64,000 nucleotides of DNA. Origin: Pandoraea aquatica. Lineage in GTDB: Bacteria; Pseudomonadota; Gammaproteobacteria; Burkholderiales; Burkholderiaceae. Position numbers and translations under genes: made by a program. The stretch is from assembly GCF_902459565.1 (NCBI RefSeq), contig NZ_CABPSN010000005.1, positions 124,001 through 188,000 on the forward strand, written 5' to 3'. The notes under the pieces are model-generated. The model saw only the letters and a program-made list of their open reading frames with translations, searched no databases and had not been told where the DNA came from. Every line of letters begins with the position of its first letter. Within the stretch, counting starts at the first letter, position 1. Below are positions 1 through 64,000 of the stretch, one piece after another.

Positions 1-174
1 CTCACGCGCGCCGAAGTCGACGAGATCGCCCGTGAGCACGACGAAGTCGGGACGCGGCGTAAGCGTATTGAGACGTGCCACGCAACGCTCGAGATAAGCG
101 GCGGTATCGACGCGACGATAGGCCAGCTTGCCGGGGCGTTTGATGTGAAGGTCGCTGATTTGCGCGAACAGCAT
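1..174 (-). CDS. Metallophosphoesterase, N-terminal part (cut by window edge)
   Basis: This is the first 58 residues of a calcineurin-like metallophosphoesterase; the rest lies outside the window. Reading the minus strand from ATG at 174 gives MLFAQISDLHIKRPG and then VVLTGDLVDFG. The D-x-H (SDLH) and GDLVD signatures are the first two metal-binding blocks of the CpdA/GpdQ phosphodiesterase family. It starts 7 nt after the stop of the ABC ATPase gene, so it is the last visible gene of that operon. In this context I infer hydrolysis of an imported phosphodiester, such as a glycerophosphodiester. A cyclic-nucleotide phosphodiesterase is the main alternative. Confidence 0.8.
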   Translation of the reverse strand, partial: MLFAQISDLHIKRPGKLAYRRVDTAAYLERCVARLNTLTPRPDFVVLTGDLVDFGARE

Positions 175-181
175 GAGCGGT

Positions 182-1231
182 TTATCCGTGAAGCGAAAAG
201 ACATGGGCGGCGGGCAGCGACAGGCCCACCTTATCGCCGACGCGGCACTCGCGACGGCTGGAAACTTCGACAAGCACCGCACCGGCCGTGGACACGCCGC
301 TGAGCGTCAAACGCGTACGGTCGCCGAGGAACTGCACCTCTTCGATCTGCCCGGTCAGCGAGGCCTCGCCGGCGGGCACGACGATGGCGTCCTCGGGGCG
401 GAAATACAGCTCCTCGACATCGGCGCGCACATTCGGGCATTCGACGCGACCGCCTTCCAGATGGAAGTGCCCGTCACGCCACACACCGGCCAGACGATTG
501 AGCGTGCCGACGAAGTTCGCCACGTGACGCGACGCCGGTTGGTAATAGATGTCGCGCGGCGCGCCGATCTGCTCGATACGCCCCGCGCTCATCACGACGA
601 TGCGGTCGCCGAGCGCCATCGCTTCGTCCTGATCGTGGGTGACGTACACCGTCGTCACCCCCAGCCCGCGCAGCAGACGGTCCATGTCGGCGCGTACCGT
701 CTCGCGCAGCTTGGCGTCGAGGGCAGTGAGCGGTTCGTCGAGCAGCAACACACGCGGTTCCGGCGCGAGCGCACGCGCCAGTGCGACGCGCTGCTTCTGA
801 CCGCCGGAGAGCTGTGCGATCGCGCGGTCTGCGTAGGGCGTGAGATGCACCAGATCAAGCAACTCGTCCACACGCTTGTCGATCTGCGCCGAAGGCAGAC
901 CGCGCAACTTGAGGCCGTACGCTACATTGCCGCGCACGGTGAAGTTCGGGAACAGGGCGTAATTCTGAAAGACCATGCCGACGCGACGCTTTTCAATCGG
1001 CAGGCGCGTGACGTCTTCGTCGCCGAAGCGAACGCGTCCGCCAGCATCGGGGCGCTCAAGCCCGGCGATCATGCGCAGGGTCGTGGTCTTGCCGCATCCC
1101 GACGGGCCGAGCAGCACCAGCGTCTCGCCCGCACCGATCGTCAGATCGAGCGGCTGCAGGACGGTGTTGCCGTGAAACGTCTTGGCACAGCGTTCGAGAT
1201 GAATGGGGATGGAAGTCAGTTTCATCGTCAT
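182..1231 (-). CDS. ABC transporter ATP-binding protein (PotA/UgpC-type importer)
   Basis: This is the cytoplasmic ATPase (349 aa) of an importer. It shows Walker A GPSGCGKTT, the Q-loop VFQNYALFP, signature LSGGQKQR, Walker B VLLLDEP and the switch VTHDQDEA. A C-terminal TOBE-like domain of about 100 residues contains YFRPEDA, as in MalK/PotA-type proteins. I chose ATG 1231; a second in-frame ATG at 1225 is also possible. The open frame extends upstream to about 1993, but that part overlaps the permease gene and has no ATPase content. It lies 8 nt downstream of the inner permease gene and is co-transcribed with it. The substrate is not determined by this subunit. Confidence 0.9.
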   Translation of the reverse strand: MTMKLTSIPIHLERCAKTFHGNTVLQPLDLTIGAGETLVLLGPSGCGKTTTLRMIAGLERPDAGGRVRFGDEDVTRLPIEKRRVGMVFQNYALFPNFTVRGNVAYGLKLRGLPSAQIDKRVDELLDLVHLTPYADRAIAQLSGGQKQRVALARALAPEPRVLLLDEPLTALDAKLRETVRADMDRLLRGLGVTTVYVTHDQDEAMALGDRIVVMSAGRIEQIGAPRDIYYQPASRHVANFVGTLNRLAGVWRDGHFHLEGGRVECPNVRADVEELYFRPEDAIVVPAGEASLTGQIEEVQFLGDRTRLTLSGVSTAGAVLVEVSSRRECRVGDKVGLSLPAAHVFSLHG

Positions 1232-1239
1232 ATCCGTAA

Positions 1240-2043
1240 TCAGGTGCGCCCGCGTGAATTGCGAACTTTTGCCCGTTGGGCCGTCATTTGCATGACGATG
1301 AGCAGCGGCACGATCAGCACGAAGAACACCGCCGTGTATGCGCTGCCGATCTCCAGACGCAGCGACGCGTAGGCGTCGGCCAGCCCCACCGGGAGCGTCT
1401 TGGTGTCGGGCGTATGCAGCATCCACGTGAGGTTGAATTCGCCGAGCGAGAGCGTCAAGACGATCAGCGCCGCCGCCACGATTTCGCCGCGAATATTCGG
1501 CAGCACCACCGTCATGAAGCGTCGCAGGAAGCTCGCGCCGAGACTGGCCGCGCCCTCTTCCATCATCTTGATGCGCGAGTCGGCGCAGGCCGCCGCCACC
1601 GCACGCACCATGAACGGCAGCGTAAAGATCACGTGCCCCACGACGATGAACGCGAGGCTTTCGCGAAAGCCGCGCATGCCGCCGTACACGCTGATGAGCG
1701 CCAGCGCGCTCGCCAGCCCCGGCAGTGCGATGGGCAACGTCAGCAGTTCTTCGATCCAGCGCGCGAAACGGCTCTGCCAGCGGGCGAGCACGTAACCGGC
1801 GGGCACGCCAAGCAGCGCAACCAGCACCAGCGTCGCAGCACCGACGTAAAGCGAATTCAGAATCGCGTCGTGATAGTCCTGCCAGACCTGAATCACCCAC
1901 TTGAACGTGAGGCCAGCCGACGGACCACGGAAATAGTTCACCGACAGCCCGGCGAGAATCGACATCCCGACCGGAATCAGCAGGAACGCGCACATCAGCA
2001 GCGTGAGCAGCAGTTGCAGCGTGAAAAGGGTTTTCTTGAGCAT
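1240..2043 (-). CDS. ABC transporter permease (second)
   Basis: This is an inner-membrane permease of the binding-protein-dependent transport family (267 aa, about six membrane helices). Its EAA loop reads EEGAASLGASFLRRFMTVVLP, which docks on the ATPase. I chose ATG 2043 (MLKKTLFTLQLLL), 5 nt after the TGA of the preceding permease gene. The frame is open further upstream, but only in sequence that overlaps that permease. It pairs with the 2049-2873 permease to form the channel. The order binding protein, permease, permease, ATPase is typical of iron, polyamine and phosphonate-type importers. Confidence 0.88.
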   Translation of the reverse strand: MLKKTLFTLQLLLTLLMCAFLLIPVGMSILAGLSVNYFRGPSAGLTFKWVIQVWQDYHDAILNSLYVGAATLVLVALLGVPAGYVLARWQSRFARWIEELLTLPIALPGLASALALISVYGGMRGFRESLAFIVVGHVIFTLPFMVRAVAAACADSRIKMMEEGAASLGASFLRRFMTVVLPNIRGEIVAAALIVLTLSLGEFNLTWMLHTPDTKTLPVGLADAYASLRLEIGSAYTAVFFVLIVPLLIVMQMTAQRAKVRNSRGRT

Positions 2044-2048
2044 GCGGA

Positions 2049-2873
2049 TCAACCTCCGGCGGCGACAGCCTGCCCAGTGAAATTGCGGGCGAGCATCAGC
2101 ACGGCCCACGTAACGATGCCGAGAATCACCGAGAGCGCCGCCGCCGTCGCCACATTGGCGTTGAGCGTGAACTCGGTGTAGATGGTCATCGGCAGCACGT
2201 CGATGTCGGTGGCGAGCGTAAAGGCCGTGCCGAACGCGCCGACCGAGGTCGCGAAGCACATCGCGCCCGAGGCGATCAGCGCGGGCGCGAGCGCGGGCAG
2301 CGTCACGTCGCGGGCAATCGCGAAGGGTCCTGCGCCCAGCGAGGACGCCGCTTCCGTGAGCGAATGATCGAGCGACTCCGCAGCGGCCATCACGGCCAGA
2401 ATCACGCGCGGAATCGAGAAGTACAGGTAGCCGAGAAACAGGCCGGTGAGCGAGTATGCGAACACGACCTTGGCGCCGAAGAGTTTCGACGTCAGATCGC
2501 CGATCAGGCCTTGGCGTCCCGCCAGCATGATGACCATGAAGCCGACCACCACGCCGGGGAACGCCAGCGGCAGGGTCAACATCGACACGAGTGCCGATTT
2601 GCCCGGAAAGTCATGACGGGTGAGGAAGAGGCCCGCCACAAGCGACAACGCCAGAGTAGCCAGGGTGACCAAGGCCGACAGCACCACGGTTTGCCACAGG
2701 CTATCGAGATAACGCGCATTGGTGAGAATGGCGCGATAGGTCTCGAACGCGTGACCGTCGCCGCTTACCTGCACAAGTGCGGCCATCGGCAAAAGCCAGA
2801 ACGCCAGAAAGACCGCCAGTGCCGGTAGCAGAAGTGCCACGCGCCAGCCGCGCGGCAGAGTCAGGTCACGCAT
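2049..2873 (-). CDS. ABC transporter permease (first)
   Basis: This 274-residue inner-membrane permease has about six hydrophobic segments. Its cytoplasmic EAA motif reads EAASSLGAGPFAIARDVTLP near residue 175. The first helix follows a short basic N-terminus (MRDLTLPRGWRVALLLPALAV), as expected of a PotB/CysT-like permease. It lies 56 nt downstream of the binding-protein gene and 5 nt upstream of the second permease, so one transcript is likely. Family membership is clear; the transported compound is not. Confidence 0.9.
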   Translation of the reverse strand: MRDLTLPRGWRVALLLPALAVFLAFWLLPMAALVQVSGDGHAFETYRAILTNARYLDSLWQTVVLSALVTLATLALSLVAGLFLTRHDFPGKSALVSMLTLPLAFPGVVVGFMVIMLAGRQGLIGDLTSKLFGAKVVFAYSLTGLFLGYLYFSIPRVILAVMAAAESLDHSLTEAASSLGAGPFAIARDVTLPALAPALIASGAMCFATSVGAFGTAFTLATDIDVLPMTIYTEFTLNANVATAAALSVILGIVTWAVLMLARNFTGQAVAAGG

Positions 2874-2929
2874 CGCTTGCTTTGCTCCTCTTCCTCGTTG
2901 GACATTACCGTGCGTTCAGTCGCGAGGAC

Positions 2930-3943
2930 TTAGCGCACGTTCTTCAGATACTGCTGACCGAACGCGTCCTGCTGTGCGGCCAACTTTTGCAGATCGACCG
3001 GCTTCACGCGGGCATAGTCGGAAGCGGGCAGGAATTTCGCTGCGACGTCGGCCGGCATGGTGCTGGCACGGACCGGGCGCAGGAATGCTTGCGCCCAGTG
3101 GGCCTGGCCCTTGTCCGACAGCGTGTAGTCGATCACCTTCTTGCCGTTGTCGGCGTGCGGCGCGTTCTTCACGAGCGCGATCACGTACGGCAGCGACACC
3201 GAACCTTCCATCGGAATCACGAACTGCACGTTCGCGCGGTCCTTGTAAATGGCGCGGTAAGCGTTGAAATCGAAGTCGATCAGGATGGGGATTTCACCCG
3301 AGAGCACGCGGGCGTACGCGGTTTGCTTCGGCACGATCGGTGCGTTGGCCTTGAGCTTCTGGAAGAAGCCGATCGCCGGACCGAAGTTGTCCATCGAACC
3401 GCCGAGCGCCTGGTTGGCGGCAATCGCGGCTGCGTAGCCGGCGAAGGCGCTGCTCGGGTCCAGATAACCCACCATGCCCTTGTATTCCGGCTTGAGCAGG
3501 TCGGCCCACGAACGCGGCACCGGCTTGCCTTCCAGCGCGTCGCGGTTCACGAAGAAACCGACCGTGCCCGAGTGGATCGTCGTCCACATGCCGTTCGGAT
3601 CCTTCAGGTTTGCCGGCACCTGATCCCAGTTCGCCGGCTTGTACGGGGCGAGCAGGCCCTTCTTCGCAGCTTCGATAGCCGACGTGATGCCCAGATAGAC
3701 GATGTCGGCGACCGGCGCCTTTTGCTCAGCGATCAGCTGTGCGACAGCTTGACCCGAGTTCTTGTTGTCCAGCGGCACACGAATGCCGGTGTCTTGCGCA
3801 ATCGACTTGACCTGACCGGCCCAGTCCGCCCATTCCGGCGGGCAGTTGTAGCAGATCGCCGTCTGCTGAGCATGCGCGGCGCCAGCGCCGAGCAAGGTGA
3901 ACAACGCCAGCGTGCGAGCGGCGCGGGTGATCCAAAGCTTCAT
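2930..3943 (-). CDS. ABC transporter periplasmic substrate-binding protein (family 1)
   Basis: This is the periplasmic receptor of the importer (337 aa). It begins with a classical signal peptide (MKLWITRAARTLALFTLLGAGAAHA, cleavage near residue 25). The mature start, QQTAICYNCPPEWADWAG, has two cysteines two residues apart, unusual in this family and a possible disulfide. The body carries the two-lobed fold signatures of iron/polyamine/phosphonate binding proteins (for example GYLDPSSAFAGYAA). ATG 3943 fits the signal peptide; upstream codons would extend it with non-signal sequence. It is the first gene of the ABC operon, downstream of the LacI gene. With the phosphoesterase at the other end, I infer an organophosphate-type ligand, not proven. 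Confidence 0.88.
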   Translation of the reverse strand: MKLWITRAARTLALFTLLGAGAAHAQQTAICYNCPPEWADWAGQVKSIAQDTGIRVPLDNKNSGQAVAQLIAEQKAPVADIVYLGITSAIEAAKKGLLAPYKPANWDQVPANLKDPNGMWTTIHSGTVGFFVNRDALEGKPVPRSWADLLKPEYKGMVGYLDPSSAFAGYAAAIAANQALGGSMDNFGPAIGFFQKLKANAPIVPKQTAYARVLSGEIPILIDFDFNAYRAIYKDRANVQFVIPMEGSVSLPYVIALVKNAPHADNGKKVIDYTLSDKGQAHWAQAFLRPVRASTMPADVAAKFLPASDYARVKPVDLQKLAAQQDAFGQQYLKNVR

Positions 3944-3970
3944 TTCTGGGCTCCTGAAAGTCTGAGCGTC

Positions 3971-3990
3971 GGCGGCACGCATGTGCCGCC
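3971..3990 (-). promoter_or_regulatory. Hairpin in leader of the ABC operon
   Basis: GGCGGCAC and GTGCCGCC form a perfect 8-bp stem around a GCAT loop, about 30 nt upstream of the binding-protein start codon. It lies between the LacI gene and the ABC operon and has no U-run. It may be a partial processing or attenuation element that separates regulator and transporter expression. Confidence 0.45.
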
Positions 3991-4148
3991 GCAGGTTACG
4001 TTCTCTACCGTTGAGTTCAGGCCTTGCGGCCGGATGCCTGATTGCCTTGGCCAACGCCGCACTCTCTTGACGGAGTCGGTCATCGGCCACTTTCTTGCTT
4101 GCTAGTACTGGGGTGCTGCGTTTGCTTCTAAACCGTATGTGCCCGTCG

Positions 4149-5201
4149 TCATGTCCGTTTGCCCGGCGGGGCCGACACTGTGCCGCCGCGGCGAATCTCG
4201 TGCGGCAGGATCAGCGCGTGGCTGAGCGCGGGATCGTGCGATGCCGTCACGCCAGCGCCACCGACACGTCCGTCGATCTGAGCGAGCAGACGCTGCGCTG
4301 CGTGACGGCCGATCTCCACGCTGGGTTGCACGACGGTCGCGAGCGTCGGCGAAAGCAGTTCGCCCACGGCGAGGCCGTCGAAGCCGAGCACGGAGATGTC
4401 GTCCGGCACGCGCAGACCGGCTTCGCGCAGCGCGCGCATGACACCGAGCGCGAGCAGATCGTTGGAGCAGAACAGTGCCGTGGGGCGTGCGCCGTCGCGC
4501 TCGCGCTGCGCCAGCCACTCGCGCACCCGCTCACCGCGCGCCCCGCTGTTGAAGTCGATTTCGAACGCCGGCAGCGGCGTGAGGCCGGCGGCCTGCATGG
4601 CGTCGCCATAACCGAGATAACGACGCTTGGCGCGGTCCGATGCGTGCAGCGCGCCCGTCACCATCACGATGTCGCGGTGCCCGGCTTCGATCAGCATGGC
4701 CACGCCCTGGGCTGCGGCCGCGCGGTTGTCCACGGACACGCAAGGACGCTCGGGGGCATCGTTGTAGACGAGCTGGCACGCCACACCCTCGGCCGCGAGA
4801 TCGTCGACGAGCGCGCTGTGTTCTGCATCGGCGAGCGTAAGCAGCAAGCCGTCGACCCGCTGTTGCAGCAGGGTTTCGATGGCGTTGCGTTCGCGTTCCG
4901 GGTCGTACTGGGTGGTGACGAGCAACAGGCGACGGCCCGTGCCGTCGATGGCGGCTTCGATGCCTTCGAGGCAATCGGCGAACACCGGGTTGCCGAGGGT
5001 GGGCAGCATCACACCGATCAAGCCGGTGCGCTCGCCGCGCAGCTGGCGGCCGAGCGCGTTGGGACGGAATTTGAGTTCGGCGGCGGCCGCCTGCACTCTG
5101 GCGAGCGTCTCGGGACGCACCAGTTGCGGCGAATTGAGCGCGCGCGACACCGTCGCGATCGAACACCCTGCACGCTGCGCCACATCCCGAATATCAGCCA
5201 C
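4149..5201 (-). CDS. LacI-family transcriptional regulator
   Basis: This is a DNA-binding repressor of the LacI/GalR family (350 aa). The N-terminal HTH and hinge read MADIRDVAQRAGCSIATVSR then RPNALGRQLRG, including the family hinge helix. The periplasmic-binding-protein-like sensor follows (TGLIGVMLPTLGNPVFADCL, FCSNDLLALGVMRAL, DDISVLGFDGL). It sits upstream of, and in the same direction as, the ABC importer operon, and is the likely local regulator. Two tandem LacI-type palindromes lie 59-82 nt upstream of its start codon, which suggests autoregulation. The effector is unknown, perhaps the imported compound or its product. Confidence 0.92.
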   Translation of the reverse strand: MADIRDVAQRAGCSIATVSRALNSPQLVRPETLARVQAAAAELKFRPNALGRQLRGERTGLIGVMLPTLGNPVFADCLEGIEAAIDGTGRRLLLVTTQYDPERERNAIETLLQQRVDGLLLTLADAEHSALVDDLAAEGVACQLVYNDAPERPCVSVDNRAAAAQGVAMLIEAGHRDIVMVTGALHASDRAKRRYLGYGDAMQAAGLTPLPAFEIDFNSGARGERVREWLAQRERDGARPTALFCSNDLLALGVMRALREAGLRVPDDISVLGFDGLAVGELLSPTLATVVQPSVEIGRHAAQRLLAQIDGRVGGAGVTASHDPALSHALILPHEIRRGGTVSAPPGKRT

Positions 5202-5259
5202 ACCCCGCTCCTCTTAGTCTTGACCGTCGAATTTTGAAGTTGACGGATTTTACGCAAAT

Positions 5260-5283
5260 GTAAACGTTTACGAAAACGTTTTC
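5260..5283. promoter_or_regulatory. Tandem LacI-type operators
   Basis: Two perfect 12-bp palindromes are back to back: GTAAACGTTTAC at 5260-5271 and GAAAACGTTTTC at 5272-5283. Both have the central CG-centred AACGTT core typical of LacI/GalR operators. They lie in the intergenic region between the divergent LacI gene and the SRPBCC gene, so they could control both. Confidence 0.75.
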
Positions 5284-5491
5284 ACTCCGGGATTCTATGG
5301 AGGCAATGTGATGAATTCGTGACAGCCCGGGAGGCCTCATGGATGCTGGATCGGCACGTCGGCCGCCCGGGTTCCATGATCGAAACGCGCCTTCCGACGG
5401 TTGCCGGGATGCCGCCTATACTGAAAATCCCCCCTCTCGACAGGGGGCATCGCGGCATGAGGACCCCCTCTCTCCACGACCGGGAACGGCC

Positions 5492-6064
5492 ATGAACGAC
5501 TATCACTTCCTCACCTTGTGGCGGCTCACTGCGCCGCTGAACGAAGTCTGGGACACGCTACGGGATGTCGACCACTGGGCCCGCTGGTGGCCCTGCGTGC
5601 GGGAGGTGCGCACGCTCGATCCGGGCGGTGCCGACGGCGTCGGTGCCGTACGCGCGCTGAAGTGGCATGGGGCGCTGCCCTACACGCTGACCTTCGAGAC
5701 CCGCATTACGCACATCGATCCGATGCGCGAAGTGCGCAGCGTCGCGACAGGCGAGGCTGAAGGCACGGGCGTATGGCGCTTCGAGACGGAAGGGGACGGT
5801 GCGATTACCGTAGTTCGCTATGCGTGGGACGTCCACACCCGGCGGGAGTGGATGAACAAGCTCGCACCGCTGGCCCGACCGCTGTTCCGCTGGAACCACA
5901 ATTACGTGATGCGGCGTGGCGGCGAGGGACTTGCTGCGGTGCTCAACGCCCATCTGGTCGAGTGTCTCGACAGCGACCTGCCACCGGCCGCCATCGGCAA
6001 GGAACGCGATCCCCGCGAACTTCGTGAGGCTCGGGCGCGGGTGAGTCACGATTCGCATCGTTAG
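5492..6064 (+). CDS. SRPBCC-fold protein (polyketide cyclase/START-like)
   Basis: This 190-residue cytoplasmic protein looks like an SRPBCC (Bet v 1/START-like) ligand-binding protein. The opening FLTLWRLTAPLNEVWDTLRDVDHWARWWPCV is the usual first strand plus helix of that fold, and YTLTFETRITHIDPMREVRSV is the central sheet. ATG 5492 follows a GGGA-type ribosome site at 5482. The 5' leader contains a CCCCCT/AGGGGG hairpin near 5431-5448. It is divergent from the LacI gene and may share its operators. The ligand and role are unknown. Confidence 0.75.
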   Translation: MNDYHFLTLWRLTAPLNEVWDTLRDVDHWARWWPCVREVRTLDPGGADGVGAVRALKWHGALPYTLTFETRITHIDPMREVRSVATGEAEGTGVWRFETEGDGAITVVRYAWDVHTRREWMNKLAPLARPLFRWNHNYVMRRGGEGLAAVLNAHLVECLDSDLPPAAIGKERDPRELREARARVSHDSHR

Positions 6065-6155
6065 AGTTGTCGGCATTTCGCGAGACAGCGCGACGTCGAC
6101 ATAAATGCGACGTCGCACACGTGAGTCCTGAACCGATGGTTCGGGCAGCCGGAGA

Positions 6156-7226
6156 TCAACCCTTTATGCCGTGGCCACTCAGAATTTCGGCCAACGCTTC
6201 TTTGTCATTGTCGGGAATTACCTCCTTCACCGTTGCCAGATGCTTCTTGACGGCCGCCTTGGCGTCACCCTTCTCTTGCGCAAGAAGCCGCGTGAGAGCC
6301 TTCAGTCTGTACTCGTGAGGCAACTCCCCCAGCATCGAGACGAAGCCGTTCTGATAAGTCTCATAGATCTGCTTTTCGGCAGAATCGAGGGAACGCTGTA
6401 CCGTCGACGCATAGAATGCGTCGCATGCGGTGTCGCCATCCTCTTTGGCCGCGCTTGACCAGTCTGGCAAGAGCTTTTCTCTGACATATGTTATGAACGG
6501 ATCGTCAGCCGGTCCGGCGGTTGCAGCACCCGCGACGGTGGTGCAAGCCTGCGTCGGAAGGCGCTTCCCACGAACCTCGCCGACATCTGTCGCGGCATAG
6601 CGTGAATAGCCCGCGGGATCCTGCCGATTCATCAGTTGGCGCGACGTGAAGCTCTGGTCGGTCGTAATTTGAACTTTCGCCGGCACATTGGCGCGCACTT
6701 CAAACACGGTATGGACCTGGGGAGATGGCGAGCCCGCCGAATACCAATGCCTGTTTTCTCTTCCAGAGAATTCACCGTCCCACAAGCGATCATCGCCCAC
6801 AACCGGCGAGGCCCGAGTGCTGGTAGCCCGCTGGACTTGCGAGCTATTCGAAAGTCGCCCCCAAGGCGGCGGCGCGGGGGAACGCCCACGCCGGGTCAGC
6901 GACTCCACATCGCGTGGCGTGCCATCCTCCCAATGGTCGTCGGGTCCTTCATCTGTTGGAGCGATCACACGGCCTAAGGCCTGAGTACCGACGAAGTCCA
7001 ACCCCGGAAAATTGCTAGGCCCGCCGTCAGGCAGCCGCCCATGCCCGTAATCCGGTTCAATCGGAGGGTTGCCGAGTTCGACGTGGGCATCGTCGCTCGG
7101 TCCCTCACGGCGTGCAGCACCGGTAAAGTCTGCGCTGAGGCTCTCTTGCCCCTTCGCCTGCGTCGTCACCTCCGGCGGCGAGGTGACAACGACGGGCACA
7201 GTTGGCTGCGGGTTAGCTTCAATCAT
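6156..7226 (-). CDS. Hypothetical protein with disordered N-terminal half
   Basis: I do not recognise this 356-residue protein. Residues 1-190 are rich in Pro, Gly, Ser, Asp and Glu and look disordered (MIEANPQPTVPVVVTSPPEV). Residues about 230-356 look helical and folded, with two cysteines (TQACTT, DTACDAF) and Lys-rich C-terminal helices. There is no signal peptide or membrane segment. The start is well supported by AAGGAG upstream of ATG 7226. Codon use is less GC-biased than in the neighbours, suggesting horizontal acquisition. An exported effector is one possibility, but no known effector domain is visible. Confidence 0.7.
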   Translation of the reverse strand: MIEANPQPTVPVVVTSPPEVTTQAKGQESLSADFTGAARREGPSDDAHVELGNPPIEPDYGHGRLPDGGPSNFPGLDFVGTQALGRVIAPTDEGPDDHWEDGTPRDVESLTRRGRSPAPPPWGRLSNSSQVQRATSTRASPVVGDDRLWDGEFSGRENRHWYSAGSPSPQVHTVFEVRANVPAKVQITTDQSFTSRQLMNRQDPAGYSRYAATDVGEVRGKRLPTQACTTVAGAATAGPADDPFITYVREKLLPDWSSAAKEDGDTACDAFYASTVQRSLDSAEKQIYETYQNGFVSMLGELPHEYRLKALTRLLAQEKGDAKAAVKKHLATVKEVIPDNDKEALAEILSGHGIKG

Positions 7227-7549
7227 GACGTTTCTCCTTCAGGTAGTAGGAGATTCCATCCTGACTTCTATGCGGCCCATCACTTTATGAGACATCCGCG
7301 GATCTTCTGCTTTCGACACGGCATAGGTGCCGTTCGGGCGGCATCCTAACGACTGCGACGGGATACTCCCAGAAGCGCTTCACGCACCTTCCCCTCATCT
7401 ATTCCATTAAGGAATAGACGCCACGATAGATTTCATTATTTTTTATATCGACGGTTGCCTAGACTTGTGAGCATCCGGCGGTGGTGCCGTGGCGCAAAGC
7501 GTCACCGGCGATCTGCCGCCCCGCAAAACAATCCGCTCCAGGAGACCTC
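7227..7549. other. Intergenic region: divergent promoters, start of nba operon
   Basis: This 323-bp stretch separates the unknown minus-strand gene from nbaE. It has no convincing gene. Its right half is AT-rich (7410-7460) and holds a CTATTCC/GGAATAG dyad. It most likely carries the promoters of both flanking genes. Confidence 0.6.
7399..7417. promoter_or_regulatory. Operator-like dyad upstream of nba operon
   Basis: CTATTCC and GGAATAG form a perfect 7-bp inverted repeat around ATTAA. It lies about 130 bp upstream of the nbaE start in an AT-rich stretch, as expected of a regulator site for the aminomuconate operon. Confidence 0.5.
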
Positions 7550-9022
7550 GTGAGCCTTGCGACTGCGCCGCTGCTGCGGCATTACGTGGATGGCGCATTC
7601 GTCGCCACCGATCGCCAGTTCGATAACGTCAGCCCGGTGGACGGCCACCTCGTTGCCAAAGTGTGCGAAGCCGACGCCGCTACCGTCGAGCGCGCCGTGA
7701 GCGCCGCCCGTCGCGCCCTGCACGACGGCCCGTGGGGCAAGACCACGCCCGCCGAGCGCGCGGCCGTGCTGCACCGTATCGCCGATGGCATTCAGGCGCG
7801 TTTCGACGAGTTCGTCGCCGCGGAAGTGGCCGACACCGGCCGCCCCGAGGAACAGGCCCGCACGCTCGACATCGCGCGCGGCATCGCCAACTTCCGCATG
7901 TTTGCCGACCTCATCAAGACGGCGGGCAGCGAAGTCTACGAAATGCGCGCAGCCGATGGCGGCGACGTGATGAACTACATCACCCGCAAGCCGCTGGGCG
8001 TCATCGGCATCATCTCGCCGTGGAACCTGCCGCTGCTGCTCTTCACGTGGAAGGTGGCCCCGGCGCTTGCCATGGGCAACTGCGTCGTCGCGAAGCCCTC
8101 GGAAGAAACGCCCTCATCGGCCACCCTGCTCGCCGAAGTCATGGACGCCGCCGGTGTGCCGCCCGGTGTCTTCAACCTCGTGCATGGCTTCGGTCCCAAC
8201 TCGGCCGGTGAGTTTCTGACAAAGCACCCGGACGTGTCCGCCATCACCTTCACCGGCGAATCGCGCACCGGCAGTGCCATCATGAAAGCCGTGGCCGACG
8301 GGGTTAAGGAAATCTCGTTCGAGCTGGGCGGCAAGAACGCCGCCGTGGTCTTCGCCGACGCCGACTTCGACAAAGCGGTCGACGGCGTGGTGCGCTCGTC
8401 TTTCACCAACGCCGGTCAGGTCTGCCTGTGCTCGGAACGCGTCTACGTCGAACGCCCGATCTTCGACCGTTTCGTCGCCGCCATCGCCGAGCGCGCCGCC
8501 GCGTTGCGCATCGACGCACCGAACGCGGAAGGCGTGCAGATGGGTCCGCTCGTTTCTCGCAAGCATCGCGAGAAGGTGCTCTCGTACTATCAGCTGGCTG
8601 TCGAGGAAGGCGCGACGGTCGTCACCGGCGGCGGTGTGCCGGTCTTTGGCGACGCCCGCGACGAAGGCGCTTTCGTGCAGCCGACGGTCTGGACGGGACT
8701 CCCCGACACGGCCCGCTGTGTGCGCGAAGAGATCTTCGGCCCGGTGTGCCACATCGCCCCGTTCGACAGCGAGGACGAAGTCATCCGTCGCGTGAACGAC
8801 AGCGACTACGGCCTCGCCGGTTGTGTGTGGACGACGAACCTGTCGCGCGCGCACCGCGTGGCGCGTCAGTTCCAGACCGGTCTCGTGTGGGTCAATACGT
8901 GGTTCCTGCGAGATCTGCGCACGCCGTTCGGCGGCGTGAAGCTCTCGGGCCTCGGCCGCGAAGGCGGACGTCACTCGCTCGATTTTTATTCCGAAATCAC
9001 CAACATCTGCATCAAGCTATAA
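7550..9022 (+). CDS. nbaE: 2-aminomuconate 6-semialdehyde dehydrogenase
   Basis: This 490-residue NAD-dependent aldehyde dehydrogenase oxidises 2-aminomuconate 6-semialdehyde to 2-aminomuconate. It could also act on 2-hydroxymuconic semialdehyde. The start is GTG 7550 after CAGGAGAC. The active-site residues are Asn159 (SPWNLP), Glu258 (FELGGKN) and Cys292 (GQVCLCSE), with Arg110 in DIARG. These match Asn169, Glu268, Cys302 and Arg120 of the Pseudomonas fluorescens enzyme at a constant offset of ten. It is the first gene of the operon with nbaF, nbaC and nbaD, which fixes the substrate better than sequence alone. Confidence 0.9.
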   Translation: MSLATAPLLRHYVDGAFVATDRQFDNVSPVDGHLVAKVCEADAATVERAVSAARRALHDGPWGKTTPAERAAVLHRIADGIQARFDEFVAAEVADTGRPEEQARTLDIARGIANFRMFADLIKTAGSEVYEMRAADGGDVMNYITRKPLGVIGIISPWNLPLLLFTWKVAPALAMGNCVVAKPSEETPSSATLLAEVMDAAGVPPGVFNLVHGFGPNSAGEFLTKHPDVSAITFTGESRTGSAIMKAVADGVKEISFELGGKNAAVVFADADFDKAVDGVVRSSFTNAGQVCLCSERVYVERPIFDRFVAAIAERAAALRIDAPNAEGVQMGPLVSRKHREKVLSYYQLAVEEGATVVTGGGVPVFGDARDEGAFVQPTVWTGLPDTARCVREEIFGPVCHIAPFDSEDEVIRRVNDSDYGLAGCVWTTNLSRAHRVARQFQTGLVWVNTWFLRDLRTPFGGVKLSGLGREGGRHSLDFYSEITNICIKL

Positions 9023-9139
9023 ACAACGCGGTACGTCATAGCCATGTAGGGAGGCGACGGTGCGGCAATCTCGATGGGGGTCGAGGCTGCCGCACCCGCG
9101 CGCCGTCCCGTCAAAAGAACACAACGGAGACTCGAATCC

Positions 9140-9574
9140 ATGAGCGCATCGCAAAACACGCAAGCCCGCGTCGTTGAAGGCAAGGCCAAGCCGCGCGGCA
9201 AGTTCCCGCACATCAAGCGCGCGGGCGACTTCCTGTTCGTCTCGGGCACCAGCTCGCGACGCCCCGATAACTCGTATGCCGGTGCGCAGGTCGATGCGCT
9301 GGGCGTTACCCAACTCGATATTCGCGAGCAGACGCGCGCCGTCATCGAGAACATTCGCGACATTCTCGCGAGCGTTGGCGCGACACTGGCGGACGTCGTG
9401 GAAGTCGGTTCGTTCCTCGTGAACATGAACGACTTCGGCGGCTACAACGAGGTGTACGGCGAGTACTTCGACGAGAACGGTCCCACCCGCACGACGGTGG
9501 CCGTGCATCAGTTGCCGCATCCGCTGCTGCTCATCGAAATCAAGTGCGTGGCCTATGCGCCGCGCGCACGCTGA
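9140..9574 (+). CDS. nbaF: 2-aminomuconate deaminase (RidA family)
   Basis: This 144-residue protein of the RidA/YjgF fold releases ammonia from 2-aminomuconate to give 4-oxalocrotonate (2-oxohex-3-enedioate). The RidA core is visible in [34 protein letters not shown] and [18 protein letters not shown] 9140 is used; the upstream ribosome site is weak. It lies between the semialdehyde dehydrogenase and 3-hydroxyanthranilate dioxygenase genes. That position, and the similarity to aminomuconate deaminases, favours this role over a general RidA housekeeping function. Confidence 0.87.
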
Positions 9575-10198
<624 letters not shown>

Positions 10199-10235
10199 GC
10201 CGCCACGCCGAACACAGACACTCACACGTCACGTC

Positions 10236-11231
10236 ATGAAGAAAATCGACATGCACGCCCACTTCTTCCCGCGCATCACGCAGGAAGAAGCGGCCCGCCT
10301 CGACGCCGCTACCGCCCCGTGGCTGCGAATCGACGAAAGCGGCGAGACCGGCAACATCATGCTGGACAATCGCGCCTTCCGTCCGGTCTACCGCGCCCTG
10401 TGGGACCCGTCGCTGCGCATCGAAGAACTCGATCGCCACGCCGTCGACCTGCAAGTCGTCTGCGCCACGCCGATCATGTTCGGCTACCGCTACGACGGGC
10501 GTGCCGTCATGGACTGGGTCCAGCGCATGAACGATCTCGCGCTGGAGCACTGCGCCTACGCCCCTAACCGCCTGAAGGCCATGGCACAGGTGCCGCTGCA
10601 AGACCTTGATCTGGCGTGCACTGAGGCGTCGCGCGCCAAGGCCACCGGCCACGTCGGCGTGCAGATCGGTAATCACCTCGGTGAAAAAGATCTGGACGAC
10701 GAACAACTCGTGGCGTTTTTGCGGCACTGCGGCGACGAGCACATCCCCGTGCTGGTGCATCCGTGGGACATGATGACCGACGGCCGCATGAAGAAGTGGA
10801 TGATGCCGTGGCTCGTGGCCATGCCCGCCGAGACGCAACTGTCGATCCTCTCGCTGATCCTCTCAGGCGCGTTCGAACGCCTGCCGCGCTCGCTCAAGCT
10901 GTGCTTCGCGCACGGCGGCGGTGCTTTCCCGTACCTGCTCGGCCGCGCCGAGAACGCCTGGCATTGCCGCGACATCGTGCGCGCCGACAGCCCGCACCCG
11001 CCATCGCACTATCTGGACCGCTTCTACGTGGACAGCGCTGTGTTCGACCCGCGCGCCCTGCGCCTACTGGTGGACACGATGGGCGTGGAGCGCATCATGC
11101 TCGGCTCCGACCACCCGTTCCCGCTCGGCGAGCAGGACATCGGGCGTCTGGTGGCAAATCAGCCGGGCCTCGACGACAACGCACGGCACCGCATTCTGGC
11201 TGGGAATGCCGTCGAGTTCTTCGGGCTGTGA
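10236..11231 (+). CDS. nbaD: 2-amino-3-carboxymuconate-6-semialdehyde decarboxylase
   Basis: This 331-residue zinc amidohydrolase-fold decarboxylase converts the dioxygenase product to 2-aminomuconate 6-semialdehyde. Metal ligands are His7 and His9 (DMHAHF), a His in LVHPWD and an Asp in [12 protein letters not shown]. The [15 protein letters not shown] block is typical of this decarboxylase. ATG 10236 gives the usual length; its ribosome site is poor, so translation may depend on nbaC. With nbaC, nbaE and nbaF it completes the conversion of 3-hydroxyanthranilate to 4-oxalocrotonate. The later meta-pathway enzymes (4-oxalocrotonate decarboxylase, hydratase, aldolase) are not in this window. 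Confidence 0.95.
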
Positions 11232-11440
11232 CTGGTGCTTTCCCGAGGTGATTTTAAAAATGCTTGCCTACGCAAAAGGCGTCGTTTAGGCTGGGCATAG
11301 AAATATTTGATGCTTAAACAATTCTGGAAGTTTTGAATTAGTCTGACGCGCCTGGCCTGCCATGACCGACGTGAAGAAGCGGTCAAGTATCCCGGCGCGA
11401 GTCCGCAGCTGACAGTGCTTGAATTCATCGTTTGGAGACC

Positions 11441-12637
11441 ATGATGACGGGAACGAAGACCACGCAACGTAAAGCCATCGCAGTATTGGGTGCCATCGCC
11501 GCAGCTGCCGCGATGTTCGCCTCGGGCGGTGCCCATGCACAGGTGAAGATCGGCTTCATCGGCACACTCTCCGGCCCGGGCGGCGCGCTCGGGCAGGACC
11601 AGTACGACGCCTTCATGCTCGCCATCGAGCAAAAGGGCGGCAAGCTCGGCGGCGTGCCGGTGCAGGTGATCAAGGAAGACGACCAGCTCAAGCCGGACGT
11701 CGGCGTGCAGGCAGCGACCAAACTGGTGGAGCGCGACAAGGTCTCGCTCATCACCGGCGTGACGTTCTCGAACGTGATGATGGCCATCCACAAGAACGTG
11801 ACGAACGCGGGCGTGGTCATGGTCGGCTCGAACGCCGGCCCGACGCCGATTGCGGGCGAACAATGCTCGCCGAACTTCTTCTCGACCTCGTGGGACAACG
11901 ACGAACTGCATGAAGCCGGCGGTCAGCTCTCGACCGATCTCGGCTACAAGAAGATGTATGTGATGGCCCCGAACTATCAGGCCGGACGCGACGCCGTGAA
12001 CGGCTTCAAGCGCGACTACAAGGGCCAGATCGTCGACGAGGTGTACACGCAGGTCAACCAGCCCGACTATTCGGCTGAAATCGCGCAACTCGCCGCCGCC
12101 AAGCCGGACGCCGTCTACGTGTTCTATCCGGGCGGTATGGGCGTGAACTTCGTCAAGCAGTACCGTCAGGCGGGTCTGCTCGGCAAGATTCCGCTGATCT
12201 CGGTGTCGACCATCGACGGCTCGACCCTGCCCGCATTGAAGGAACAGGCCGTGGGCAGCATCACCAGCGCGCCCTACTCGCCCGACCTCGACAACGCGCA
12301 GAACAAGCAATTCGTTGCGGCCTTCCAGAAGAAGTACAACCGTGTGCCGTCGATGTACGCCGCGCAGTCGTACGACGCTGCGAACCTGATCGACTCCGCG
12401 CTGACCAAGACGAAGGGCAGCGTGACCGACCGCGAGGCGCTGCGCGCCGCGCTCAAGTCCGCCGACTTCCAGTCGGTGCGTGGATCGTTCAAGTTCGCCA
12501 GCAACCAGTTCCCCATTGCGCCGTTCTATCGCGTGGATGTGGTGAAGGACGGCAGCGGCGCCGCCTTCGCGAACAAGGGCAAGATCGATATCAAGACGCG
12601 CGCCAACCTCGCGTCGATGTGCAAGATCCGCTCGTAA
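11441..12637 (+). CDS. LivK-type ABC transporter substrate-binding protein
   Basis: This 398-residue periplasmic binding protein of the amino-acid/amide (LIV) family has an N-terminal signal peptide (AVLGAIAAAAAMFASGGAHA, cleavage near residue 35). The mature protein starts QVKIGFIGTLSGPGG, the classic LIV opening. ATG 11441 or 11444 are both possible; TTTGGAGA at 11431-11438 is better spaced for 11444. It lies 209 bp downstream of nbaD and upstream of the matching permeases and ATPases. An aromatic amino acid or catabolite such as kynurenine or anthranilate is a reasonable but untested ligand. LIV-family receptors often bind aromatic acids. Confidence 0.9.
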   Translation: MMTGTKTTQRKAIAVLGAIAAAAAMFASGGAHAQVKIGFIGTLSGPGGALGQDQYDAFMLAIEQKGGKLGGVPVQVIKEDDQLKPDVGVQAATKLVERDKVSLITGVTFSNVMMAIHKNVTNAGVVMVGSNAGPTPIAGEQCSPNFFSTSWDNDELHEAGGQLSTDLGYKKMYVMAPNYQAGRDAVNGFKRDYKGQIVDEVYTQVNQPDYSAEIAQLAAAKPDAVYVFYPGGMGVNFVKQYRQAGLLGKIPLISVSTIDGSTLPALKEQAVGSITSAPYSPDLDNAQNKQFVAAFQKKYNRVPSMYAAQSYDAANLIDSALTKTKGSVTDREALRAALKSADFQSVRGSFKFASNQFPIAPFYRVDVVKDGSGAAFANKGKIDIKTRANLASMCKIRS

Positions 12638-12665
12638 GCCGCTCAACGTTGTGCAATGCAGTAAA

Positions 12666-12686
12666 GCGGGGGCGCCCTGCCCCCGC
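12666..12686 (+). promoter_or_regulatory. GC-rich hairpin between binding-protein and hydrolase genes
   Basis: GCGGGGGC and GCCCCCGC form a perfect 8-bp stem with a GCCCT loop, 28 nt after the binding-protein stop. No U-run follows. Such elements often stabilise the upstream message or partly attenuate the downstream genes, giving more binding protein than membrane subunits. Confidence 0.6.
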
Positions 12687-12711
12687 GGTCTTTGAGCACT
12701 ATCGAGGGTTT

Positions 12712-13584
12712 ATGAAGCGCTACCGCAATTTCGACGAAGCCGAGCTGGATGTTCAGTACAACGCTCGCGCCACCACCCCCAACATTCTCGACATCCTCAC
12801 GCAATACGCCGAGCAGAGCGCGCATGCCCGCGCCACCGTGCCTTGCGTGCTCGATGTCGCCTACGGGGACCACCCCGACGAAACGCTCGACATCTTCCCC
12901 GCGCCGCAGCCCGGCGCGCCGGTGTTCTTCTTCGTTCACGGCGGCTACTGGCGCGCGCTGAACAAGAGCGATTCGAGCAACATGGCCCCGGCGTTCACGC
13001 AAGCGGGTGCCACCGTCGTCACCGTCAACTATTCGCTCGCGCCGGGCGCGTCGCTCGACACCATCGTCGACCAGACGCGTCGCGCCCTCGCGTGGGTCCA
13101 TCGTCACATCGGCGAGCATCATGGCGACGCGCGCCGCATTCATATTTGCGGCAGCTCGGCCGGCGGTCATCTCGTCGGCATGCTGCTCGCGCAGGGCTGG
13201 CATGCCGAATACGGTGTGCCCGAGGATGTCGTCGCGGGCGCGGCCCCGCTGTCCGGCCTGTTCGACCTCACGCCGATTCCGTTCACGCATATCAACGAAT
13301 GGATGAAGCTCTCGGCAGACGACGCACAACGCAATAGCCCGTTCTTCCGCCTGCCCTTGCGCGGCTGTCCGCTCGTCGTGTCTTACGGCGAGACGGAGAC
13401 ACCCGAGTTCAAGCGCCAGACCGACGACTATCTCGCCGCGTGGCGCGAGAAGGGTTACACGGGCGAGTACGTCCCGATGCCCGGCACGAACCACTTCGAT
13501 ATCGTGCTCACGTTGAACGATGCGCAAAGCCCGCTCACGCAAGCCATCTTCCGTCAGATGGGCCTGCCCCGGGAGGCGACATGA
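12712..13584 (+). CDS. Alpha/beta-hydrolase, kynurenine formamidase-like
   Basis: This 290-residue alpha/beta hydrolase has the HGGYW oxyanion motif at 76-80, characteristic of alpha/beta-hydrolase kynurenine formamidases. The nucleophile is Ser149 in GSSAGG, and a late His lies in PGTNHFDIV. Formamidase activity would convert N-formylkynurenine to kynurenine. It is distinct from the metal-dependent bacterial KynB family. ATG 12712 follows GAGGG, and the stop overlaps the next gene (ATGA). Its position inside the transporter operon, behind the aminomuconate genes, supports a role in the tryptophan/kynurenine route. An unrelated esterase is the main alternative. Confidence 0.75.
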   Translation: MKRYRNFDEAELDVQYNARATTPNILDILTQYAEQSAHARATVPCVLDVAYGDHPDETLDIFPAPQPGAPVFFFVHGGYWRALNKSDSSNMAPAFTQAGATVVTVNYSLAPGASLDTIVDQTRRALAWVHRHIGEHHGDARRIHICGSSAGGHLVGMLLAQGWHAEYGVPEDVVAGAAPLSGLFDLTPIPFTHINEWMKLSADDAQRNSPFFRLPLRGCPLVVSYGETETPEFKRQTDDYLAAWREKGYTGEYVPMPGTNHFDIVLTLNDAQSPLTQAIFRQMGLPREAT

Positions 13585-14501
13585 GCCTGACGCTTTTCAT
13601 CATGCAGTGCCTGAACGGGCTGCAACTCGGGGTGCTGCTGTTCCTGATGGCCGCGGGCCTCACGCTGGTGTTCGGCATCATGAACTTCGTGAACCTCGCG
13701 CACGGCTCGCTGTACATGATGGGTGCGTTCATCGCCGCCACCGTCTACAACTACACCGGGTCGTTCGCACTGGCCGCCATCGCGATCGTGCCTGCCATGC
13801 TGCTCATCGGCCTGATCGTCGAATTCGTCGCACTCAAGACACTCTATGACCGCGATCACCTCGATCAGGTGCTCGCGACCTTCGGTCTGATCCTGTTCTT
13901 CAACGAACTGGCGCGCATGATCTGGGGCCCGTCGCCGTACTACATGGAAGTGCCCGAATGGCTCTCCGGCACAGTCAACCTCTTCGGTCTCGACTATCCG
14001 GCGTATCGCTTCCTCATCATCGTCGTGGGTCTTGTCGTCGCGCTCGGCTGCTACCTGCTGATTCACCGCACCCGTATCGGCATGCTGATTCGCGCAGGCT
14101 CGACGCACCGTCAGATGGTCGGCGCGCTCGGCGTAAACATCGTGCTGCTCAACTCGCTGCTGTTCGGGCTGGGCGCGATTCTCGCCGGTATCGCCGGTCT
14201 CATGGCCGGGCCGATTCTGTCGGTGCAACCGGGCATGGGCGAGCCGATCCTGATTCTGACGATGGTCGTGATCGTGATCGGTGGCATCGGCTCGGTGCGC
14301 GGGGCGTTCCTCGCAGCGCTGATTGTCGGTGTGGTCGACACGCTGGGCCGCACCGCGCTGCCCTCGATACTGCGCAGCATGATGGAGCGCAGCACGGCCG
14401 ACACCGCCGGCCCCGCGCTGGCGTCGATGCTGATCTATCTTGTAATGGCGGCGGTTCTGGCGGTGCGTCCGCAAGGCCTCTTCCCGGTGAAACACGGCTG
14501 A
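13581..14501 (+). CDS. livH: LivH-family ABC transporter permease
   Basis: This 306-residue inner-membrane permease has about eight hydrophobic segments. Family motifs include LNGLQLGVLLFLMAAGLTLVFG, MNFVNLAHGSLYMMG, and a C-terminal GIGSVRGAFLAALIVGVVDT. The start ATGA overlaps the hydrolase stop by 4 nt, so translation is coupled. It pairs with the LivM-type permease that follows. The symbol denotes family only; the substrate need not be a branched-chain amino acid. Confidence 0.9.
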   Translation: MSLTLFIMQCLNGLQLGVLLFLMAAGLTLVFGIMNFVNLAHGSLYMMGAFIAATVYNYTGSFALAAIAIVPAMLLIGLIVEFVALKTLYDRDHLDQVLATFGLILFFNELARMIWGPSPYYMEVPEWLSGTVNLFGLDYPAYRFLIIVVGLVVALGCYLLIHRTRIGMLIRAGSTHRQMVGALGVNIVLLNSLLFGLGAILAGIAGLMAGPILSVQPGMGEPILILTMVVIVIGGIGSVRGAFLAALIVGVVDTLGRTALPSILRSMMERSTADTAGPALASMLIYLVMAAVLAVRPQGLFPVKHG

Positions 14502-14503
14502 CG

Positions 14504-15493
14504 ATGGAAACGATGGAAATGAAACTCAACCTACGCACCGCCGTGCCGATACTGCTGCTGGTCCTGCTAGCGCTGGTGCCCCTTTACGCGACGTTTGCTC
14601 AGCAACCGTTCTTCCTCACCCTGTTCGGCCGCATCGTGGTGTTCGCCATCGCGGCCGTCTCGCTCGATCTGATTCTCGGCTACGGCGGCATGGTCAGCTT
14701 CGGTCATGCCCTGTATCTGGGCCTCGGCGCGTATGTCGTGGGCATCATGAGCTTCCACGGCATCGACAACGGCTTCCTGCATCTGGGCGTGACGCTGGTG
14801 CTGTGCGCGCTCGTCGGCGCGCTCACCGGCCTGCTGTCGCTGCGCACGACCGGCATCGCCTTCATCATGATCACGCTGGCGTTCGCGCAGATGTTCTACT
14901 TCCTCGCCGTGAGCCTGAAGCAGTACGGCGGCGACGACGGCCTGCCCGTCAACGCGGGTAGCCGCTTCGGCAGTGTGACGCTCGACGACCCGGCGGTGCT
15001 GTACTACGTCGCGTTCGCCGTGCTGTGTCTGTGCGTGTGGGGGGGCCGTCGACTGGTCGAAGCGCGCTTCGGCATGGTGATTCGCGGCGCGCGTCAGAAC
15101 GACCGCCGCATGCGTGCGCTCGGCTATCCGACGCTGCGCTACAAGCTCGTGGCCTACGTCATCAGCGCGATGGTTTGTGGGGTCTCGGGCATGCTGTACG
15201 CCAATCTCACGCATTTCGTCTCGCCGGCCTACATGGCGTGGACCGCCTCGGGCGAGCTGATCGTGATGGTCGTGCTGGGTGGCCTCGGCTCGTTCTTCGG
15301 GCCGGTGCTGGGGAGTGCCGCGATGCTGCTCATCGAGGAATGGCTCAAGGGCATGACGGAGCACTGGATGATCATCTTCGGGCCGCTCATCGTGGTGGCA
15401 GTGCTGGTCTCGCGCCGCGGTCTGTATGGGCTGCTGGGCGATCTGCAAGTGCGTCTGTCGCGTCGCACGCGCACCGTGGAGGGCAAAGCATGA
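14504..15493 (+). CDS. livM: LivM-family ABC transporter permease
   Basis: This 329-residue permease has the LivM features: LDLILGYGGMVSFGHALYLGLGAYV, LRTTGIAFIMITLAFAQMFY and GGLGSFFGPVLGSAAMLLIE. It starts 2 nt after the LivH stop (ATG 14504; in-frame ATGs at 14513 and 14519 are also possible). Its TGA overlaps the start of the LivG gene by 4 nt. Together with LivH it forms the channel of the importer. Confidence 0.9.
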   Translation: METMEMKLNLRTAVPILLLVLLALVPLYATFAQQPFFLTLFGRIVVFAIAAVSLDLILGYGGMVSFGHALYLGLGAYVVGIMSFHGIDNGFLHLGVTLVLCALVGALTGLLSLRTTGIAFIMITLAFAQMFYFLAVSLKQYGGDDGLPVNAGSRFGSVTLDDPAVLYYVAFAVLCLCVWGGRRLVEARFGMVIRGARQNDRRMRALGYPTLRYKLVAYVISAMVCGVSGMLYANLTHFVSPAYMAWTASGELIVMVVLGGLGSFFGPVLGSAAMLLIEEWLKGMTEHWMIIFGPLIVVAVLVSRRGLYGLLGDLQVRLSRRTRTVEGKA

Positions 15494-16260
15494 GCCTCCT
15501 TCGTGTCGACCAACTGGTCAAACGCTACGGCGGACTGACCGCCACCGATCACTTCTGTCTCGACGTCGCACCGGGCGAACTGCACGCCATCATCGGACCG
15601 AACGGCGCGGGCAAGAGCACGCTCATCGGCCAACTGGCGGGCGAGCTGCGCTCCGACGAGGGCAGCATTCATTTCGACGGGCACGACATCACGACGATGC
15701 CCATCGAGCAACGTGCGCGGGCCGGGTTGGCGCGCTCGTATCAGATCACCTCGGTCTTCCGGGAATTCACGGCGTTGGAGAATGTGCTCGTCGCCGTGCA
15801 GGCGATGCAGGGGCATAGCTTCGGCTTCTGGCGTCCGGCGATTCGCGAAGCGGCGCTGGTCGAGCCGGCGCGCGAGATTCTGGCGCGCACCGGGCTGGCC
15901 GCCCGCATGAACGTACCCGCCAGCGCGCTCGCGCACGGTGAACACCGTCAGCTCGAACTGGCGATGGCGTTGGCCGGCCGTCCGAAACTGCTGCTGCTCG
16001 ACGAGCCGATGGCCGGTATGTCGCAGGCGGAGTCCGAACAGATGACGCATCTGCTTGCCGACCTCAAGGGCGACTACGGCATCGTGCTCGTGGAACACGA
16101 CATGGACGCCGTATTTGCGCTGGCCGACCGCATCACGGTGCTCGTCTACGGACGCGCCATCGCCTGTGGCGACGCCGACACCATCCGCAACGATGCGGGC
16201 GTGCGCGAAGCCTATCTCGGGGACGAAACCCGCAACGAAATGCTGGGAGCGACGGCATGA
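15490..16260 (+). CDS. livG: LivG-family ABC transporter ATPase
   Basis: This is the first ATPase (256 aa) of the LIV-type importer. It shows Walker A GPNGAGKSTL, the signature-position sequence ALAHGEHRQLELAMAL, Walker B LLLLDEPMAGM and the late switch His in EHDMDAV. The family-specific GLARSYQITSVF follows the Q-loop. ATG 15490 overlaps the LivM stop (ATGA), and its own stop overlaps the LivF start. Confidence 0.92.
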   Translation: MSLLRVDQLVKRYGGLTATDHFCLDVAPGELHAIIGPNGAGKSTLIGQLAGELRSDEGSIHFDGHDITTMPIEQRARAGLARSYQITSVFREFTALENVLVAVQAMQGHSFGFWRPAIREAALVEPAREILARTGLAARMNVPASALAHGEHRQLELAMALAGRPKLLLLDEPMAGMSQAESEQMTHLLADLKGDYGIVLVEHDMDAVFALADRITVLVYGRAIACGDADTIRNDAGVREAYLGDETRNEMLGATA

Positions 16261-16967
16261 GCACCTTGTTGTCTTTATCCGGCGTCGAGTCCTACTACGG
16301 CGCGAGTCAGGCGCTGTTCGGCATGCAACTGAATATCGAGCGCGGTGCTTTCGTCACCCTGCTCGGGCGTAACGGCATGGGCAAGACGACCACCGTGAGG
16401 TCGATGACGGGGCTGATGCGCCCCGCACGCGGCGAAATCGTGTTCGACGGGCAGCCGGTCCACGCCAGTCCTTCGCATCGGATTGCGCGGGCCGGCATGG
16501 GGTTGGTCCCCGAAGGCCGCCAGATCTTCCCCACGCTCACCGTGCGCGAGAACCTCGTGGCGACGGCCGGTAACCGCCATGGCGCGGCGTCGCCGTGGAC
16601 GCTGGAGCGCATTTACGGCCTGTTTCCGCGTCTGCGCGAACGGGAAAAAAACCTCGGCAGCAATCTGTCCGGCGGCGAACAGCAGATGCTCGCCATCGGC
16701 CGTGCATTGATGACGAATCCGAAATTGCTCATTCTGGACGAAGCAACGGAAGGCCTCGCACCGCTCATTCGCGGTGAAATCTGGCAATGCCTGAAGCAAC
16801 TTAAAGGCAGCGGCCTGTCGATCCTCTGCATCGACAAGAATCTGGCCCCGATGCTCGAACTCGGCGACCAGCACTACATCGTCGATAAGGGCCGTGTGGC
16901 GTGGCAAGGCGACTCGTCGAAGCTGCGTCAGTCGTTGCCGGAATTGCAGGCCTACCTCGGCGTCTGA
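16257..16967 (+). CDS. livF: LivF-family ABC transporter ATPase
   Basis: This is the second ATPase (236 aa), partner of LivG. It shows Walker A GRNGMGKTTT, signature LSGGEQQMLAIGRAL and Walker B LLILDEATEGLAP, as in LivF. The switch position reads CIDKNLAPML rather than the usual E-H-N/D, so the catalytic switch histidine appears replaced by Lys. It overlaps the LivG stop by 4 nt and is the last gene of the operon. Confidence 0.9.
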   Translation: MSTLLSLSGVESYYGASQALFGMQLNIERGAFVTLLGRNGMGKTTTVRSMTGLMRPARGEIVFDGQPVHASPSHRIARAGMGLVPEGRQIFPTLTVRENLVATAGNRHGAASPWTLERIYGLFPRLREREKNLGSNLSGGEQQMLAIGRALMTNPKLLILDEATEGLAPLIRGEIWQCLKQLKGSGLSILCIDKNLAPMLELGDQHYIVDKGRVAWQGDSSKLRQSLPELQAYLGV

Positions 16968-17013
16968 GACGCGCGCCAAGCCACGCGCATCCCCTGTCTG
17001 CGTACACTCTACG

Positions 17014-17035
17014 GCACCTCGTCTCCACGAGGTGC
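17014..17035 (+). promoter_or_regulatory. Hairpin after liv operon
   Basis: GCACCTCGT and ACGAGGTGC form a 9-bp stem around CTCC, extended by CTAC/GTAG with one bulge. It lies 47 nt after the livF stop. There is no clear U-run, so it may be a weak terminator or an operator for the HTH gene that follows. Confidence 0.5.
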
Positions 17036-17174
17036 GTAGTACTCGATAGGTGTCAGACGCGAAAATCGGGAGTGTTTTGTGAAAGCACCCAGCAAATGGA
17101 TGTGGTGCAATCGGCTCCGCTTGATTGCCTTTGCAAGCGCACCCGATCAACAACTAACGACACCGGTCAGGACT

Positions 17175-17534
17175 ATGGCTTACACCAATACGCCTTCGAA
17201 TCCCTTCCGCTGGCTGCTCACGCAGGACACCGGTGCGCCGCCGCCTGCCGAGCCTGCTCACGTCAAGAACGGGCTCCCTGCGGACCTCCCGCTCAACATC
17301 AAGGAGTTGCCGCGTACACCGCTTCCCAAGCTGGAAGTCTTTCCCGACGAGTTGCTTGCCCTGCGCAAACATCTGGGCATGTCCCGTAACGTCTTCGCCC
17401 ACTATCTCCGGACCAATCCCCGTACGCTGGAGAACTGGGAGCAAGGGCGCGCGCGCCCGAACGCCCAGGCCGCCTGTCTGATACGGCTGGTGCAACAGAA
17501 CCCGGGGCTGGTGTCTTCGCTCGCGCGCCTGTAA
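17175..17534 (+). CDS. Small helix-turn-helix protein (XRE/HigA-like)
   Basis: This 119-residue protein has a C-terminal HTH of the XRE/NadS type at about residues 57-95 (LLALRKHLGMSRNVFAHYL, then NPRTLENWEQGRARPN). The N-terminal half is Pro-rich and probably unstructured. ATG 17175 is chosen; an upstream in-frame GTG at 17079 would add 32 residues with no similarity to the domain. No toxin gene is visible beside it, so a toxin-antitoxin role is not supported here. It ends 20 nt before a bidirectional terminator. Confidence 0.7.
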   Translation: MAYTNTPSNPFRWLLTQDTGAPPPAEPAHVKNGLPADLPLNIKELPRTPLPKLEVFPDELLALRKHLGMSRNVFAHYLRTNPRTLENWEQGRARPNAQAACLIRLVQQNPGLVSSLARL

Positions 17535-17554
17535 GTCCTTGCGCTCGCGTGATG

Positions 17555-17591
17555 AAAAAAGGGCGTGCCGATTCGTCGGCACGCCCTTTTT
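17555..17591. terminator. Bidirectional terminator
   Basis: GGGCGTGCCG and CGGCACGCCC (17561-17586) form a perfect 10-bp stem, with six A's before and five T's after. It lies between convergent genes and can stop both the HTH (plus) and LysR (minus) transcripts. Confidence 0.92.
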
Positions 17592-17616
17592 CCGGGTTCC
17601 TCGACCGCCACAGCCG

Positions 17617-18573
17617 CTATGGCTTGAGACCACAGACCTCACGCAGACAGGCGACGAATCGCGCACAGGCCGGGCTGGGTGACTTGTCCGTACGCAGCGA
17701 ATAGCCGACGTCGCCGAAGCTGCCCGACATCGTGTCGGCCAGCACGCGCAGCAAGCCCGACTCCACGAACGGTGTCGCCGCCGCACGCGGCATCAGCGCG
17801 ACGCGAGGCGTCTCCAGCATCAGGCCGATGTTGGTCAGCACGGAGAGCGATTCCACGACGTCCTCCGGCAACGCGAGCCCGGCATCGTGAAACAGACGCT
17901 CCGCCGCCAGCCGCGAGGGCGACTCGGGCACCGGCAGAATCCACGCGCCTTCGCGCAGTTCGGCGAGCGGTACACGGTCCGGCAGGTGCGTCCAGTGACG
18001 CTTGCCGCCGATCACGCTGAGCGATTCGTTGAAGAGAATTTCGTGCGTCAGGGCGAAGGCGTTGGCCACCGGCAGCGAGCGCTCAGGCAAGCGTCCCACC
18101 ACGATATCCAGATCGCCGCTGGCCAGCGCCGGGAAGAGCTGTGCGGTCGTCGCTTCACGCACCGTCACCAGCACGCCCGGCGTACGCTCCTTGAGCATGG
18201 CGATCGTGCGCGGCAGCAGGTCGGCGGCGGCTGAAATGAGCGTGCCGACGATCACATGCCCGCTCGTGCCTGCGCTGAACGCGTTCACTTCGTCCGTCAG
18301 ATAACGCAGTTCGGCCATCAGCGACTTCACGCGATGGCCCAGCAACTCGCCGAGTTCGGTCGGCTGCATGCCGCGGTTGCTGCGTACGAAGAGCGGGCCT
18401 TCGAAACAGGCTTCCAGCTCATGCACGATCTTGCTCACCGCAGGCTGCGTGAGGCCGGTTTCATTCGCGGCGCGCACGAGCGAGCCCGTTTCGAGCACGC
18501 GGTCGAAGACCTGAAGCTGGTGAAATTTGAGCTTTCGTCCGAGATTAAGGGCTGTCCAGGGAAGTGATCGCAT
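17617..18573 (-). CDS. LysR-family regulator (GbpR-like)
   Basis: This 318-residue LysR regulator begins with the winged HTH (KFHQLQVFDRVLETGSLVRAANETGLTQPAVSKIVHELE). The effector domain runs to the C-terminus, with the distal YSLRTDKSPSPACARFVACL typical of the GbpR-type subgroup. The start at 18573 gives MRSLPWTALNLGRK before the HTH; a somewhat shorter start is possible. It is convergent with the HTH gene and runs 11 nt downstream of the TetR gene, so the two regulators may be co-transcribed. Whether it controls the nba/liv unit is unknown. Confidence 0.88.
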   Translation of the reverse strand: MRSLPWTALNLGRKLKFHQLQVFDRVLETGSLVRAANETGLTQPAVSKIVHELEACFEGPLFVRSNRGMQPTELGELLGHRVKSLMAELRYLTDEVNAFSAGTSGHVIVGTLISAAADLLPRTIAMLKERTPGVLVTVREATTAQLFPALASGDLDIVVGRLPERSLPVANAFALTHEILFNESLSVIGGKRHWTHLPDRVPLAELREGAWILPVPESPSRLAAERLFHDAGLALPEDVVESLSVLTNIGLMLETPRVALMPRAAATPFVESGLLRVLADTMSGSFGDVGYSLRTDKSPSPACARFVACLREVCGLKP

Positions 18574-18584
18574 CGGCGTCCTGT

Positions 18585-19232
18585 TCAGGCTGTCGCTGTC
18601 GTGCCGGACGCCGTCACCGAATCTGCCCCCTGCGGCGCGGGCGCCGACTCGGCGGGCTCCGTCGACAGGAAGGCAGCAACGTACTCTTCGAGCATGGCCA
18701 CGTCCGGCAGCGAGGCCGGGTTGACATGGTAGTTAACGAGGCACCCGTCGAAAGTCAGCACGAGCATGTCGATAAGACGCGCGCGTCGCACACCGTCACG
18801 TGCCAGACTCGGCGCACAGGCCGCCAGCATCGCCGACAAACGTTCCCTGAACCACTGAAGCAGCGACGGATCGTACGGGTCGCCCGGCGTCACCGTGGAG
18901 AGCGCCTGCACCAGATTGTGCGAGAAGCCGTTGTCGAGCCTCGGCGTGTCGACCAGCAAGCCGGCGAGCAGCGCGCGCATGCGGGCATGCGGGCCGTGTG
19001 CCGACATGACTTCCGACTCAAGGGCCGTGATGCGCGCCTTGAACCATTTGTCGTAGACACAGAAGAAGACTTGCAGCTTCGCAGTGAAGTAGCTGTAAAT
19101 GTTCGCGTGCGAAATTCCGGCACGCTTGGCGATCTGCACCATTGTGGTGTCCACATACCCTTTTTCGAGAAACAGGGCATGCGAGGCTTCGAGAATGGCG
19201 AGACGAATGTCTTCTTTCTTGACTTGTGGCAT
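18585..19232 (-). CDS. TetR-family regulator
   Basis: This 215-residue TetR repressor has the N-terminal HTH at about residues 8-55 (ILEASHALFLEKGYVDTTMV, then IAKRAGISHANIYSYFTAKL). The C-terminal domain, residues 60-200, is helical and ligand-binding. I chose ATG 19232 (MPQVKKEDIR); the frame remains open upstream but codes nothing like the family. No neighbour gives a clear target. The LysR gene follows it directly. Confidence 0.9.
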   Translation of the reverse strand: MPQVKKEDIRLAILEASHALFLEKGYVDTTMVQIAKRAGISHANIYSYFTAKLQVFFCVYDKWFKARITALESEVMSAHGPHARMRALLAGLLVDTPRLDNGFSHNLVQALSTVTPGDPYDPSLLQWFRERLSAMLAACAPSLARDGVRRARLIDMLVLTFDGCLVNYHVNPASLPDVAMLEEYVAAFLSTEPAESAPAPQGADSVTASGTTATA

Positions 19233-20004
19233 ATGTGAGCCTGCACCGTTAGGCGGGGCACCTCGATCGTTAATTCTCAACTCCCGCTGACGTCGATACA
19301 CAATGTCAGCGCGCACAGTATGCCAGTGCAAACGCAGCTTGCGGCGAAAACTAAGCGCAAACACTCCCCCGGATTTTCCCGGTATTTCCACGCACACAAC
19401 GCGAATTGCGATGACAGACATCGCGTAATGCGTCGGGTTGCCGCACATTGCCCGCATGGGGGCAGGACGTCGCTTCTTGCCTGACATCTCTCGTCAGATA
19501 TTTCAAAATTGAACAATTTCGATGTCATGCATTTCACGCATGGAAACGGTGTCGATGCCCCATGCGTTTCGTATATGAACGCGAATACTTGAATGAATAC
19601 GGACGAATACGGAAGAACACGGAAGTCCGGCACGGAGGTCGATTGATACGCATACGAGTACGCACTTTGCGTATCTGATTGACCGTTTGATTGACCGTTT
19701 GATTGAGCGTTTGATTGTGGCGTCGACGCGCGCGTGATTCGCGTCGTAGGCATACGCTGTCAGCGCATTCTTACTTTATTTCGGACTCCATCCTACACTC
19801 GACGAATTGTGTGCAATGCAATATCCGTACAAAGCCCCACAGGACGGCGCATTGCGAGGCAATTACAAAGATTTACAAGATGCAGCGATCCAAATCCCGC
19901 AATCCACGTCCAACTTCAGTCATCCCCTTAAACCATTCAAGCCATTCCAATCAATCCATGATGACGAAGCGTGGGACAAACACCGCGCTCGAACGGAGGT
20001 CATG
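19233..20004. other. Long intergenic region with tandem repeat
   Basis: This 772-bp stretch, upstream of the TetR gene on one side and of two lipoproteins on the other, has lower GC than its surroundings. I saw no convincing gene. It contains a 12-bp tandem repeat (19677-19716), a GATACGC/GCGTATC dyad at 19645-19675, and AT-rich stretches probably serving as promoters. Confidence 0.6.
19677..19716. repeat. 12-bp tandem repeat (3.3 copies)
   Basis: GATTGACCGTTT occurs at 19677-19688 and 19689-19700, with one change (GATTGAGCGTTT) at 19701-19712, then a partial GATT. It lies in a non-coding stretch. Confidence 0.85.
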
Positions 20005-20451
20005 ATGAGAACGAACCCTGAGGGAGTTGCAAACGCAGAGGCGGCCCATCGCGTGAGAGTGCACCTTGCCAAGGTGTCCTCAGCAGTGGGACTCGCGACG
20101 ATATTGTTGACGCTGGCCGGTTGCGCGTATGAATCGCCACCACAGCCGCGCTTGCCGTATCGAGGCAACGAAAGCACGAATCCAGCGTACCGATCCGCTG
20201 AGCCGAACTGCGGGCCGCCCCCGTATGCACCGGGTTCGGCATGTAGTCCGTACGCGGCACCGGCCGCACCGGTCCCGAATACCGATGCCTACGGTCGACC
20301 TTATCCGCCGACGGACGCCTATGGCCGTCCGTATCCGACCGACGCGCAGGGACGCCCGTATCCGCCGCCCCCGCCGCCGCCGGCTTACCGGGAATCAAAC
20401 CCGGCCGACGGGGCCTCAGCGCCGGAGAACGGCTCGGCCACCGCGCATTGA
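20005..20451 (+). CDS. Small Pro/Tyr-rich lipoprotein
   Basis: This 148-residue protein has a lipobox (LTLAGC, Cys40) after a basic n-region and hydrophobic segment, so it is probably a lipoprotein. The n-region is long, and GTG or a later start could shorten it. ATG 20005 follows GGAGG at the right spacing; ATG 20002 is too close. The exported part is Pro-rich with three copies of a YGRPYP-type repeat (DAYGRPYPPTDAYGRPYPTD) and a Pro run. Function is not recognised. It is followed 59 nt later by a glycine-zipper lipoprotein gene. Confidence 0.75.
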   Translation: MRTNPEGVANAEAAHRVRVHLAKVSSAVGLATILLTLAGCAYESPPQPRLPYRGNESTNPAYRSAEPNCGPPPYAPGSACSPYAAPAAPVPNTDAYGRPYPPTDAYGRPYPTDAQGRPYPPPPPPPAYRESNPADGASAPENGSATAH

Positions 20452-20510
20452 GCGCCCGCCGCTTTTTGAAATCCCAGGGGCTGCCGCCCCAACCGAAGGA
20501 GTCATGCGTC

Positions 20511-20777
20511 ATGAAAACCACACAACGATGGATCTCGCACATCTCACATCTTTCGCGCTCAGCCGCCCCGATCCTCGTGGGCGCGGCGCTTATCGGCACG
20601 TTGGCCGGTTGCGGCGGCATGACCCCGCGCGAATCGCGTAATACCGCAGTCGGTGCCGGCGTCGGCGCACTGGGCGGCGCACTCATCTCGGGGGGTGACC
20701 TCGGCACGACCGTGGGCGGTGCCGTTGTCGGCGGTGTGATCGGTAACGTCATCACGGACGATCGCCATCGTCGTTGA
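20511..20777 (+). CDS. Glycine-zipper lipoprotein (OsmB-like)
   Basis: This 88-residue lipoprotein has a lipobox (GTLAGC, Cys34) and a glycine-zipper segment (AVGAGVGALGGALISGG, then GTTVGGAVVGGVIGN) like those in OsmB and related outer-membrane proteins. ATG 20511 follows AAGGAG at 20496. The Gly-rich helix probably packs in or against the outer membrane. It may be induced by envelope or osmotic stress, by analogy only. Confidence 0.85.
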   Translation: MKTTQRWISHISHLSRSAAPILVGAALIGTLAGCGGMTPRESRNTAVGAGVGALGGALISGGDLGTTVGGAVVGGVIGNVITDDRHRR

Positions 20778-20879
20778 TCGGTGCCGATGGCCTATGACCA
20801 CCGCCGTCCGCCGCTGTCCGCCCCCTAGCGGGTCGAACACGGCCCCCGCATCTGATGCCGCAATATGGAGAAGCGAGAT

Positions 20880-21452
20880 ATGAACTCCCAGGACACCCTT
20901 CGCCAGCGTACGCTTCGCACGCTCAAGACACGACGCATCAGTCGTCGGACCCTCGCTGTCGTGACCGTCTGTGCGGGCGCGGCCGCTTTATCGCTGGCCG
21001 CGATGCCAAGCTTTGCGCAGTCGGGCACGCCCCCCATCAACGGCGTCGTACCGACAACGCCGAATCCGCCGCCACCGCCCACGGCAGGCCCGGACTACGG
21101 CGACGCCGCCGATCAGAACGCTGCGCTGGGTCTGTACCTGCAGCGCTCGTTCGACGCCATCGATACCAATCACGACGGCAAGATCGACCGCAACGAATGG
21201 GCCGCGTATCAGCGTAGCCAGTTGCAGGCGCGTCGCGCCACATTCGAGCGCTATTTCAAGGCGGCCGACAAGGACGGCGACGGCTACCTGAGCCGCGACG
21301 AAGTCGCCGCATCGGAGCCGTTCCTGTACCAGCATTTCGACGAGATCGACGTCAATCACGACGGCAAGCTCTCACCCGCGGAAATCCGCAGTTTCTTCCG
21401 ACGTTACTATCACGACCGGGCACAGGCCGATGCCGCCACGACGAAGCCCTGA
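20880..21452 (+). CDS. Exported EF-hand protein
   Basis: This 190-residue protein has a signal-peptide-like N-terminus (hydrophobic about residues 24-44, then SFAQ) and a Pro-rich linker. Three canonical EF-hand loops follow at residues 95-106 (DTNHDGKIDRNE), 130-141 (DKDGDGYLSRDE) and 157-168 (DVNHDGKLSPAE). All loop positions 1, 3, 5 and 12 carry Ca-binding side chains. I chose ATG 20880, nine bases after GGAG; ATG 20865 is a weaker alternative. It is presumably a periplasmic Ca-binding protein of unknown partner. A terminator follows. Confidence 0.85.
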   Translation: MNSQDTLRQRTLRTLKTRRISRRTLAVVTVCAGAAALSLAAMPSFAQSGTPPINGVVPTTPNPPPPPTAGPDYGDAADQNAALGLYLQRSFDAIDTNHDGKIDRNEWAAYQRSQLQARRATFERYFKAADKDGDGYLSRDEVAASEPFLYQHFDEIDVNHDGKLSPAEIRSFFRRYYHDRAQADAATTKP

Positions 21453-21473
21453 TTGCCTCATGTCTTAAAACAC

Positions 21474-21511
21474 GAAGGGCCGGGTCTGCATACCGCAGAA
21501 CCCGGCCCTTC
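21474..21511. terminator. Terminator after EF-hand gene
   Basis: GAAGGGCCGGGTCTGC pairs with GCAGAACCCGGCCCTTC (one-base bulge) around ATACC, between convergent genes. The following U-run is short, so efficiency is uncertain. Confidence 0.7.
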
Positions 21512-21593
21512 GCTTTCCAGCATTCCAGCTATTGCATCTTCCGACTGCCTGCGAAAGCGCGACCTGTCACCGTCGCGCGTTCGCCGTCAGGCA

Positions 21594-22973
21594 TTACACG
21601 TGGAAGAATTCGGCGATGATCGCAGCGCCGAGGAACGTGCCGGCGTTCGCGAGGAACGACACGACCACGATGCGCCAGCCCAGACGACGGAAGGCCGGCA
21701 CGTCCTTGGCGACCGACAGACCGGCGTAGGTCAGCATCGGCGTGACCAGCGACAGGAAGTTGATCTTGCCCGTGAACTGCTCGACGATCGGCGCAAACGG
21801 GAAGGCCGGCGACGTCAGGAACATGGCGATCAGCGACACCCAGCACACTGCCGGCACCTTGCGACGCGTGACGAAGTACAGCGCTTCACCCACCAGCACA
21901 GCACCGATGATGATCAGCATGCCCGGCACGCCGTCGAGGAACGGCGTCTTGAAGGCCATGCTGTTGCCGACCAGCGCGAGCGCGCCCGAGAAGAACCATG
22001 CGAACAGACGCGCGCCGAAGTTCATCTCGACGGTGTGCGCCTTGCTGGCTTCCTTGAGTTCCTTGGCGGCGTCGGCATCGGCCACGGCAGCGGCTTCGGC
22101 GTTGGCGCGGCCACGCTTGCTCATGCGGCCCAGCACCGGCTCCATCACGCGGTAGCCCCAGACGGCGAGCGGCAGCGAGATGAACAGCGTGAAGTACGTG
22201 CCGATGGTCGTCGTGATCAGGTTCGACGCAGCGGCGAACGTGGCGACTTCCTTGGCGACTTCCGGCGTCTGCTGTGCAGCAATCGCACCGGCGGCAGCGG
22301 CCATCATCGAACCCGAACCCACACCGGCGCCCATGGCGAGCGAGTGCGGATGGAACAGGTTCAGGCTGGCGACGAAACCGGCGAACAGCGAGATGAACAC
22401 CGCACCGAAGATGGTGCCCGTCAGGTACTCGGCCAGCACGCCACGGCCTTCCGGCGAGTCGAAACCGTACTTTTCGCCGATGATCGCGAGGCTCGGCTCA
22501 CGGCCGACCGAGAAGGTCGCGCCGATGGCTTCGCGCTTGATGCCGAGCATGAGTGCGACCGGCAGGCCCAGAATGATCGTGCCGACGAAGTGGCCGAACT
22601 CCTGGAACACCAGCGCCCAGCCTGCGGCCACCAGCTTGGGCAGCGAGCCGCCCACGAGCAGGCCGAGCTTTGCCACGAAGAGCAGCAGTGCCGGTTGCAA
22701 AATGGCAGCCGCTTTATGCTGCATCGAGAGGTCGATCTGTGCGAAACGCGGCAAGCGCGCCTGCGACAGGCCCAACGCCGCGCCGAGCAACAAGGCCCAG
22801 ACCATCGGCAACAACACGATCTTGCCGTGACCGGCATTGATGCTGATCGCGCCGATCAGCTCCGCGACCACCAGGATCACGATTGCCCAAACATACAGGC
22901 GCACGCCATCGCTGAAGGCGCCTCCCTGCGGCTTGGCCGCTTTTTGTTCCATGACTGCCATCTGGGTCTCCAC
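21594..22973 (-). CDS. DUF3100-family membrane protein (putative transporter)
   Basis: This 459-residue inner-membrane protein has about eleven to twelve hydrophobic segments and matches my knowledge of the DUF3100 family. Motifs include GFDSPEGRGVLAEYLTGTIFG, HPHSLAMGAGVGSGSMMAAA and MLTYAGLSVAKDVPAFRRLG. The middle has a long Ala-rich acidic cytoplasmic loop (ADADAAKELKEASKA). It lies 298 bp downstream of the aldehyde dehydrogenase gene and in the same direction, suggesting it carries the substrate of the neighbouring pathway. Substrate and mechanism are unknown. Confidence 0.85.
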   Translation of the reverse strand: METQMAVMEQKAAKPQGGAFSDGVRLYVWAIVILVVAELIGAISINAGHGKIVLLPMVWALLLGAALGLSQARLPRFAQIDLSMQHKAAAILQPALLLFVAKLGLLVGGSLPKLVAAGWALVFQEFGHFVGTIILGLPVALMLGIKREAIGATFSVGREPSLAIIGEKYGFDSPEGRGVLAEYLTGTIFGAVFISLFAGFVASLNLFHPHSLAMGAGVGSGSMMAAAAGAIAAQQTPEVAKEVATFAAASNLITTTIGTYFTLFISLPLAVWGYRVMEPVLGRMSKRGRANAEAAAVADADAAKELKEASKAHTVEMNFGARLFAWFFSGALALVGNSMAFKTPFLDGVPGMLIIIGAVLVGEALYFVTRRKVPAVCWVSLIAMFLTSPAFPFAPIVEQFTGKINFLSLVTPMLTYAGLSVAKDVPAFRRLGWRIVVVSFLANAGTFLGAAIIAEFFHV

Positions 22974-23271
22974 TGCACTTGCTATTGAGCCGGTCCGATG
23001 TCGTCCGCCATCCAGCTATCCGGCGGGTCGGCCACCATTTCGGTAGTTAAGGAAGTTCGGCACGCCGTCCGTCCGGTGAGCCCCGTCGATTCGATCATGA
23101 CGAGATACACCGGCGGACTTTTGGCACATGGCGGCTAAACGCCCGCCATGTTGGCACGCCTTAGTGACAGCAACAGCGTAGTTACCAACCCCGCGCACCG
23201 AACCACCCGAGGGCGGCATTATACGCGGTCAAAAACCCCGTTTCGGCCCGATGTCTCGTGGACTGAAACGC
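22974..23271. other. Gap between DUF3100 and aldehyde dehydrogenase genes
   Basis: This 298-bp gap has no gene. It contains a 9-bp hairpin, ACATGGCGG/CCGCCATGT at 23126-23151 with an eight-base loop. There is no U-run, so a separate promoter or a processing site is as likely as a terminator. Confidence 0.5.
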
Positions 23272-24786
23272 TCAGACGTAGCCGAACGGCGTGGCCGGAT
23301 TGGCGGCCGTCTCGACCCAGACGCTCTTCGTCTGCGTGTACTCATACAGCGCTTCCACGCCGCTGGAACGACCATAACCGCTGTGGCCATAGCCGCCGAA
23401 CGGCGAGGCGACGTTGATCGTCTTGTAGCCGTTGATCCAGAACGTACCGGCGTTGACCTGCGACGCCACACGGTGTGCGCGCGCCACGTCCTGCGTCCAG
23501 ACGGCACCGGCCAGACCGAACTCGCTGTCGTTGGCAATCGCCAGCGCTTCTTCTTCCGTGTCGAACGGAATCGCCACGACCACCGGGCCGAAGATTTCGG
23601 TACGGGCCACGCCCATCGAATTGTTGGCATCGGCCAGCACGGTCGGACGCACGAAGAAGCCACCCTCGCTGCGTTGCTGCGAACCGGCAGCCAGACGCGC
23701 ACCGCCTTCCACGCCTGCGTCGATCATGTTCATGACGTGCTGGTACTGCGTGCGGTTGCAGATCGGACCGACTTCGGTGGTGTCGTCCATCGGCTCGCCC
23801 ACGCGAATCTTCTCCGCGCCACGCGCCAGCATGTCGATCATCTGGTCGTACACGCCGCGCTGCACCAGCAGACGCGAACCGGCCACACAGCTCTGGCCTG
23901 CGCTCGAGAAGATGGCGGCCTGTGCACCGAGGCACGCACGCTTGAGGTCGGCGTCGTCGAACACGATGTTGGCCGACTTACCGCCCAGTTCCAGCACGCT
24001 CGGCAGCAGACGTTGCGCAGCGGCGGCAGCGATCTTGCTGCCCGTCGCCGGCGAGCCGACGAACACGACCTTCTTGACGACCGGATGCGAAATCGCAGCT
24101 TGGCCCGTCGTATGGCCGAAGCCGGCGAGCACATTGATGAGACCACGCGGCACACCCGCCTGCTCGGCGAGGGCGGCGACGACCAGCGAACTGGCCGGCG
24201 TGAGTTCCGACGGCTTGAGCAGCACGCCGTTGCCCATGGCGATCGCCGGGGCCAGTTGCCAGCCGCAGGTGAAGACCGGCGCGTTCCACGGCGTGATCTG
24301 CAACACCACGCCCATGGCTTCGCGACGCGTGTAGTTCAGGTGAGTGCTCGGCACGGGGATGACGTCGCCGAAGAACTTGTCAGTCCAGCCGGCGTAGTAC
24401 TCGAACATCTCCGCCACCTTGGCGACTTCGCCACGGCAATCCCGGATCGGCTTGCCTGCGCCGATGGATTCGAGCTGGGCGAGCGCTTCGGCGTTGTCGC
24501 GAATCTTCGCGCCGACGGCCTGCATCACACGACCGCGCGCGGCGTGCGTGAGCGCCCACCAGGTCTTTTGTGCGGCCTGCGCGGCATCGGCGGCCTGCGC
24601 CACGACGGCGGCACCTGCGTCGCGGTACGTCAACACAGTCTGGCCGGTGGCCGGGTTCACGATGTCGATGCTGGACTCGCCCGCGCCTTCAACGAGTTCG
24701 CCATTGACGAACGAGCCGATGGTGGTGGCGTTGGGGAAGAACTTGGCGAATGCGCCGAGCAAAGCGGCGGCTTGTTGGTCTGCCAT
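23272..24786 (-). CDS. NAD(P)-dependent aldehyde dehydrogenase
   Basis: This 504-residue aldehyde dehydrogenase shows the active-site Cys in GQSCVAGSR, the general base Glu in LELGGKSANIV and Asn in TPWNAP. The start ATG 24786 (MADQQAAALLG) follows GGAGC; an upstream ATG at 24810 is less likely. Its substrate is not fixed by sequence. It sits between a beta-hydroxyacid dehydrogenase and a DUF3100 protein, in a cluster with a VOC protein. A semialdehyde from a short hydroxyacid is a plausible substrate, as inference. Confidence 0.9.
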   Translation of the reverse strand: MADQQAAALLGAFAKFFPNATTIGSFVNGELVEGAGESSIDIVNPATGQTVLTYRDAGAAVVAQAADAAQAAQKTWWALTHAARGRVMQAVGAKIRDNAEALAQLESIGAGKPIRDCRGEVAKVAEMFEYYAGWTDKFFGDVIPVPSTHLNYTRREAMGVVLQITPWNAPVFTCGWQLAPAIAMGNGVLLKPSELTPASSLVVAALAEQAGVPRGLINVLAGFGHTTGQAAISHPVVKKVVFVGSPATGSKIAAAAAQRLLPSVLELGGKSANIVFDDADLKRACLGAQAAIFSSAGQSCVAGSRLLVQRGVYDQMIDMLARGAEKIRVGEPMDDTTEVGPICNRTQYQHVMNMIDAGVEGGARLAAGSQQRSEGGFFVRPTVLADANNSMGVARTEIFGPVVVAIPFDTEEEALAIANDSEFGLAGAVWTQDVARAHRVASQVNAGTFWINGYKTINVASPFGGYGHSGYGRSSGVEALYEYTQTKSVWVETAANPATPFGYV

Positions 24787-24885
24787 GAGAAAGCTCCGTG
24801 CGATGCGCACTCAGATGCGCATCGTGTCGTCAAAACAAAAAATCAGTGGGGTACGTCGTGAAACATCGATGCAGGCACGCGGAGA

Positions 24886-25767
24886 TTACGCGCGGCCCGG
24901 CTCGATGAATTGCACGATGCGGTTGAAGTCTTCGTCGTCACCCACGGTTGCGGCGCTCGCGGCCCACAGGCGTCCGACTTCCGCCGACAACGGACCCGTT
25001 GCGAGCGTGCCGGTCTGCTCGGCCAGCGCCATGGCCAGACGCACGTCCTTGCGCATGAGCTTCATCGTGAAGCCGGAGTCGAAGGCGTCGTTCAGGATCC
25101 ACGTCGGATAGTTGGTTTGCGTGATGCCGCTGCGGCCCGAACCGGCGTTCAGACCTTCGAGCACTTGCTCCGGGGCCACGCCCGCCGCCTTCGCCAGACG
25201 CATCGCCTCGCCGGCCACCACGAGGTGGGCCGCGCACATCAGGTTGTTGATCAGCTTGGTCACGTGACCGGCGCCCACATCGCCAATGTGCACGCGCTTG
25301 GCCGACATGGCGGCGAGCACCGGTTCGATGCGAGCGATGTCTTCAGCCGAACCGCCCAGCACCATCGTGAGTGCACCGTTCAGCGCGCCCTTGGGGCCAC
25401 CGGAGACCGGTGCGTCGACCAGCGCGATGCCTTTGTCGCGCAGCGTGACGGCCAGCGCGCGGGTGCTTTCCGGATCGGCCGTCGACGTGTCGACCACGAC
25501 CAGACCTTCGCGTCCGTTCGCAGCGATGCCGTCCGCGCCGTTCACCACGGCCTCGACAACTTGCGATGTCGGCAGCGACAGCACGAGGGCGTCGGCTTCG
25601 CGAGCCAGTTCTGCGACCGAAGCGCGCAGGCCGATGCCAGCCTCTGCGAGCGCGGCGCCAGCGGCCGGCGACGGATCGAACCCAAGCACCGTGAAACCGC
25701 CGCGCTGCAACGACAGCGCCATGCCGCGTCCCATATTGCCCAGTCCGACCACTCCGATGATTTTCAT
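24886..25767 (-). CDS. Beta-hydroxyacid dehydrogenase (HIBADH/GarR family)
   Basis: This 293-residue NAD(P)-dependent beta-hydroxyacid dehydrogenase has the Rossmann motif GVVGLGNMGRGMA at residue 5. The family substrate loop is DAPVSGGPKGA, and the catalytic Lys lies in GHVTKLINNL. Members oxidise 3-hydroxyisobutyrate, tartronate semialdehyde or threonate-type substrates to semialdehydes. The ALDH gene starts 99 nt further on, so the two may act in sequence. The specific substrate is unknown. Confidence 0.9.
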   Translation of the reverse strand: MKIIGVVGLGNMGRGMALSLQRGGFTVLGFDPSPAAGAALAEAGIGLRASVAELAREADALVLSLPTSQVVEAVVNGADGIAANGREGLVVVDTSTADPESTRALAVTLRDKGIALVDAPVSGGPKGALNGALTMVLGGSAEDIARIEPVLAAMSAKRVHIGDVGAGHVTKLINNLMCAAHLVVAGEAMRLAKAAGVAPEQVLEGLNAGSGRSGITQTNYPTWILNDAFDSGFTMKLMRKDVRLAMALAEQTGTLATGPLSAEVGRLWAASAATVGDDEDFNRIVQFIEPGRA

Positions 25768-25899
25768 GTTGACTCCAATTTGACTGCGAAGATGACGCCG
25801 CCCCCACGGGCGACGCCGCGTTGCTCGACACCGCCCAGGACATCCGGCCGGTGGGTAATTCAGGGGATCGTTATGTGTTGATGCGTTCTGGTTCGGGCA

Positions 25900-26808
25900 C
25901 TAATGATTGACGAACTCCAGCACCACATTGCCCGCGAACTCGGGCTCCACGACCAGTCCATGCTCGTTATAGCCATAAGGCACGCCGTTCTCCCGCCACA
26001 GCGCCTCGACGTGCGCCAGATCCGGTGTGAGCAGCGTGATCGCCACGGCGTGCGTGCGTACGCCCTGCGCCATCGGCAGGCCCACAGCGGCGTAGCGCGC
26101 TTCGGCGCGCTGCGGCGACATCGCCCGCAGGTGACCGCAGCCGGTATCGGCCACGGCCCCGCCGTCGTACAGATCGACGTGGCGCGCGCCATACATGCGC
26201 TGCCAGCGTGTGGCGAGCGTGCGCAACGACACCGTGTCGGGCGTCACATACGTAATACCGACGATGCCGGTAACACCGTTCGCGTGGTTCTGCCACTCGG
26301 GTACCCAGATCAACTCGGGGCGATGCTGGTGGCAGATGAAATTGGAGGCGTCGCCGAGCGAGTCGTCGATGAACAGGCCCAAAGCGACCACGGCCTCGTC
26401 AGGCGTGCCGTCGGGTTTGCGCATCGCGCGGCGAAAATCGATGATGCCCTGCGTGTCCAGCCCGGCTTGCGTGAGACGGGCATGGTCGGCGCGGGCGTCC
26501 TTGCTGTGCAGTGCCACGAGCGAGACGCCCTCTTCGCGGGCGAGGAAACTGCCAAGGTAGCGTCCGAAGCAGAAGTCGCCGACGGCGTTCGTGCCGAACT
26601 TGCTCGCGTCGTCCACGCCGATCAGTTCGATGAAGTTGTCGCCGAACATCATCAGCGACGTCACGGTACCCCACGGGTGATACGACACCGGCGACGGGGC
26701 AAACCCCATGCGCTCGTAATGCGCCAGCCGCCGCGGATGGTCATGGACCGTCACCAGCGGATGATCGATGCCGAATCGCGAATTGCGTGGCGGAATCGTC
26801 AGGCTCAT
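25900..26808 (-). CDS. VOC-superfamily protein (glyoxalase-like)
   Basis: This 302-residue protein belongs to the vicinal-oxygen-chelate superfamily. The first module opens FGIDHPLVTVHDHPRRLAHY and contains DNFIELIGVDD (ELIG with a metal-type Glu). A second, weaker module follows in the C-terminal half (GIVGITYVTPDTVSLRTLAT, VVEPEFAGNVVLEFVN). It may be a metal-dependent isomerase, lyase or dioxygenase. It is the first gene of the leftward cluster and is divergent from a LysR gene, the likely regulator of the cluster. Confidence 0.8.
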   Translation of the reverse strand: MSLTIPPRNSRFGIDHPLVTVHDHPRRLAHYERMGFAPSPVSYHPWGTVTSLMMFGDNFIELIGVDDASKFGTNAVGDFCFGRYLGSFLAREEGVSLVALHSKDARADHARLTQAGLDTQGIIDFRRAMRKPDGTPDEAVVALGLFIDDSLGDASNFICHQHRPELIWVPEWQNHANGVTGIVGITYVTPDTVSLRTLATRWQRMYGARHVDLYDGGAVADTGCGHLRAMSPQRAEARYAAVGLPMAQGVRTHAVAITLLTPDLAHVEALWRENGVPYGYNEHGLVVEPEFAGNVVLEFVNH

Positions 26809-26947
26809 CGGGTGCCTCCGAGGGGTGAGTGGCGCGGAATCGGACCGCCGACACCGGGCCTCGCCTGGGTTCGTTGCACGGCGTCGGGGCCGATCCGCAT
26901 GCTTCGCAGTGTGGATTGAAAAAAAATGACGCTCAATGACAACGCTT

Positions 26948-26961
26948 GAACATTTTTGTTC
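26948..26961. promoter_or_regulatory. Dyad in LysR/VOC divergent promoter region
   Basis: GAACA and TGTTC form an inverted repeat around TTTT, 21 bp upstream of the LysR start codon. It sits in the AT-rich 26930-26975 stretch and is a plausible LysR site. Confidence 0.5.
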
Positions 26962-26981
26962 TAATTATTAGTCTTTAGGGC

Positions 26982-27911
26982 ATGACACCCGCCATCAACG
27001 AAAGCCGCCTGTCGTATCTGTTCGAAGCCGTCCAGTGCGGCACGGTGCGCGCCGCCGCCGACAGACTCGACATCGCCCCGTCCGCCGTCAGTCGCCAGAT
27101 CGCCCTGCTGGAGGCCGAACTGGCGCTGCCACTCATCGAACGTCACAAGCGCGGGGTTCACCTGACGCAAGCCGGACGTCTGCTCATGGAGTACTACCGC
27201 GAGCAGCGCGCGCACCAGGAGGACTTGCTCGCCAAGCTTCAGGAAGTGCGTGGACTGCGACGCGGCCACATTCGGCTGGCCGTCGGCGAGGGCTTCGTCA
27301 GCGATCTGATGGGTGCGCCGCTGCAATTCTTCTGCAAACGCTATCCGGACATCACCCTGACACTCGATCTGGCCGGGACGAACGAAGTCATGCGGCTCGT
27401 GGCGGAAGACGATGCGGACATCGGACTCGTCTACAACCCGCCGGCCGAACCCAAGATCGTCTCGCGCGCTCAACTGGCGCAACCAGTGCACGCGATCGTC
27501 GCCCCCGGTTCGCCGCTCATCGAGAAGGCCGACAAGCTCGGCACGCTCACGCTCGACGCGCTCTACGATGTGCCGCTCGCGCTCATGCATGGCTCGTACG
27601 GCACACGTCAACTGATGGAACTGGCCGAGCAGTCGGAGAAGCACCGGCTCATTCCAACGGTCACAACCAATTCGATTTCCGTGCTCAAGCACTTCGTGCG
27701 GGCCGGTCTTGGCGCGACGTTCTTGCCGACGTTTGCCGTCTCGCAGGAAATCGACGCCGGCGTGCTGCGCGCCTTGCCCATCGATCATCCGATTCTCAGC
27801 AGTGCCGAGGCGCACCTGATCACGCGCGCCGGACGACGCTTGTCCGGTGCCGCCAATCGCTTGCTCACGCACCTCGCCAGCAAGATGGAAGCCTTTGGCG
27901 CGCCGGACTGA
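26982..27911 (+). CDS. LysR-family regulator of VOC/hydroxyacid cluster
   Basis: This 309-residue LysR protein starts with the HTH (LSYLFEAVQCGTVRAAADRL, then DIAPSAVSRQIALLEAELAL). The effector-binding domain is complete (for example MHGSYGTRQLMELAE). It is divergently transcribed from the VOC gene, 173 bp apart, an arrangement typical of LysR regulators acting on their neighbours. The cognate inducer is presumably a metabolite of that cluster. Confidence 0.92.
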   Translation: MTPAINESRLSYLFEAVQCGTVRAAADRLDIAPSAVSRQIALLEAELALPLIERHKRGVHLTQAGRLLMEYYREQRAHQEDLLAKLQEVRGLRRGHIRLAVGEGFVSDLMGAPLQFFCKRYPDITLTLDLAGTNEVMRLVAEDDADIGLVYNPPAEPKIVSRAQLAQPVHAIVAPGSPLIEKADKLGTLTLDALYDVPLALMHGSYGTRQLMELAEQSEKHRLIPTVTTNSISVLKHFVRAGLGATFLPTFAVSQEIDAGVLRALPIDHPILSSAEAHLITRAGRRLSGAANRLLTHLASKMEAFGAPD

Positions 27912-28524
27912 CACGCCCGAGCCGCCGGCCAAAACGGACGACTGAAACGTCCCCACGAGACTTTTCGCCATAGAAATGTCACGCCGGACGCATTCTGGTT
28001 GCTGGCGCGCAACAGTCGAAAAACTAAGCCTTTCCCTGATGTTGCGTCGGGAGGAATTCGGATATAAAGAAGCCAATCAGGCGAAGGTGCGTTCGCTTCA
28101 CATTACGAGTATTACGAATTCGTACGTAATGCGAACTTTATCGGCCCGCAGACCGGGTTCGCTACGCCCCTTCCCGCCACGCATTCCGGTCGAATGGTCT
28201 CGCGCATGTTGCGTGGCCGCAGACCCAACGCCAGTGGACTGCCATGACGACGATCTCTGAAAACCAGAGCGTAACGTTTGACATGTTCGAACTATCCGTC
28301 ATGGATATGCAGAACGTGCAGGCATCACTCGCAACCGGCCGCGTTCCCCCACGCGGCGCCCGTTGCTCAGGCGTCCCCGCTTGCCGATTTCTCGTCATTC
28401 GTAACGATATTTCAGGCTTTTCCGCCGAGGTCTCTGCACGCCCCCGCGCGGGCGTGTCGCGACGACGACGGGCATAACCACGCAAAAGAAGGTGCGGGGC
28501 AAAACGCAACCTGGGGAGCAGATC
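27912..28524. other. Intergenic region upstream of porin
   Basis: This 613-bp stretch has lower GC than its neighbours and no convincing gene. Short open frames exist but have no family features. It carries a large inverted repeat at 28091-28136 and probably the porin promoter. Confidence 0.55.
28091..28136. promoter_or_regulatory. Large dyad in porin upstream region
   Basis: GTTCG...CATTACG (28091-28107) is mirrored by CGTAATG and CGAAC (28125-28136). The centre contains the palindrome TACGAATTCGTA (28113-28124). It is about 390 bp upstream of the porin, so it may be a regulator site or a structured leader. Confidence 0.5.
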
Positions 28525-29589
28525 ATGAAGAAGAAGCTCATTGCAGCAAGCCTGCTTTGCGGCATCGGTACGTTTGCGCACGCGCAAACGAGCGTGCAAC
28601 TCTACGGCCGCGTCGATGGCGGCTTTCAGTTCATGAACAATTTGCAGGATGGTAACGGCGGCACCGCCTCGCGCTTCAGCGCACAGGGCGGCGACTACGG
28701 CACCAGCCTGTTCGGCCTGCGAGGCTACGAAGATCTCGGACAGGGATTGCATGCGGTATTCAATCTGGAAGGCGGCTTCCAGTTGATGAACGGCTACAAC
28801 AACAACGGCTCGGGTTCCATCTTCGACCGTCGTGCCCTGGTTGGCTTCAACTCCCGCTCGTGGGGCCAGTTGACACTCGGGCGCAACCTGTTCATCAGCA
28901 ATGGTGTCTGGGACTTCGATCCGTTCCAGCAGCAGGCCTTCTCGTCGGCGTCGCTCGTGCGTGGACGCAACTGGCCGCAGGCCAGCAATACCGTCAACTA
29001 TCAAAGCCCGAACTGGCGCGGGTTCGATATTGCCGGTCAGTACGCCTTCTCCAACATCGCAGGGCAATTCAACAACGGCCGTGGGATGGGCGCGCAGTTG
29101 ACGTACACGCACGACCGGTTCCAGTTGCGCGCGTTGTATGACGAAATTCGCGACACCAACGGACGCTTCACCGACGTGTTCGCCACCTCGCGGGAATACT
29201 TCGCCGGGGCGAATATCTTCCTGAATCGCTTCACGATCTCGCTGGGCTACACGCACATGTCCGCACCGGACGCACCGGCCCCGAGCTTCGCCACACGCGC
29301 CGACCATTACTGGGCGGGCGTGAAGTATCAGGCGACGGCCGTGTGGGCAGCGAACGCAGCCGTCTATCACGTGAACGTGCCGGGCGGCTTCGGACACGCC
29401 ACGATGGCCGAACTGGGCACCACCTACAACCTCTCGAAACGTACCTTCCTGTACGGCACGATCGCGTATGTGATGAACAGCTCGGGCCAGAGCTTCTCGG
29501 TGGCAGCGATTCCGAGCGACTCGCTGGACAACCCGCCTGCGGGCAAGAACCAGATGGGCGCCTATATCGGGGTGTCGCACTCGTTCTGA
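28525..29589 (+). CDS. Outer-membrane porin (Gram-negative trimeric type)
   Basis: This 354-residue general porin of the beta-proteobacterial OmpC-like family has a signal peptide (MKKKLIAASLLCGIGTFAHA). The mature start, QTSVQLYGRVDGGFQF, is typical (QSSVTLYG-type). GLRGYEDLGQGLHAVFNLEGGF and RRALVGFNSRSWGQLTLGR are conserved porin blocks, and it ends in Phe (GVSHSF). ATG 28525 follows GGGGAGCA. A rho-independent terminator follows. It allows passive diffusion of small solutes and probably serves the nearby catabolic units, but any specificity is unknown. Confidence 0.94.
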   Translation: MKKKLIAASLLCGIGTFAHAQTSVQLYGRVDGGFQFMNNLQDGNGGTASRFSAQGGDYGTSLFGLRGYEDLGQGLHAVFNLEGGFQLMNGYNNNGSGSIFDRRALVGFNSRSWGQLTLGRNLFISNGVWDFDPFQQQAFSSASLVRGRNWPQASNTVNYQSPNWRGFDIAGQYAFSNIAGQFNNGRGMGAQLTYTHDRFQLRALYDEIRDTNGRFTDVFATSREYFAGANIFLNRFTISLGYTHMSAPDAPAPSFATRADHYWAGVKYQATAVWAANAAVYHVNVPGGFGHATMAELGTTYNLSKRTFLYGTIAYVMNSSGQSFSVAAIPSDSLDNPPAGKNQMGAYIGVSHSF

Positions 29590-29615
29590 CGACGGCAACG
29601 CATCACGGAAACGAC

Positions 29616-29649
29616 AAACCGCCCGGCATCGACCGGGCGGTTTGCTTTT
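29616..29649. terminator. Terminator between porin and autotransporter 1
   Basis: AAACCGCCCGG and CCGGGCGGTTT form an 11-bp stem around CATCGA. T-rich sequence follows on both strands, so it may serve both convergent genes. Confidence 0.88.
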
Positions 29650-29706
29650 GGGGGGGGGCCTGCGTTTTCGTGACTCGCGCGCTGGCGCTTGTCCTTGATG
29701 TTGGCG

Positions 29707-32700
29707 TCAGAACATATATTTGACCGTCACGCCGCCTGCGAAAGCCTTCTCCCCCGAGCGCAGGCTCAGATTGCCGCCGACATGGGCGTTCAGTTGCCGT
29801 GTGATGCGCACGTCAGCACCGAGATCGGCGGTGAAGATATCGCGTCCGAGCTTGACACCCCTTACCGTGAACGCGCGCGGCGCGCCATAGATGGCGTTCG
29901 TGAGACTGCTTTGCGTGTCGCCGAACTCGTGCTCATACGCCAGCCGTAACGACGGAATCACGCTGCCGCCGCTCGTGTTCACCAGCTCGCGCCACAGACG
30001 CACGCCGAGAATGGCCCGTCGCGAGTTGCTGATCTGCGAGCCGACGTGCAACCCGTTGTTACCCTGTCCAGCGTCCCGGTCCGTTTCGTCATAGCCGTTC
30101 AGACGCGTCGAGGCGATCCGCATGCCGATGAACGGGTCGACGTTCATACCCGAGGCCAGTACACGCTGACCGACTTCACCAAACAGGCCGAGCGTACGCC
30201 CGCTGGTCTTGCCCGTGACGCGAGCCGACACGTCGCGTGCCGCGACGGTACGGTCGGTCGTCACGTTATGGTTGGTGAAGAAGACGCCGCCGTTGGCGAA
30301 CCAGCGCGCGTCGCTCAGATACGAGCCGTACAGGCCGACGCTGGCGCTTCTGACGCTGGCATCACCCGGCAAATCGTCGGCGCGCGAGGTTCGGCTGCCC
30401 AGCCCGAACGAAACGCCCACGAGCGCGTTCTGATTAAGACGTCGGTCGATGCCGAAAGCGCCGTCGATGCCCGACGTGGAGAAGCCTTGTTGACCGTCAC
30501 TCCGACTCGCGCCCGCCCCCTTGAACGAGCCCCAGACGGACGTGCCGTTCTGGCCCGCACGTTGCCCGTTGGTGGTGTTGCAGTCGGGTAGCGAACCGCC
30601 CGCGAGCATGCGCGTCTGCATGCTGCTGCGGAAGGCGTCGGAGGCACTGTAGGCGGCGTCTGCGTTGTTCGCGAGCGACTCGCCCGAGAGCATTCGTGCG
30701 GCGCGTCGTTGTTCGGCTGACCCTGCGGGGAGCATCACCAACTGACCGAGGACCGCACCGCCGACCCGGCCGTCGATGATGTCGTTGAGCGTCACGCCCT
30801 GAAGCGACGCCAGCACGCCTTGCTCGTTGCCCGAGTACGGCGCATCGGGATCGAGAAACCCGATCTCCTTGCCCGGATCGATGATGACGTCACCGCCACC
30901 GCCCCCGCCGCCCCCGCCGCCGCCGCCCTCGCCCGGCTCCGTGGGAATGCTGCCGTAGTCGACTTCGCCGAGTTTCACGTCGGCGTTAGGGCCGGGCACC
31001 ACGACCTGAATCTTCTTGTCGAGCAACTCCTTGGGGGTGACCGATTCGTCGATGGGACGCAGCACGATTTTCGTCTTCGTGAAGTCACCGTCCTTGTTCA
31101 CTTCGATGGTGCCGCGATGAATGCCGTCGGCGTCCTTCTTCGCATCGGATTCGATTCGCGATTTATCGCCCTTCGACGCGTAGGAATCGATCACCAGCTT
31201 GTAGCCGTGGAGTTTGAGCGTCCCGGCATTCTCGAATTTCTTGACGTCGTAGACGTCGTTGGCGAGCGAGATCGTGCCGGGCTCGGCGAGCGCAAGCAGT
31301 CCGGTGCCCAGCGCGTTGCGATGCGCGGCGGTCAGCGTGCCGTTCTCGACGCTCAGCGAGTCGATGCCGCTCTGGTCGCCGCTGAAGGTGAGATTGCCGG
31401 TGCCGACTTTGGTGACGTTGGCACCGGGCGAGCCCAGGACGTCCTTCCCGATCTCTCCCGCGAACGTTTCATCACGGCCGAGGGCGCCGATGCGAAGCCA
31501 TGTGTTACCCGTGCCGACACGCCCCTTCCCGCTCAGCGAGCCGAGCGTAAGCGTTGGCGCTTTGGTGTCGCCGTTTGTATCAGGGGATTTGATCTCCGCG
31601 ACGTTGAGATAACCGTTGTCCAGCGCGACGGCGGCGTTGTCTGCCGTCGTCTTCCCGCTCATGTCGACCATGCCACGGCTGACGATACTCATGCGCTCCA
31701 GATCCGTGTCTTCGAGCGTCACGGTGCCACGCTGATCGTTGTCGACGTGCGCATCTCCCCCTTTCGCGCCGATGAATTCCAGGTGGTCCTGATTTCGAAT
31801 CTTCGCATTGGCAGCGTTCGCGCCTTTGTCGAACAATCCGTAGCCGCCAGACGCAATGGAGATCTGGCTAGTGCCTGCGTTTGTGTCCTTCAGAAACCGG
31901 ACTTGCCCCTTGTCCCGGACATCGATGGTCGCGCCCCCCGAACTCGTGCCTTCGCCGAATTCGATGACACCGCCCTTCTTGTCGTCTGCCGGTTGATCGC
32001 CCTTGGAGAGGCCGGCGACCAGAGAAATGTTCGTCGCATCTTTGTCGATGCCCGGGCCGCCCTTGAAATTCAACGTACCGTTTGTGCCGACATCGATACC
32101 GAGCCGCCCCTTGCCGTCGATGCCTTCGTAGACGTTCAGTGACCCGTTATCCACATAGGCCGTATGAGAAGCGCCGTCCATCGCCCGGATCAGCCCTACC
32201 TCGCGCACTCGATTGGGGGCCCCTTCGATGGCATCGGACTCAAATCCCGAACGTTGCGAGATTTCCAGCGTGGCGTCCTTTGTGATGAGCGTCTCCCCGT
32301 CCTGAGGACGGTCCGCATCCGCCATGAAGTCAATGAGATGCTTATCGTTCCAGGTAGTCCGCTGGCTGGGATCGCTGGTGTCTCGCGGGCTCAGTTCCCG
32401 CGTTTTAGACAGACGTTCCGCCTCAGCCCCCTCCGGCACGTGCTCCCAGCGGTCTTTCTTGTACGACAGCGAGTCGTTCAGGTGTTCCGCGTCGGTCAGG
32501 TCCTTGGCTGACGCAGTCCACGCATCACCATCTTTGCGGATTTCGGCGACCAGATCCGCCTTTTCCGTCGGGTCCGTGGGTGTCGCGCTTCCGTTGAGCT
32601 TGTCTACCTTCTCTTTCAACGCATTCAATTCATCCAGACGATATTGCTGTGACGGAGTAGGCTGCCCCTGACCGATTTCGGTTTTCAGCGCGTCAATTTT

Positions 32701-33024
32701 CGCTTGCAAGTCATCTGATGTTTTCGACAAAACTTCTTTTAATTTGGCGTCATCCGTCCAATTAGACAAAGGCTCATGCAATGGAAAGCCCACCTCAACA
32801 ATAAACTTCTTATCCAAATTGTCCTGCCGCTTTTCCTTCAGATCGGAATTCGATTGCTCGACAAGTGTGTTCAATCGTTCAAGCCGCTCCTCTTTGATGC
32901 TCTTATCGAGCGGGATTGCCGCCAATGTCGGCGGCGGCAGGCCCATCGCTACCACAGCGGCAGCTACAGCCAAGCAAACTCGTGTCTGACACAGCGCATA
33001 CGACTTCGGACGATTCCCTCGCAT
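29707..33024 (-). CDS. Autotransporter 1 (type V secreted passenger plus beta-barrel)
   Basis: This is a 1105-residue autotransporter: a signal peptide (about residues 1-35), a long passenger and a C-terminal beta-barrel. The passenger begins with a helical, charged region of about 200 residues, then repeated beta-strand stretches (LTLGSLSGKGRVGTGNTWLR, VTKVGTGNLTFSGDQSG). A Gly run near residue 710 precedes the linker (GVLASLQGVTLNDI). The last about 280 residues form the translocating barrel (SVWGSFKGAGASRS to a terminal YMF). ATG 33024 follows AGGAG. It is a paralogue of the next gene (shared linker, barrel and many strand motifs). The function of the exposed domain is unknown; adhesion is possible. 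Confidence 0.9.
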   Translation of the reverse strand: MRGNRPKSYALCQTRVCLAVAAAVVAMGLPPPTLAAIPLDKSIKEERLERLNTLVEQSNSDLKEKRQDNLDKKFIVEVGFPLHEPLSNWTDDAKLKEVLSKTSDDLQAKIDALKTEIGQGQPTPSQQYRLDELNALKEKVDKLNGSATPTDPTEKADLVAEIRKDGDAWTASAKDLTDAEHLNDSLSYKKDRWEHVPEGAEAERLSKTRELSPRDTSDPSQRTTWNDKHLIDFMADADRPQDGETLITKDATLEISQRSGFESDAIEGAPNRVREVGLIRAMDGASHTAYVDNGSLNVYEGIDGKGRLGIDVGTNGTLNFKGGPGIDKDATNISLVAGLSKGDQPADDKKGGVIEFGEGTSSGGATIDVRDKGQVRFLKDTNAGTSQISIASGGYGLFDKGANAANAKIRNQDHLEFIGAKGGDAHVDNDQRGTVTLEDTDLERMSIVSRGMVDMSGKTTADNAAVALDNGYLNVAEIKSPDTNGDTKAPTLTLGSLSGKGRVGTGNTWLRIGALGRDETFAGEIGKDVLGSPGANVTKVGTGNLTFSGDQSGIDSLSVENGTLTAAHRNALGTGLLALAEPGTISLANDVYDVKKFENAGTLKLHGYKLVIDSYASKGDKSRIESDAKKDADGIHRGTIEVNKDGDFTKTKIVLRPIDESVTPKELLDKKIQVVVPGPNADVKLGEVDYGSIPTEPGEGGGGGGGGGGGGDVIIDPGKEIGFLDPDAPYSGNEQGVLASLQGVTLNDIIDGRVGGAVLGQLVMLPAGSAEQRRAARMLSGESLANNADAAYSASDAFRSSMQTRMLAGGSLPDCNTTNGQRAGQNGTSVWGSFKGAGASRSDGQQGFSTSGIDGAFGIDRRLNQNALVGVSFGLGSRTSRADDLPGDASVRSASVGLYGSYLSDARWFANGGVFFTNHNVTTDRTVAARDVSARVTGKTSGRTLGLFGEVGQRVLASGMNVDPFIGMRIASTRLNGYDETDRDAGQGNNGLHVGSQISNSRRAILGVRLWRELVNTSGGSVIPSLRLAYEHEFGDTQSSLTNAIYGAPRAFTVRGVKLGRDIFTADLGADVRITRQLNAHVGGNLSLRSGEKAFAGGVTVKYMF

Positions 33025-33359
33025 TCGACAACTCCTATTCAATTCGCCTCAAATGATGAATTCCCTCATCACGCTTCAGACAGTGGCTTCTCGGCCGCCA
33101 TCGTTCCGGCAAATTCTGGAGTCGAATGATTCGAATACTTCCGATATCAATGCGCTTTGGTACTTCACCCAACCGTCACCAACAATTCGAATAGACGTCA
33201 AATCCCAATACGATTGATTTTAAATTTCAATTAATCGCTCATACTCAAATGCGTTTTATCCGTCATCGTCCCAAACGGACGTCGGCGTGACGCTCGGACA
33301 CCACATGTCGCCCATGCAATTGCGGCATTTCCTCCGATGACTTTTGAAGTCTACGAACG
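33025..33359. other. Upstream region of autotransporter 1
   Basis: This 335-bp AT-richer region lies between the two autotransporter genes. It has no gene. It contains a palindrome, TCGAATGATTCGA (33122-33134), and an AT-rich dyad near 33211-33237. It probably holds the autotransporter 1 promoter. Confidence 0.6.
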
Positions 33360-33396
33360 AAAAAACCCGCCGCGTCCTTTCGGACACGACGGGTTT
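33360..33396 (-). terminator. Terminator of autotransporter 2
   Basis: An imperfect stem (AAACCCG-C-CG...CG-A-CGGGTTT) is followed on the minus strand by six T's. It sits about 48 bp downstream of the autotransporter 2 stop. Confidence 0.88.
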
Positions 33397-33444
33397 CGTC
33401 GCTACACTCAGACGGGCCGCAACAGATGCGGCCCGGCACATCGC

Positions 33445-36400
33445 TTAGAAGCGGTACTTCGCCGAGATACCGCCGCCCAGCGCGCTCTCGCCCTGACGCA
33501 CACTGACATTGCCGCCGACGTGGACGTTGAGTCGCTTCTTCAGTTGCACATCGACACCCAGATCCGCCGTGAAGACATCGCGTCCCAGCTTCGCGCCTTT
33601 CACGCTGAACGCACGCGGTGCGCCGTACAGCGAATTCGTCAGGCTCGCCTGCGTATTGCCGAACTCATGCTCGTACGCGAGACGCAGCATCGGCGTCACC
33701 TTGCCGCCATCGAAGTTGATCACGTCACGCGAGAAGCGCACGCCCAGCACGCTGCGCGCCGACGTCTGCGATTGCGCACCGACCTTCAGTCCGTCGTTGC
33801 CGCCCGCAGTGTCGCGGTTCGTTTCGTCGAAGGCGTTCAGACGCGTGGACGCAAAGCGCAGGCCAATCGAAGGGTCGACGTTGAAGCCTGCCACATCGAA
33901 ACGCTTGCCGATCTCGCCGAATGCGCCGAACGTGTTACCGCTCGTCTTGCCCGACAGACGCGCCGACGCGTTGCGTGCCGCCACCGTGCGGTCCGTCGTC
34001 ACGCTGTGATTCGTGTACGACACGCCACCACCGACGAATACGTTGGCGTCGTTCAGATGCGAGCCGTACAGACCGACGCTCACGCTGTTGATCTTCGACT
34101 CGCCCGGCATGCCCTTCGCCTTCGAGTTCTGGTTGCCCATGCCGACCGACGCGCCCACGACCGTGCTGTTGCCGATACGCTTGTCGACCCCGATTGCGCC
34201 ATCGATGCCGCGAACGTCGAACGACAGGGCATCGCCGCGTTGTGAGGTGTTGCCACCCGAGAACGATGCCCAGCCTGCGATGCCGTGGCTGTCGGCATTC
34301 GACCCGTTAGCGGTCTTGTCGTCGAACATTGCGCCGCCCGCCAGCATGCGCGACTGCATACCGCGCTGGAATGCCGTTGTCGCGCCTTGCGCGGCGAGCG
34401 CGTTGTTCGCCAGCGACTCACCCGAGAGCAGGCTGGCCGAGCGGCGCTGTTCGTCCGAGCCCGCCGTTTGCAGCGCCATCTCTGAGAGGACTTTGCCGCC
34501 GATCCTGCCCGAGGTCAGATCGCCCACCGTGACGCCGTTGACCGATGCCAGCACCGCCTGTTCGTTCGCGCTGTAGTTGCCGTCGGTCGCCAGGTACTGC
34601 ACGACGTTCTGGCTGGTGATAACGCCCGAAGGGTCCGACGGATCGGTAGGACCAGTAGGATCGGTGGGTTTAGTCGGGTCGGTGGGGTCGGTCGTCGTGG
34701 TCGGATCGGTCGGATCCTCCGCCTTCCCGCCGACGATGCTGCCGATCGTGACCTTGCCGAGCTTGGCCGTTTTCCCAGCCGCGACACTCACTACGCCGAG
34801 CTTGTCCTGAACGTCGGCCAGCGTGATGTCATTGGCAACGGTGACGTCGATGGCGGTGTTCGTGAAGTCGCTGTCTTCCGAGACCTGAATCGCACCACTC
34901 GCGACGTCCGCCCCCACGCGCGCCACATGCGATTTGAGCTTTGCGCCCGCTTTCGACGTGTACTTGTTCACCGCCAGCTTGCTCGTGCCCAGATCGATCT
35001 GACCGGCGTTGTCGATGTGGCCCACACCGTCGACATCGGACGCCAACTTGATGGCACCTCGCTCCGTTACCGTCACGGTACCCGCGCCCAACGCCTTCGC
35101 ATGTGCCGCCGTCACGCTACCGCCTTCGACACGCAGGCTGGCAACGCCGCTCTGATCGCCACCCAGCGTCAGATTGCCGGTACCGGCCTTGACGACATCC
35201 GAGCCGGTCGCCGCCGAAGCTTGCGTGTTCGACTTGGCGGCGCGTCGCAGCGTGTCCGCCTTCGCGCCGGAAGACGCGTCCTCGCGCACGATCTGACCGT
35301 CGAAAATGTCGTCTTCGTTACGCTCGCCCAACACCAGCTTCGTGTCTCCCGTGACGATCCGGCCGGTACCGCTCAGCGAACCGATGGACAACGTCTTCTC
35401 GGCCTTGCGTCCCGGTGCCTGCGCCTCGATATCCGCGATGTTCAGCTTGCCGCCCAGCATTTCGATTCGTGCGCCGTTCGCCTGCGTATTCCCCCGCAGC
35501 TTGACGACGCCGACGTTGGCCAATCCGAGTTGTTGCAGATCCGAATCGAGCACGTCCACCTGAGCGTCCACACCATTGATCAACGTGGCCGATCCGCCCT
35601 TCGTCTTGTCCATCTGGATCCGGCCCAGGTTGACGAGTTCGGCGCGCTGAAGATCGGTGTCCTGGAACGTCGTCAGCCCGCTCGCCGTATTCACGATATC
35701 GGCGCGACCGGCCTGTGCCCCCGCCTCGAACGTCAGCGTCCCGCTGTTCTCGATGCTTGCGGCGGCGGCATTTGCCGCGTGGAGCGTGGCACTTGCCCCC
35801 TGTGCAATGTCGATATCGCTGATGCCTGCGTCGGCACCCTCGGCGAAATGCAGGCTTCCACCTTGTTTCAGGATGATCTCTGCCGTGCCCGAGCTCGTAC
35901 GCTTGCCAAACTCGATCGCGCCGCCATCAGGGGATCCCTTCTCGCTGCGTACAGCCCACAGTGTCACGTCGCCTGCATCCGACGACACGCCGACACCGTC
36001 GTCGGCAAAGTAAAGCTTGCCGCCCTTACCGACCGTGATATCGAGTCGGCCATCCCCGCCAATCTCCTGATGAACGTTCAACGTGCCACCGTCGACGCGC
36101 ACATCGTGGTTTGCAGACCTGCGTGCGTGGAGTGTGCCTATGTCGCGCACGCCGCCGGTTCCAGCAATCGCGTCCGATTCCTCTCCCGAGCGGCGCGTCA
36201 GTTCGAGGATGCTGTCCTTTCCGATCACGTCATGGGTATCGGTTACGCCATCGTCGCCCATGAAGTTGGTCAGGTTCTTGTCGCTCCACGTGAGCACGTC
36301 CTGATGCTTGGCCGCGCCGGGCGTCGTTGCATCCAACTGGCGTGTGTTCTTGAGTGCGTTCAGTTCGGCCTCGGAATCGACATCTCTCACGCGGGCGTCC

Positions 36401-36966
36401 TTCTGCATGAGCAGCTTGCTTTCGCGCTCTACCGGCCTGCGGGCCTTCACGGTGTCCTCGAGAAAGCCGGCGTGTTTCTTGATTTCCTGTTCCAGCCCGG
36501 TGAGCGCAGTCGCCATGGCGTTACGGTCCGACCCTGTCGCTGCCTGCATGGCAGTCTCGATGCTTGCTTTAAGCGCCGATAGCTCGCCTTTTTTCTTCAA
36601 TCCGTCGGCCGTCAGATATTTATTATCTATTTTTAGCGTTTCATCGAGCGTCGCACCCAACAATTCAAACAGATCTTTTATATCCGAGTGCTTTACGCCA
36701 TCAACAAGTGCAGCCGATGCCGCATCGATTTGCTCATGAATCTTCTGCGCAAATACCTCCGTCGCCCTGGCCGCACCAAGCTCCGGATCCAACGCGTCGA
36801 TTTGGTTGGACAGTACTGCTACACGAGCATCACGCTCACGCTCCCACTGCGATGCCGTTTGCGATACCGCATGGCCAGGCAGCGCCGCTGCCGTCACCAC
36901 TGCCGCAGCAGCGACACAAATCTTCGTCCGACGCAGGACATTCGACTTCGGGTGATTCTTTTGCAT
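33445..36966 (-). CDS. Autotransporter 2 (type V secreted passenger plus beta-barrel)
   Basis: This 1173-residue autotransporter has a signal peptide (to about residue 35), a charged helical start with DPELGAARATEVFAQKIHEQ, and a beta-rich passenger (GTLNVHQEIGGDGRLDITVG, GTGNLTLGGDQSG). A Thr-Asp-Pro repeat linker near residue 755-785 precedes the barrel, which runs to a terminal KYRF. The SGESLANNA segment, just before the barrel, is shared with autotransporter 1. The linker differs: Gly run in one, DPT repeats in the other. Promoter sequence upstream is AT-rich with a long dyad. The two genes are tandem paralogues; the barrels are closely similar and the passengers divergent. Confidence 0.9.
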   Translation of the reverse strand: MQKNHPKSNVLRRTKICVAAAAVVTAAALPGHAVSQTASQWERERDARVAVLSNQIDALDPELGAARATEVFAQKIHEQIDAASAALVDGVKHSDIKDLFELLGATLDETLKIDNKYLTADGLKKKGELSALKASIETAMQAATGSDRNAMATALTGLEQEIKKHAGFLEDTVKARRPVERESKLLMQKDARVRDVDSEAELNALKNTRQLDATTPGAAKHQDVLTWSDKNLTNFMGDDGVTDTHDVIGKDSILELTRRSGEESDAIAGTGGVRDIGTLHARRSANHDVRVDGGTLNVHQEIGGDGRLDITVGKGGKLYFADDGVGVSSDAGDVTLWAVRSEKGSPDGGAIEFGKRTSSGTAEIILKQGGSLHFAEGADAGISDIDIAQGASATLHAANAAAASIENSGTLTFEAGAQAGRADIVNTASGLTTFQDTDLQRAELVNLGRIQMDKTKGGSATLINGVDAQVDVLDSDLQQLGLANVGVVKLRGNTQANGARIEMLGGKLNIADIEAQAPGRKAEKTLSIGSLSGTGRIVTGDTKLVLGERNEDDIFDGQIVREDASSGAKADTLRRAAKSNTQASAATGSDVVKAGTGNLTLGGDQSGVASLRVEGGSVTAAHAKALGAGTVTVTERGAIKLASDVDGVGHIDNAGQIDLGTSKLAVNKYTSKAGAKLKSHVARVGADVASGAIQVSEDSDFTNTAIDVTVANDITLADVQDKLGVVSVAAGKTAKLGKVTIGSIVGGKAEDPTDPTTTTDPTDPTKPTDPTGPTDPSDPSGVITSQNVVQYLATDGNYSANEQAVLASVNGVTVGDLTSGRIGGKVLSEMALQTAGSDEQRRSASLLSGESLANNALAAQGATTAFQRGMQSRMLAGGAMFDDKTANGSNADSHGIAGWASFSGGNTSQRGDALSFDVRGIDGAIGVDKRIGNSTVVGASVGMGNQNSKAKGMPGESKINSVSVGLYGSHLNDANVFVGGGVSYTNHSVTTDRTVAARNASARLSGKTSGNTFGAFGEIGKRFDVAGFNVDPSIGLRFASTRLNAFDETNRDTAGGNDGLKVGAQSQTSARSVLGVRFSRDVINFDGGKVTPMLRLAYEHEFGNTQASLTNSLYGAPRAFSVKGAKLGRDVFTADLGVDVQLKKRLNVHVGGNVSVRQGESALGGGISAKYRF
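34630..34717 (-). repeat. Repetitive linker (DPT/GPT/KPT) in autotransporter 2
   Basis: This in-gene tract encodes repeated Asp-Pro-Thr and related tripeptides (DPTDPTTTTDPTDPTKP then TDPTGPTDPSDPSG). The degenerate 9-bp repeats could change length by slippage without breaking the frame. Confidence 0.75.
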
Positions 36967-37351
36967 TCGATAAATCTCTTTTTCAATTCACATTAAATAG
37001 CGAGTTGATTCGCTACCGCCACAACAGCGACACACCTGCCACCATCAAGGCTGTGAATTCTAGAGACGAACTATCGAAATCCTATCAGTCCGAATAATTT
37101 TTAGTACTTACCCCATAATTCAATCAGAATTTTCATTTGGGATCATTCTTATAATATTCATTTAAATAATTTCCGAATCATCCCAAAATAATAGTTATAA
37201 CACTTCTTATTTCCTTAAAAGCGTTGACGCGTGCAGCGCGCGCACAACGGTGTGACGGCGCCTTTCAGTCGCATCCCATGAGTGAATTTCGTGTAGCTCC
37301 ACGTCGCAGGAGCCCGTCAGAAGCGTATGGGGCCACTTCTCAGAGAACCAT
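36967..37351. other. AT-rich upstream region of autotransporter 2
   Basis: This 385-bp stretch is the most AT-rich in the window (37080-37210). It holds no gene. A 13-bp inverted repeat (37136-37148 and 37175-37187, one mismatch) encloses a TATAAT-like sequence and suggests an operator. Confidence 0.65.
37136..37187. promoter_or_regulatory. 13-bp inverted repeat around AT-rich core
   Basis: TTTGGGATCATTC at 37136-37148 is mirrored by GAATCATCCCAAA at 37175-37187 with one mismatch. The 26-nt centre is almost all A/T and includes TATAAT. It lies 170-220 bp upstream of autotransporter 2, so it is likely a regulatory site. Confidence 0.6.
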
Positions 37352-37390
37352 AAAAAAACCCGCCGCGCCCTTTCAGGCACGACGGGTTTT
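37352..37390 (-). terminator. Terminator of nrdR
   Basis: The stem is almost the same as the one at 33360-33396 (AAACCCG-C-CG...CGACGGGTTT), followed on the minus strand by seven T's. It lies 83 bp downstream of the nrdR stop. Confidence 0.9.
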
Positions 37391-37473
37391 TCGTCATTCA
37401 TTCGACCGGTGGTGTGTCACCCACCTAAGTCTTTCCGGCAATCATCGACGCAGGTAGCGTACGCCGCCCGAGT

Positions 37474-37956
37474 TCAGGCCACCGGCTTGCGCTTGGGCTT
37501 GACGTCCGGGCTGTCGATTTCCTCAAGGACATCGCGGAATTCTGCGATGTCTTCGAAGCTTCGATAGACCGACGCGAAGCGGATGTACGCGATCTTGTCC
37601 AACCGCTTCAACTCGCGCATCACCAGTTCGCCAATGCGCTGGCTGATCACTTCACGCTCCGCACCGGCCAGCAGCTTGTACTCGATGCGCGCAATCGCGG
37701 CATCCATCGCTTCGGCGCTCACAGGGCGCTTGCGAATCGCCAACTGCATACTGGCACGCACTTTCGCACGGTCGTACTCGGCGCGGCTGCCGTCTTTCTT
37801 GACGACGACCGGCATGGCGAGTTCGACACGCTCGTAAGTCGTGAAGCGTTTGTCACACGACGGGCATTTCCGACGCCGCCGGATGGCGGCGCCGTCTTCC
37901 GCTTCACGCGAGTCGATGACCTGCGTGTCGTCGTGCCGGCAGAACGGGCAGCGCAT
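37474..37956 (-). CDS. nrdR: Transcriptional repressor NrdR
   Basis: This 160-residue repressor of ribonucleotide reductase genes has an N-terminal zinc ribbon with Cys3, Cys6, Cys31 and Cys34 (MRCPFC and KCPSCDKRF). The ATP-cone domain follows ([20 protein letters not shown], with [11 protein letters not shown]). It senses dATP/ATP and binds NrdR boxes. It lies 17 bp downstream of glyA, an arrangement frequent in Burkholderia relatives, and is followed by a terminator. Confidence 0.97.
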
Positions 37957-37973
37957 GCGTGCGACGCCGTGGC

Positions 37974-39221
37974 TTAGCCGTAGACCGGGAAACGCTTGGT
38001 CAACTCAGCCACTTGTGCGCGCACGCGGGCCAGGTTTTCAGCGTCTTCCGGGTTGTCCAGCACGTCGGCGATCAGGTTGCCGACCAGCTCGGCTTCGGCT
38101 TCCTTGAAACCACGCGTGGTCATGGCCGGCGAGCCCAGACGAACACCGCTCGTCACGAACGGCTTTTCCGGATCGTTCGGAATGGCGTTCTTGTTGACGG
38201 TGATGTGCGCTTCGCCCAGCGCGGCTTCGGCAGCCTTACCGGTGATGTTCTTGGCGCGCAGGTCGACCAGCATGACGTGCGATTCGGTACGACCCGACAC
38301 GATACGCAGACCACGCTTGACCAGCGTCTCGGCCATCACGCGTGCGTTCTTCGCGACTTGCTGTTGGTATTCCTTGAATTCCGGCGTGGCGGCTTCCTTG
38401 AACGCGACGGCCTTGCCGGCGATCACGTGCATGAGCGGGCCACCTTGAATGCCCGGGAAGATGGCCGAGTTGATCGGCTTCTCGAATTCCGCCTTCATCA
38501 GGATCACGCCGCCGCGCGGGCCGCGCAGGCTCTTGTGCGTGGTCGTGGTGACGAAGTCGGCGTGCGGCACCGGGTTCGGGTACACACCTGCGGCGATCAG
38601 ACCGGCGTAGTGCGCCATGTCGACCATGAAATAAGCGCCGACCGACTTGGCGATCTTGGCCATGCGCTCGAAATCGATCTTCAGCGCGAAGGCCGAGGCA
38701 CCTGCCACGATCATCTTCGGCTTGTGTTGTTGCGCCAGCTTTTCAGCGGCGTCGTAATCGATGTCTTCGGCTTCGTTCAGGCCGTAGCTCACGACGTTGA
38801 ACCACTTGCCCGACATGTTGACCGGCGAACCGTGCGTGAGGTGACCGCCGTGGGCGAGGCTCATGCCCATGATCGTGTCGCCCGGCTTGAGCATGGCGAA
38901 GTACACGCCCTGGTTAGCCTGCGAGCCCGAGTTCGGCTGCACGTTGGCGGCTTCTGCGCCGAACAGCGCCTTCACGCGGTCGATCGCCAGTTGTTCGACG
39001 ACGTCGACATACTCGCAACCGCCGTAATAGCGCTTGCCCGGATAACCTTCCGCATACTTGTTGGTCAGCTGCGAACCCTGCGCTTCCATCACGGCCGGGC
39101 TGGTGTAGTTTTCCGACGCGATCAGTTCGATGTGATCTTCCTGACGCTGGTTTTCTTTCTGAATCGCGGCCCAGACGTCGGGATCGACGGAGGCAACGGT
39201 AGATTTCGATTTGTCGAACAT
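37974..39221 (-). CDS. glyA: Serine hydroxymethyltransferase
   Basis: GlyA (415 aa) converts serine and tetrahydrofolate to glycine and 5,10-methylene-THF, using PLP. The PLP-binding lysine is Lys230 in [14 protein letters not shown]. Other blocks are [13 protein letters not shown] and [15 protein letters not shown]. The ATG at 39221 gives the usual start ([10 protein letters not shown]). The mRNA leader contains a ZTP riboswitch, which ties expression to one-carbon/purine status. The gene is cotranscribed with nrdR. Confidence 0.98.
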
Positions 39222-39303
39222 GGCGGTTCCGTTGAGTTGAACAGATTTTCCGGGAGGGGATGCTGCGGCGCGCCTTCCTTTGTGCTTCGGAAGACGATAG
39301 ACA

Positions 39304-39330
39304 GGGCAGCACCAACCATCACGGCTGCCC
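39304..39330 (-). promoter_or_regulatory. Alternative hairpin after ZTP aptamer
   Basis: GGGCAGC and GCTGCCC (minus strand) can pair over a 13-nt loop. The left arm is the same GGGCAGC that closes the aptamer's last stem, so the two structures exclude each other, as expected of an expression platform. There is no U-run, so it may act on translation or through a nearby transcription pause. Confidence 0.55.
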
Positions 39331-39423
39331 AGGCGAACGGCAAATAAGACCCCGGCGCTTCCCGGTGGGTTGCTCCACCTCGGGCACACAAGGGTGTGGG
39401 CCCTAATCGCCAGTCACGCGGGG
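39325..39423 (-). ncRNA. ZTP (pfl) riboswitch upstream of glyA
   Basis: On the minus strand, about 100-200 nt upstream of glyA, the sequence has the invariant pfl/ZTP elements. The 5' block reads GCGTGACTGGCG. Then come a GGTGG/CCACC stem with GGGAAGCGCCGGGG, which pairs with CCCCG at the 5' end, and the 3' block CGCCTGGGCAG. Known ZTP riboswitches sense 5-aminoimidazole-4-carboxamide ribotide (ZMP/ZTP) and often control glyA and folate genes. Assignment is by motif reading; a covariance search would settle it. Confidence 0.9.
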
Positions 39424-39458
39424 TTTGTGGCGTCGATAGTTTACGCGAGCTTGGGACG

Positions 39459-40478
39459 TTAGGCAACTGACCCGGAGACACGCACCACCACCTTGCCGAA
39501 CGCCCCACGGCGCAAGTGCGACAGCGCCTCGGCGGCATCGGCAAATTCGTAGACGGCGTCCACGACCGGCGTAATACCGTGGCGGTCGATCATCGCACCG
39601 AGCGCCTCCAGCCCCTGCCGGTGCCCCACCCCGATGCCCTGCACATGTGCCCGCTTGAGCAGCACCGGGTACACCGGGATTTGCAGGAAATCCCCGCCCA
39701 GCGTGCCAATCACCGAAACCTTGCCGTTGGGCGCGAGCGCCGCCATCGTCTCGCGCATGTCGCCGCCGGCCAGCTCCAGCACCTGCTCAACGCCCCGCCC
39801 TTCGGTCAGTCGACGGACTTCGTCCGCCCAACCTTCCCGACGTTGGACACCGTGCGTCACCCCCAGCGCCGCCGCGCGCGCCAGCTTTTCCTCGCTACCG
39901 CTCACGACGATGGCCTTGGCCCCATGCGCCAGCGCCAATTGCGCACCGAACAAGGCCACACCGCCGGTGCCAATCGACAGCACCGTCTCGCCGGGCGCGA
40001 GCTGACGGCCAGTCCCGAACAGCGCAAACCAGGCGGTGAGTCCGGCACACGTCAACGTCGACGCTGCCACGTCGTCCAGCGTGGACGGGGCACGCACCAG
40101 CGCCGCCTCGTCGAACACGGCGTACTCCCGAAGCACACCCTGCAAGGTGCCACCGAAGATCTGCAAACCAGCCGGGGCCTGTTCCCCCTCGCTCCAGCGA
40201 TCCCAGAACGTGTTGACGACGCGCTCGCCGACGCGCACGCGCGTCACGCCATCGCCCACGGCCACGACTTCCCCCGCCATGTCCGAACCGGGCACGAACG
40301 GGAACGTCACCGGCAACCCCATGCCGGTGTCGATCATGAGGGCATCGCGATAGTTGAGCGACACCGCGCTCACTTTCACGAGCACTTCACCGGGACCGGG
40401 CGTTGGCACGTCCACGGTCGCCATTGCGAGCGAAGCTTCGCCCAGCGTCGTCATTTGCCATTGCTGCATCGTTGTCAT
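39459..40478 (-). CDS. NAD(P)-dependent quinone oxidoreductase-like MDR protein
   Basis: This 339-residue medium-chain dehydrogenase/reductase has the GroES-like N-terminus (MQQWQMTTLGEASLAMATVD, VSLNYRDALMIDTG) and a Rossmann domain (VLSIGTGGVALFGAQLALAHG). It lacks the structural-zinc Cys cluster, which fits a quinone-oxidoreductase (crotonase-free NADPH) subgroup. ATG 40478 follows GAGGA. It is divergent from the LysR gene at 40599, which may regulate it. Confidence 0.85.
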   Translation of the reverse strand: MTTMQQWQMTTLGEASLAMATVDVPTPGPGEVLVKVSAVSLNYRDALMIDTGMGLPVTFPFVPGSDMAGEVVAVGDGVTRVRVGERVVNTFWDRWSEGEQAPAGLQIFGGTLQGVLREYAVFDEAALVRAPSTLDDVAASTLTCAGLTAWFALFGTGRQLAPGETVLSIGTGGVALFGAQLALAHGAKAIVVSGSEEKLARAAALGVTHGVQRREGWADEVRRLTEGRGVEQVLELAGGDMRETMAALAPNGKVSVIGTLGGDFLQIPVYPVLLKRAHVQGIGVGHRQGLEALGAMIDRHGITPVVDAVYEFADAAEALSHLRRGAFGKVVVRVSGSVA

Positions 40479-40598
40479 TGCCAATTTCCTCGTCGACGTT
40501 CTCAAAACGGATATCCCGGCAAGCCGGGTGGACAAGGATTAGCTTATTGGAGAATACTTCGCAGCAGTGATGGCGATTTCTCCACTGATTGGCGACTC

Positions 40599-41531
40599 AT
40601 GAGAACCAATGAGACTTACACGCCCGACCGGCTTTCGGGCATCTCGGCGTTCGTTGCGGCGGTCGATGCCGGGAGCTTTGCAGGCGCGGCCGAACGGCTG
40701 CATCTCACGCGCTCGGCCGTCGCCAAACGCATCGCCCGGCTGGAGACGCGACTGGGCGTACGTCTGTTTCACCGCACCACCCGCAGCCAGCATCTGACCG
40801 GCGAAGGCCAGACGTTCTATCAACGTTGCACGAAGGTGCTGACGGAATTGTCCGAGGCGGAAGACGAACTGAGCGCCGGTTCGCAGACCCCCATGGGCAA
40901 GCTGCGCGTGACGATGCCCGTGCACATCGGTCGGCAGTGCATCGCGCCGGTCTTGCTGACGCTGGCGAAGACGCATCCTCAGTTGCGTCTGGAGATGGCG
41001 TTCAGCGACAGCCGCATCGATCTGGTAGAGGAAGGCTACGATCTGGCCGTGCGCAGCGGGCGGCTCGACGATACGCCCGGACTCAAGGCGCGCTCGCTCG
41101 GCGAGCAAACGATGATGTTGTGCGCGTCGCCTGCCTATCTGGCGACATACGGCACTCCACAGACGGTCGACGATCTCGCCGATCACGAATGTCTGATGTA
41201 CGGACGCGCAGGCAATCTGTATCGATGGCCCACGCCGATGATGCCCGCCGACGGCCCCCATCGCTCGCCGCGCTTCATCCTCGACGATCTGATCGCACTC
41301 GTGGAAGCCGCTGAGCAGGGGCTCGGCGTCGCTTGCATGCCGCACTGGGTCATCATGCGTTCGATCGCCGACGGCACGCTCGTGCGCTTGCTGCCGCAGA
41401 TTCGCGTGCCGGGCACGCCGTTGCATCTGGTCTGGCCCGACACGCGTCATCCGTCTCCCAAGCTGCGCGCTGCGATCGATGCGCTGGTGAGCGCCGCACC
41501 GGCATTGCTCGGGATGCCACCAACGGCGTGA
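40599..41531 (+). CDS. LysR-family regulator
   Basis: This 310-residue LysR regulator has an N-terminal HTH (LSGISAFVAAVDAGSFAGAA, then ERLHLTRSAVAKRIARLETR), followed by an effector domain with RLEMAFSDSRIDLVEEGYDL. The true start is ATG 40599; the open frame extends far upstream only as the antisense of the MDR gene. It is divergent from that gene with 120 bp between, so it likely controls it. Confidence 0.9.
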   Translation: MRTNETYTPDRLSGISAFVAAVDAGSFAGAAERLHLTRSAVAKRIARLETRLGVRLFHRTTRSQHLTGEGQTFYQRCTKVLTELSEAEDELSAGSQTPMGKLRVTMPVHIGRQCIAPVLLTLAKTHPQLRLEMAFSDSRIDLVEEGYDLAVRSGRLDDTPGLKARSLGEQTMMLCASPAYLATYGTPQTVDDLADHECLMYGRAGNLYRWPTPMMPADGPHRSPRFILDDLIALVEAAEQGLGVACMPHWVIMRSIADGTLVRLLPQIRVPGTPLHLVWPDTRHPSPKLRAAIDALVSAAPALLGMPPTA

Positions 41532-41580
41532 TGATCAAACGACGCTCAGACGACGAAGCGTCTGACGTCAGCATCGACGA

Positions 41581-43020
41581 TCAACGCTGCCCCGTACACA
41601 GAAACGGCTCTTGCTGAGCGTCGACCGCCTTGGCACGCGTGGCATACATATGCGCCCAGGTTTGCGCGGCCCAGGTGCCGCCGAGGCATTCCACCAGGTG
41701 ATCGCGACGCGCAAGCAGCCGGTTCACGAGCGCCTCCGGTTCACATATGGCTGCGACGTCAGGAAACACGCCGCCCGCCGCGTCCCCGTCCTTCGCCACC
41801 TCGTAGACACTTTGCGCCCACGGCCGAATGTCAGGCGCGGAAATCCGGCCCAGCCGGTAAGCCATTTCAGCCGCCAGCGCGCGTACGCTAACCGGGTTCT
41901 TCAATGCGTCGTGCACTGACTTGTTTGACGCACCGGACGTGAGTCCTCTCAGGCGACGAACAAATGGCGCGTACTGATCGCCGTACGGAAATTGCGAGAG
42001 GTCGGTGAGCGAATTTTCGGCGAGCGCGGTGCTGAAGTCCGCCGCGTCTCGCCGGAATGTCGACGTCAGCGCAGGCAGCGAAGGCACGGCATTGCGCTGA
42101 CTGACCGCCACGTCGTAGCTCTGGTCTTTGGTCAGGCCTTGAAAGCCCAGGTGAAGGCACGCGTCGAAGTCGAGCGACATCGCATACGGCAGGTCGTTCT
42201 TGTCGCGCCAGACACCGATGTTCTCCATGAAGACGTTGCACAGATCCCAGTTGCCGAGCCAGAGTGCCGCGATGTAGTGACGTTCGAGCGCGCATTGATA
42301 GACGTCCGGCAACGCGTGACACAGTTGATGGCGCATGGCGTTGCGACGTGCCAATGCGTCTGCATACCCCTTCGCCGCCTCACCGCTCAGCGCGTGAAAC
42401 GGCACACCGCCGGACGTCACCAGTCCCGCCATCTGCCGCCTCGCCGCGCTCGCTTCGTTCCTCACCACTTGCAGCCGAGACACGTCGGGCCGGTCGGCAC
42501 CGGTTGTCCCTTCGAGAACACGCCACGCATCGTCGCTCTCCAGCCAGTCGCCGAGATCCTGATATCGGGACAGAAACGTCGTTGCCAGATAGACCCGCGC
42601 CGGGTCGTGCGTCCCGTCGAACGCTTGCGAGCACCCACGCACCAGCACGGCGGTCGGTGTCGCGAGTCCCACAGCGCCAAAGAGGCGTGACGCCAGCCAT
42701 GCCTGCGCGGCATGCCCCGCGCTCGGGCACGCTTTGATGACGTACTGAGGCATATCTGCATGCGGCGTGAGCGACATGCGTATAGCCGACCCGGTGCTGC
42801 CCATCGGCGCGGCATCGGTCACGCGCGTGGCGTTGGAGAAATCGTAAGGACCGATGTCCGGCAAGGACGCACCGCTGCCGTCGTGCCCGATGACCGCACC
42901 GAAGATGCCCAACGGACCGGCTTCCGGCAACAAGGCTGCGTGCCCGGAGGCGTCGCCTGTCAACCCGTCGTGCCGGCCGTGGTTGATGTCACTGTGAACG
43001 AGGAAAGTGTTGATCTGCAT
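41581..43020 (-). CDS. Unrecognised protein with kinase-like motifs
   Basis: I do not recognise this 479-residue protein as a named family. Its internal pattern resembles an atypical protein/lipid-kinase fold. It has a beta strand with Lys96 (QYVIKACPS), a helix after it, and a hinge (VYLATTFLSRY). A GNWDLCN loop (256-262) is like the catalytic Asp-x4-Asn of HipA/PI-kinase folds. A late MSLDFDA (Asp284) resembles a metal-binding DFG. No signal peptide or membrane segment is seen. GGGAG supports ATG 43020. It is flanked by a LysR gene and a DJ-1/PfpI gene, with no visible pathway link. It could be a signalling or effector kinase. Confidence 0.55.
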   Translation of the reverse strand: MQINTFLVHSDINHGRHDGLTGDASGHAALLPEAGPLGIFGAVIGHDGSGASLPDIGPYDFSNATRVTDAAPMGSTGSAIRMSLTPHADMPQYVIKACPSAGHAAQAWLASRLFGAVGLATPTAVLVRGCSQAFDGTHDPARVYLATTFLSRYQDLGDWLESDDAWRVLEGTTGADRPDVSRLQVVRNEASAARRQMAGLVTSGGVPFHALSGEAAKGYADALARRNAMRHQLCHALPDVYQCALERHYIAALWLGNWDLCNVFMENIGVWRDKNDLPYAMSLDFDACLHLGFQGLTKDQSYDVAVSQRNAVPSLPALTSTFRRDAADFSTALAENSLTDLSQFPYGDQYAPFVRRLRGLTSGASNKSVHDALKNPVSVRALAAEMAYRLGRISAPDIRPWAQSVYEVAKDGDAAGGVFPDVAAICEPEALVNRLLARRDHLVECLGGTWAAQTWAHMYATRAKAVDAQQEPFLCTGQR

Positions 43021-43228
43021 CGCGACGCTCCCTGGTCGTGGCAGGGGGGCCGCTACGTGTGCGGACGCCGGCCTCCCGGTTGAGACCGGCAATCTTGCTG
43101 CGGCGTCGCGCGTCCAGCTTTCGAAAATGAGGCAAGATCGGACGAATCCGCCGCGCGTCTGCGGCAAGGACCGCAGTGGCGGCGGCGTCCGGTGGCGGGT
43201 CTTACTTTACCTCCGCCCTACGTCGGCT

Positions 43229-43810
43229 TTACAGCTCGATTTTCGTGCCGAGCACGGCGAGGAACTGCGCGATCCACGCAGGGTGCGCGGGCCAGGCCGG
43301 GGCGGTGACGAGTTTGCCGTCGGTATGGGCGTCGTCGATGGCGATCTCCATGTACTTTCCGCCTGCCAGACGCACTTCCGGCGCGCACGCCGGATACGCC
43401 GAACACTCGCGCCCTTCGATCACACCGGCGGCCGCCAGCAATTGCGCGCCGTGACAGATCGCGGCAATCGGCTTGTCGTTCTCGGCAAAGTGACGCACGG
43501 CGGCGAGGACTTGTTCGTTCAGCCGCAAGTACTCGGGTGCACGTCCGCCAGGAATCACCAGCGCGTCGAAATCGGCGGGCGAGAGGCCGTCAAATGTGGC
43601 GTTGAGGGTGAAGTCGTGACCGCGCTTCTCGCTGTAGGTCTGATCACCTTCGAAATCGTGAATCGCGGTGCGCACCTTGTCGCCCGCCTTCTTGCCAGGG
43701 CAGACGACCTCCACGCGATGCCCAACGGCCATCAGCGCCTGCACCGGCACCATCAGCTCGTAGTCTTCGACGTAGTCGCCCGCCAACACCAGAATCCGCT
43801 TCTTGCCCAT
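43229..43810 (-). CDS. DJ-1/PfpI family protein
   Basis: This 193-residue DJ-1/PfpI-superfamily protein has the reactive Cys119 in [10 protein letters not shown] (nucleophile elbow) and a buried Glu16 ([10 protein letters not shown]), as in the YhbO/PfpI group. Other motifs are [13 protein letters not shown] and [19 protein letters not shown]. Members include glyoxalase III/deglycase-like and protease-like proteins; activity is not fixed by sequence. It lies upstream of nothing functionally linked; its left neighbour is convergent in no pathway sense. Confidence 0.9.
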
Positions 43811-43909
43811 GTGACTCTCCGTTCAGAGAAAAAATGGAAGGGAAACAGCCCCTCCATGTTACTCAATTCCGGTGACGCACTTGAGACAGCATTGGACAAC
43901 CTCGGGACG

Positions 43910-43938
43910 AAAAAAAACCGCGTGACGAAGCACGCGGT
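43910..43938 (-). terminator. Terminator of boxCBA
   Basis: ACCGCGTG and CACGCGGT form an 8-bp stem around six bases. On the minus strand eight T's follow. It sits 39 bp after the boxA stop. Confidence 0.92.
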
Positions 43939-43976
43939 GTTAAGTCGGCGCAGAACGCCGTCGGTCAATCGATTCG

Positions 43977-45233
43977 TCAATAAGTTTCCAGATGCAAACG
44001 CCCTTCCGTCTTCATCCGTTGCCAGAGCGTCTGCCAGTCGAGACCCGCTTCACCGGCGATGGTCTGCAACACCTGGAGCACGCCGTCCTCCATGCCTTTC
44101 AACCCGCAGACATAGATGTACGTATGCTCGTGCCGCAGCAGCGCCGCCACATCGGCCGCACGCTCGCGCATCGCATCCTGCACGTAACGCTTGGGGCTTC
44201 CCGGTGTGCGCGAAAACGCCAGGTTGGTATCGATGAAATCCTTCGGCAGATTGAGCAGCGGGCCGAAGTACGGCAGCTCGCCTTGCGTGCGCGCACCGAA
44301 GAACAGCATCAGCTTGCCGGTCGCGCCCTTCATGCGGCGACGTCGGCGGTATTCCGTCATTGCACGCATCGGTGCCGCGCCCGTGCCGGTGCAGATCATC
44401 AGAAGATGCGAGTCGGCGTGGTTCGGCATCAGGAACGTGCTACCGAACGGCCCCATCACGTTGACCACGTCGCCCTTCTTCAGGTCGCACAGATAGTTCG
44501 AGCACACACCGCCGACGGCTTGCTCCTGATGGTCCTTCGTCACCCGCTTCACGGTGAGTGCGAGGTTGTTGTACCCCGGACGCTCCCCATCGCGCGGCGA
44601 CGCAATCGAATACTGACGCGCATGATGCGCACGCCCGTCCGCCGTCGTGCCCGGCGGGATGATGCCGATGGACTGCCCTTCGAGCACCGGGAACGGTTGC
44701 TTGCCGAAGTCGAGCACGATGTGATGGATATCGCTCTCGGTACTCGCGTCCGTCACGCGATAGTTGCCGACCACGGTGGCCTGCACCGGGGCCTTGTGGT
44801 TGTAGAGATTGACGTAGGGCTTCGCGGCGGACCATGGCGGCACGACCGAGCCGCGCACCAGATCCGAGCCGCCGATGACGGGCTCCGGAGCATCGGCCGA
44901 TGCACCGCCAGCCGCACCCTCGGATGCCTCGCCAATCGTCCCCTGCCCGGCGAGCGCATCGTCCTGCACGGGCAGTTCGTCCCACGAGAGCTGGTCGTCG
45001 ACGGCATAGACTTCGGCTTTGAGCACGTCGCGCCAGTTGTCGATAGCCCCCGTCGGGCACGGCGAGATACACGCCATGCACCCATTGCACGTGTCCGCAC
45101 GCACGACATAGTTGTTCTCGTCGTGCGTGATCGCGTCGATCGGACACGTCTCCTCGCAGGTGTTGCAGCGAATGCAGATCTCCGGATCGATCAGATGCTG
45201 CTTCAGGACTTCGACCGGAACGGGGCCGTTCAT
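43977..45233 (-). CDS. boxA: Benzoyl-CoA 2,3-epoxidase reductase subunit BoxA
   Basis: BoxA (418 aa) is the FAD/iron-sulfur reductase that passes NADPH electrons to BoxB for epoxidation of benzoyl-CoA. The N-terminus carries two 4Fe-4S Cys clusters ([11 protein letters not shown] and [11 protein letters not shown]). A ferredoxin-NADP reductase domain follows, with FAD motif [11 protein letters not shown] and NADP motif [16 protein letters not shown] 45233 follows AGGAG. It is the last gene of boxCBA, 68 bp after boxB. Confidence 0.96.
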
Positions 45234-45301
45234 GATGCTGTCTCCTTGTGGGGATGGCTCTTGCGGCCTTTCCAATAACTTGGCAATAACCTGGCAAAGA
45301 C

Positions 45302-46729
45302 TTAGTTGAAACGCACGTACTCGAAATCGATGGGCTGACGGTTGATGCCCAGCGGAGGCGGCGCAATCCAGTTGGCGAACTTGCCCGGCTCGGTCACACG
45401 CCCCATGAGCGACGCCACATACGCGCGGTCTTCCGAGGTCGGCAGCCACTCGCGCTCGTGCGCGGCCCATTCCGTCTCGCTCACCACGCGACCGTCCGGC
45501 GACACACGCACGCCCGCGAACGTCCCGATCTGACGATTGAACGCCTTGTGCGGCACCGTCAGACGGAAGTCGATCCCGGCCTTCTCCAGCACCTTGTTCC
45601 AGCGATTCACACCGGCGACCGAATCCTTGATGTAGTCGTCGCGCAGCACTTCGTTCATCGCGTTGAGCATCGGCACTTCGCGCTCCACGAGCTTGCCGTT
45701 GTCGACATCGAGCAGACGGTACATCTGACCGTTCAGTTGATGGTCATCGTCGCGCTTGCTCTCTTCATAGCGACCCTTGAGGCCGGAGCTATAGAAGATG
45801 GCCGCGTTCGACGACTGGTCCGCGCCGAACAGATCGATCGTCACGGAGTAATGGAAGTTGATGTAGCGCTGGATCGTCGGCAGATCGATGACGCCGGCCG
45901 CGCGCAGCTTCGAAACGTCGTCGGTCTTCAGCTCGTTCATCACCTGCGCCGTGCGGGCGATCACACGCGACACGCCCGACTCGCCCACGAACATGTGGTG
46001 CGCTTCTTCCGTCAGCATGAACTTGGTGGTGCGGGCCAGCGGATCGAACCCCGACTCGGCCAGTGCGGACAACTGGAACTTACCGTCGCGGTCCGTGAAA
46101 TACGTGAACATGTAGAACGCGAGCCAGTCCGGCGTCTTCTCGTTGAACGCACCGAGAATGCGGGGATTGTCCTCGTCGCCCGAGCGGCGGCCGAGCAGCG
46201 CTTCGGCTTCTTCACGGCCATCACGGCCGAAGTAGCGATGCAGCAGATAGACCATCGCCCACAGGTGACGGCCTTCTTCCACGTTCACCTGGAACAGGTT
46301 GCGCAGATCGTACATCGACGGCGCGGTCAACCCGAGGTGACGCTGTTGTTCCACCGATGCCGGTTCCGTGTCCCCTTGCGTGACGATGATGCGGCGAAGG
46401 TTCGCGCGATGCTCGCCCGGCACGTCCTGCCACGCGGCTTCGCCCTTGTGCTCGCCGAAGTGGATCTTGCGATCCGACTCGCCCGGCGTGAGGAAGATGC
46501 CCCAGCGATAGTCCGGCATCTTCACGTGATCGAAGTGCGCCCAGCCGCTCGGATCGACGCTCACGGCCGTGCGCAGATAGACGTCGAAACCATGCGAGCC
46601 TTCCGGGCCCATGTCACCCCACCAGGACAGAAAGTTCGGCTGCCATTGTTCGAGCGCGCGTTGCAGCGTGCGGTCGTCCGACAGGTTGACGTTGTTGGGG
46701 ATCTTCTCGCTGTAGTTGATCGAAGCCAT
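45302..46729 (-). CDS. boxB: Benzoyl-CoA 2,3-epoxidase oxygenase subunit BoxB
   Basis: BoxB (475 aa) is the di-iron oxygenase that converts benzoyl-CoA to 2,3-epoxybenzoyl-CoA. The di-iron ligands are in the paired Glu-x2-His sites [11 protein letters not shown] and [11 protein letters not shown]. The length and the C-terminal [18 protein letters not shown] match the family. It lies between boxC and boxA on one leftward transcript. Confidence 0.97.
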
Positions 46730-46814
46730 CGTGGGAATCCTCGTGTCTCGTACGTGTTCTATGGAAACGTTTGATCGGGTGCGGGGGCGGCGGCTACCGC
46801 TCCCCGCGTATTCG

Positions 46815-48470
46815 TCAGACGCGGTTCAGATCGAACTGCGCCTTGTTGCCCTTGCCGTAGACCTTGAGCGCGCCCTTTTCGCCCACGGCGTTCGGACGAA
46901 TGAATATCCAGTTCTGCCATGCCGACAGACGGCCGAAGATGCGCGTGTTCATCGTCTCTTTACCGTTGAAGCGCAGGTTGGCTTCCATGCCGGTCAGCGC
47001 ATCGGGCGACATCGCTGCACGTTCCTCGATGGCGATGCGGATTTCGTCCGGCCAGTCGAGATCGTCGACGGCGGCCGTGACCAGCCCCAGACGCTCGGCT
47101 TCGTCCGGACGCACCGGACGGCCGATGGTGGCGCGCACCGCCTCAAGCTCGGCAGCGTCTTCATAGAAACGGCGTGCCAGACGCGACTGATCGGTCACCA
47201 TCGGCAGCAGACCGAAGTTGACTTCGCTCAGCGTGATGGCCGGTTCGTCTTCTTCGCTCGCCGGGAGCGCTGCCATATAGGTACGGTCGGCGGCGAACGC
47301 GAATTCGGCGAGCGTGCCGGTGAAGCACGAATCCGGCTCGATCAGCGCGAACAGCGAGCGCGACGACACATCGATGCGGGCGAACGTGCGGCGCAGCATG
47401 CCGAGGGTTTCGCGTACGAACCAGTGGTCCTGATGCGCGAGCAGCGACGCGTCGGCGGCGAGCACATGCTTAGCGTCGCCTTCGGTGCGCAGCAGCCATG
47501 TCCCGATGTCGAGTTCGTTCGTGCGCAGGTTAAGAATCGCGTCGTCGAGTTCGCGCGCCATCTTCAGCGGCCACCAGTTGATGCCTGCGGCTTCGATACC
47601 GGCGATGTCGCTCGGCGGCGCAGACTTCGGCGCCTTCACGGTCAAGCTTGCGGTTCGATTGGCGCGGTCGATTTCGACGTCGACGAATTCATAGCGGATG
47701 GCATCCGGCTCGTCGGTGCGCTCGATGCGCGTGAGCGTCACGCCCTTGCCGCCCGGGCGATGGCTGTCTTGCGCCAGTTCCTGTGCACGTGCGGCCACGG
47801 CTTGCGCGAACTGCGCGGGCTTGACCACTTCGTCAACCAGACGCCATTGCTTGGCGCGCTCGCCACGAATACCTTCGACGATGGTGCAGAAGATATCGGC
47901 GCGGTCGTTGCGCACATGACGCTTGTCCGTCAGACGCGTGAGGCCGCCGGTGCCCGGCAGCACGCCCAGCAGCGGCACTTCCGGCAGCGCGACCGACGAC
48001 GAGCGGTCGTCCACCAGATAGATCTCGTCGCACGCCAGTGCAAGTTCATACCCGCCGCCGGCGCAGGCACCGTTCACGGCGGCAATAAACTTCAGGCCCG
48101 AATGACGGCTGGAGTCTTCGAGACCGTTACGCGTTTCGTTGGTGAATTTGCAGAAGTTGACCTTCCACGCATGCGAGGAGAGGCCCAGCATGAAGATGTT
48201 CGCACCCGAGCAGAACACACGGTCCTTGGCGCTCGTGACCACCACCGTCTTCACTTCCGGATGCTCGAACCGGATGCGCTGGATGGCATCGTGCAGTTCG
48301 ATGTCCACGCCCAGATCGTACGAATTAAGCTTGAGCTTGTAGCCCTCGCGAATGCCGCCGTCTTCCGCGATGTCGATGGCGAGCGTGGCCACCGAGCCGT
48401 CGAAGCTCAGCTTCCAGTGCTTGTACTGCGTGGGGTCCGTACGGTAGTCGACGTGGGGTTTGCCGAACAT
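46815..48470 (-). CDS. boxC: 2,3-epoxybenzoyl-CoA dihydrolase BoxC
   Basis: BoxC (551 aa) opens the epoxide ring and releases formate to give 3,4-dehydroadipyl-CoA semialdehyde. It is a double-crotonase protein. The first active half has VNGACAGGGYELALACDEIYLVDDRSS; the second begins near SLTVKAPKSAPPSDIAG. GGAGG upstream of ATG 48470 supports this start over ATG 48482. It is the first gene of the leftward box transcript, 36 bp downstream of the operator. Confidence 0.97.
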   Translation of the reverse strand: MFGKPHVDYRTDPTQYKHWKLSFDGSVATLAIDIAEDGGIREGYKLKLNSYDLGVDIELHDAIQRIRFEHPEVKTVVVTSAKDRVFCSGANIFMLGLSSHAWKVNFCKFTNETRNGLEDSSRHSGLKFIAAVNGACAGGGYELALACDEIYLVDDRSSSVALPEVPLLGVLPGTGGLTRLTDKRHVRNDRADIFCTIVEGIRGERAKQWRLVDEVVKPAQFAQAVAARAQELAQDSHRPGGKGVTLTRIERTDEPDAIRYEFVDVEIDRANRTASLTVKAPKSAPPSDIAGIEAAGINWWPLKMARELDDAILNLRTNELDIGTWLLRTEGDAKHVLAADASLLAHQDHWFVRETLGMLRRTFARIDVSSRSLFALIEPDSCFTGTLAEFAFAADRTYMAALPASEEDEPAITLSEVNFGLLPMVTDQSRLARRFYEDAAELEAVRATIGRPVRPDEAERLGLVTAAVDDLDWPDEIRIAIEERAAMSPDALTGMEANLRFNGKETMNTRIFGRLSAWQNWIFIRPNAVGEKGALKVYGKGNKAQFDLNRV

Positions 48471-48505
48471 GATTGCCTCCAACTCGAATAATGATCTTGT
48501 TGAAT

Positions 48506-48537
48506 TGCAATATAGTGCAGCACAAACCCACCGTCAA
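48506..48537 (-). promoter_or_regulatory. boxCBA promoter overlapped by two TGCA operators
   Basis: On the minus strand the -35 is TTGACG (48532-48537) and the -10 is TATATT (48509-48514), with a 17-bp spacer. TGCA occurs at 48506-48509 and 48516-48519, six bases apart, so the pair brackets the -10. BoxR/BzdR-type regulators bind TGCA repeats, and benzoyl-CoA is the known inducer. This fits direct repression of boxCBA by BoxR. Confidence 0.85.
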
Positions 48538-48582
48538 CCGTTTACACAAATAAAAATGAATTATTTTGCAGAATGCATCCCA

Positions 48583-49497
48583 TCAGTCGGATGACAACTG
48601 CACTGCCAGGCGTCCACGCAGTTGCAGATAGGCGTCTGCGAGCGCCCGCCCGCCGGTGTCGAAGCTCATGTCGGCCTTGGCGTAGAAGTCCTGACGCCCA
48701 GCCAGAATGCGCTTGAGGTCGTCCATCGCTTCCGCATTACCCGACATCGGCCGCAAGTCGCCCTGCGCGACCACGCGCTTCATATGCTCCTCGGGCGACG
48801 CTTGCAGCCACACCGTATAGCAGTGGGTCAGCAGGAAGTTGAACGTAGCGGCGTCGCTGACGATACCGCCAGGCGAAGCGATCACGGCCCGCGGATGCTC
48901 GGCCACCACGGCTTCCAGCGCGCGCAGCTCATACCGGCGGTAGGCGCTCGCGCCATACAGCGAGTAGATCTCCGACGGCGGGCAGCCGGCCAGTTGTTCG
49001 ATCACGCGGTTGAGTTCGACGAACGGCACGTGCATTTCGTCGGCGAGCATGCGGCCCAGCGTCGACTTGCCCGCGCCGCGCAGCCCGATGAGCGCGATGC
49101 GCCCGCGCCGGTCCGGGTCTCGCTCACTGCCGGCGAAGAGTTCGCTCAGCGCCTGACGCGCGCGAGTCAGCGCCTCGCCGTCGCGCCCGTGCAGGATCTC
49201 GCGAATCAGCAGCCATTCGGCGGACGACGTGGTTTCGTCACCCACGATTTCGGCCAACGTGCAATTTAGTGCCTGTGCGAGTTGACGCAGGAACAGCACG
49301 GAGGCGTTCCCCACGCCCGACTCCAGATTGGCGACGTGACGCTCGGAGACCCCGGCGTCCAGCGCCAGCGCCTTACGGGTCAGGCCTCGACGGGCGCGCA
49401 GCGTCCGAACCCGCTCGCCCAGTGCGACCAGGAACGGGTCTTTCTCGCCGGCGCCTCGCGCCGTCGGCACCCCATCGGCTTGCGCACTCTTATTCAT
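48583..49497 (-). CDS. boxR: Benzoate-pathway regulator BoxR (HTH plus shikimate-kinase-like domain)
   Basis: BoxR (304 aa) is a BzdR-type regulator. An XRE-type HTH is at about residues 20-85 (ALGERVRTLRARRGLTRKAL, then DAGVSERHVANLESG). A shikimate-kinase-like domain follows with a P-loop (ALIGLRGAGKSTLGRMLADE). In homologues this domain binds benzoyl-CoA and releases the repressor. ATG 49497 follows GAGGA. It is divergent from the DUF4863-boxD genes and downstream of the boxC promoter, so it can control both arms. Confidence 0.95.
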   Translation of the reverse strand: MNKSAQADGVPTARGAGEKDPFLVALGERVRTLRARRGLTRKALALDAGVSERHVANLESGVGNASVLFLRQLAQALNCTLAEIVGDETTSSAEWLLIREILHGRDGEALTRARQALSELFAGSERDPDRRGRIALIGLRGAGKSTLGRMLADEMHVPFVELNRVIEQLAGCPPSEIYSLYGASAYRRYELRALEAVVAEHPRAVIASPGGIVSDAATFNFLLTHCYTVWLQASPEEHMKRVVAQGDLRPMSGNAEAMDDLKRILAGRQDFYAKADMSFDTGGRALADAYLQLRGRLAVQLSSD

Positions 49498-49537
49498 CGG
49501 ATGAGATCCTCGAAGCAGGTAACATGTAATATATTGC

Positions 49538-49566
49538 TTGACAGCCAAATTTGCATGCTCTAATTT
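49538..49566 (+). promoter_or_regulatory. Promoter of DUF4863-boxD operon
   Basis: TTGACA (49538-49543) and TAATTT (49561-49566) are separated by 17 bp. The spacer contains TTGCATGC, with a TGCA core at 49552-49555. This resembles the boxCBA promoter/operator arrangement and suggests BoxR control. Confidence 0.75.
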
Positions 49567-49615
49567 TCACCATGCGTCAGTAAAAAAGCAAACACGACGT
49601 CCCCAGGAGACATGG

Positions 49616-50086
49616 ATGGATGTGCCCCAATTTCAGGCGCTGATCGCCGACGTGACACGTCAGCTCGACGGCCGCCCGCTAGACAGCTCGCTCGCCGACT
49701 GGCTCAACGCCAACTACGGCGCGGGCTCCCCAGGCTACGAAGCGCTCATCGATGCCTGCCGCATCGGCGTGGCCGACGGTTGGCTGTGCAATCGCGAAGG
49801 CGGCGGCATTCGGTACGGCCGCGTCATCAAACCTACGCCCGACACGCATGGCTTTTCCGTGGATGTCGTCGATATGGCCAATCTGGCCGGACCACACCAC
49901 GTGCATCCCAACGGCGAAATCGATCTGATCATGCCGCTCACGCCGGGCGCGACCTTCGACGGCCACCCGGCGGGCTGGTGCGTCTACGGTCCGGGCACCG
50001 CACATCGTCCGACGGTGGCGAGCGGCCGTGCCCTCGTGTTGTACCTGTTGCCCGAAGGCGCTATCGAATTCACGCGCAGCGCCTGA
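49616..50086 (+). CDS. DUF4863-family protein
   Basis: This 156-residue protein matches the DUF4863 family, some of whose members are 4-hydroxylaminobenzoate lyases. Conserved blocks are LADWLNANYGAGSPGYEALI and LAGPHHVHPNGEIDLIMPL, a cupin-like His/Glu metal site. It is not expected to cleave hydroxylaminobenzoate here; its place at the head of the rightward box arm points to an accessory role in benzoate metabolism. ATG 49616 follows AGGAGA. Confidence 0.8.
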   Translation: MDVPQFQALIADVTRQLDGRPLDSSLADWLNANYGAGSPGYEALIDACRIGVADGWLCNREGGGIRYGRVIKPTPDTHGFSVDVVDMANLAGPHHVHPNGEIDLIMPLTPGATFDGHPAGWCVYGPGTAHRPTVASGRALVLYLLPEGAIEFTRSA

Positions 50087-50135
50087 GACCGGCGCGCCCT
50101 TGCTTCCCTGCTTCCCTGCTTGACTCACCTCGGTG

Positions 50136-51722
50136 ATGGATATGAGTACCCCTGCCTTGCTGGAAAACTATGTCGCTGGCCAATGGGTGGCCGGCGGCGG
50201 CGAGCGCACTGCGCTAACCGACCCTGTGACGGGTAACACGCTCGCCTTCGTCTCAAGCGCCGGTCTGGATCTCGACGCCGCGTTCGCCTTCGCGCGCGAC
50301 ACGGCTGGCCCGGCGCTGCGCGCGCTGTCGTACGGCGAACGGGCGCAACGGCTCTCGCAGATCGTCACCACGTTGCACGCGAATCGCGACGATTACTACG
50401 CCATCGCGACGGCCAACTCGGGCACGGTCGCCACGGATTCTGCCGTCGATATCGACGGCGCGATTTACACGCTGTCGACCTACGCGAAGCTAGGTGCGTC
50501 GCTGGGCGATGCGCACACGTTGCTCGATGGCGCGGCCGTGCCGCTCGCCAAAGACGCCTCGTTCGCCGTGCGTCACGTCTTCCGTCCGACGCCGGGTGTG
50601 GCCCTCTTTATCAATGCGTTCAACTTCCCCGCGTGGGGTCTCTGGGAGAAGGCGGCGGGGGCGCTGCTGGCGGGTGTGCCCGTCATCGTCAAACCGGCGA
50701 CCTCGACCGCGTGGCTCACGCAGCGCATGGTGGCCGATGTGGTCGCCGCAGGCATTCTGCCGCCGGGCAGTCTGTCGGTGATCTGCGGCAGCGCCGCCGG
50801 TCTGCTCGACCGCATCGGACCGTTCGATGTGGTCTCGTTTACCGGCTCGGCGGACACTGCCGCCACGTTGCGCGCGCATCCCGCCTTCACCGAACGCTCC
50901 GCGCGCATCAACGTAGAGGCCGACAGCCTGAACAGCGCCCTCCTTCTGCCGGACGCCGCGCCAGGCACCGCCGCTTTCGATCAGTTCGTGCGCGAAGTGG
51001 CACGCGAGATGACGGTCAAGTCGGGACAGAAGTGCACGGCGATTCGTCGCGCGATGGTGCCGGTCGAGCATTTCGACGCGGCGGCCACCGCCATTGCCGA
51101 GCGTCTGGCGAAGACGGTCGTCGGCAATCCGCGCAACGAGTCCGTGAAGATGGGTTCGCTCGTGAGCGCTGCGCAAAAGCGCGCGGTGCTCGATGGCATC
51201 GCGCATTTGCAAGCCGAAGCCGAAACGCTCTACGACGGCAATCGCGACGCCGTTTTCGTCGATACCGACGCGAATAGCGCCTGTGTCGCCCCCGTGCTGC
51301 TGGGCCTGCGCGATGGCGCGGCAGGCAAGCGCGTGCACGACACCGAGGTCTTCGGGCCGGTGGCGACGCTCGTGGGTTATCGCGATATCGATGAGGCCGT
51401 CGCGCTCGCCAAGCGTGGTCAGGGGTCGCTGGTCGTCTCGCTGTACAGCAACGACGCCGTCGCCATGCGCACGCCTGCCCTCGCGCTGGCCGACGCGCAT
51501 GGGCGCGTTCACGCCGTCGATCCGTCGGTTGCGAAGACGCAGACCGGTCACGGCAACGTCATGCCGCAGTCGCTGCACGGCGGCCCGGGACGCGCCGGTG
51601 GCGGCGAAGAACTCGGCGGGCTGCGCGCGCTGCGCTTCTATCACGTGCGCTCGGCCGTTCAGGGGCCCGCCGCGCTCGTCGAAGCGCTGACGCAGGACGC
51701 CGTCGAACTGCCGAGGTCGTAA
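50136..51722 (+). CDS. boxD: 3,4-dehydroadipyl-CoA semialdehyde dehydrogenase BoxD
   Basis: BoxD (528 aa) oxidises the semialdehyde produced by BoxC to 3,4-dehydroadipyl-CoA. Aldehyde dehydrogenase signatures are NAFNFPAWGL, NVEADSLNSAL and the active Cys in SGQKCTAIRR. The start is uncertain among GTG 50133, ATG 50136 and ATG 50142. It lies 49 bp after DUF4863. Confidence 0.93.
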   Translation: MDMSTPALLENYVAGQWVAGGGERTALTDPVTGNTLAFVSSAGLDLDAAFAFARDTAGPALRALSYGERAQRLSQIVTTLHANRDDYYAIATANSGTVATDSAVDIDGAIYTLSTYAKLGASLGDAHTLLDGAAVPLAKDASFAVRHVFRPTPGVALFINAFNFPAWGLWEKAAGALLAGVPVIVKPATSTAWLTQRMVADVVAAGILPPGSLSVICGSAAGLLDRIGPFDVVSFTGSADTAATLRAHPAFTERSARINVEADSLNSALLLPDAAPGTAAFDQFVREVAREMTVKSGQKCTAIRRAMVPVEHFDAAATAIAERLAKTVVGNPRNESVKMGSLVSAAQKRAVLDGIAHLQAEAETLYDGNRDAVFVDTDANSACVAPVLLGLRDGAAGKRVHDTEVFGPVATLVGYRDIDEAVALAKRGQGSLVVSLYSNDAVAMRTPALALADAHGRVHAVDPSVAKTQTGHGNVMPQSLHGGPGRAGGGEELGGLRALRFYHVRSAVQGPAALVEALTQDAVELPRS

Positions 51723-51932
51723 CGTCGTCACCGCGTCGCCGCCAGATCGTAAGCCATTCACAGACACATCCCGCATCCGATTCACATCGTTTTACGCCAG
51801 CAGTAGAAGTCGCAAGCCGTCGCAGTCAAGGTGATTCAAAGAGGCGCCGTCAGAGCGCTGAAAAGAACTCACGCCACGCGTGCCGCGCCCGTTGGAGTGC
51901 GCTGTGCCGCGTGGTGATCCACCGGAGGCAAC

Positions 51933-53504
51933 ATGGAAGCCGTACTCACCCCACCGCCGGCGAACTTCAACTTCGCCGCGCATCTGGAGACGCTCAACCG
52001 CGAGCGCGCTGCCAAGACTGCATATCTCGACGACACACGCTCGCTGACCTATGGCGAACTGGCCGAGCAAAGCCGACGCTTCGCCACAGGCCTCACGCGC
52101 GCGGGTGTGCATCGCGAAGAGCGCATCCTGCTCGTCATGCTCGACACCATCGATCTGCCCATCGCGTTTCTCGGCGCGCTGTATGCGGGCGTGGTGCCTG
52201 TGGTAGTGAACACGCTGCTCACGGCCGACGACTATGCGTACATGATCGCGCACAGCAAGGCGCAACTCGTGATCGCGTCCGGCGCGTTGATGCCGACGGT
52301 GCAGGCCGCGCTCGACAAGGTCGCCGAGACCGGTTCGCCGCCACCGTGCATCGTCTCGCAACCGATTGCGGCCGAGACCGATGGCGCGACCGCCTTGCCG
52401 AACTTCGATGCACTCATCGACGGCCCGCCCAGCGCCCTGCCCGTCGACACGGCAGGCGACGACATTGCGTTCTGGCTGTACTCGTCGGGCTCGACCGGCA
52501 AGCCCAAGGGCACGGTGCATACGCATGCCAATCTTTACTGGACGGCAGAGACCTACGGACGCAACGTGCTCGGCATTCGCGAAGACGATGTCGTGTTCTC
52601 TGCGGCCAAGCTGTTCTTCGCATACGGCCTGGGCAACGGGCTGACGTTCCCGCTGTCGGTCGGTTCGACCGTCGTGCTGATGGCGGAGCGTCCCACGGCA
52701 GAAGCCGTCGCGAAACGGCTGCGCGAGCATCGTCCGACGATCTTCTACGGCGTGCCGACGCTCTACGCCACACTGCTCGCCTCACCGCATCTGCCTGCGC
52801 GCGCGGACGTGGCGCTGCGCCTGTGCACGTCCGCTGGCGAAGCGCTGCCGCGCGAGATCGGCGAGCGCTTTACCGCGCACTTCGGCGCGGAGATTCTGGA
52901 CGGCATCGGTTCGACCGAAATGCTGCACATCTTCCTGTCGAACCGTGCGGGTCAGGTCGCCTACGGCACCACCGGCGAACCGGTGCCGGGCTACGCCGTG
53001 GAGTTGCGCGACGAGGACGGTCAGCCGGTGCCCGACGGCGAGATCGGCGATCTGTACATCAAAGGGCCGAGCGCCGCGCTCATGTACTGGTGCAACCGCG
53101 AAAAGTCGCGCTCGACATTCCTCGGCGACTGGCTCAAGAGCGGCGACAAGTACCAGCGTCTGCCCAATGGGTATTACGTCTATGCGGGACGCAGTGACGA
53201 TATGCTCAAGGTCAGCGGCCAATACGTCTCCCCCATCGAAGTCGAGATGGTGCTGATGCAACACGACGCGGTGCTGGAGGCAGGGGTCGTGGGACGCGAC
53301 GACAACGGTCTGACGAAAACGCAGGCGTTCGTCGTCCTCAAGCCGGGGCTGGTCGCCACGGACGCCATGGCGACCGAGCTGAAGGCCTTCGTCAAGGCGC
53401 GCCTCGCGCCGCACAAATATCCTCGCGAGCTGGTGTTCGTCGACGATCTGCCGAAGACCGCCACGGGCAAAGTTCAGCGCTTCAAGCTGCGCGAGTTGCT
53501 TTAG
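51933..53504 (+). CDS. Benzoate-CoA ligase
   Basis: This 523-residue acyl-adenylate-forming ligase activates benzoate with ATP and CoA, giving the substrate of BoxAB. It shows the P-loop YSSGSTGKPKGTVHTH, the A5-type YGTTGEPVPG, the hinge YAGRSDDMLKVSGQYVSP and the late catalytic Lys in KTATGKVQRF. The genomic setting fixes benzoate as substrate. It is followed by a hydrolase gene 15 nt later. Confidence 0.95.
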   Translation: MEAVLTPPPANFNFAAHLETLNRERAAKTAYLDDTRSLTYGELAEQSRRFATGLTRAGVHREERILLVMLDTIDLPIAFLGALYAGVVPVVVNTLLTADDYAYMIAHSKAQLVIASGALMPTVQAALDKVAETGSPPPCIVSQPIAAETDGATALPNFDALIDGPPSALPVDTAGDDIAFWLYSSGSTGKPKGTVHTHANLYWTAETYGRNVLGIREDDVVFSAAKLFFAYGLGNGLTFPLSVGSTVVLMAERPTAEAVAKRLREHRPTIFYGVPTLYATLLASPHLPARADVALRLCTSAGEALPREIGERFTAHFGAEILDGIGSTEMLHIFLSNRAGQVAYGTTGEPVPGYAVELRDEDGQPVPDGEIGDLYIKGPSAALMYWCNREKSRSTFLGDWLKSGDKYQRLPNGYYVYAGRSDDMLKVSGQYVSPIEVEMVLMQHDAVLEAGVVGRDDNGLTKTQAFVVLKPGLVATDAMATELKAFVKARLAPHKYPRELVFVDDLPKTATGKVQRFKLRELL

Positions 53505-53518
53505 GAGACAGACACAGA

Positions 53519-54340
53519 ATGTCGGACGTACAGTTCGCCGAGATCGAGACGCCCTCGCACGGTGCGCTCTCGCTGGAGTACCGATGGATCCACCGCGAGC
53601 GCACCGACGCGCCGCTGCTGGTGTTTCTGCACGAAGGGCTCGGGTCCATCGCCATGTGGAAGGACTGGCCGCAGCAGTTGTGCGACGCAGGCGGCTATCG
53701 CGGCCTCGTGTTTTCGCGCAACGGCTACGGCCGCTCGACGCCCCGCCCGAAGGATGAGAAGTGGCCCGTCGACTTCATGCACCGTCAGGCGCGCGAAGTG
53801 CTGCCCGCGTTTCTCGATGCAGTCGGTGTCGGTACGGAGCAGGCGGACCGCGTGTGGCTCGTCGGCCACAGCGATGGCGGCTCGATTGCCCTGCTGTTCT
53901 CGGCCGCCTTCCCCGACCGGCTGGCTGGCGCGGTCGTGATCGCACCGCATCTGTTCGTCGAGGACGTGTCCGTCGAGAGCATCGCGAAGACGAAAACCGT
54001 CTACGAGACGACGGACCTGCGCGTGAAACTCGGCCGCTATCACGACGACGTGGACTCGGCGTTCTGGGGCTGGAACGACATCTGGCTGAATCCGGCGTTC
54101 CGCGACTGGAATCTGGTCGGCGCGGTGGCCACCATCTCGAAACCGTTGCTCGCGATTCAGGGCGAAGACGACGAGTACGGCACGATGGCGCAGATGGACA
54201 GCATTGCCGCGCATGTGCCGCACGCGAAGGTGGTGAAGCTGCCGGACTGCGGACACTCGCCGCATCGCGACGCCCCCGCACCGCTGGGCGAAGCCATCGT
54301 CGCGTTCATCGGCGCACAGGTGCAGCGTCAGGCGGCGTGA
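53519..54340 (+). CDS. Alpha/beta hydrolase of the box cluster
   Basis: This 273-residue alpha/beta hydrolase has the nucleophile elbow GHSDGGSIAL, the oxyanion block LVFLHEGLGSIAMWKDWP and a late His in DCGHSPHRDAP. Box clusters often contain a hydrolase like this, for example as a lactonase or thioesterase, but its reaction is not certain. TTAGGAGA at 53502 is the ribosome site. A strong terminator follows. Confidence 0.85.
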   Translation: MSDVQFAEIETPSHGALSLEYRWIHRERTDAPLLVFLHEGLGSIAMWKDWPQQLCDAGGYRGLVFSRNGYGRSTPRPKDEKWPVDFMHRQAREVLPAFLDAVGVGTEQADRVWLVGHSDGGSIALLFSAAFPDRLAGAVVIAPHLFVEDVSVESIAKTKTVYETTDLRVKLGRYHDDVDSAFWGWNDIWLNPAFRDWNLVGAVATISKPLLAIQGEDDEYGTMAQMDSIAAHVPHAKVVKLPDCGHSPHRDAPAPLGEAIVAFIGAQVQRQAA

Positions 54341-54375
54341 TGGTCGCGGCTCGCATCTGACGTCACAAAAAGCGA

Positions 54376-54410
54376 AACGGGCGTCCTCCGGCATTCGGAG
54401 GACGCCCGTT
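54376..54410. terminator. Bidirectional terminator
   Basis: AACGGGCGTCCTCCG and CGGAGGACGCCCGTT form a perfect 15-bp stem around GCATT. T-rich tracts lie on both sides, between the convergent hydrolase and selD genes. Confidence 0.94.
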
Positions 54411-54436
54411 GCTATTTCACGACCGCCAGCGGTTCG

Positions 54437-55546
54437 TCAGATGACGCGCACGCCCGGTGTACCCGGACGCATTGCGCCCACGATGCCCGCTGCGTCGAAG
54501 CCATCCGCACGGAATACGGCGAGGACGTCGTCCACCGCGCCCGGGGCGCACGACACCAGCAGGCCGCCGGCCGTCTGCGGATCGCACAGCAGATCGCGGT
54601 CACGTTCCGTAATGCGATCCCCAAGCTCGACCGACTTGCCGTACGACGCCCAGTTGCGTCCGGACGCGCCGGTAATGCATCCCTTGTCGGCCAGTTCGCG
54701 CACGCCGTCGAACAGCGGCACGTCCGACATGCGCAGATAGGCGGCGAGATTCGCGCCGCGGCACATCTCCAGCGTGTGGCCGAGCAGACCGAAGCCGGTC
54801 ACGTCGGTCAGCGCATGCACGCCGGGCAGCGCGGCCAGCGCCGGGCCTACGCGATTGAGGCGCGTCGTGGCGTCGATCATGCAGCGGTAGCCTTCGTCGT
54901 CCAGCTGATTCTTCTTGAGCGCCGCCGACATCACGCCGACGCCGAGCGGCTTGCCGAGCACGAGCACGTCGCCTGCCTGTGCGTCGGCATTGCGCTTGAG
55001 TCGCTTCGGATGCACCACACCCAGCGCCGCCAGCCCGTAGATCGGCTCGACGGAATCGATGCTGTGACCGCCTGCAATCGGAATGCCCGCCTCTGCGCAG
55101 ATCGACTCGCCGCCACGCAGAATCTCGCGGATCGTGTCGTGCGGCAATACGTTGATCGGCATGCCGACGATAGCCAGCGCGAAAATCGGCTTGCCACCCA
55201 TCGCGTAGATATCGGAGAGCGCGTTGGTCGCGGCGATGCGGCCGAAGTCGAACGGATTGTCGACGATGGGCATGAAGAAGTCCGTCGTCGCGATAATGGC
55301 CTGCTCGTCGTTGAGCTGGTAGACGGCCGCGTCATCCGACGTTTCGGTGCCCACGAGCAGTGCGGCCGGGGCGGGCAGCGGCGCGTCGTTGCGCGCCAGC
55401 AATTCGGAAAGCACGCCCGGCGCGATCTTGCAGCCGCAGCCGCCGCCATGCGATAGCGACGTCAGACGCGGCGCTTGCGCCGACGCTTGTGCGGACTTTT
55501 GTGCCACCTTTTCAGCACCCACCTGAGTTGCTTCGTTTGCAGTCAT
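54437..55546 (-). CDS. selD: Selenophosphate synthetase SelD
   Basis: SelD (369 aa) makes selenophosphate from selenide and ATP. The active-site loop is SHGGGCGCKIAPGVLS, with a Cys in place of Sec. Other motifs are TDFFMPIVDNPFDFG and TDVTGFGLLGHTLEM. The N-terminal 30 residues are a low-complexity Ala/Gln tail not usual in the family. No selA, selB or selenoprotein gene is in the window, so the use may be in selenouridine or selenoprotein synthesis elsewhere. Confidence 0.96.
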   Translation of the reverse strand: MTANEATQVGAEKVAQKSAQASAQAPRLTSLSHGGGCGCKIAPGVLSELLARNDAPLPAPAALLVGTETSDDAAVYQLNDEQAIIATTDFFMPIVDNPFDFGRIAATNALSDIYAMGGKPIFALAIVGMPINVLPHDTIREILRGGESICAEAGIPIAGGHSIDSVEPIYGLAALGVVHPKRLKRNADAQAGDVLVLGKPLGVGVMSAALKKNQLDDEGYRCMIDATTRLNRVGPALAALPGVHALTDVTGFGLLGHTLEMCRGANLAAYLRMSDVPLFDGVRELADKGCITGASGRNWASYGKSVELGDRITERDRDLLCDPQTAGGLLVSCAPGAVDDVLAVFRADGFDAAGIVGAMRPGTPGVRVI

Positions 55547-55737
55547 GGTCGTTGGTGTTCGTTTTCCTTAAGTCGACGTATTATGAAGCAGCTTTGCGCC
55601 GTCGCCATGTCTCGAAATGACTGTGGTCAGTATCCGACGGTGTCATGCTACCGGTTCACATCGTCCCTGCATGGGACACCACCGCTACTGCCCTAACCTC
55701 AATGCGCCGTGAGCGCTGATGCCAAAAGGGGACCACT

Positions 55738-56883
55738 ATGCAACGCCGCCGCTTCCTGTCTCTGGGCGCTTACGCCCTGCCCGCCTCGCTCCTTTCCACG
55801 TCGCTGCTGCCCGGCTATGCCCACGCGGCCAAGTCGTCGGGCCAGACGCCCAGCGCTGCCGACGGCTGGCGCACGTTCGAGCTGACGACGCAGGTCGACC
55901 TGCCGGCCGGCAACGGTCCGGCGAACGTCTGGCTGCCGGTCGCGACGTCGCCGTCGGGGGCCTATCAGCACGCGCTCGCCACGCACTGGGATGCCCCGGG
56001 AGCCAAGGCCGAGCTGCGCATGGTGCGCGGGGCGTCGGGCATCGGCGTGCCGATGCTCGCCGTGGCATGGCCCGACAGCGCAGCCCAAGGCGCTCGCACC
56101 GTCACCCTGACGAACACCTTCGCGACGCGCGATCGCGTCGTCGATCTGTCGCAGCCGCCGTCGGCCAACGCGCCGCGCGAATCGGCGGCGGTGCTGCGTC
56201 AGTACCTCCAACCGACCGAACTTCAGCCGACCGACGGTCTGGTGCGCGAAACCGCTGAGAAGATTACCCGTGGCGAGAAGGGCGACGTGGAGAAGGCGCG
56301 CGCCATCTATCAATGGATCGTGGAGAACTGCCGTCGCGAAGGCTCGGTGCGCGGTTGCGGCACCGGCGACGTGCGCTACATGCTCACGACCGGCGACCTT
56401 GCGGGCAAGTGTGCCGACATCAACGCGCTCTTCACCGCGCTGGCACGCTCCGTCGGCATTCCCGCGCGCGACGCTTACGGTGTGCGCGTGGCGACGTCGC
56501 GTCACGGCTTCAACAGTCTGGGCAAGGCGGGCGACGTCACGCGCGCTCAGCATTGCCGTGCGGAGTTCTACGCGGCGGGTTACGGCTGGATCCCCGTCGA
56601 TCCGGCGGACGTGCGCAAGGTCGTGCTCGAAGAAGTGCCGGGCGGTCTGCCGCTCGACGATCCGCGCGTGCGCGCGGCCCGTGCGATGCTCTTCGGTCAG
56701 TGGGAAATGAACTGGGTCGCGTTCAATCATGGCGCGGACATTCCGTTGCCGGGCGCACAGGGCAAACCGGCAAGCACACCGTTCCTCATGTACCCAAATG
56801 GCGAAGTCGCCCGTGCTCAGCTCGACAGCCTGAATCCGGACACCTTCCGCTATCGCATGAACGCTCGCGAGATCACCGCCTGA
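55738..56883 (+). CDS. Tat-exported transglutaminase-like protein
   Basis: This 381-residue protein has a twin-arginine-type signal (MQRRRFLSLGAYALP, ending AHA near residue 30). It carries the transglutaminase core: Cys225 (GDLAGKCADINALFTALA), His272 (RAQHCRAEF) and Asp288 (WIPVDPAD). In exported bacterial proteins this fold usually serves as a protease or peptide/wall-modifying enzyme. It is followed 70 nt later by a thioredoxin-like protein with a matching Tat signal; the pair may work together. The target is unknown. Confidence 0.88.
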   Translation: MQRRRFLSLGAYALPASLLSTSLLPGYAHAAKSSGQTPSAADGWRTFELTTQVDLPAGNGPANVWLPVATSPSGAYQHALATHWDAPGAKAELRMVRGASGIGVPMLAVAWPDSAAQGARTVTLTNTFATRDRVVDLSQPPSANAPRESAAVLRQYLQPTELQPTDGLVRETAEKITRGEKGDVEKARAIYQWIVENCRREGSVRGCGTGDVRYMLTTGDLAGKCADINALFTALARSVGIPARDAYGVRVATSRHGFNSLGKAGDVTRAQHCRAEFYAAGYGWIPVDPADVRKVVLEEVPGGLPLDDPRVRAARAMLFGQWEMNWVAFNHGADIPLPGAQGKPASTPFLMYPNGEVARAQLDSLNPDTFRYRMNAREITA

Positions 56884-56953
56884 TCCAGGCAACCGGCACC
56901 AACGACATCGGCCCCGGCGGGACCGTCACACGCCAATGAAGGAGCGCATCGCC

Positions 56954-57553
56954 ATGCAACGTCGTCACTTTCTTCACACGCTGGGGGCGCTCGGCGCTGC
57001 GGGAGCATTAGGGGCCACCGGTCCCAATGCGCTCGCGGCTGGTCCGGCAAAGGGTGCGGCGGAGGTCGACGACAGCGCGCTCGCCGGCACGTCCGGCGGC
57101 ACGCTGTCGGCATGGCGCGGTGCAACACCGGCGTTCTCGCTCGAAGGACTCGACGGCAAGACGTACGCGCTGTCGCAGTATCGCGGACGCGTCGTCATCG
57201 TCAACTTCTGGGCCACGTGGTGCGGGCCTTGCCGCGAAGAGATCCCGGCGATGGGGGCGGTGGTGCGTCAGTACCGTGGGCGCGGTCTTGCGTTGCTCGC
57301 CGTCAACTACAAGGAACCGGCGACGACGGTGAAGCCCTTCGTCGACAAGCTCCCCATCGACGGCACCGTGCTGCTCGACACCGACGGCGCGGTCTACAAA
57401 CGCTTCGGCTCACTCGGCCTGCCCGCGACGTATCTCGTCGACCGTGCGGGTAACGCGCGCTTCTGGCGCATGGGCGAACTGGACTGGAACGACGTGGGGT
57501 TGCACGGTCACATCGAAGCGCTGGTCGCGCAAAAGGGTGGCACGTCGGCCTGA
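56954..57553 (+). CDS. Tat-exported TlpA/ResA-type thioredoxin
   Basis: This 199-residue thioredoxin-like protein has a twin-arginine-type signal (MQRRHFLHTLGALGAAG) and a TlpA-type active site WCGPC (Cys90, Cys93; NFWATWCGPCREEIPAMG). It has the characteristic TlpA cis-Pro region (GLPATYLVDRAG). The ATG at 56954 follows the GGAG of the upstream ATG 56936, which is too early and lies inside that ribosome site. It probably reduces or recycles disulfides in the periplasm, perhaps for the transglutaminase-like partner. Confidence 0.93.
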   Translation: MQRRHFLHTLGALGAAGALGATGPNALAAGPAKGAAEVDDSALAGTSGGTLSAWRGATPAFSLEGLDGKTYALSQYRGRVVIVNFWATWCGPCREEIPAMGAVVRQYRGRGLALLAVNYKEPATTVKPFVDKLPIDGTVLLDTDGAVYKRFGSLGLPATYLVDRAGNARFWRMGELDWNDVGLHGHIEALVAQKGGTSA

Positions 57554-57568
57554 AGGTCTACGCCGCGG

Positions 57569-58492
57569 TCATGCCTTCGCGATGGTTCTCACCGCAGCGT
57601 TCACATGTTCCAGAAGACGCGCCGTCGGACCGGCGAGCACGCCTTCGCGGTAGGCACAGCACAGCGGTGCGCGCGGCGGCGGTGCGAGGGGCCGGTAGAC
57701 AATGCCCTCGATCTGCATGCGCATGAGCGACGCGGGCACCACCGACACGCCGAGTCCGGCCGCGACGAGTGAGAGCGTCGTCAGCAGACGCGGCGCTTCC
57801 TGCTCGATGGCGGGGCTGAAACCCGCGCCGTGGCAGGCGGCGATGATGGCGTCGTACAGCCCCTGCCCTGCGCGTCGTCGGTAGAGAATCAGCTTTTCTG
57901 ATGCGATGGCCGTCATCGGTACGGCGGCTTTCCCGGCTTTCCCCTTGAGCGCCAGCGGATGCGCAGACGGCACGGCCAGCACCATCGCTTCTTCCAGCAC
58001 CTGCACGACGGTGATCTCGCCGGTGTTGCCCTGCGGCTGACGGATGAAGGCGACGTCGATATGCCCGTCGCGCAACCCGTCGAGCAAATCTCCCGTACTC
58101 GACTCGTCGAGCGCCAACGACACCGATGGTGCATCGCTGCGGAACGCACGAATGACCGTCGGCACGAACGGATGCAGCGCCGCCGAGCTGGTGAAACCGA
58201 CCGACAGACGTCCCTTGATGCCAGCCGCCACGCGTCGCACGTCGTCCACGGCCTGATCGAGCTTGCGCACGACTTCGTAGGCGTCGGCGAGGAAGGCCTG
58301 ACCGGCGTCGGTCAGCGCCATGCCTCGCGGCAAGCGCTCGAAGAGCGTCACGCCTAATTGCGTCTCCAACACGCGGATCTGTTGCGAGAGCGGTGGCTGT
58401 CCGATACCCAGCCGTTCGGCCGCTCGCGTCATGTGCCCGGCTTCCGCCACCGCAATGAAATAGCGCAGCAAGCGCACGTCCACATTTGCCAT
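57569..58492 (-). CDS. LysR-family regulator with paired operators
   Basis: This 307-residue LysR regulator starts with the HTH (RLLRYFIAVAEAGHMTRAAE, then RLGIGQPPLSQQIRVLETQ). The BenM/CatM-like effector domain has SSAALHPFVPTVIRAFR. The start MANVDVRLLRYF at 58492 is preferred over an upstream open frame. Two palindromes lie at and just upstream of the start codon, suggesting autoregulation. It is convergent with the thioredoxin gene. Confidence 0.9.
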   Translation of the reverse strand: MANVDVRLLRYFIAVAEAGHMTRAAERLGIGQPPLSQQIRVLETQLGVTLFERLPRGMALTDAGQAFLADAYEVVRKLDQAVDDVRRVAAGIKGRLSVGFTSSAALHPFVPTVIRAFRSDAPSVSLALDESSTGDLLDGLRDGHIDVAFIRQPQGNTGEITVVQVLEEAMVLAVPSAHPLALKGKAGKAAVPMTAIASEKLILYRRRAGQGLYDAIIAACHGAGFSPAIEQEAPRLLTTLSLVAAGLGVSVVPASLMRMQIEGIVYRPLAPPPRAPLCCAYREGVLAGPTARLLEHVNAAVRTIAKA

Positions 58493-58535
58493 ATCGTTTC
58501 GATATCGATGTTCCACCAAAGATATCGAACGATAT
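58491..58535. promoter_or_regulatory. Paired ATATCG inverted repeats at LysR start
   Basis: ATATCGTTTCGATAT (58491-58505, 6-3-6) and ATATCGAACGATAT (58522-58535, 6-2-6) are two near-identical dyads 16 bp apart. The first covers the LysR start codon and contains a T-N11-A. They are plausible autoregulatory operators. Confidence 0.75.
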
Positions 58536-58574
58536 ATCTCCGTCCGGCCACCCGCAAGGCCGGACGGCGGTGAA

Positions 58575-59291
58575 TCACTCAATCGTGCCGAGTTCGTCCT
58601 CGGTGTAGTTGTGAAATTCGCCGTCCCACGTGCTGAGATCGATGAAACGCATGCCACCGGGAACAGTGCCCAGTCCCGGGTGATCCGTAAAGTGCGCCGC
58701 GCCACTTGTGTAGAACTTCATCGGCTTGCCAGGCGACGTGATACCGATGCCCTGTTGAAGCGGGATATATTGCCGCCCTCTGACAGCGTTGATCAGCAGT
58801 TCGAGAGTGTTGTCGGCCATGGGCATGAATGCCCAATCCGGGAGTTGCTTCTCTTCGTCCTCGCGGAGGAATCGACCCAGTCCATCAAGGCGGAAATAGG
58901 CGTCGAGACGAATTTCGTAATAGATAAGGCACAACAAGTTCATGAGATTGATGTAATCGTCCGGACTTGAACGCAGTTCGTCCAGGTCCGGACCAAATGG
59001 AATCTCGATATGGAATCGCTCATACGACACGACGATCCCATAGTTGTCTCCCGCCGTGTAATCGGGGTTGCTTTCGATCACGTCACTGATGACTGCAAGC
59101 ATCTGTGTCGGTCTCGCGAAGTCCATCGCGCCCACGACCTGAGCGGCCCAGTTTCCCGCGTTCAGTGGTTGAATTTGGGTGACGTCGAATTCACAGAACA
59201 GCCGGTCGTCGTGAATCAACTCCGTGTTGCCGGGCGTAATCTCGATCGGCTGAATTCGCGGAAAACGTCGCTGCAAGGACTTTAGGTTCAT
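58575..59291 (-). CDS. Hypothetical protein
   Basis: I do not recognise this 238-residue protein. It has no signal peptide or membrane segment. The start is good (AGGAG before ATG 59291). The body is acidic and mixed alpha/beta (VISDVIESNPDYTAGDNYGI, IPFGPDLDELRSSPDDYINL) and ends in an acidic tail. GC and codon use are lower than average. An accessory or immunity-type role is only a guess. Confidence 0.65.
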   Translation of the reverse strand: MNLKSLQRRFPRIQPIEITPGNTELIHDDRLFCEFDVTQIQPLNAGNWAAQVVGAMDFARPTQMLAVISDVIESNPDYTAGDNYGIVVSYERFHIEIPFGPDLDELRSSPDDYINLMNLLCLIYYEIRLDAYFRLDGLGRFLREDEEKQLPDWAFMPMADNTLELLINAVRGRQYIPLQQGIGITSPGKPMKFYTSGAAHFTDHPGLGTVPGGMRFIDLSTWDGEFHNYTEDELGTIE

Positions 59292-59449
59292 GATGCGCTC
59301 CTGAGAAAGGTGGCTGGTCGCCAGCGCATGCCTGTGTGACACGCTTGTCCCACTCTATCGGGCGATCTATCGCTTGCCACCTGTCAACGTTGTCAGGGCA
59401 AGCGTCGTCAGACGCGCCGTTGTCATTGACCATCTTTTACCCAAAACCA

Positions 59450-59468
59450 TATTCATTCGATATGAATA
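59450..59468. promoter_or_regulatory. Operator-like dyad upstream of chromate transporter
   Basis: TATTCAT and ATGAATA form a perfect 7-bp inverted repeat around TCGAT. A second ATTCATA half-site is close by (59476-59482). It lies between the divergent unknown gene and the chromate transporter, near a TTGGAC / TACTCT promoter (18-bp spacer, 59485-59514). Confidence 0.6.
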
Positions 59469-59608
59469 CATCGACATTCATATATTGGACAATATGGCGC
59501 AATCCCCCTACTCTGAGGGTGTCCCGCGCGGCACCTATGCATCACTCCCTCGATGACACTCCCTGCCGGGCGGCCCCACCGTAGTTCAGTTTTCAGAGTT
59601 TGACCGCC

Positions 59609-60256
59609 ATGAACACTCAGGCCCCCTTCACCTCCCCCAACCCGGGTGCTCCCGGGAAGCCCGACACCCGCCTTGCGCCAGACACCTCTGCCGCCCCGAC
59701 CGCCGGGCACGACACAGCAGCAGCGGACATCCCGAGCATTCGCGCCCTTTTCTTCGGCTTTCTCGGCCTCGGCATGACCGCCTTCGGCGGGGCATTGCCG
59801 TTGGCGCGACGCATGATCGTCGACAAGCATCGCTGGCTGAGCGGTGCCGAGTTCACCGATCTGCTCGGTCTGTGTCAGTTTCTGCCGGGCGGCAACATCA
59901 TCAACTTGTCGGTTGCGCTCGGCATGCGCTTTCACGGCTGGCGCGGCGCGCTTGCGTCGATCTTCGGTCTGATTGCAGCGCCGTCGGCGGTCGTGATCAT
60001 GCTGGGCACGATCTACCAGCACTTTCAGAGCGATGCGCATGTGAAGCATCTGTTTGCGGGGTTGGCAGCGGCTGCGGCCGGTCTGTTGATTCAGATGGCG
60101 TGGAAGGTAGCGTGGCCGCTGCGCAAGTCCGTCGCGCTCGGCGGCGTGGCGGTGGCGTGCTTCATTGCGATTTTCGTGCTGCGCGTGCCGCTGGTGCTCA
60201 CCATGCTCGTCATGACACCGATCTCGATTTACGCCACGTGGAGGGTTTCGCAATGA
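59609..60256 (+). CDS. Chromate transporter, N-terminal-type subunit
   Basis: This 215-residue membrane protein is a short-chain CHR-family chromate/sulfate transporter half. The motif FGLGMTAFGGALPLARRM and FLPGGNIINLS match the conserved CHR blocks. A Pro/Ala-rich N-terminal extension of about 45 residues precedes the first helix. It overlaps the next gene by 4 nt (ATGA), so the two halves form one heteromeric pump, in inference. It exports chromate from the cell. Confidence 0.9.
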   Translation: MNTQAPFTSPNPGAPGKPDTRLAPDTSAAPTAGHDTAAADIPSIRALFFGFLGLGMTAFGGALPLARRMIVDKHRWLSGAEFTDLLGLCQFLPGGNIINLSVALGMRFHGWRGALASIFGLIAAPSAVVIMLGTIYQHFQSDAHVKHLFAGLAAAAAGLLIQMAWKVAWPLRKSVALGGVAVACFIAIFVLRVPLVLTMLVMTPISIYATWRVSQ

Positions 60257-60783
60257 CCAGCACCCTCATCTCGCTTGCACTCATCTTCACGCAGTTGTCG
60301 GTACTCGCCTTCGGTGGCGGCAACACGATCCTGCCCGAGATGGAACGGCAGGTGGTCGACCTGCATCATTGGATGACGTCCGAACAATTCAGCGCGCTGT
60401 TCGCGCTGGGACAGGCTGCGCCGGGGCCGAACCTTATGATCGTGACGCTCGTCGGCTGGCATGTCGCTGGCTGGCAGGGCATGCTCGTCACCACGCTGGC
60501 CAAGTTCGGGCCGTCGTCGCTCATCACCATCGGTGTGCTGCATCTGTGGCAGCGTTTTCGTGATCGTCCGTGGCGACGCATCGTGCAGGCGGGTCTGATG
60601 CCGATGACGGCGGGGCTCGTGGCCGCGAGCGCGGCACTGATCGCCGAAGCGTCGGCCACGTCGTGGCTGCTCGCGGGCATCACCGCGAGCGTGGCGGTGC
60701 TGGCGATCAGAACGCGCGTGCACCCGCTGTGGTGGCTCGCGGCGGGCAGCGTCGCCGGACTGCTGGGCGGCGCATACCTCTGA
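60253..60783 (+). CDS. Chromate transporter, C-terminal-type subunit
   Basis: This 176-residue CHR half has VLAFGGGNTILPEMERQV and GQAAPGPNLMIVTLVGW. It is translationally coupled to the first half. The split two-gene form is the usual short-chain CHR (SCHR) arrangement. It ends 14 nt before a convergent unknown gene. Confidence 0.9.
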   Translation: MTSTLISLALIFTQLSVLAFGGGNTILPEMERQVVDLHHWMTSEQFSALFALGQAAPGPNLMIVTLVGWHVAGWQGMLVTTLAKFGPSSLITIGVLHLWQRFRDRPWRRIVQAGLMPMTAGLVAASAALIAEASATSWLLAGITASVAVLAIRTRVHPLWWLAAGSVAGLLGGAYL

Positions 60784-60797
60784 GTATGCGGCCCGCG

Positions 60798-62189
60798 TCA
60801 CACGCGGCGTGCCCCGCGTGCGGCGTCGCAAACCTGCGCGAACGACATGTGCCAATGATCGCGTCCGAGCGCATCGATCCCGTCCGTCAGACGTACCCAT
60901 TCGTCACTGCCGATCTTGAGCGTCGGCGGGGTGTCGCCTCTCACCAGTGCCGCAAGACGGGCCGGGCACGGCAGATTCGCGTCGGGATTGCCCGCGACGA
61001 TCATCACGCGGGCGATCCATTGGGCCACGTCCACGGGAATCGTCGGCCGTAGCGTTTCTCCCGGTTGGGGTACCGGCTCGTCGCTCCAGCGCCACGCAAA
61101 GCGAGCGCTGATGCCCGAGCGTATGGCGATGCCCATCGCGAGCAGCACCTTGTCGCACGACATCCCGTGCTGCGCGGCGACCATCAGTGCGCGCTGCGCG
61201 AGCGCACGCCAATCACCTATCCCCCCGCAGTCGTCGCGCACGCTGGCGGCAAACAGTGCGCCGAGTTTGGTGCGCACACGACGCAGTGCAGCCGGGTGCG
61301 TCAGCAAGCGGCGTTCGTTGCGTGTTTGCGACGAGAGATCGCTGGTCGTCTCATCGGGGTCGAACACCTGCACATCGATGGGATGGACCGTAAAGGTCGC
61401 GGAGCCCGGCTCATCCTCACGCCAGTCCGGTGCCAACTGGGCCTTGAGCAGGGCAAACGCGTTGTCGTCGCGAATCAGGGAGGGGCGTTCGTCGCTGATG
61501 TGCAAGGCGTCGCGCACCGTTCTGGGCAATTTGAACCCAAGGCCGTGGGCCATCAGTTGGCACAGCCCGGCGACCCGATCGCTCCTTGCGAAATCGGGCT
61601 GGGGGGCATCGGCGATATGAAGCAGTAGCGCTTCGGCAATGCGCATTTCGGCCAACGCACGCCGAGGCATGTCTGTGCCTGCGTTCTGCGCCGAGGCGGC
61701 GAGGGCCGTGGCGTCGAAGACTGCCAGACACTGACGCATCGCCGTCACATCCGCCACCGTGCGACGACGCAGTTGCGTGTCCGTTTGCAGCGCCCATTGA
61801 CGCTGCGTCGCGTCGCCCCCGTCGATAGCGCGCTCCAGTGCTTTGAGTTCGGGCCAGAGGTAAGTGCATGTCGCGCCGACGGTGATCGCGCTCAGCGCGC
61901 AGGCAAAGCCGATATCGGCGACACCGGAGTGAGTCGGTGCGTGCTGTTGAAACCGATGACCCGCTTGCTGCAAGGTGTCGGACAGCAACTGGTGCAATCC
62001 GCTCTCGCGCAGGCACGCTGCCGCGCCCGAGAAATCGCCGCGGAAGCCGTCGAAGACGCAATGCATCGCGTTCAGAGCGATCTGAAAGATTGAGCTTGTG
62101 GGGGAAGGAGACGAGACCGTCGAGAGAAATGACGACGAAGAAGACGAAGCGGAAGAGGCCGTATCGAATGCGGATGAGATGAGTGACAT
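60798..62189 (-). CDS. Hypothetical protein with Ser-rich N-terminus (possible effector)
   Basis: I do not recognise this 463-residue protein. The first 35 residues are Ser-rich (MSLISSAFDTASSASSSSSS), as in type III secretion signals, with no conventional signal peptide. The body is helical and contains many His, Trp and Cys residues, one hydrophobic stretch near residue 90 (GFACALSAITVGATC). AGGAG supports ATG 62189. It is convergent with the chromate transporter. A secreted effector is possible but unproven. Confidence 0.65.
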   Translation of the reverse strand: MSLISSAFDTASSASSSSSSFLSTVSSPSPTSSIFQIALNAMHCVFDGFRGDFSGAAACLRESGLHQLLSDTLQQAGHRFQQHAPTHSGVADIGFACALSAITVGATCTYLWPELKALERAIDGGDATQRQWALQTDTQLRRRTVADVTAMRQCLAVFDATALAASAQNAGTDMPRRALAEMRIAEALLLHIADAPQPDFARSDRVAGLCQLMAHGLGFKLPRTVRDALHISDERPSLIRDDNAFALLKAQLAPDWREDEPGSATFTVHPIDVQVFDPDETTSDLSSQTRNERRLLTHPAALRRVRTKLGALFAASVRDDCGGIGDWRALAQRALMVAAQHGMSCDKVLLAMGIAIRSGISARFAWRWSDEPVPQPGETLRPTIPVDVAQWIARVMIVAGNPDANLPCPARLAALVRGDTPPTLKIGSDEWVRLTDGIDALGRDHWHMSFAQVCDAARGARRV

Positions 62190-62367
62190 AGCGCTGGCTC
62201 CTGAATGCCGTAATCCGGCGAGATCGAAAGACCGGGCATGGTCTGTCACCGACGCATTCCGCGCTTCAGGATTCGCTCTGCGCCCTTTTGGGCACCCTCC
62301 TTCGGAATCTGGGATGATGTCGCCATTGCAGTGCCTGCACCGCCCTCGATCCCACCGGAGGCTTTCC

Positions 62368-62994
62368 ATGCCGACCCTTGCCACGCTTGCCACATTCGTT
62401 GTCGTTGTCCTCGGGCTTTTTCTGATTCCCGGCCCGGCCGTCTTGCTGACCATCACCCGCACCGTGCAAGGCGGACGCCGCGCCGGCGTCATGACCGGCA
62501 TGGGTATCGCGCTCGGCGATCTGGTGCACACACTGTGCGCTGCGGTCGGACTCTCCGCGGTGTTGATGACCTCGGCGCTGGCGTTCGACGTCGTCAAGTA
62601 TGTGGGTGCGGCCTATCTGATCTACCTGGGCGTCAAGGCGCTGCGCGAGCGCCCGTCCGACCCGCAGTTGCCGGTTGCGCCGAAAGTCTCGCCGGGACGC
62701 GCGTTCGGGCAGGCCGTGGCAACCGAGGTACTCAATCCGAAGACCGCCCTGTTCTTCCTCGCCTTCATGCCGCAGTTGGTGCACGCGAGCGAGGGCAACG
62801 CCTTCGGGCAGTTCCTCGTGCTGGGGCTGGTGTTCGTTGCGATGAGCGCGCTTTATACGGCGGCGATTGCGATGTCGGTGCGTCCGCTGGGCAAGTTCGT
62901 GGGACGTTTCACCTGGCTGCTGCGCTGGCAGGGCAAGATCATCGGCACCATCTTCATCGGCCTGGGCGTGCGCGTCGCCATGCAGCAGCGCTGA
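62368..62994 (+). CDS. LysE-family amino-acid exporter
   Basis: This 208-residue LysE/RhtB-family exporter has six hydrophobic segments. Family motifs are FLIPGPAVLLTITRTVQGGRRAG, GIALGDLVHTLCAAVGLSAV and EVLNPKTALFFLAFMPQ. It exports an amino acid or similar metabolite; substrate not determined. GGAGG upstream supports ATG 62368. Confidence 0.92.
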   Translation: MPTLATLATFVVVVLGLFLIPGPAVLLTITRTVQGGRRAGVMTGMGIALGDLVHTLCAAVGLSAVLMTSALAFDVVKYVGAAYLIYLGVKALRERPSDPQLPVAPKVSPGRAFGQAVATEVLNPKTALFFLAFMPQLVHASEGNAFGQFLVLGLVFVAMSALYTAAIAMSVRPLGKFVGRFTWLLRWQGKIIGTIFIGLGVRVAMQQR

Positions 62995-63052
62995 GTTCAG
63001 CCCACAGAGTTCGTCCCGCTGAGTTCGTCCTTCAACGTTGGAGTCGTTCACC

Positions 63053-63886
63053 ATGCAACGCATTGTCTCGACGCTTCGTTCGCCGTACGTCTCTCGCTCC
63101 ACCCAAGCCGCCCACCAGCCGCCCCGTCGCGTGACGGGCGTGGCACTGGCTGCCGCCATCGCGTGGCTCGCTGCGCTGGGGTATGTGCCTGACGCCGTCT
63201 CGGCCGACGCCACCTCCGGTGGTGGCGTAGCGGCCGTCCCCTTCTCGAAAGCCAGCCCGGGCAGCGCGTTGCCATCGGGATGGCAGAACCTGCCCGTCGT
63301 GAGCGGCAAGAAGCTCACCGTCTACACGGTGGTAGCGGACGGCAAGCGCAACGTCATCGAGGCCAACTCTGCCGATTCGGCGTCGGCGCTCATGGCCAAG
63401 GGTGACGGTATCGATCTGAACGCGACGCCCGTCGTCGCATGGCGATGGAAAGTCGACAAGGCCATTCCGGGCGCGGACAACCGGGTGAGCGACAAAGAGG
63501 ATGCACCGGCGCGGCTCGTGTTCTTCTTCGACGGCGACAAATCGACCCTGTCGTTCGGCGACCGCGCGACGATGACGCTGGCCAAGGCGGGCGGCGAAGA
63601 CTTGCCGTACGCCACGCTCATGTACATCTGGTCCAACGATGCGCCCGTGGGCGGTGTCATCCAGAACCCGCATACCGACCGGGTCCAGATGCTCGTCGTG
63701 GCGGGCGGCGACGCGTCGCTCGGCAAGTGGCAGACCTTCTCACGCAACGTCGCCGCCGATTACGAGCGCATCTATAAAGAGAAGCCGGGCAAGTTGCTCG
63801 GTTATGGCATTTTTACCGACAGCGACAACACGCACGCGACGGCGCACGCGTGGTACGGCGACGTGCGATTCGACGCGGGGAAATAG
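63053..63886 (+). CDS. DUF3047 exported protein
   Basis: This 277-residue protein matches the DUF3047 family. A signal-like hydrophobic segment lies at about residues 28-52 after a basic N-terminus. Conserved blocks include VVAWRWKVDKAIPGADNRVSD, ARLVFFFDGDK, LMYIWSNDAPVGGVI and GYGIFTDSDNTHATAHAWYG. The family is of unknown function, probably periplasmic or outer-membrane-associated. GGAG at 63040 precedes ATG 63053. Confidence 0.85.
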   Translation: MQRIVSTLRSPYVSRSTQAAHQPPRRVTGVALAAAIAWLAALGYVPDAVSADATSGGGVAAVPFSKASPGSALPSGWQNLPVVSGKKLTVYTVVADGKRNVIEANSADSASALMAKGDGIDLNATPVVAWRWKVDKAIPGADNRVSDKEDAPARLVFFFDGDKSTLSFGDRATMTLAKAGGEDLPYATLMYIWSNDAPVGGVIQNPHTDRVQMLVVAGGDASLGKWQTFSRNVAADYERIYKEKPGKLLGYGIFTDSDNTHATAHAWYGDVRFDAGK

Positions 63887-64000
63887 GAAGAATCGGGTTG
63901 AGGATCGACGCCCCCGTCCGAGTGGAAATCTGGGTAAAAATCCGCCTTTGGTTTCACCTGCCGACACCCATGCAAAATGTCGTGTCGAAAGCCTCCAAAA
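63887..64000. other. Window end, non-coding or start of next gene
   Basis: No complete gene is visible. An ATG at 63970 begins MQNVVSKASK and stays open to the window edge. Without a ribosome site or more sequence I cannot say if it is a gene. Confidence 0.35.

What the first reader, a model, noticed from the sequence alone, without database searches (positions are those of the whole stretch)
39304..39423. ZTP riboswitch and alternative hairpin in the glyA leader
The minus-strand leader of glyA contains the ZTP/pfl aptamer blocks (GCGTGACTGGCG and CGCCTGGGCAG, plus the GGGAAGCGCCGGGG / CCCCG stem). A downstream GGGCAGC/GCTGCCC hairpin would compete with the last aptamer stem and has no U-run, so the switch may act on translation or pausing rather than termination. 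This would join glyA and the co-transcribed nrdR under one ZMP/ZTP signal, linking one-carbon metabolism to nucleotide-reductase control.
Basis: partly seen in the sequence, partly recalled or inferred. Interest (0 to 1): 0.72.

Follow-up and report, generated by a model that had tools for sequence, protein, structure and literature searches.

The report
ZTP riboswitch ahead of glyA-nrdR
A known kind of RNA sensor for folate shortage (a ZTP riboswitch) sits before the glyA gene of this Pandoraea-like bacterium, as it does in many related bacteria, and its switching part looks conserved but lacks a classic terminator.

Summary
In detail: Rfam's ZMP-ZTP model matches window 39427-39320 (-) at 61.1 bits (cut-off 39), and the GGGCAGC/GCTGCCC hairpin (X) uses the whole 3' strand of aptamer helix P3. 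The genome is Pandoraea-like. This riboswitch before glyA is known in these bacteria: 67 of 80 named glyA loci carry it, and a Cupriavidus glyA-lacZ fusion responds to trimethoprim (PMC10882993, passages). I add the switch anatomy. X reaches the 5% shuffle level in 22/24 Pandoraea, 31/40 Burkholderia-group and 28/31 Oxalobacteraceae-like distinct leaders, but 0/7 Cupriavidus and 0/8 others. X also excludes a covarying helix Y. X scores as no canonical terminator in 107 of 107 leaders, and predicted ribosome-site access does not change consistently between states. Simple translational gating is thus not supported; transcript-level attenuation, perhaps by Rho, is inferred. nrdR follows glyA by 17 nt, and on the same strand in 75 of 80 loci; joint control is plausible, untested. 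An ordinary member of a known class with a moderately interesting expression platform.

The parts
39438..39466 (-). likely sigma-70-type promoter: TTGCCT (39466-39461), 17-nt spacer, TAAACT (39443-39438); the -35 box overlaps the stop codon of the upstream dehydrogenase gene; start expected about 7 nt downstream, right before the aptamer
   Evidence: TTGCCT, 15-19 nt, TA(A/C)ACT found directly 5' of the aptamer in 32 of 32 Pandoraea and 41 of 43 Burkholderia-group leaders, and in 0 of the 47 leaders of the other groups; not found by the stricter generic promoter scan; start site inferred
39320..39427 (-). ZMP/ZTP riboswitch aptamer (pfl motif), with an extra hairpin (GGGC.CACAC/GUGUG.CCC) inserted between the GACUGGCG block and P2
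   Evidence: Rfam RF01750, 61.1 bits, model 1-86, 23-nt insertion
39339..39343 (-). P3 5' strand UUGCC
   Evidence: Rfam consensus structure line
39325..39329 (-). P3 3' strand GGCAG, shared with hairpin X
   Evidence: Rfam consensus structure line
39304..39330 (-). competitor hairpin X: GGGCAGC (39330-39324) with GCTGCCC (39310-39304), 13-nt loop
   Evidence: 100% paired in 24 of 24 distinct Pandoraea leaders but almost invariant; at or below the 5% shuffle level in 81 of 95 distinct leaders of three groups, in 0 of the other 15
39250..39324 (-). alternative helix Y (anti-X): 39324-39309 with 39266-39250, excludes X
   Evidence: two pairs with changes on both sides, 94.5% of cells paired over 24 distinct Pandoraea leaders on an alignment fitted to the structure; post-aptamer region at or below the 5% level of 100 shuffles in 22 of 24
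39271..39296 (-). inner hairpin I: CGTCTTCC (39296-39289) with GGAAGGCG (39278-39271), compatible with X or Y
   Evidence: three pairs with changes on both sides
39227..39232 (-). weak Shine-Dalgarno-like ACGGAA before the glyA start codon at 39221
   Evidence: sequence; predicted accessibility without consistent change between states
37974..39221 (-). glyA, serine hydroxymethyltransferase, 415 aa
   Evidence: NCBIfam NF000586.1 672.8 bits; Pfam SHMT
37474..37956 (-). nrdR, ribonucleotide reductase repressor, 160 aa, 17 nt after glyA
   Evidence: TIGR00244 equivalog 196.1 bits; Zn_ribbon_NrdR and ATP-cone

Best explanation
A ZTP riboswitch that turns glyA, and probably the nrdR gene behind it, on when ZMP/ZTP builds up in 10-formyl-folate shortage. 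Transcription starts at a promoter directly before the aptamer (inferred). With ligand, P3 holds the GGCAG strand, hairpin X cannot form, and the rest of the leader folds into helix Y. Without ligand, X takes the P3 strand, breaks Y and leaves the C-rich part of the leader open. Shown here: the aptamer match, mutual exclusion P3/X/Y by sequence, recurrence of X in three groups and compensatory changes in Y. Inferred: ligand binding and ON direction (from the class and relatives), and that the X state stops transcription before glyA, by Rho or a non-canonical terminator, rather than blocking ribosome binding.
For: Aptamer: 306 of 398 family genomes at E 0.001, 302 over the cut-off; 30 of 32 genus genomes. 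X. Y. Predicted ensemble energies of the post-aptamer part are close with and without X for the window (-37.0 with X, -36.6 without; 24-leader means -35.1 and -34.6; P3, pseudoknot and ligand not included), which suits a switch tipped by ligand. No consistent change in predicted ribosome-site access. The leader after X is C-rich (C/G 1.67 in 24 Pandoraea leaders; C 0.30, G 0.29 in 85 nt upstream of 35 mechanical control ORFs of the window, of which 4 have C/G of at least 1.5), and its Cs are more exposed in the X state in 24 of 24. In Cupriavidus metallidurans a glyA-lacZ operon fusion rises with trimethoprim (PMC10882993, passages), so the effect appears to reach the mRNA there.
Against: No expression data for Pandoraea. 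The Cupriavidus leaders, the only ones of this family for which I saw data, lack X (0 of 7), so they may work differently. X shows almost no variation inside Pandoraea. The Y pair 39312-39263 is mismatched in 8 of 24 leaders, the window's included, which then use a shifted register. L112 favours the X state by 5.4 kcal/mol. Exposure of Cs in the X state partly follows by construction from forcing X. C-richness is a weak marker of Rho sites.
Confidence: 0.6

Rival explanations
1. Same aptamer, but X acts as a weak intrinsic terminator that ends in an interrupted pyrimidine tract (UGUCUAUCGU) instead of a U-run; ZTP prevents it by strand displacement as in described transcriptional ZTP switches.
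For: Similar logic to the described displacement of the ZTP aptamer by a downstream hairpin (PMC13273304 section 34; PMC7484762 passages). Four or five U among the 8 nt after X in 24 of 24 distinct Pandoraea leaders.
Against: Terminator d-score below 0 in 107 of 107 leaders with a computed helix, best -8.4 (formula recalled); 7-bp stem with a 13-nt loop in the window.
Confidence: 0.25
2. Translational switch: X or Y indirectly controls ribosome access to glyA.
For: No U-run; a small predicted hairpin over the ACGGAA element of the window's leader, though in both states; translational control is common in Proteobacterial riboswitches (general knowledge).
Against: Predicted openness of the -14 to -5 region: Pandoraea mean 0.48 with P3, 0.51 with X; differences above 0.1 in 2 leaders up and 4 down of 24; Burkholderia group 1 up and 1 down of 40; Oxalobacteraceae-like 6 up and 3 down of 31. 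The operon fusion responds in Cupriavidus, although translation-coupled decay or Rho could also cause that.
Confidence: 0.28
3. The aptamer is real but X and Y are accidental complementarities in GC-rich leader sequence, and the platform lies elsewhere.
For: X is absent or weak in Cupriavidus (0 of 7) and in 8 other Burkholderiales leaders; in single Pandoraea leaders 0-6% of shuffles do as well.
Against: X recurs at loop lengths from 10 to 34 nt among the 81 leaders at the 5% level, in three groups; Y and I show 5 pairs with double changes, 0 of 500 column shuffles reaching that (related sequences, fitted alignment).
Confidence: 0.1

Closest known systems
ZTP (pfl) riboswitch class, RF01750
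   Same: Complete aptamer match; glyA is among the genes listed for the class in 2010 (PMC2864571, passages)
   Different: 23-nt insertion in the aptamer (matches in related leaders also exceed the 86-position model); no U-run after the competing hairpin
pfl riboswitch of Cupriavidus metallidurans glyA (PMC10882993, passages)
   Same: Same family of bacteria, same gene, single copy, trimethoprim-responsive reporter
   Different: The seven Cupriavidus leaders compared here, not that species itself, lack hairpin X
Herbaspirillum seropedicae glyA ZTP RNA Hsnc029 (PMC7011215, passages)
   Same: Annotated ZTP RNA before glyA; related Oxalobacteraceae-like leaders carry X (28 of 31)
   Different: Different sequence after X and a longer glyA-nrdR gap in the two Herbaspirillum loci seen here; mechanism not addressed in the passages seen
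Transcriptional ZTP switches in which a terminator displaces the aptamer (Clostridium beijerinckii and Thermosinus: start of abstracts only; Fusobacterium ulcerans: PMC7484762 passages; class model: PMC13273304 section 34)
   Same: A downstream hairpin competes with the aptamer; that the shared strand is the P3 3' strand there is recalled
   Different: There the hairpin is a terminator; here it does not score as one, and a second exclusive helix Y is present

Membership tests
ZTP riboswitch (RF01750) | covariance-model score above the curated gathering score over the full aptamer | tested here: met
   61.1 bits against 39, model 1-86
ZTP riboswitch (RF01750) | position in the leader of a one-carbon or purine gene, same strand | tested here: met
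   glyA start at 39221, 98 nt after the aptamer
ZTP riboswitch (RF01750) | binds ZMP or ZTP | not testable with these tools
   needs in-line probing; inferred from the class
ZTP riboswitch (RF01750) | expression platform coupled to P3 by a shared strand (recalled as typical, not strictly defining) | tested here: met
   X shares GGCAG with P3; 22 of 24 distinct Pandoraea leaders at the 5% shuffle level
intrinsic-terminator riboswitch platform | GC-rich hairpin followed by a U-run | tested here: not met
   d-score below 0 in 107 of 107 leaders (recalled formula); none on this strand in the pattern scan of 37000-39800, which allows loops only up to 8 nt
ribosome-site-sequestering riboswitch platform | ribosome-binding site open in one state and paired in the other | tested here: not met
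   by structure prediction only; no consistent difference in 24 Pandoraea leaders
Rho-dependent riboswitch platform | C-rich unpaired segment exposed in the OFF state, loss of regulation without Rho | tested here: inconclusive
   C-rich and more exposed in the X state; Rho dependence not testable here

The most novel reading that the evidence does not exclude
A ZTP ON-switch whose output is not an intrinsic terminator: P3, hairpin X and helix Y exclude each other in turn, and the ligand-free state exposes a C-rich segment for Rho, so that one folate alarm signal sets both glyA and the ribonucleotide-reductase repressor NrdR across Pandoraea and much of the Burkholderia group.
Probability: 0.25. 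Interest if true: 0.45.

Novelty: new member of a known kind. Interest (0 to 1): 0.25.

Why it matters
The riboswitch itself adds one more case to a well-described class. If the platform works as inferred, it would show a ZTP switch with a non-canonical output shared by a large group of beta-proteobacteria. The conserved glyA-nrdR gene pair would let folate shortage reach deoxynucleotide synthesis directly, which a simple reporter could test.

Tried and rejected
Ribosome-site sequestration as the main output: tested by constrained folding and not supported. Canonical intrinsic termination: d-score and pattern scan negative. Whole-leader folding of the window: the pseudoknot-free minimum-energy fold does not show the aptamer helices and is not much better than shuffles (z -1.10, 28 of 200 shuffles as good), so I folded the two post-aptamer states apart instead. 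MAFFT placed the Y 3' strand of three divergent leaders wrongly, so I realigned with a covariance model; the pair counts therefore lean towards Y. A B. cenocepacia start-site study was checked by passages; its main text does not contain 'glyA'. Kim 2015 and Strobel 2019 are not held and are known to me only by recall and citation. Literature searches for this platform or for an nrdR link. The library lacks most subscription journals, so absence there is weak evidence.

Data handling. Group labels were assigned by hand: named loci by record title; the 25 unnamed loci of the same family outside the genus were all put under the Burkholderia group by kinship only. Of the 124 riboswitch loci gathered, two (L002, L004) were dropped because FolD- and PurH-like reading frames, not glyA, follow; these names are my reading of the translations. 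Twelve more leaders were dropped as duplicates, leaving 110. Its entries in the Cupriavidus lines, and so one of the 107 d-scores, rest on the wrong anchor. The start position used for L053 was set by hand because its Rfam match was misplaced.

Full report
What is there. The minus-strand leader of glyA carries a complete ZMP/ZTP (pfl) riboswitch aptamer at 39427-39320. Rfam RF01750 scores 61.1 bits against a gathering score of 39, over all 86 model positions, and is the only Rfam match above gathering in the window. No second copy was found in the genome. The aptamer contains an extra hairpin before P2, which the Rfam alignment shows as a 23-nt insertion; one further base is inserted in P2's loop.

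Whose genome. The best named GlyA match is Pandoraea anapnoica, 100% identical, and its NrdR is 100% identical too, so the window is from a Pandoraea species or a very close relative. The genome held has 5.96 Mb in 17 contigs.

How common. A riboswitch match at E 0.001 is present in 306 of 398 genomes of the family (302 over the cut-off) and in 30 of 32 of the genus. The two exceptions are a 1.2-Mb reduced genome that keeps glyA at 86% identity and an 89% complete assembly in which only a weak, 22% identical match to GlyA was found. Two of the 13 misses are cut off by contig ends just upstream of glyA (L063, L093). One counted match (L053, 40.3 bits) lies slightly off the true aptamer.

Known before. 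The class was linked to glyA in 2010 (PMC2864571, passages). In Cupriavidus metallidurans the single pfl lies before glyA and a glyA-lacZ operon fusion responds to trimethoprim but not to sulfonamide (PMC10882993, passages). Herbaspirillum has an annotated ZTP RNA before glyA (PMC7011215, passages). A 2026 study models the ZTP aptamer together with its downstream hairpin and sees the aptamer rearranged by it (PMC13273304, section 34).

Hairpin X. GGGCAGC (39330-39324) pairs with GCTGCCC (39310-39304) and takes all of the P3 3' strand. I searched every leader for the best helix overlapping that strand by three or more bases and compared it with 100 dinucleotide shuffles of the downstream sequence. 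Of 110 distinct leaders (122 in all), X was at or below the 5% level in 22 of 24 Pandoraea, 31 of 40 Burkholderia-group and 28 of 31 Oxalobacteraceae-like leaders, and in 0 of 7 Cupriavidus (one re-anchored) and 0 of 8 other leaders. Leaders in a group are related, so these are not independent trials. Inside Pandoraea X is almost invariant (only G-C to G-U at one pair in 3 leaders), which neither supports nor contradicts pairing.

Helix Y and hairpin I. With P3 formed, the leader after the aptamer is predicted to fold into a long hairpin whose 5' strand overlaps both arms of X. The region is at or below the 5% level of 100 shuffles in 22 of 24 Pandoraea and 26 of 40 Burkholderia-group leaders, but in only 6 of 31 Oxalobacteraceae-like ones. 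On a model-fitted alignment of 24 distinct Pandoraea leaders, Y has two pairs and I three pairs with changes on both sides; 12 such cells were seen against a mean of 1.8 in shuffles, 0 of 500 reaching it, and slid structures give at most 5. One Y pair is broken in 8 of 24, the window's leader included, where a shifted register is predicted. The double changes come from few lineages, mainly L112 and the L009/L010/L020 group.

Output. X does not score as a canonical terminator in any of 107 leaders with a computed helix (best d-score -8.4; the formula is recalled). Predicted access to the ribosome-binding region shows no consistent difference between states. The stretch between X and the start codon is C-rich and G-poor, and its Cs are more exposed in the X state by more than 0.05 in 24 of 24 Pandoraea, 25 of 40 Burkholderia-group and 19 of 31 Oxalobacteraceae-like leaders, partly because X is forced there. 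A riboswitch that controls Rho-dependent termination is a known principle (Hollands 2012, seen only as a citation; review passages). I therefore favour attenuation of transcription, with Rho the more likely agent, but none of this is shown.

Operon. nrdR starts 17 nt after glyA. In 75 of 80 named loci nrdR lies downstream on the same strand, at 7 to 372 nt by the measure, which counts the stop codon. Nine of these loci have no detected riboswitch (two of the nine are cut off upstream). So the gene pair also occurs where the riboswitch was not found, and nothing shows that it exists for ZTP control. No paper in the library holds both NrdR and ZTP.

Promoter. TTGCCT-17-TAAACT lies at 39466-39438, with its -35 box over the stop codon of the upstream dehydrogenase. 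TTGCCT, 15-19 nt, TA(A/C)ACT recurs directly before the aptamer in 32 of 32 Pandoraea and 41 of 43 Burkholderia-group leaders, and in 0 of 47 leaders of the other groups, where I did not count their different-looking boxes. The RNA probably starts at the aptamer. Read-through from the upstream gene is not excluded.

Verdict. The finding is a correct identification of a known riboswitch class at a known target gene.

Noticed in passing
L002 and L004 (relatives in the same family): Second ZTP riboswitches in related genomes precede a FolD-like and a PurH-like reading frame; the gene names are read from the translations, not from a family search.
   Followed up: partly
L045, L048, L050, L053, L054, L055, L058: Cupriavidus glyA leaders lack the P3-competing hairpin and have a different, conserved GGGAAGCAGGGTGCGCCCTG element right after the aptamer, so their platform seems different.
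   Followed up: partly
L139 (G010, 1.2-Mb genome placed in the same genus): A reduced genome keeps glyA (86% identity) but no ZTP riboswitch was found.
   Followed up: partly
window 33445-36966, minus strand: Large autotransporter of 1173 aa with a PTDPT-type repeat linker before the beta-barrel.
   Followed up: no
window 41581-43167, minus strand: A 528-aa reading frame with no Pfam match at E 0.001.
   Followed up: no
window 39227-39246, minus strand: A small predicted hairpin (UCUGUU/AACGGA) covers the Shine-Dalgarno-like element in both switch states of the window's leader.
   Followed up: partly
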